Of a DNA stretch of 25,823 bases, positions 1-25,823 are shown in pieces. Every line of letters starts with the position of its first letter. Positions within the stretch are counted from its first letter, which is position 1. The notes below the pieces were generated by a model. The model was not told the origin of the DNA. It saw only the letters and a list, made by a program, of their open reading frames with translations, and did not search any database. Origin of the DNA: Ectocarpus siliculosus (taxonomy: Eukaryota > Sar > Phaeophyceae > Ectocarpales > Ectocarpaceae); assembly GCA_000310025.1 (NCBI GenBank), contig FN648751.1, forward strand, positions 1-25,823, in the 5' to 3' direction. The position numbers and the translations under genes are program-made.

Positions 1-159
1 TGACACGGCAGTTTTCAGACCAAATCCGAAACAGGCACAGCTATCGGAAGCCTAACTTCCAGTTCTTGCATCATCGACATATGCCGTTGAACGTCCTCTT
101 GTCTGGCAACACGGCGCCAACAATACTATGAACGGACGCTTGTACCATTTGTGAAACAG

Positions 160-216
160 ACCCGGCCCCTACGCCGGAACCTACGCCGGCCCCTACGCCG
201 CCCCCTACAGATGAAG
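160..216 (+). CDS. Exon: Pro/Thr-rich linker, copy 1
   Basis: This 57-nt exon lies between an acceptor ending gaaacag and a perfect donor gtaagc. It reads as repeated P-T-P/A-P-T-P ending in T-D-E, a typical extracellular linker. It starts and ends in phase 1, so it can be inserted or removed without shifting the frame. Its last base G joins TT at 1649 to make a Val codon. A diverged second copy lies exactly 2100 bp downstream at 2260-2316. It is the first exon visible; the gene continues to the left. Confidence 0.6.
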
Positions 217-3200
217 GTAAGCGGTGCTCCGTTGCCGCTTTGTGCCAAAACCTACGGTATGTCTTGAGCATCAGATACCTTGCCGACCTGAACACCGTCC
301 ACTGCACACGACTTGATAATCGTGGCTCCTCGAAACTGCAGGTTCGTGGTGCTGCAGCTTCGATATCCTGATGATGATCAGTAGGCCGACACGGTCTATG
401 AGCACCCCGTCATAGCTCATGTAGCCGGGACCCCTGCCGCACCTATTGGAAATGATTCTGACGTGCTATAGGTCAGCGGATGTTGTGTTCCATCGGCAAG
501 ACGGACATCGACTCTTTGACTGATCCACAAATGCCCACACGTTTCGCTCTGCCACGTCTTGCATTATCTGTGAGGGTGCTTGACTGATTGTCGATATCTG
601 AACAAGCGCTATGCGAAGCCGAAAAAAAAGCTTCAAGCTGACTCAACTCGCAGACAACGACGCCAGATCCCAGCGAGTGCGGGGTTGACCATTTATGAGG
701 GCCGGTCTTAACGAAGGAATCGGTTCCCGATTTCACTTCCCGATTTGATTATAAGACCACAAGATCCAAAGAACTCTCTTGTTGATTGGCTAAAAGTTCT
801 GGAACCCGTGGAATCTTTAGGACTTATAATCGGTTCCCTTCTCTCCAAATCGGGAATCAAAATAAAGGTAAAATGATTTAATCGGATCCCGATTTGGGTG
901 AAACGAAACCAACTTCGAACATTAGCGGTCCAGTCGACGGCAAGTGACGCACTGACGCAAAGAAAGTAGTGCCGTGGCAAGGCGCCACACCAAGCCGCGA
1001 CACCAATCCAGCACGGAGTGCGCACAGGCACACCCACGGTGGGGCACCTTGTTGCGCAAGAGCAGTAGAGGAAGAATGTCCTATTCGCAAGGCGGGGGAC
1101 GTGACCAGGAGCATCACCAGCATCTGGTCCCGAAAAAAACGTGTGTGGGATGTATGTGTTGGTCTGTGGGGCAATCTCCCGTGGGTTGACGAACTTCAAA
1201 TGCACAGACGAATTGGCGGCTTTCCGTCGGACGAGGGTCGATTCAAAGTGTCACATGCATAGACATCGTGTCAGTACCACACAGAGACCATGTACGCGTT
1301 TGGTGTGTGCTTCTCGGGAGCGATAGCTCCCCATGTGGTGTGGCCACGTCATAGCAGTACGTCACAACAGCAATCTGGCAGTTGGCAAGCGGCGGACCTC
1401 TCGGGTTGTTCGTGGTGGACTGCAGAAATTCGTTTCCATTTGGCAGATCTCCCGTTAAGACACACAGGCCATTTCTGTCCGGATTTGGGTAGATCCGGCT
1501 CTTGTATTCTTATAATCAAATTCGAAATCGAGAACCGATTCTTCGTTAAGACCGGCCCTGACGTCTGCGCGGCGTCTTCTCACTTGAACTTAACTCTGCG
1601 AAATGGCACGCCTGTGATATGAATCGCGTCTTTATCCGAAACGAACAGTTCCGATGTGCGACGGCGGAATTGTCGGCATCCAGCAGAGCGATGTATGCTG
1701 CTCCTTAAGCTGCGGGTCTTGCGGAGGTACCGGGTGCACTTCCCGAGACGGTGGATCCGAAGCCTGCTGTGGTGGAGGAGTCAGGGCCTCCGGCCGCGAT
1801 TGCTCTGTTACGGGGGAAGCACCCTGCGTTTTGACTGGTGAGTCTCGAGTATCGAACGGCGCTTTGTTCGAACACCGAAGTGACGAACTTATACTCTTGG
1901 AAATTATGTCGTTAGAGTTGACTCCTCCGACTTTGGACCCTCAGTCACTGCAGAAATATAACATTAGCTCCCCAATGCTCTCACTCGATATTGGAGAGGT
2001 AGTTCGAACGGTGGGAATCTTGATGCTTGTGCTGAGCATTCAAAACCTAACATTAAGTTGAAACGGCCAGCTCCAATTCTCTCCGTTCAGGCACTTGTTG
2101 ATACGGCAGTGTTCAGACCACATCGGAAACAGGCAGCGCTATCGGAAGACTAACGTTCCGGTTCTATGCATCATCGACATATGCCGTTGAACGTCCTCTT
2201 GTCTGGCAACACCGCGCCAAAAATACGATGAACGGATGCTTGCACTATTTGTCAAACAGGCCCGGCCTTCACGCCGGAACCAACGCCGACCCCTACGCTG
2301 CCCCCTACAGATGAAGGTAAGCGGTGCTCCGTTGCCGCCTCGTGCCAAAACCTTTAGTAAGTCTTGAGCATCAGATATACTTCACACCTGAACACCGTCC
2401 ACTGTACACGACTTGATATTCGTGGCTCCTCGACCCTGTACGTGCTTGGTGCTGCAGCTTCGATATCCTGATCATGATCAGAACAGCAAGACTGACCATG
2501 GGTTTGAGCACCCCGTTATAGCGAGGGGTTTTGAGCACCCCGTCATTGCTCATGTAGCAGGGGCGCCTGTTGTGCCTATGTATACGAGGTCAGCGGATGT
2601 TGTGTTCCATCTGCAGGACGGTTATCGACTCTTTGACTGATCGGCGAATTTCCCCCGCGTTTCGCGCTGTCTCGTCTTGATTTTCGGTGAGTGCGCTTTG
2701 CTTGACCGACACCGTATCTCTGAACTACCTGACGAAAAACTGAAACCGTCAGCTAGAATTAAGGCTCCTCAGTTTAGCCGGATTCCCGAGTGGTACGAGC
2801 GGTCCCGAGGGTCGTTTGCCCTTCTCCTGGGACCCTGTATGTCCCGTGACCAGAAATGAAGCTAGAAACAAGCGTTTGACAAGCGTTTTGAAAAACCTCA
2901 AAGCAAAATGTGTGCACGTTTTCTGAGTCGTAGTCAGTATGACGGCGATGAAGTGTTCCACGTTCTGGCCTCCCCCCAAACTCATGGAACACTTGTTTTC
3001 TTTCCCTCCGTCTGTCTTTCGTCCGATATTTCTTCCTCCTTTGTTGGCATCGGCTCTTTGTTCCGTCATGTGTTTCACAAGGGGCGACGCCTGTGCCGTC
3101 GTCAGCGTCAACTCCCACACCAATGATTGCCCCGGTCTCAGGTACGTGTCCCTGAGTCGCCACCGTGGATCACCAAACGTTCTGTACGTGCAGGTATTCA

Positions 3201-6200
3201 GTTTCCTTCCGACCGTTCCACATATACGACCGACAATCTCGGTGTAACGGTAGCCAATGGCGATAGTTTGTCAGCGCGTGACACACTTGCTTGCCCGGCA
3301 TGGATACAGTCGAGGGACCCTTTTAGTGCCGGTACGTGCACAGAGCGTTCACCGGCACTAAATCGGGCACCCGGCACTATTGCGAATAGTGCCAAAACGG
3401 CACTATTGAGGGCTGGCCAATCCCTCATTAGTGCCGGTACCGGCACTAATGAGGTTGTGTTCGATTTATGGTGTAGCGCCCACGCTTACGGGGCCAGCAA
3501 AGAACGAAATGGATCGACACTATTATTACTGTACTGTTGAGTGAAGTTCCAGCATGGGCGTGGGCAGAGTTGAGTTTTCTTTTTGTTGTCTTGGGGCGCT
3601 CTTTGGTTCTTCATTTTCTTCTGCACCTCACTTATTTGCGTATTTGTGTACTGTCGTCGGGACAAATTCTCTCCTGTTTGCCTGGCGCACCCGCTTCGAT
3701 GTTGCAAGAAAAAAAAACGACAAGCACGACAGGCAGCGCACCGCAAAAAATCAAACAACCGTTACCACAGCTGTAACCCCTGCCCTCACTACTGTACGTC
3801 GGGACAAATTCTCTCCTTTTTGCCTAGCGCACCCGCTTCCATGTTGCAAGAAAAAAAAAAAATGACATGCACGACGGGCAGCGCACCGCAAAAATCAAAC
3901 AACCGTTTTTTTAGTGCCACAGCTGTTCCCCGCCCTTACTCCGTAGCAACAAACTCCCTCATGTCTGCCTGGCGCACCCGCCTCTTGGAATGCGCTGCAA
4001 TCATCGCCATCTTCGCTTTCGCTAGGTATAGCGCCGCGTCTCCATTGCCGCTCTCCTCTGCTGCCGCTTCCAGGACGCCGAAGTGAGACGACAGTTCACC
4101 ATAAGCCGGTGGGACACGGCGCGCGAGCCCCGTGTTGTCATCGCCGCTGTCCTCCTCCTCGTCCTCCTCCTCGCGGCCGGTAGACACTCGAGTCCCAGCC
4201 AGCTGTGCCGTCATGTCTTCCACCGTATCCTCTCTGAGAGCCTCAACCACTTCATCGTCGTCCTCGATGGTAGCCCACCCTTGAACCCTCGCCTTCACTT
4301 CCTTAGAAGCTGCTGGATCAGCCAGCAGGGTTGCCCTGGCGGCACGGCCGAAGCTTCGAAGGACGTCGCGCGTGACGGGCATCTTGGTCTTCCGGGCTTT
4401 CTCTAGTAGGTCAAGAGCTATGGCGTACACCTATTGAGCGTCAAACGAGGAGTAAACAATAAAGAGGGTACAAAAGATAGCACGATTAGTTTCGAACATT
4501 AAGCCTCGTTGCACAGTGCATCGTAGTGGGAAGGAAACATTTCCGGGCATTTGAAAAACCACAGAAGCTCGCCGCTGCATCCGCATGTGTTTTTATGTAT
4601 TGTAACTCGTTTGAAAGAATAGGTGTGCGTGCGATGTAATGTACCAGTACAGTACAATACAATTACACATTTATTTTTGGTTCGCAGTTTATATGCTGGC
4701 GCAGCAGCGCACGAACGATAAAACAACGAAGAAAGTTGAAAAAAAAGGTAACACAAAAAAAGATACAAACGAACGACGAGAGGGAACAAGCTCAACAAGT
4801 ACTGTAACAGTCGAGAAATAGAAGAAAAATGGGGAAAGGGAACAGAGAACAGGGAACAACTTGACAAGAGAAGAAGAAAAAAGAGCAAGAACATCAGATA
4901 GACGAACAAGGCTACAGAAAAAGGTCCTTGCAAAAAAGAAAACTCTTTGCAAACAAGGCCCGGCAAAAAAAAAAGGCAAACAAGGCGCGGGAACTACGCG
5001 TATTTTTTTGAAAAAACAACAGCAGAGTGGCGCACCTCCGGATTATTGCCTGTGCGCACGTTTTTCTTGCTTCCTCCGCGTCCTGCAGCAGCCTCGGTCT
5101 CGTACTTCTTCCTGTTCTTCTTCACATCCCGGACCAACCGTTCCGAGCACTTGAAGCGATCTGCTATCTGCTCATGAGTCACCTTCTGATCCATCAGCTT
5201 CAGCATCTCACACTTGGCGCTGAAATCTGGCCGCGCACGAGGCTGAGACTTGTTACTCCCCCCATTCGTGGCCTTCGGGCGTTTAGATTGTGCCTTCCCA
5301 GTGCTGTCTGCTGCTGACACTTTGCGCTTGCCGGCTTTGGCGACGCACGCGCTGCAGATGCGGTGATTCTCGTTGCCTACGTCAACCACACTGCCGCAAA
5401 TGCCGTGCAGTCGCCCGCCACATCCTCCCTGGCAGCCGTGACCATGAGGGTCTTGCGGCGTGGTGTCCTGTAGTTGGCACAGTTCACCTTCCGCACAGGG
5501 CATGGTACGCCCCTGTGTAGAGCTGTTCGGGTCTGCAGCAGCACGTGTACCCTATTTCTGTGTGTGGAGTCTATGTTTTCTGCCCTGGGTTGTGCGTGTG
5601 TGTGTTTCGCGCGTGCGGAGTACCGGCACTATTGGGGGTGACAGCAGTGCCGAACCGGCACTATATCGGGCATGCTTTCATTAGTGCCGGTCTGGCACTA
5701 TTGAGAGCTCCGCCTGTGTGCAGTGATTTTACCGGCACTATACCGGGCATCTGGCACTATTCAACCGGCACTAAAAGGGTCCCTCGACTGTAGCTGGATC
5801 ACATCTGAATTCCTCATATCTACCAACGGTGTGGACGGTTGATTTCCCTGTTTGAGAAATCGCCATCATCACTTCTTGCAGTCGGTGTATCATTTCTTGA
5901 TGACTCCAAACCAATCTCAAAACGTCCTCGTTGCCGTCGCCATTTCCTGTCCAAACTTCCCACGCGGGGGGTCCTACGCGTGCTCGCTATACTTCCGCGG
6001 CATGTACGGTGAGTTTGCTTGACCGAGCAACATGTTCAGTTGGTAATCTAGCTGGCACCTCATCGTAGTACCGCCCGTTGGTAATTTGAGTTACATTAAA
6101 GGGAAACCTTCCCAACTTGAGCTTTTGGAAGCAAAATTGTCTTGTGCCAACTGCACGGGTGGCTGTGGTAGGCTCTTGCCTTTGACCATTCTGCCCCAAC

Positions 6201-9200
6201 TTCGCCGCGCATGTGCCCTACGCGATCTTCCGCCGATTTTTGCATTTCAGGTAATACCACTTCGGCCCCCACCACCTCGGCCCCTACCACGTCAGTAGTT
6301 CCTACCAACTCCTCACTGGAGTTTGTAAGTACTGTGCGAATGGAAGTTGGAGATGACATTACTATTTTGGGGTGTTCAGATTCATGGATCTATGTGGAGT
6401 CGCCAACTTCACCTACCATTCAACCAGATGAGCTTTTGCTCATTATGAATGGTCAAGAAGGCGTGTCATATGCAGACACCCTGGTTGATTCGTGTGAATG
6501 TTTTCCCCTAATGAGGAAGATTGTTGGGATCGAAGCTTCTCAAGAGCACAGTGGGATTAGTTGTGCTGGGTCGAGTTGTTGGATCCTGACCTCAGAATTG
6601 CTGACCCCGCTTGACACCGTCTCTGGTACGGATGTTGATGACCTCGGTTTAACCGAGCTCCAAGACGTTCCCTGGGAGTCTCTCGCAGGGAGCATATGTG
6701 TTCCGAGTGAGATCAATGGTCGTAAACTGTTGGGGGAATGTAGGGATGCATGGGAAGGTCCACCTTGTCCCTACAATGATTGTCCGGATGGCAAATGTTA
6801 TGAATGTTCGTCAAACCCGAGCGGTTGTGATAATGGATGTGGTCCGGCGGATTGGCCGAGTGCAGCTACTAGAATTATCGCAGAACTCACACCGTTCGGC
6901 AACGGGTGTTGCAACCATGACTACTGCTGGTCTGCCAGACCTGACGACAAGAGTGGCTGTGATTTGGAATTTTGGGGGGATAACCTCGCCGGATGTTGGA
7001 CTACTTTTGGGTTTCTTGCGATTATTAACCCTAAACCCTTAGCCGCATGTAACATTGTCGGCACAGCGTTTTATCTTGCTGTTGCTCTGGGTGGGAATGA
7101 CGCCCATGAAGAGGCCGTCCAGAAACAGCGAGATTGGGAAGAAACCTGCCAAGCCACACCCGCACCCTCTCCCACGCCCGAACCGGTAAGCCTCCCTATT
7201 GGCCGGTTATCGTTGCTGGAAATTCGAGACGGATCTCCCTTCCTGCGATCGTACGCGTATTTCTCGTATTCGTTTGCTCCGAGCCGTCGTTTCAAACTAC
7301 AGGAGGTATTCCGCGCTAGGGCTCTGCCGGGTCATTCGGGGACAACAATCGCGCCGGCACAGTCTAACACGTGCCTAACATACGATACACACGCTTTGGA
7401 GGGCAGAGCGTACCCCGGCTGCCTCCAGCCAGGCTGGAAACGTGGATCGGTCCGGGCCACACATGACATTGAACGAATGAAGTACCATCGACAATTGATT
7501 AGGCCATACGAACTGCTGTACCAGTGCTGAGTTTGGTGTTTCGGCGGATAGGCCGGAAACAGCACGATGTCGATGCCTAGGCCGAGGGAGCCGTAATGCT
7601 TTGGTTAATCCACCGTAGTTTTCCCCCACTTGTTGCTGATCTTATCAACAACCACATGGACATAAACTTACCCGCTCTTTCAACCCACCCCCTTCGTATC
7701 ATTCTGCCGGTCGCAATCCATCTTCGACCCCTTCCTTCTTCCCGGTTTCCCGTGCAGAAACGCGGTAAGGAGAGATGGAAGAAGCCTCCAGCGTAATATA
7801 TTTTGTCTGATACGCGCTTTCGGCGTATACTGAGAGAGTTTAAGGCGTACCCCACTTGTGGCCGTGGCCTCGCCGCCCAAGCCCATGCTTGACCTTCTAC
7901 CGATGACCTGTTCCACCTTGTCTGGCCTGCAATGTCAGGTGGATCCGCAGACGGAGATCCTCACTTGCGGGTCTACGACGGCACCGGGTACGACTGCCAC
8001 GGGCAGGGCGAGTTTGTGTTGACCAAGGCTGCCGCCACGGAGAGCGAAGTCCAGGCCCGTTTCCAGCAGTGGAGCCAAAACCCGGACCCAGCGGTCACCG
8101 TCACCACCGGCATCGCAGCGCGCGAGGGAACCTCTTCTTTGATCCAGGTGACGACGGCTGCCTCCGGCGGTGTCGAGGTCTTGGTGGATGGAGAGCTGTA
8201 CGACGCGAGTGCTTCTTCTGTCATCGGAATTGCGCTCGAGGTCACGTCGTCTCGGGTGGAAATTAGCTTTGAGTCGGGACTAGACGTGTTCGTGTCAACC
8301 AGCATTAACGGAATGCTGAGGGTCAACGCGTATGCGCCCGTCAGCCTCGCCACTACGGGTCTCCTCGGCAACAACAACGGAGAGCTGGGCGACGACTTTA
8401 CGGTGAGCGTGAGAAAAGACCTGGCGAATCAAATCATGCAACGATTTTTTCAGTCATGCACTGCGGTTATGCCTCACCAAGACCTCGGTTGGTGCTGCAT
8501 TGTGCGTTGTACCTCTGCCAGCATCTACATGAATTAAAGGCCGCCGCTGTTTGCTTCAACTTGAAGTGTTACCGAAGTACTTCCGCGACTCTTGTTCCTC
8601 CCTCCCGTCAATTTGTTCGCCGATAACCGGTGTTGTCCGTGCGTCGAACTTGTGCCCGTCTGCACTTACTGTACCCCTCTCTCCCTACTCCACACACCTC
8701 ATCGAGTAGAACAGGAGATATTTTGACGCTTGAGGTCCCTCCCCTTGCTGAACGCGGCAGACCGTGGACGGAGAGACTGTCGGCTTCGCGACTGCCTCAC
8801 CGACAGTGGAAGAAGGCACGAACTACTGCACCACGAACTGGTGCACCACGGCAGACGCGTCTCTCTTCACCTACGCGGAGGGGGAGGACCACGGCACGTT
8901 CGACTTGTGCGACGCGGTCTACGCGGCGCCCGTGTTGCCCGATACCATCCCGGCGTCAATCACAGAGGTACGTTCGGGAGAACACATCGGGTTTCGGCGA
9001 AATACCAAAAACTCGAACACATGTCCTCGGGGTCCCTGGGGCGCACTGTAGCTGGCCGCGTTTGTTTTGAGTGCGATTCGACACGGTTACATAGACTACA
9101 ACGTCGACATGTGCCCTCCATGAAGGAGCAGAGCTGTTTTCGTGATCGATCGCACAGTAGTAAATAGAGCGTCAGGGGCTCCCATACTTCTCGTCATCAT

Positions 9201-12200
9201 GCCTACCCGAACTTGGTTCTCCCCAGCGATGCCATGTCGACCGGTTCACTCCTCCCGCCACTTTACGTAAAAACTTATCTCAGCTATGCGGCGACAACGC
9301 CGACTGCATCATAGACGCCCTTCTTGCTGGCGAGGAGGTGGGTCAGGCGACGCTCGAAGGACAAGCGGAGGATCGAGCCTACCAGGAAGAAGTTGCGGGC
9401 AAGTGTACTGATGGCGGTGGTGGTCGTGGACTCCGTCGTTTCCCTTTCCAATGCGCCTGCTCCTGCCAAATCAACCCAGTTTGCAGCATGGATGAAGCGG
9501 TCTGCGTAGTGAAAATATGAATCAAACGCTCTCTTACCCTTGACCACATGTGGTACACGACTTGCGTGGATCCTGCATCATTGTAGCTGGTGGTGGCGAG
9601 GGTGGGTTGTTGAGTCTAAATAGGTCCCCTGAAGAGACCTTTTTTCACAGGTTGGACGCAGGCTAGATGTACCGGCGACTGATTTAGTCACATAGAAAAC
9701 TGAATAGCGAAAGAACCTGGGATAACGGGTAAATGGATAATTGCAGGTCAAAGAGAAGAACTGCGCCGCCGGTTGGTTTGGGAGAAACCTTGATCTTCTC
9801 CAGCGACGCGCTTGTTATGGTGACTGTTTTTCGGAATCCCTCGCGCTGAACGGGGCCTGTCATCACTACCGCGTAGCTGTGTGGTGGAAACCTGACAAAT
9901 TACACGCCTTTTAGGCGGGTAAAAGCCGTCGATGCTGGCAGCAACCGGGTCAAAACGCAGCCCTTGTGGCATCAACACCCGCAGTCACCGCCAACTCTGC
10001 CAGGCACATTATGCAACCTCGATCTCGAATTAAATTAAGCCCCACGCGTTGTTTGCACCAAACGTACCTGAACCCACGAAACAGGTTTGTGCGCGAGCAA
10101 TTCTTTTCAGCAGCACCGGTGCGCCGCCCTGCACGACTTGCCCCGACGGAGAGGTTTCCGGCACCGGCGCGACCGCGTGCATCCGTCAAGGTGCAGTCAA
10201 TTTTGACCTACTGAGCCTGTAGCCCCGAACGTTTGTGCCCGAGCGCAGTCTAAAGCCGCTGGCTGCGTTCAAATGCCGCGCACACAACATGGCATGAAGG
10301 AATTTCCTGAGAACAACCATGTACGTTATTGGGAAAATTGTCAGCGGTCAGGCGTTGGAAGTATATACGCCGATGTTGAGGCGCACCTGCCGCCAAACCT
10401 AACGGTGTTCGAAATGACATGGAGCTGGCAACGGACTGCTGACTAAGGTATAGAACTCACAAAGAATGGGGCTGCTGAAGTGTTCAGGAGGTTGTCTCTT
10501 CTCCTCCATTAACAACCTCCTGGAGAGGCAAATTGCGACCCAAAGCTGGCTACAAGACATTGTTCAACACCTTATGACATGCACCACATTACGTTCGTGC
10601 GTCAACGAGGGACGCAGCATACAAGAACCTACGCTTTCCTTCGTATGTATTGCAAGTTCTCGTTACCATCGTGTGGCTCTTGCTGACGCCGTGAAACCCT
10701 TGTTGCTCTCGCGTTGCTTTTCCTTTCCAGAGCTCGTGGGTCTGAGTCTCCCCGAGAACATCGCCGCTGCCATGGCAGCTGACGTAAGTTTGCTTACACG
10801 CAGCTCTATCTAGCTAGCAATAGCGGTGCGAAAAATGTTCACCTCTCGCGATCCTATGTTAATGGTGGCACGCTTCATGGCTCGCGTGTCCGTACCATGT
10901 TGTTTATCACTGAACGAGGCCTTTGAGACGTCGTTGGCCAAGACGCCGTTGGTATCGAAATCTGTTTGTTCCCGCGAGGACATGGATCGTGGTCTCTTGG
11001 TCGCATCTCTCCGCCTTGGGAGCACCGCACCAGAAGCTGCCAAGCCGTCAGGTAGATACGGCCATGCACAGCCGAGCTCTACGACATGTAGCGTGCCGTG
11101 GACACAACATCGGGCCCATCCGGCCGGTGGCCCGTTGCAGCTTCTTGTCCAGGCAGACCACCGTCACCAAGTTCGTTGGCACAGAAGTAACGTTCGAATT
11201 TGAACGAGAAGTTGTGAAGGTCGCATAAAAACCCCTCCTGCGTACCGTGAACTTCTCCATGCACAGGCCATGGGCGGCTTTGCCGGCCCGGGATCCCTCA
11301 CCACGACACCGGCGGGAACGATCCAGCTCACCGAGGAGGACGGCGGCTCCGTGTCGCTGTCCGGCACTTTCGTTCGCGACGACGGCGCGGCGCTGCCGAG
11401 CTCGACTTCCGTCTTCATCTACACCGAGAACACGGCACAGCCGGACGACTTCGTCCGCGGCCAGGAGGCACTGGATCCCTCGACGGGGGCGTTCTCGACG
11501 GTGGTGACCGACATCCCAGCGGGCAGCAGCAGGTTGCTCCTCAGCTTCGTCGTCGTGGATCCCGCGGAGGCACTTGATACCGCGGGAGCCGACACGGCGT
11601 TTGCGCTCGACGTCTCCAACTCTGCCTGTGTACCGTCGCTGACGATCACCCTGGAGTGGACCGGCGAGACATCTGACGTAGATCTCTATGTCGTCGAGCC
11701 CGGCGGAGAGGTCGTCTACTTCAGCAACCGGGGTGGGGTAAGCGAAGTGCCGAAGGAAAGAGTCGTTTCAGGCCCGTCTGACCGGCCGTTGTGGCCTGTT
11801 GCCGTTGGATGTCAACTTGGGGAAGTCGAACATGCGTTAGCGCGCAAGGGTCGGCCGCACAGCAGTGTTCAGTGGCATCAAGCGTAGCCGTGAGCACTCC
11901 CTTACAGTACCCATGATGGAAGCTGTCGTCACTTATTGCTTATCCCCGCCTCTCCTCACGAACCTGCTGCTGATTCCGTAGGACGTCGGGTTCCTCGACA
12001 ACGACGATACTTACGGGTTCGGGCCCGAGAACTACATCATCGACAGCGCACTCGATCCCGCCGCCAGCCAGGTGCTTGGCGAGTACGAGACGTACGTCAA
12101 ACTCTACTCAGGCGACGCGGCCACGGAAACTTGGCGCCTGACTGCCCGCGTTTCCGGAGAAGTGGTGTGGATCGAGGAGGGTGATTTCATCTCCTCCACC

Positions 12201-12263
12201 CAATCTGATACTTTTGCCGTCTCTCTGAGTGTCTACGATCCCACTTGCGGAGGTGTCCCGTGA
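160..12263 (+). CDS. Multi-exon gene (5' partial) for a secreted mosaic protein: PT-linkers, Cys-rich module, PLA2-like, VWD, DUF2135
   Basis: Thirteen exons were chained by eye: 160-216, 1649-1837, 2260-2316, 3082-3141, 6251-7185, 7758-7764, 7939-8402, 8761-8967, 9284-9402, 10111-10190, 10731-10783, 11267-11737 and 11982-12263. Every junction is GT-AG and every phase agrees, giving 993 codons with the stop. The product is rich in Cys and in Pro/Thr linkers and carries a VWD domain, so an extracellular or cell-wall role is inferred. No signal peptide is visible because the start lies left of the window. Intron lengths are 1432, 422, 765, 3109, 572, 174, 358, 316, 708, 540, 483 and 244 bp. The two longest each hold a transposon and shrink to about 570 and 620 bp without it. 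I saw no other genes in the introns apart from the antisense pogo gene. Exon choice in the first 3.2 kb is the weakest part; the chain could also be two neighbouring genes. Confidence 0.72.
699..1558 (+). mobile_element. PIF/Harbinger-like non-autonomous DNA transposon, copy 1
   Basis: An 860-bp element with terminal inverted repeats beginning GGGCCGGTCTTAACGAAG. These extend imperfectly to about 60 bp through AATCGGTT(C/T)CGATTT and GATTTGATTATAAGA. It is flanked by a 3-bp target duplication TGA (696-698 and 1559-1561). GGG...CCC ends with TNA duplications are typical of PIF/Harbinger. The interior shows no transposase. It carries several AATCGG..CCCGATTT boxes near the left end, likely binding sites. 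It lies inside the first visible intron of the mosaic gene. A near-identical inverted copy lies at 24323-25189. Confidence 0.85.
1649..1837 (+). CDS. Exon: small Cys-rich extracellular module (63 codons)
   Basis: The exon follows an acceptor ending cgaacag and ends at a strong donor, gtgagt. The translation is dense in Cys with adjacent pairs (DVCCSLSCGSCGGTGC, then EACCGGG, then GRDC and APCVL), which suggests a compact disulfide-bonded module. I recall similar CC...CGxCGG...CC modules in stramenopile secreted proteins, but cannot name a curated family. It is 189 nt and symmetric phase 1-1. It joins the linker exon before it as D-E-V-P and the one after it through a Gly codon. No catalytic residues are recognised. 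Confidence 0.7.
2260..2316 (+). CDS. Exon: Pro/Thr-rich linker, copy 2
   Basis: A 57-nt phase 1-1 exon between acceptor gtcaaacag and donor gtaagc. It reads PAFTPEPTPTPTLPPTDE and is a diverged copy of the exon at 160-216. The flanking intron sequence is duplicated with it on both sides at a constant 2100-bp offset. The splice sites and length are intact in both copies, while internal codons differ by substitutions that keep the Pro/Thr character. This supports a used exon rather than intronic debris. Confidence 0.6.
3082..3141 (+). CDS. Exon: Ser/Thr/Pro linker 3
   Basis: A 60-nt exon after a long pyrimidine-rich tract and acceptor cacaag, ending at donor gtacgt. The reading ATPVPSSASTPTPMIAPVS is again a low-complexity linker, and the exon is again symmetric phase 1-1. 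Phase fits the exon before it (Gly codon) and the exon at 6251 (Gly codon). The support is splice signals, phase and composition only, so it is less sure than the domain exons. Confidence 0.5.
3307..3454. repeat. Left subterminal repeat array of the pogo element, with a perfect 32-bp palindrome
   Basis: After the terminal repeat, TAGTGCC/GGCACTA boxes recur in both orientations (near 3325, 3353, 3371, 3387, 3398, 3429 and 3441). The last two form a perfect palindrome at 3423-3454 centred between 3438 and 3439 (half site ACCGGCACTAATGAGG). These are likely sites for the element-encoded HTH protein. Confidence 0.8.
3649..3990. repeat. Imperfect tandem repeat, about 142-145 bp, 2.3 copies, in the pogo element
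   Basis: GGGACAAATTCTCTCCT and the following GCGCACCCGCTT occur at 3659 and 3801, and a partial third copy has its GCGCACCCGC near 3971. Each full unit holds a poly-A run of 9-12 bases. The third, partial copy overlaps the last codons of the minus-strand exon 2, so repeats appear to have grown outward from the 3' end of the gene. Confidence 0.75.
3936..4430 (-). CDS. Pogo-type DNA-binding protein, exon 2: CENP-B-type second HTH and acidic tail
   Basis: It begins after the acceptor ctcaatag with GTG TAC GCC (V-Y-A), phase 0. Joined to exon 1 the protein is 320 residues. Residues about 155-208 (ALDLLEKARKTKMPVTRDVL, then a Gly-Trp near 207) match the second HTH of CENP-B/pogo proteins, where PEV...A...PVT...L...GW is usual. 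An acidic run (EEEDEEEDSGDD, 242-253) and an Ala/Lys-rich helix follow, then TAA. In a full transposase, a DDE domain of about 250 residues should come next; it is absent. The 605-bp intron (5035-4431) is A/T-rich and empty. Confidence 0.65.
   Translation of the reverse strand: MYAIALDLLEKARKTKMPVTRDVLRSFGRAARATLLADPAASKEVKARVQGWATIEDDDEVVEALREDTVEDMTAQLAGTRVSTGREEEDEEEDSGDDNTGLARRVPPAYGELSSHFGVLEAAAEESGNGDAALYLAKAKMAMIAAHSKRRVRQADMREFVATE
5036..5503 (-). CDS. Pogo-type DNA-binding protein, exon 1: PHD-like zinc finger and psq helix-turn-helix
   Basis: ATG at 5503-5501 opens a 156-codon exon. Residues 3-53 have Cys/His spacing C-x5-C-x14-C-x3-C-x4-H-x2-C-x13-C-x2-C, close to a C4HC3 PHD finger but with a wide first pair. 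Residues 59-77 are Lys/Arg-rich, like a nuclear signal. Residues about 93-135 form a psq/CENP-B N-terminal helix-turn-helix (VTHEQIADRFKCSERLVRDV). The frame runs on to a stop at 4994, but a donor GAG|gtgcgc at 5036/5035 fits the family better: spliced to 4430, it restores the P-E-V start of the next domain. Role inferred: binding of the element's ends. Confidence 0.72.
5620..5790. repeat. Right subterminal repeat array of the pogo element
   Basis: CCGGCACTA or its complement occurs at about 5623, 5655, 5682, 5694, 5731, 5753 and 5764, again in both orientations and running into the terminal inverted repeat. Number and spacing mirror the left end. Confidence 0.8.
6251..7185 (+). CDS. Exon: Thr-rich linker plus secreted phospholipase A2-like domain
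   Basis: The exon starts after tgcatttcag and ends at gtaagc. It opens with a TTSAPTTSAPTTS linker. About 190 residues of unrecognised Cys-containing sequence follow, then a region resembling secreted phospholipase A2, which hydrolyses the sn-2 ester of phospholipids. The key segment is a CGPADWP Ca-loop-like stretch (near 6838) followed by GNGCCNHDYCW, with the candidate catalytic His at 6916-6918 and Asp at 6919-6921. A later KSGCD gives a possible second Asp at 6961-6963. The canonical core is CCxxHDxC; here only one residue separates CC from HD, so the loop is one residue short. The exon ends in a fresh Pro/Thr linker (ATPAPSPTPEP). Domain identity is by motif only, and activity is not established. 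Confidence 0.72.
7758..7764 (+). CDS. Proposed 7-nt microexon joining PLA2-like and VWD exons
   Basis: The PLA2 exon ends in phase 0 and the VWD exon needs one preceding base, so they cannot join directly. Between them, AAACGCG lies behind an excellent pyrimidine tract ending gtgcag and in front of donor gtaagg. Its 7 nt supply exactly the missing phase (P-E-P, K-R-G, G-S-A-D). I found no longer exon ending at 7764 with an open frame and the right phase. This is inference from splice signals and phase. Confidence 0.5.
7939..8402 (+). CDS. Exon: von Willebrand factor type D (VWD) domain
   Basis: This exon begins after tgcaatgtcag and ends at donor gtgagc. The translation begins GGSADGDPHLRVYDGTGYDC, with the hallmark GDPH motif of VWD domains. 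It then shows alternating beta-strand sequence and ends GLLGNNNGELGDDFT, matching the G-L-x-G-N-x-N-G-x-x-x-D-D-F signature at the VWD C-terminus. VWD domains occur in extracellular adhesive and mucin-like proteins, often in disulfide-linked assemblies. This is the most certain domain call in the window. Frame is open and fits exons on both sides. Confidence 0.87.
8761..8967 (+). CDS. Exon: post-VWD Cys-containing region, part 1
   Basis: The exon follows acceptor cgcggcag and ends at gtacgt, phase 0 on both sides. The translation includes NYCTTNWC, then SLFTYAEGEDHGTF and a C-D-A-V-Y-x-x-P stretch. Proteins of the mucin-4/SUSD2 kind carry a similar W...SLFxY...P segment just after VWD, so this is probably the continuation of that module. 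It gives four Cys for disulfides. Confidence 0.75.
9284..9402 (+). CDS. Exon: post-VWD Cys-containing region, part 2
   Basis: It starts after acceptor tatctcag with LCGDNADCIIDALLAG. This resembles the C-G-D-N-x-x-C-x-x-D-A segment that closes VWD-associated regions in mucin-4-like proteins, followed by an acidic helix-like stretch. The proposed donor is aa|gtgtac, which is weak. It was chosen because it ends in phase 2, exactly what the exon at 10111 needs. The frame stays open to 9520, so a longer exon or a retained-intron form is possible. Confidence 0.65.
10111..10190 (+). CDS. Exon: short CxxCP (GCC2/GCC3-like) module
   Basis: The exon follows ttcttttcag and reads STGAPPCTTCPDGEVSGTGA, then TACIRQ. 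The C-x-x-C-P-x-G-x-x-S-x-x-G-A-x-x-C spacing is like the ephrin-receptor-type GCC2/GCC3 Cys motif of extracellular proteins. It begins in phase 2 and ends in phase 1 at a weak donor, gtgcag. The acceptor is a tandem cagcag, so one codon (Ser) may be alternatively included. Confidence 0.65.
10731..10783 (+). CDS. Exon: short linker (LVGLSLPENIAAAMAAD)
   Basis: A 53-nt exon behind a strong pyrimidine tract (ttttcctttccag) and before a perfect donor, gtaagt. Phase 1 in and phase 0 out match both neighbours. The 17 full codons form a hydrophobic and Ala-rich stretch, perhaps a short helix between the Cys module and the beta-rich segment. No family is recognised. Confidence 0.65.
11267..11737 (+). 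CDS. Exon: beta-rich segment and first half of DUF2135/YfaP-like domain
   Basis: It opens after ccatgcacag and ends at gtaagc. The first about 110 residues (GGFAGPGSLTTTPAGTIQLT onward) look like an extracellular beta-sandwich rich in Ser, Thr, Val and Asp. The end, LTITLEWTGETSDVDLYVVE followed by PGGEVVYFSN, is the start of a DUF2135/YfaP-like domain, whose hallmark is a Trp-x-Gly...S-D-x-D-L-x-V-x-E-P-x-G motif. The function of that domain is not well defined; it occurs in exported proteins. The intron splits the domain cleanly in phase 0. Confidence 0.82.
11982..12263 (+). CDS. Terminal exon: second half of DUF2135/YfaP-like domain
   Basis: It starts after gattccgtag with DVGFLDNDDTYGFGPENYII, which continues the LD-x-D-D-T-x-G-x-GPE-x-Y signature of DUF2135. 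It then reads through beta strands (GEYETYVKLYSGD, TWRLTARVSG) to PTCGGVP and TGA. A good donor-like gtgagt overlaps the stop at 12260. An acceptor-like cag lies only 30 nt on, too short for a normal intron, so termination here is preferred. The stop also sits in an 8-bp stem hairpin (12260-12276). Confidence 0.8.
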   Translation, partial: DVGFLDNDDTYGFGPENYIIDSALDPAASQVLGEYETYVKLYSGDAATETWRLTARVSGEVVWIEEGDFISSTQSDTFAVSLSVYDPTCGGVP

Positions 12264-13613
12264 GTTGCCAACTCACCGTCCCATTTCAGCAACACCGCCG
12301 GCTGTTGCAGAGGAGCAATGGCAGCAGTTTGAGAATTCCGCCAGGCGTTGCCTGAATTCGCCGCGAGGAAGCCCCTCCACGGAGCAGAGAGCGAGCGAGC
12401 GAGAGAGAGGACCATTTGTGGTAATTGGCGAAGAGTGTCTATGTGCCTTCCAGGTTGCATCATGCTGATTTTCTTACGAACCCGCTGGACCAAGGGGCAC
12501 TCTTCTTGCACAGGCAGCGATGAACCTCTAGCTAGCGGTTTCACGTACCTTTATGTGTACCTTCTAAATAAGTGTTCTGATTGTGACGTTTCTGATGGTG
12601 AGTTTTGAGATGCAACGTGTGGTACCATCCCAGGATGAAGGTCACGTGAGGCTCAGACTTGGAGATGCCTGAGGTAACTGATTCGGCTACCGTGGCAACG
12701 TATTGTGCGTGTAATCTAGAACCAGGTGCAGTGTTTTTCATGGTTTTCTATTGCAGCGGCACTGCGTACAAGCATCATGGGGGGGGGGGGTGATGTACCA
12801 TGCTCCTTGCACACAGCAGTGCAGATTTCCGTGCTTTCCGTTGGCCGTGCGTCCGCTTTGCCTATGCGTGAGGGAGCAGGCGGGGGGCGAAGATTGAAAG
12901 CCGTGTGTTGTGAGATTTTCGGTAGTCTTGAGATGGGCATTTGATTGTTTGATATAGTTGCTCAACGTTTCACGTTAGCCTTCCTTATACCTGACGGAGT
13001 AGGGGGGCCGACGTAAAAAACACCAGTTTATATATTTTGGTTTTTTTGCCCTTGAGCAGTACTTGTGTGATTGCATTGCTTACATTGCAACACTGAGGAC
13101 TTGGGAACGTTACTTGCGCCTCGGTTAAGGATTGCCCCCCCCGCCCCCCAATGGGGCTGGGGGCCAACATCCAGGACGGATGGTGGTGAGTGTCCGGGAG
13201 GAAGGAAAGAAGAAGAAGAAGGGGAGAGGATTTGTAGGGGCGGGAAGAAGGGACGGTGTTGGGAGAGGCAAGAGGAGTGGTGAAGAATTTCGGCACTCGA
13301 CGAGCGCGCGGTCCCGTCGGGGGTGAAAGGTCTGTAGTCTTGTCTATCGGAATCGAAAAGCCGAAAAATCGAGGTTTACATTATGAACATAACGATGGAG
13401 AAGGCCGACGGTACGAAGAGAGGAAATTGCACCCTACGTTCGAAGTTCGAAGTCGGTGTGAAAATCGCGGCAAGGAAGGAGCGCGAAGGAAAAAAAAAAA
13501 AAGGAGACGTCGACGTTTGTTTGCGTCGTGGAACGATCCTTCCGGATGCCGACCTATGACACTCTCGGAATGTAGGGATTCCTACAAGTTCCAACAGGTA
13601 TAATCCACAAGTA
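12264..13613. other. 3' flank of the mosaic gene; no gene seen
   Basis: No open frame here has domain-like sequence. Contents: a GAGC/GA-rich run near 12389-12412, a run of 12 G at 12779-12790, a GC-rich C/G-run stretch at 13134-13165, and a poly-A run near 13490-13502. The first few hundred bases are presumably the 3' UTR, but no clear polyadenylation signal was found. Confidence 0.5.
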
Positions 13614-14562
13614 AGTGCGGACATATGAAGGTACTGGGTAGAGAGAGATCGGAACGGTTTTTAATGTGAATACACAACAACAACAACAATGATGCGACCC
13701 GTCCTGCGTCGTTCGGTGTGACAAGTGCGAAACATTGACTGCGTAAAGATCCAGCGGTCTTTTTCGGCAGTGGCAAAGAAATATACAACCACACGTCGCA
13801 AAAAAACAAAAAGTTGAGCGGGATACCGTAGGAAATAGAACACCGCCTTCTCTGTTGTTGCAGCATTTGGGAACGTTGGACACCATCTGTCTGTGTATAC
13901 GCGTGCTGGGTCGTCCAGATCAATAGCGCGCCCCTTAGAGAGATGAACATGTATTGCAACTGTTAAAAAAGAGGAGGAGACAGAGGTGGCGGCAGAGCAT
14001 AGAATGAAGTTTGCACAGCATGATGTTACGGATGAACTTGGGTGGCTGCGAGCCCCGGGTTTTGGGGTTTCCGACTGTGGCTATGATCGCGCCGGGTGCA
14101 CCCGTTTCTTAGGCCCAAAGCTCATACTTGAAACAAAAATCTGCGAAACATTCGATGTGACCATGGGGATCTAGCCAGGTAAATTAATTGCATCCAGCTG
14201 CACCAGGTGTCTGTTACGCGAGAAGTGCTTAATTTCCTCCGTACGCCCTTGCTTACATACCGATCGGTATATTTCGTGGATACCACAGGCATTTAGTGGA
14301 ATATTCCCTGGAAGTTAGTCAGAAGTTAGTCGGTATTGAGCGCGAAAGCGTCACCTTTTCGTGGAATTCTTTGTTGGTCTGCATTGTGGCAAGGTTCCAA
14401 TAGTACCCAGGTAGGTCTGCTGCTGTAAAAAGTTGGACGGGGTTGTTTTTATTTATTTATTATTTATTTATTTCTTAATCGTTGTTGCTGTTGTTGTTGT
14501 TGTCTTCACATTAAAAAAACGTTCCGATCTCTCTCTACCCAGTACCTTCGTATGTCCGTACT
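13614..14562. mobile_element. Inverted-repeat structure of about 950 bp (possible DNA transposon or foldback element)
   Basis: The ends are inverted copies of about 70 bp: AGTGCGGACATATGAAGGTA on the left and, on the reverse complement of the right end, AGTACGGACATACGAAGGTA. Both continue through GGGTAGAGAGAGATCGGAAC and TTTAATGTGAA into an (ACA)n run. I could not see a target-site duplication, and the inside has no transposase-like frame. An ATTT-rich microsatellite lies at 14450-14475. A decayed MITE or an inverted duplication are both possible. Confidence 0.6.
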
Positions 14563-15282
14563 GATTCAACACTCGACGCAGTCGATTCCCGTGGTCACAG
14601 GTAAACTTACCCTAAAAAGGTACACTCAAATAAACTTGCCTTAGATATGACACAACGAATCGTTTGTTTGTTGTTGTACGCCACAGCTTTCATATCTAAA
14701 ATAATTTTGCTTGTGCTTCAAGTTTTCGAACATACATCACATGCGTAATGTGTATCTTTGCCGGGTATTTTTCCAAGAGTATTTGTTTGTGTTTCGACTT
14801 CTTGAAAATTTGGTAAAGCATTTTTCTCAAGAGGGTGAATTGTTTATTGACAGACCTTTTAGGAGATAGTAATTTGATATCATCAAAGGTTTTGAAAGAT
14901 TTCGTAGAGCATGTTTTATTGGGAGATCGACAGATTTCGTAGAACATTGTTTTATTGGGAAATTGTTTGAATTGGAATGAATGGTTGATGATTTCCGTGT
15001 GGATGCGTAGTTTGATTTATCGCCGTTTTAACTAACTGGCAATGATAGTCGTGACGAGGATTTCGTAGATCGTATCTCGTACCAAGCAGGGGGGCTGTTT
15101 GGGGTGCTCGGCAGAGTATACTGTCTACGGGGCCTCCGGGGGGTACGCGGATGAAATGTGTTGATGGGCATGCTGCATGGCGATGGTGTTGCCTACCGCA
15201 TGTCTCTCACTCTCTAATCAACCAAGGTCTTGAGTCAACCTTCTTTCTCTTTCGGCCTCTGACGGGCTACCGCACCCAAACA
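14563..15282. other. A/T-rich intergenic DNA; no gene seen
   Basis: Nothing coding is recognised. There is a 35-bp near-tandem repeat (GATTTCGTAGA.CAT, at 14898 and 14933) with one more partial copy of the same words near 15059. Confidence 0.5.
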
Positions 15283-15676
15283 AGCTCGTCTACCTTTGGG
15301 CAGGTGGTGGTCAAAGATGGGAGTCGCAACCGTGAAAAATGAGCTGGCAAACTGAAGAAATCGCAAGCAACACCCAGGTTGCGACACTCTGCCCTGCGTC
15401 TGTTGTTGCTGAAAACTGAAAACAGCAGGCCAGGTGGACGGGATCTTTCTAAGTGTGTTGTCCTCTGTGTCGGGTGCTGCTTATTACGCTTTCACCGCTG
15501 CTCTATGGTGAGCAAGCGATGTCAACCTGTTGTGTGTCGAGCAAAGCGTGTATTCAGGGAAGGAAACGAACTCTTCGCGATGACATCACGATTAGAACAA
15601 GGGAAAAATAATCGGATCTTCTTTTCACCGTTCCGTGAAAAAAACGTTTTTTTTCGTTGCGTTAACAATAACCCTA
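15283..15676 (+). repeat. 395-bp direct repeat, copy 1
   Basis: Runs from AGCTCGTCTACCTTTGGG to AATAACCCTA and matches 16387-16783 with few substitutions over most of its length, more in the A-rich last 100 bases. It lacks TG...CA ends and no primer-binding site follows, so it is not a convincing LTR. Confidence 0.8.
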
Positions 15677-15909
15677 AGGGTTCTTCTTATCGACCAATAA
15701 AACACGAAAAAAAAAACGAACCCGTGTTTTCTTGAACACATATGGGGGCGTTTTTCCCCGAAAGCGTGAAAAGAAAGAGCCGGGTTTTTTTGGGGCTTGC
15801 TACTTAAACGAATTCGTGTTTTTGACAGAAGCATCGGACAAGCGCACCGCGGGCGCTGTAACATCACTGAGAACGCTAGAAAGACCTGCCAGACTCACGT
15901 CCAGGTCTG

Positions 15910-16380
15910 TTGTGGAGATGGACAAGCGGCAGAAGCGGCGTTCAGTCCGTTCTTGGCCCAAAACTAGACATTGCGTGGTGCTCTCGTCTTCAACTGCTGC
16001 TGTTGGTGCTGGGGAATTTTTTTCGATCACACATTGCAAACACGGTAACAGTAGAACGAGTACAGCAGCACCACAAAGACCTCCAAAGCGCTGATTCCTT
16101 TGGTTCGGCTGTCTATATGATACCATCTCCCGGCGCCGTGCTGCTTCGTGGGTATTGAGTGCTTGGGTGCTGCTCAATAAGGTGTGTGAGAGATGTGTGC
16201 CACCTCACCAAAATGCCGTTGGAAAAATTGCGGCGAGATGATCTGTTTTTGGTCGGACACATCAACATCAATCCACGGCGTCATGCAGCAGCAGTAGAGC
16301 AACAGGGCCTCCAACACGCTAATTCTTTCGGATTGGCCATCTATATGATGCTGGCCGTCAGCGCGGCTGCCGCCCTATGA
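15910..16380 (+). other. Two adjacent related small ORFs between the direct repeats
   Basis: Frames 15910-16158 and 16159-16380 are adjacent. They share an alignable segment: HIANT...LQSADSFGSAVYMI in the first and HININ...LQHANSFGLAIYMM in the second. The nucleotide differences in this stretch are largely third-position or give similar residues (D/N, V/I, I/M), which hints at past protein-level selection. No family is recognised and no start or splice context is convincing, so this may be a remnant of a repeat-protein gene. Confidence 0.3.
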
Positions 16381-16386
16381 TTGTTG

Positions 16387-16783
16387 AGCTCGTCTACCTT
16401 TGGGTAGGTGGTGGTCAAAGATGGGAGTCGCAACCGTGAAAAATGAGCTGGCAAACTGAAGAAATCGCAAGCAACACCCAGGTTGCGACACTCTGCCGTG
16501 CGCCTGTTGTTGCTGAAAACTGAAAACAGCAGGCCGGGTGGACGGGATCTTTCTAAGTGTGTTGTCCTCTGTGCCGGGTGCTGCTTATTGCGCTTTTATC
16601 GCTGCTCTATGGTGAGCAATACCATGCCAACCTGTTGTGTGCCGAGCAAAGCGTGTATTCAGGGAAGGAAACGTACTTTTTGCGATGACATCACGAAAAG
16701 AACAAGCAAAAAAAAGTCGGGTTTTCTTTTAACCGTTCCGTTTAAAAAAGAACGATTTCGACGTTGCGTTAATAATAACCCTA
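16387..16783 (+). repeat. 395-bp direct repeat, copy 2
   Basis: Second copy of the repeat at 15283-15676, about 1.1 kb downstream in the same orientation. Both boundaries are abrupt: the flanks of the two copies do not match. Confidence 0.8.
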
Positions 16784-17164
16784 TAAACGACTGAATTCTG
16801 CACGATTGTGAGCGAGTCCAACCTCTCTAAAAAAGATCGTCAGTTGAAGCAAGCAGCAACTGAACCAACAGCAAACGCCCCTGCGTGTAAACGACACTAA
16901 AGTTATCTCTACGTCCTCCACCATGTCACAGTGGTTATAACGCTATTGCTTAAGGTAGCTCACTCATGTGTTAGCGTAACAAGCACTGGCTAGGGTTCGA
17001 TTAGTTTCTTCCATTTCATGGTCAGGTTCATCCATTTCATGGTCAGGTTCATGGTCTCTTGCCATTTAAGTCAAGGGGGCACTAACAAGGGGGGACTAAT
17101 CAAGGAGGGACTAGCAAGGGGGGTCTACCTCCTGCATTGACTCACAACTGGTTGCTGCTTAGCG
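16784..17164. other. Intergenic DNA with short tandem repeats
   Basis: Two perfect 21-bp units (TCCATTTCATGGTCAGGTTCA) lie at 17010-17051. Four 14-15-bp units of the form CAAGGGGGGACTAA lie at 17072-17128. Box-like words GTGGTTATAACG (16931) and GGTTCGATT (16994) recall a tRNA promoter, but no cloverleaf can be folded. Confidence 0.5.
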
Positions 17165-17410
17165 ATGTGGGTCAAAGTTCCTCTTCCGAGATTGGCCGTG
17201 TTAACAGTGAGCGATCACCCAAAACACGTGTTGAGGCGGAGCTCTAGAGGGGCTCCGCCAACGATTCAGGTACACCCTGGGGTATACCCTAGCCCTCCTC
17301 AAACCATCGTGAAATGGAATGATTCTCAGTATTTAGCGCCCGTTCATGCTACCGTGACACCTCTACTCCATCCACCGCCGTGGACGCCGTCTGTGGATCG
17401 TGGTGTTTAG
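17165..17410 (+). CDS. Small ORF, unknown
   Basis: An 81-codon frame from ATG to TAG. The second half is Pro-rich and reads protein-like (PTIQVHPGVYPSPPQTIVKW), but there is no recognisable domain, no splice context and no related copy in the window. It may be a remnant of a mobile-element protein or chance. Confidence 0.2.
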   Translation: MWVKVPLPRLAVLTVSDHPKHVLRRSSRGAPPTIQVHPGVYPSPPQTIVKWNDSQYLAPVHATVTPLLHPPPWTPSVDRGV

Positions 17411-18411
17411 AAAAACATCGCTCGCGCCCTCTGGGCGACGCCCGGGGTCGCACTCCTCTCATTACTGACTCCTTACCGTCGGCTGTTCCCAATATTTCTT
17501 CTTAGCGTCGTAGTTTCATGTACGAGTTGGTCTCTCTTGGGTTCTGTTTTATTTTTATTTTTATTTTTCTTGTCTCTTTTCTTTGTTGGTTTATTTAGTG
17601 TTTGGGTGCAGGGCCAACACGGCCTCAAGACACGCGGTGTCGAATGATTCTTCTTCCTTGTTGCATGCATTCGTCTGAATCAGTGAACTGCCGCGACCTG
17701 GATGCAAGTTCTCTCTCGTCTTTTCCTTGTTTTTTTATTTTTTTTGTTTTTTTTCTGTTCGTTCGTATTTGGTTCTTCTGAAGGGCTTCCTCCGAAGTTT
17801 CCTCCGTCCGTGTGGTTTGCCTCTGAACACTTGGAAAAAGAGTTCCCCAAGTTTCGTCGGTGTTGTTTCCCTCTGAACACTTGGAAAAAGAGTTCCCCAA
17901 GTTTCGTCGGTGTAGCTTGCCTCTGACCAAGTGGACACCGAGTTCCCCGTGTTTCCCTTGGTTCGTCTTTGGCCAACTAATTTTTTTTCCTTTAGCTCCA
18001 CCGTGCCGCAGCAGTGAGTGTCGTCTAGGCCTATTACTTCGGGCTTCCATCCCGTTGCGTCGTCTTCTCCCGTGGACTTTCGTCGTCATCCACACTTCGT
18101 TCTACTTCGTCTCCGTCATCGCTACATGCAGGCGACGCCTTCATCATCGTCGAGCCCTTGAGTCGTTGTGTTGTTGTGTGTATCTCTGCGACTTTTTTTC
18201 TGTGTTTATGTCTTTCTTCTGTGTTGTGCATCGCCAGCGAGCCAGGGCGAGGTTCGTCAGATCGCTTCTCAGACGTCTTGCCGTGGCCGCCTCTCTATAC
18301 GGTTTGGGTTCCTTGACACGCTGGAAATTGTTCTCAGTGATTTTGCCTGTCGTTCGTTTCTCCCGCCCTTCCTTGACGCTTTCCTAGATTGCGTTGATTT
18401 TTTCCCCTTTA
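17411..18411. other. T-rich intergenic DNA with a 50-bp tandem repeat; no gene seen
   Basis: Strong T bias on the plus strand, with TTTTTA runs at 17545-17575 and T runs at 17728-17755. A tandem repeat of period 50 (CTCTGAACACTTGGAAAAAG) starts at 17821 and 17871, with a diverged third copy at 17921. The period is not a multiple of three. Confidence 0.6.
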
Positions 18412-18615
18412 CAGATGGCGCCCGCACTTAAGAACCTACCTGTTAAGAACATGAGGCTCAAAAAATCCAAAACTCATGAACATGAGCGTATTTTAGTGGT
18501 CCCCGTTAAGAACCTCACACTAAAACCTATATAATGGCCATTCGCAGCCTCAACAGGCAACTAAGAACCCCAGCCTCACGCAAATTAAGATGTTCTTAAG
18601 TGCGGGCGCCATCTG
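18412..18615. mobile_element. 204-bp TA-flanked MITE
   Basis: Perfect 24-bp terminal inverted repeats (CAGATGGCGCCCGCACTTAA, then GAAC) are flanked by TA (18410-18411 and 18616-18617). CAG ends and TA targets fit a Tc1/mariner or pogo-type element. Its TIR differs from that of the element at 3307-5790, so a different transposase is expected. Internally, TTAAGAAC-like words recur (about 18429, 18444, 18506 and 18561). No coding capacity. Confidence 0.88.
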
Positions 18616-19410
18616 TACGTCGCGTCCAGTATCAAAGGCCGTATTCGTTCGGAAATTTGCTTGGGTTTTAAGTTTTGTTGCCGTATTTTGGGACTCTCTC
18701 GGGTAGTCACCCTCATTCCTCCCGTTTGTCATACGCGCGGGTGCGCGTAAAGAGTGGTGTGTGGCGTTTCGGTTTTGATTTTATTTCCCTTGTCGTCGTC
18801 TGTCGGGGATAGCGTGCTCTGCAGCACTACATATTTTTTTTTGGCTTTATCCCTTCATTGGTATGAGCGTTGTCATTGAGATGTCGATGTGTCGTCTCGT
18901 GACCGTCCGATCCTTCTTTCGTCTCATTGGTGGTGTGGGGGTTGATTCGGGATATTTCTACAACTCACCCTCCTTTTGGTTGTTTTGTGAAGAGTCATAT
19001 CTTCGATTCATGAGCATCAACCGTCAGCTAAAATCTTTATTGTAGCTTTTTGGATTTGAGCATTGATTTGATTATAGAATCTGCATATATATATGATATT
19101 CAGGGTGGGCTAGTGTTAAGGAGTGTGGCTGCTAGCTTAAATAGGGTATATCTTATTGTTGATAGGATGTGGGTCGGTCCCAGGAGGTACACCCTTCAGA
19201 CACCTACCCTCTTAGGATTTGTCTCGTCTGCGTAGTACCCCCTGAGGTGAAGTTGGATCCCCACTTCACCTCAACCCTTGCTGATCGTCTCTCAGCAATA
19301 ACAAGCAACTTTCCCATCTCAACGTGGTCGTGGACAAGCGTGTCAATGACAGAAAGAACCTACCTTCATCTATCTCTAGGAGCAAGCTACCGCCCACGGC
19401 TTCACCTCTT
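18616..19410. other. A/T-rich intergenic DNA; no gene seen
   Basis: No domain-like frame. One clean hairpin (10-bp stem GAGGTGAAGT, 9-nt loop) lies at 19244-19272. Confidence 0.5.
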
Positions 19411-19760
19411 TAAAATGGGGTCTCGTGAGATAAAAAAAAAATATTATTGCCAACATGCCGTTACTCATGGGCGCCCATGATGAGAATCAATATGTATGGT
19501 GTCTCGTGGTGCCCCATGGGACACCATGGGGTCTCGTGAGATAACAAAAAAAAAATATTGCCAACATGCCGTTATCTCATGGGCGCCCATGAGAAGCAAT
19601 ATGGTGTCTCGTGGTGCCCCATGGGACACCATGGGGTCTCTCTCGTGAGATAACAAAAAAAAACTTATCGCCAACATGCCGTTATCTCATGGGCGCCCAT
19701 GAGAATCAATGTGAGTGGTGTCTCGTGGTGCCCCATGGGACACCATGGGGTCTCGTGATA
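19411..19760. repeat. Tandem repeat of about 110 bp, three units
   Basis: TCTCGTGAGA recurs at 19421, 19532 and 19641, and as TCTCGTGATA at 19751. Each unit contains a poly-A run, TGCCAACATGCCGTTA, a palindrome built on CATGGGCGCCCATG (a full 20-bp TCTCATGGGCGCCCATGAGA at 19575 and 19685) and GTGCCCCATGGGACACCATG. Confidence 0.88.
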
Positions 19761-20640
19761 TAACATGAGACTCACCCCATGGGACCCCATGGAGTATGTA
19801 TCATGACATACAATGAGACTTACCCCATCACACACCATGGGATTCCATGGGATACCATGAGATGGCTGTCTCATTAGACCCCAGGGGGTGCCATGGAAGG
19901 ACATGAGACACCATTACATTCTCATGGGCGCCCATGGGGACGCTAAAATAACTCTTTTTTAGTTGTTGTGGATCTCATGACCCACCATGACCCACCATGA
20001 AACACCATGGTTGGTTCACCACGGCGCACCATGAGGCCCCTTGACACACACATTTATTTTCCATGCATCTCATGAGAATCTCATGAGAAATCTCATGGGG
20101 CACCATGGCCATTTTACTCAAGGATATTTGGCTAAAATTTATTTTGTTGATTCAAGATTATTTTTCTAAAATCTTATGATCCGTCGTGAGGGACCATGGG
20201 TCCTCGTGGTGCACAATGGGAGGTTTGGTAGACTCATGGGCGTTCGTGGTACCCCCCGTGAGGTTGTTTAACAAAAAAATGTTTTTCTTTTTATTTGTCT
20301 TTCTGTATTTCTTTTAACCAACCGTGGTGCGCCATGGTCGCCCATGGTACACCATGAGGTCCAATACTTTACCTTTATTTTCATAATAAATTTCGTTTTC
20401 TGTTTTATATCCCCATGTCATGTCTGCTCATGGTGCACCATGGGTTCACTATTCCCAAAGTCCCATGAGATCGGCCATGGCATGCCATGAGCTGACACGG
20501 AAATAAATGCTCTCGTGGTGCCCCATGGCCTATCTCGTGGGACTACATGAGACCCCATGAGCCTGTTCTCATGGTAGCTCATACGACCTCATGGTTCCTC
20601 ATAGTGCCTCATGGGCCCCCATGAGACGCCATATTATCGT
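19761..20640. repeat. CATG-decamer tract
   Basis: Over about 880 bp, short words of the form (C/A)CATG(G/A)(G/A), with CGTG variants, recur at about 10-bp steps. ATG falls at 19779/19789, 19837/19847/19857, 19893/19903, 19924/19934 and 19987/19997/20007. From 20571 to 20640, seven consecutive decamers each begin ATGG, ATAC, ATAG, ATGA or similar. A/T-rich spacers (for example 19942-19970 and 20116-20176) break the tract. No frame is conserved across it. Confidence 0.8.
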
Positions 20641-21123
20641 TTTTTATTCATTACACAATAATGTTATAGTCTGAAAAAAGGGGGAAAAAAAATAGAAAAA
20701 AAAATGAAAAAAAAATGAAAATAAAATGAAAACAGAGCGAGGACAAAAAGGGACCAGGCCGAAAATAACAAGAAATAAGAGGCAGAAACAGGCACACGGT
20801 GGAGAGACCACTTTTAGTTACCCCGGTTCTTGCCTTGTTTCCCATAGAGTTTTGTTCTTGCCCCGGAGCGGTGTGGCCCTCCATCTCTGGACTCTCTCCT
20901 TTCCTCTCTCTGGGGCATACCCCCACGGCGTGCGGTTTTACGCTGAAAGGAAAGGAAGGGTGGTGGGTGAACACTGTGCACAGCATACCAAGGGCACGAA
21001 GCTGGAAAAGGCGTTCACCTGTATATGGCACTGTAGTAGTGTAGAGGCTACAGCAGCAGCACCTTCAATAACGCAGCATGTCGTTGGCAGTATTACAGAA
21101 GAAGACAAAAACAAACTTGCAGT
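20641..21123. other. A-rich run followed by non-coding DNA
   Basis: A-rich low complexity at 20675-20745 (repeated AAAAAAAATGAAAA). The frames at 20726-21148 show no domain-like features. Confidence 0.45.
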
Positions 21124-22485
21124 TCACGATGTGCATCCAATGCATTGATACATCAGAATCACGTCAGAACGGGGACGGGTAACTCCGGGAAAATGTGTCC
21201 AACGTCCTGACTTACTCGGAACAAGTTCCTCAGATAAACATTCATGTTTTAACTCATTGACCAACTCAAATAACCTTCGGAAGCACAAAGGCTTCAACCA
21301 TGACTTACGAGAACATGCCAAATCCTTCCTCCAATACCCAATACCTTGACAAACATACCAGTCCAACAGCCCCCCTGCTGTAACATCCATCCCAAACACG
21401 AAGAAACCAAACAACCAACTCCGAAACAAACATGAAGAAACCAACAAATCCAAACAGACAATCAACAATCCCGCATCCCCCAACCAACAGATCCAAAACA
21501 GACAATCAACAATCCCGCATCCCCCCTGCTGGGACATCTCATATAAACGCAACGAAAATCCCATTCAATATTTAATTCCATGTCACCTCCGCAGGTAAAA
21601 CGCGGAAAACGATCCAAACATGAACTACCCAAATCCCATTAGTCTAGCCAACATCAATTCCATATAAAATCCCCAGGGAAAACACGGAAAATCTCAACAT
21701 GAACTACCACCCGATGTCAGAAACACTGCTTGTTGTGCTGCGGCGGACAGCATGGTATCACATTTCCCCCCCCATGATTTCCGACAGCAGTGCAACAATC
21801 AGGCGTGATTCCGCAAAATCCAGCATGCCAATTCTGCATCCAACTTCATCAACTCCAAACCGAAACAAGAAAACAAAACATATCAAAGAAAAGGCGTCAC
21901 ACGCCCAGCGCATACCAGCCTGCCGTACAGGCCTACTTGGAAAGGAAATTGGTATTCCGCAAGGATTGACTCGTCGGGTACCGGTACATCGGGGGGACAG
22001 AGAAACGGTGCGCGCCCCCCAACGTCTTTACCCAGCACGTCGAACGCCAAGCCAACGCCTACTACATATATCCAGTACCATCAGAAAAACACAGTGGTAA
22101 CTACCATAGAGAATGTTATCCCAACAAAGAAGGAAAACCAAAGTGGAACAAACCGTACGCAGAAATATTACTACCACCGCCATTTGAGATATTGTCTTGG
22201 CAAACAACAGCCCCCCGGCCGCAACATTCCATTTGTCTCCCAGAAAAACAACAGTAATCTACCATGGAAATTTCCTGCCATTGGGCCGTGGAAATTAGTG
22301 TCCCTGCAAGGTAAAACGCGAGTGGACATCTCTACAGAACAAAACCAAAGCAAATCCAAACCTGCGAATGCGCCAACGATAGGAAAAGTGATTTGCAGAC
22401 ATTCAACCAACGATGAAAAGTGCAGCATTGTATCTGAAGATCAAAACACAAGAACAACATCCTGCACACAACGAATAATAGAAAA
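21124..22485. repeat. A/C-strand-biased degenerate repetitive region
   Basis: The plus strand is very rich in A and C over much of 21340-22490. A 44-bp unit (AACAGACAATCAACAATCCC) is repeated at 21453 and 21497. CCCCCTGCTG..ACATC recurs at about 21371 and 21525. Diverged copies of a unit with GGTAAAACGCGG and CATGAACTACC occur at 21594-21630 and 21680-21710, with GGTAAAACGCG again near 22310. Open frames exist (21699-22100 and 22094-22489) but read as low-complexity K/N/Q/T sequence. Confidence 0.55.
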
Positions 22486-22606
22486 ATGACAAGAAGAATA
22501 CGCAAACAAACATCACGTGCCTTGGCGAGTTTAAGACCCCAGCAGAAGTCGCGCTGCTTGCCGTCATTGTTGGACTCGCCCGGTCTTCCGAACTCCCTTC
22601 CCCGCT

Positions 22607-23098
22607 TCAAGATCCTCCTGTCGTTGTTCCGGTCGAGAACAAGCCCGCCGTTGCCCCCGCGACATCTTTCCACGGTCGAACGGGGTGTCCATCCCCATCA
22701 CCGGCCCCACTCTCCCAGCCTTTCAGCCGGCACAGCTTCCCCGGGTCGAAGAGGCGCAGCAGTGCCCCAAACCAGGCCACACCCATCCCCTCTGCCTCGT
22801 CGTTGCTACTGCTGCCGATGCTGCTGCTGCTGCTGCTGCTGCTGCCGCTACTGCTGCTGGAGCCATCGACCAGGTCGTCCACCCCGGGATAGTTGGCGCC
22901 GCGCACCCCCGAACACACGTTGCCGGGATCGAAAGGGTGCGTGGACGCCCCCCTCTCGCCATAGACGCTGTCATCCCAGCAGCCATCAACCTCACCTGCG
23001 CACCAACCGCCATCATCGCTGCCGTCGTCGATGCCGTTGACCACCGCTTCTCCGTTGCTGGCCGCCCCCCCCAACCGATATGGTGGGGGAAACGTCAC
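22607..23098 (-). CDS. Low-complexity minus-strand ORF with poly-Ser; doubtful
   Basis: A 163-codon frame. The (CTG)n run at 22820-22844 is read here as a Ser tract between acidic stretches (DDLVDG before, NDEAEG after), and the motif FDPG(N/K)(V/L)C occurs twice. This looks more protein-like than the poly-Ala reading on the plus strand, but there is no domain, and the upstream frame is broken by stops. It may be a decayed exon of the gene at 24141-23695 or simple repeat DNA. Confidence 0.25.
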   Translation of the reverse strand: MTFPPPYRLGGAASNGEAVVNGIDDGSDDGGWCAGEVDGCWDDSVYGERGASTHPFDPGNVCSGVRGANYPGVDDLVDGSSSSSGSSSSSSSSIGSSSNDEAEGMGVAWFGALLRLFDPGKLCRLKGWESGAGDGDGHPVRPWKDVAGATAGLFSTGTTTGGS

Positions 23099-23099
23099 C

Positions 23100-23640
23100 G
23101 ACGGTCGCCATCGTAGCGGCCGGTACCATCGCCGCGGTCGCGGGTGGTGCCGTCACCGACGTCGCCACTCCAGCCGCCGATGCCGCCATTGTAGCCACCT
23201 GCGCGGGTTCTCGAGCCATTCTCCCCGCCGCCGCAGCGGGAGAAACAACACCGTCGGGTGCCGCCGCCGTCGCCGCTGGAACCGCCGTTGATACCGACGC
23301 TCCAAGCACCAACGCGGGCGCTCCGGTCGTTCTCCCCGCCACCGTCGCGGAGATAACAGTGTCGCCGGGCACCGCAACCGTCGCCGCTGGAACCGCCGCC
23401 AATGCCGCTACTCCAGCTGTCGCCGCGAGCCCTCCAGGCGCTTCCTCCGCCGTTGCTGCGAGGGAAACACTACCGCCGCCGTAAGTCGCCATCGTCGCCT
23501 CTGGAGCTGCTGCCGATGCCGCCGCTCCTGCCGCCACTGCAGGAACCCCGGCAATTCCCCCCGCCGCCGTCGCGGCGACAACACTACCGCCGCCGTAGGT
23601 TGCCGCCGTCGCCGCTGGAGCTGCCGCCGATGCCGCCGCG
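23100..23640. repeat. GC-rich minisatellite, 111-114-bp period
   Basis: GTCGCC(G/T)CTGGA(A/G)C recurs at 23269, 23380, 23494 and 23608, with diverged units further left. All three measured periods (111, 114, 114) are multiples of three. Read on the minus strand in the frame of the ORF at 24141-23695, units give G-I-x-G-x-S-S-G-D-G...R-R...G-G-G-E-N, but with stops in some units. Confidence 0.7.
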
Positions 23641-23694
23641 AAGCGAGTGTCCGTCCTATTGCGACTGAACGCACATCAGAGGGGTGGGTGGCTA

Positions 23695-24141
23695 CTAAGC
23701 GGAACCAGTGGCCACCACCACATCATCACCAGACACAGCAGTCTCAAAAGGAGACGGAGATGTTCCGGTGGGGGTATGAACGGCATCAACAGCAGAACCA
23801 GTGGATACAAAGGGAGCAGCCGGTTTACGCGCACGCACACTGCTCGGGGCTATAGCCCCACGAGCACGCTCATCCTTTTGGAAAGAGCGGACACGCCTGG
23901 CCTCGCCGCGAAGCTCAGACAGACGTGCGGCCTCTTCTTGAGGATCAGCGGCGCGAGCACCAACACCATCATGCGGTGCATACAGAGCGTGGTCGAAAAA
24001 GACAGAGGCGACTGGAGGATCAACATGTGATACAGCAGGCAGCGCCTCTGGCGAACCAGGCGGTGGGGGAGGAACCGACTGCAGAGAACTGGCAGGGCTG
24101 GCGGCCCCTGAGTCCTTGCTGCCGTCCCTACGATGAGACAT
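23695..24141 (-). CDS. Hypothetical protein or first exon, unknown function
   Basis: From the ATG at 24141-24139 (preceded by a T/C-rich leader) the frame runs 148 codons to TAG. The frame is open up to 24216, but the inner Met has the cleaner context. The product is Pro/Ala/Ser-rich (SVPPPPPGSPEALPAVSHVD) with a charged, probably helical middle (PQEEAARLSELRGEARRVRS). This composition resembles retroelement gag N-termini or disordered regulatory proteins, but no family is recognised. The same frame downstream enters the Gly-rich minisatellite, with stops. The Harbinger-like element ends 180 bp upstream. Confidence 0.35.
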   Translation of the reverse strand: MSHRRDGSKDSGAASPASSLQSVPPPPPGSPEALPAVSHVDPPVASVFFDHALYAPHDGVGARAADPQEEAARLSELRGEARRVRSFQKDERARGAIAPSSVRARKPAAPFVSTGSAVDAVHTPTGTSPSPFETAVSGDDVVVATGSA

Positions 24142-24322
24142 ACCAAGAAAGGAAAGCAGGAGCAAGACCGCGCGGTAGAGATGTAGCCAGTGGAGCAAAA
24201 ACGAGCTCTCTCTCACGCTAGCAACTGAGAAACCAAAGAGCCGAGGGAAGGCTAAAATCCTTTACTACTGCAGACACGCCAAGGTCCTGTCCTCCCCTGT
24301 TTTATCCTTCCATCGGGAGTTA

Positions 24323-25189
24323 GGGCCGGTCTTAACGAAGGAATCGGTTCTCGATTTCGGATTTGATTATAAGAATACAAGAGCCCGGGTCTACCCAAAT
24401 CCGGACAGAAATGGCCTGTTCTGTGTGTCTTAACGGGAGATCTGCCAAATGGAAACGAATCTCTGCAGTCCACCACGAACAACCCGAGAGGTCCGCCGCT
24501 TGCCAACTGCCAGATTGCTGTTGTGACGTACTGCTATGACGTGGCCACACCACATGGGGAGCTATCGCTCCCGAGAAGCACACACCAAACGCGTACATGG
24601 CCTCTGTGTGGTACTGACACGATGTCTATGCATGTGACACTTTGAATCGACCCTCGTCCGACGGAAAGCCGCCAATTCGTCTGTGCATTTGAAGTTCGTC
24701 AACCCACGGGAGATTGCCCCACAGACCAACACATACATCCCACACACGTTTTTTTCGGGACCAGATGCTGGTGATGCTCCTGGTCACGCCCCCCGCCTTG
24801 CGAATAGGACATTCTTCCTCTACTGCTCTTGCGCAACAAGGTGCCCCACCGTGGGTGTGCCTGTGCGCACTCCGTGCTGGATTGGTGTCGCGGCTTGGTG
24901 TGGCACCTTGCCACGGCACTACTTTCTTTGCGTCAGTGCGTCACTTGCCGTCGACTGGACCGCTAATGTTCGAAGTTGGTTTCGTTTCACCCAAATCGGG
25001 ACCCGATTAAATCATTTTACCATTATTTTGATTCCCGATTTGGAGAGGGGGGATCCGATTGTAAGTCCTAAAGATTCCACGGGTTCCAGAACTTTTAGCC
25101 AATCAACAAGAGAGTTCTTTGGATCTTGTGGTCTTACAATCAAATCGGGAAGTGAAATCGGGAACCGATTCCTTCGTTTAGACCGGCCC
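24323..25189 (-). mobile_element. PIF/Harbinger-like non-autonomous DNA transposon, copy 2 (inverted)
   Basis: An 867-bp element, the inverted near-identical partner of 699-1558, with the same GGGCCGGTCT termini. It has a 3-bp duplication TTA (24320-24322 and 25190-25192), which differs from TGA at copy 1 and so shows independent insertion. Differences are scattered single bases and a few small indels (one near 24420). Small frames conserved in both copies (97 and 71 codons on one strand, 98 on the other) follow from the high identity and are not evidence of coding. Confidence 0.87.
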
Positions 25190-25823
25190 TTACATCTCCC
25201 GCACTTTCCTCTGGGAATTACTCCGCAATACCGTTGGCACTGGCTACATTCAAATCCCTTAACACGTGGGCGGTAAAACACGTCGGGAAAATTCCCGACG
25301 AATACCCTGAATTTTTTCAACCCTGACCACATTTTCATCGAGTGCATACGGAGTTCTTGACGTGCCGCTCCCGTATAACGCTCCCATCAACCCGTCGCTG
25401 AAGGACTTCCTATTCTGCACGCTGGCTGTTGATGGTCGCTCGGCACGCGTCCCTAAAAAAGAATGTATCGCATGACATCAAGCATGGAGAGGCCGCAACA
25501 GGCCAAACCGCCACGTGACCGGAAAAAGAGCCGCTTTTTGTCAGAGAGGGGAGGACACCGCAACCGATTCCTCGCTCCCTAGGCCACCGATCGAAACCGG
25601 ACCGGTGCGGGCGTGCTCTTTGTTCCTTGGTCTCTCCCGGAGTATATTTTGTGGGCAGCGTGTACTCTCTATCGACGGGGATAAGCATGCGCGTGGTGCC
25701 CGTTGCTTTTGCGAACTGTGAAAAATTGAAAATACTAGACTGCTTGCTGCCTGGAAACAAAATTCTACAGACAGCTTGTGCACACGCAGACGACGATTTC
25801 GAATGAGTGGATTAATGAGCTCC
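25190..25823. other. Right flank; no firm gene
   Basis: Contains a 9-bp-stem palindrome (CGTCGGGAA/TTCCCGACG) at 25281-25300 and the small ORF at 25344-25475. Nothing else is recognised. Confidence 0.4.
25344..25475 (+). CDS. Possible 3'-terminal exon or orphan ORF, unknown
   Basis: A frame ending at TGA 25473-25475 reads AYGVLDVPLPYNAPINPSLK, then DFLFCTLAVDGRSARVPKKE. Its composition is more protein-like than its surroundings. There is no ATG; an upstream stop lies about 40 bp away, and a possible acceptor (atcgag) precedes it. No family is recognised. Confidence 0.2.
   Translation, partial: AYGVLDVPLPYNAPINPSLKDFLFCTLAVDGRSARVPKKECIA

Follow-up and report, generated by a model that had tools for sequence, protein, structure and literature searches.

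About 1.2 kb of non-coding DNA in the brown alga Ectocarpus siliculosus is built from ten-base units centered on the word CATG, and this tract is probably a decayed decamer minisatellite in which the core of the unit has outlived its flanks. The DNA examined was positions 1 to 25,823 of contig FN648751.1 (referred to below as the window), and its coordinates are given on the forward strand.

Extent and structure of the tract

CATG or CGTG words (together CRTG) had been described in an earlier note as recurring at 10-bp steps between 19761 and 20640, with autocorrelation proposed as the check. The pattern was confirmed. This interval contains 48 CRTG words, 41 CATG and seven CGTG, and they form 22 pairs at lag 10 compared to 2.6 expected, a number reached in none of 1000 random placements. 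Lag 10 stands well above the neighboring lags, 9 and 11, which have one pair each. There is also an excess at lag 20 (11 pairs vs 2.6 expected). CATG alone gives 16 lag-10 pairs where 1.9 are expected, placing it at the top of all 256 tetramers in the tract. CACG was found twice compared to the seven CGTG words, an asymmetry too small for interpretation.

While the signal is present in the interval described, its true start lies earlier, at about 19415, and within a 110-bp tandem repeat. The start was shifted because this adjoining repeat is built of the same decamers. The combined region (19411-20640) holds 70 CRTG words and 34 lag-10 pairs vs 4.0 expected, although copies of the 110-bp repeat cannot count as independent. 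Beyond this region, the window has just two lag-10 CRTG pairs, at 16137 and 19329. The features of the region are as follows.

19415..19765: 110-bp tandem repeat, 3.2 copies, of CATG/CGTG decamers plus an A-rich stretch (TRF, 88% matches; unit list)
19575..19594: perfect 20-bp palindrome consisting of two decamers; second occurrence at 19685-19704
19761..20640: decamer-phased CATG/CGTG tract, YCYCATGRGR (lag-10 pairs, column counts)
19836..19859: three phased CATG in a run
19976..20009: four phased CATG in a run, with spacers ACCCAC, ACCCAC and AAACAC (TRF, 10 bp, 3.4 copies)
20067-20097: tandem piece, 2.7 copies (TRF)
20108..20184, 20261-20322 and 20357-20413: AT-rich stretches free of CRTG
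20185..20248: five CRTG sharing a phase (20185, 20195, 20205, 20235 and 20245)
20323..20356: four phased CRTG in a run
20514..20559: CRTG at 20514, 20524, 20536, 20546 and 20556, with a single 12-bp step
20568-20614: 20-bp tandem piece, 2.3 copies (TRF)
20570..20640: seven phased CAT words in the order CATG, CATA, CATG, CATA, CATG, CATG, CATA

The last of these had been reported as seven perfect decamers beginning at 20571. Seven phased words are present, but they begin at 20570 and three of them are CATA, leaving four CATG. Just past the right edge of the tract there is an 11-bp A-rich repeat of 4.3 copies (20685-20732).

Exactly 10 bp separate neighboring CRTG words in 21 of the 47 gaps in the tract; other gaps include 12 bp (4/47) and 14 bp (3/47). 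Three of the CRTG-free AT-rich stretches measure 57-77 bp and a fourth 39 bp. When the word 10 bp from a CATG was not itself CATG, it was one change away in 17 of 47 cases and unrelated, with three or four mismatches, in 27 of 47. This split speaks for a decayed array, being what clear edges and point decay would leave.

Minisatellites are tandem repeats with units of approximately 10-100 bp. The tract has a constant step and a unit in this size range, and it shares with minisatellites its head-to-tail pieces and the 110-bp tandem section. It differs in that its units are strongly diverged and near-palindromic, the core is kept while the flanks drift, and unit-free gaps extend up to 77 bp. TRF found only short pieces in the tract itself (3.4, 2.7 and 2.3 copies) in addition to the adjoining repeat of 3.2 copies. 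An Ectocarpus subtelomeric satellite of about 98 bp, described as carrying telomere motifs, is unlike the tract as far as that description goes (PMC11541908).

Unit consensus and conservation of the core

Alignment of the 48 units on their cores gave the consensus YCYCATGRGR, in which a pyrimidine precedes the core and a purine follows it in 92% of units each. The consensus is near-palindromic, reading almost alike on either strand. When complementarity around each core was scored, no matched changes on both sides of the core were seen within single units; therefore, the symmetry belongs to the consensus and not to each unit. Higher-order palindromes were also considered and rejected. There was no excess around cores, and the excess around spacer centers was weak and limited to the central spacer pair (10/23, p = 0.053, or 17/35, p = 0.012, with the non-independent 110-bp copies added).

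The flanks separate the tract from two known elements. The response elements of the p53 family are RRRCWWGYYY decamers, and they resemble the tract in having tandem decamers with a central CATG-like core. The flanks of the tract are reversed, however, with the pyrimidine before the core and the purine after it. The plant RY element is CATGCA, and a C directly after the core was found in 4% of the 48 units.

Core conservation was scored in triplets of units chosen by their outer CRTG cores only, because picking units by their own core inflates the apparent conservation of that core. Across 11 triplets, the middle core equaled its left neighbor in 35/44 columns and the left and right spacers agreed in 34/66 (Fisher p = 0.0045). 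In the triplet at 20062 the middle word is out of phase, and this counts against a minisatellite. With the non-independent 110-bp copies included, the counts were 55/68 columns for the core and 48/102 for the spacers. On these few triplets, the core outlasts the other six positions of the unit. The spacers are partly alike, as expected of copies, yet less so than the cores.

Spacers were also compared across the region. In the tract alone they did not recur beyond column composition (11 pairs vs 8.4, p = 0.22), and this counts against a minisatellite. A slight excess appeared when one 110-bp copy was added (21 pairs at a match of at least 5/6 vs 14.0, p = 0.048). Adjacent spacers were weakly more alike than random ones (3.0 vs 2.34 of 6 positions, p = 0.07, nine pairs), a weakness that also weighs against the minisatellite.

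Another possible explanation is a phased binding array, in which a symmetric dimer would read CATG in short cooperative runs at one-turn spacing and selection would keep the cores. The better preservation of cores than of spacers, the strong preference for a pyrimidine before and a purine after the core, and the runs of three to four units spaced about one turn apart would all be expected of such sites. We nevertheless think it rather unlikely. The 21 gaps of exactly 10 bp are a signature of copying, neighboring spacers agree as copies would, the phase of the whole tract is not significant (see below), and no protein, promoter or gene was linked to the tract in this analysis.

A cluster of N6-methyladenine (6mA) sites at the ApT of CATG is extremely improbable. 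C(6mA)TG sites have been reported in Chlamydomonas (PMC4835550), and in the AMT1-bearing species studied in PMC12695648 methylation falls mainly in an AT context. As the Chlamydomonas sites are described, however, ApT is required and there is no flanking preference (PMC4835550), so that, on this description, 6mA explains neither the CATG core nor the 10-bp step.

Helical phase, bending and folding

Phase is kept within runs of about two to five units and shifts from run to run. The best period for the whole tract was 10.78 bp, and in gap permutations it was equaled at some period by 10% (CATG) or 15% (CRTG). Taken as a single period, uncorrected for the period search, 10.78 bp gave a gap-permutation p of 0.003-0.005, which is a point against the minisatellite. 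Inclusion of the 110-bp repeat raised the gap-permutation p to 0.49-0.68. The same test found no excess in the tract at periods of 10.0 or 10.5 bp, and it gave p = 0.034 for the second half (10.7-bp period) and p = 0.98 for the first half. A global helical phase was rejected as a candidate. It had appeared significant by random placement (0/2000 at 10.8 bp), but the significance was lost under gap permutation, and the random-placement result was set aside because that null ignores the gap distribution. The suggestion that all cores face the same side of the helix is thus unsupported over the tract as a whole, given a phase p of 0.10-0.15 and the lack of excess at 10.0 or 10.5 bp.

It is also very improbable that the tract is a nucleosome-organizing element, a candidate of the earlier note, in which phased flexible CA/TG steps and purine/pyrimidine alternation would fix one rotational setting. 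Nucleosomal DNA has a period of approximately 10.2-10.5 bp, and the step here is 10.0 bp. Nucleosome-positioning DNA also shows 10-bp purine/pyrimidine alternation, and this the tract shares at short range (agreement of 0.62 at lag 10 and 0.576 at lag 20 vs approximately 0.5). A positioning element should hold its helical phase over at least about 150 bp; here gap permutation gave significance in the second half alone and not in the whole tract, with or without the 110-bp repeat. Bending predicted from roll values was ordinary for the window, at 14.3 degrees per 100 bp in the tract vs 14.1 elsewhere.

The tract had been expected to fold on itself, and its predicted folding was indeed strong relative to shuffled sequences (z = -7.5 with DNA values over 20 shuffles; z = -8.4 with RNA values over 40). 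Permuting the order of the spacers left the folding energy unchanged (-334.9 observed vs a mean of -332.4, z = -0.29, 40 permutations), so the unit consensus by itself accounts for the strong folding, and a folding signal beyond the unit was rejected.

Surroundings of the tract

The window contains several other repeats. At 18410-18617, 0.8 kb upstream of the pattern, lies a 208-bp MITE-like element whose terminal inverted repeats match perfectly over 26 bp. Each end of the window has nearby a copy of one element (698-1467 and 24421-25190), the two being inverted relative to each other and 98% complementary. A duplicated block occurs at 15283-15644 and 16387-16749, about 1.1 kb apart, with two pieces that are 97% and 87% alike. 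The window also has an exon with a von Willebrand D domain in an open frame (7932-8402, E = 1.1e-10), followed by a putative intron at 8403-8760 (GTGAGC...GCAG, read by eye) after which the frame can continue from 8761; these features point to eukaryotic DNA. An ORF at 6211-7530 carries a CCNHDYCW motif reminiscent of phospholipase A2 and had no Pfam match at 0.001. A search of the window against Rfam gave no match at the gathering score.

A repeat-rich window with a MITE-like element nearby could suggest that the units belong to a mobile element, as subterminal or internal repeats to which its transposase would bind. Among the inverted pairs in 17500-22500, 10 of the longest 25 (the best 25 of 70) bracket the tract, and several have their right arm just past its right edge, at 20684-20736. 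However, the arms of these ten pairs are T-rich and A-rich and 73-83% complementary, the left ones sit 0.6-1.9 kb ahead of the tract, and they look like low complexity. In addition, four ORFs tested beside the tract gave no Pfam match at E 0.05, and thus no transposase domain. We consider a mobile element distinctly unlikely.

Similar arrays in Bacteroidales and viral contigs

A scan of prokaryotic contigs for four phased YCATGR units returned at least 119 stretches. Many of the matches listed were simple repeats, and several were Bacteroidales loci with YCATGR decamers and variable spacers. In one of these, L104, all 30 CATG pairs between lags 6 and 15 fall at lag 10, and 17 of the 30 spacers are distinct. 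Thirteen loci were picked from the at least 119 for the variety of their spacers, five of them (L104, L123, L140, L159 and L167) being contigs of one assembly. The core outlasted the spacers at p < 0.05 in 11 of the 13, the exceptions being L127 and L152. It did so in none of seven simple repeats, in which the units are too nearly identical for a difference to show. The Bacteroidales arrays mapped were the following.

L104: 1636-2716 and 5504-5561
L140: 2654-2791, 5278-5342 and 6256-6370
L167: 2156-2270
L101: 429-513
L117: 1529-1603
L123: 3439-3513

They are short and mostly intergenic, and several begin, judging by crude ORF calling, 5-45 bp past a stop codon. The same kind of call was applied to 60 arrays (L091-L209, all organisms) that have four or more units and three or more spacers, and 52 of them are non-coding. 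Both neighbors were seen for 44 arrays, and for 31 of these the closest gene end is a 3' end.

One 3.3-Mb Bacteroidales genome contains 41 YCATGR triplets at a 10-bp step and, as the sole genome tested at 11 bp, none at that step. This genome and its relatives, 61 in all, gave 75 forward matches in 10 genomes at the 10-bp step, or 34 matches in nine genomes without the 3.3-Mb genome. The controls in the 61 genomes were low: seven matches in five genomes at a 9-bp step, none for YGATCR at 10 bp, and, for the backward-read motif, none in 60 genomes and one in the remaining genome. Matches were also present in all eight genomes that were chosen through the loci, a set that overlaps the 61 by two; in one of the eight (G067) the backward control gave 7 vs 6. 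Four phased units were found only in the 3.3-Mb genome among 148 genomes of the phylum, indicating that the trait is patchy.

These arrays share with the Ectocarpus tract the 10-bp step, the CATG core, the pyrimidine before and purine after it, and variable six-base spacers. They differ in being prokaryotic, strictly 10 bp in step, mostly TCATGA in core, and shorter. They are look-alikes of the tract, and nothing in the comparison suggests common descent. Among the matches listed from the open-access literature, titles and abstract openings gave no published description of arrays of either type.

Viral contigs contained 90 stretches with four phased CATG. Of the 20 viral loci with at least six lag-10 pairs per kb, none has both YCATGR flanks in a majority of its units and a large number of different spacers. 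An exact search of viral contigs for the 20-bp palindrome that occurs in the 110-bp repeat gave no match. One viral contig (L022, about 1999-2095) has a degenerate decamer array of opposite flavor: in 13 of its 21 CRTG words a purine precedes the core and a pyrimidine follows it, and eight of nine spacers are distinct.

Discussion

The proposal of a minisatellite with a fixed core, made in the earlier note, fits best among the readings considered, on the strength of its exact decamer step and a core kept better than the spacers. The excess falls exactly at lags 10 and 20 with none at 9 or 11, 10-bp and 20-bp TRF pieces survive, and the phase of the whole tract does not go beyond gap permutation. 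The slight spacer recurrence seen with one 110-bp copy added and the lack of Pfam matches in the four neighboring ORFs tested also count in its favor. We suggest that slippage or unequal exchange copied the near-palindromic unit head to tail, 10 bp at a time. Point changes and insertions would then have split the array into short phased runs between AT-rich stretches, and the 110-bp tandem section is probably a later re-amplification.

A neutral minisatellite should lose core and spacer equally, so something extra must hold the core. The likeliest process is copying or conversion seeded by the self-complementary core, in which cores would be re-copied while spacers drift. Alternatively, a CATG-reading protein may bind the cores. 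A broader reading, which we offer tentatively and think will more probably prove wrong, is that CATG decamer arrays form a recurrent class that arose independently here and in Bacteroidales. A process acting on CATG, either copying through the core or a core-binding factor, would keep the cores one turn apart while the spacers drift.

A repeat finder requiring roughly 70% likeness among copies would report a tract like this in fragments only, and other such tracts may therefore have been missed. A functionless tandem repeat should decay evenly; in this tract the core has lasted longer than the other positions. If a mechanism holds the core, and not chance, such arrays would show how the cell can still recognize repeats whose sequence has mostly drifted.
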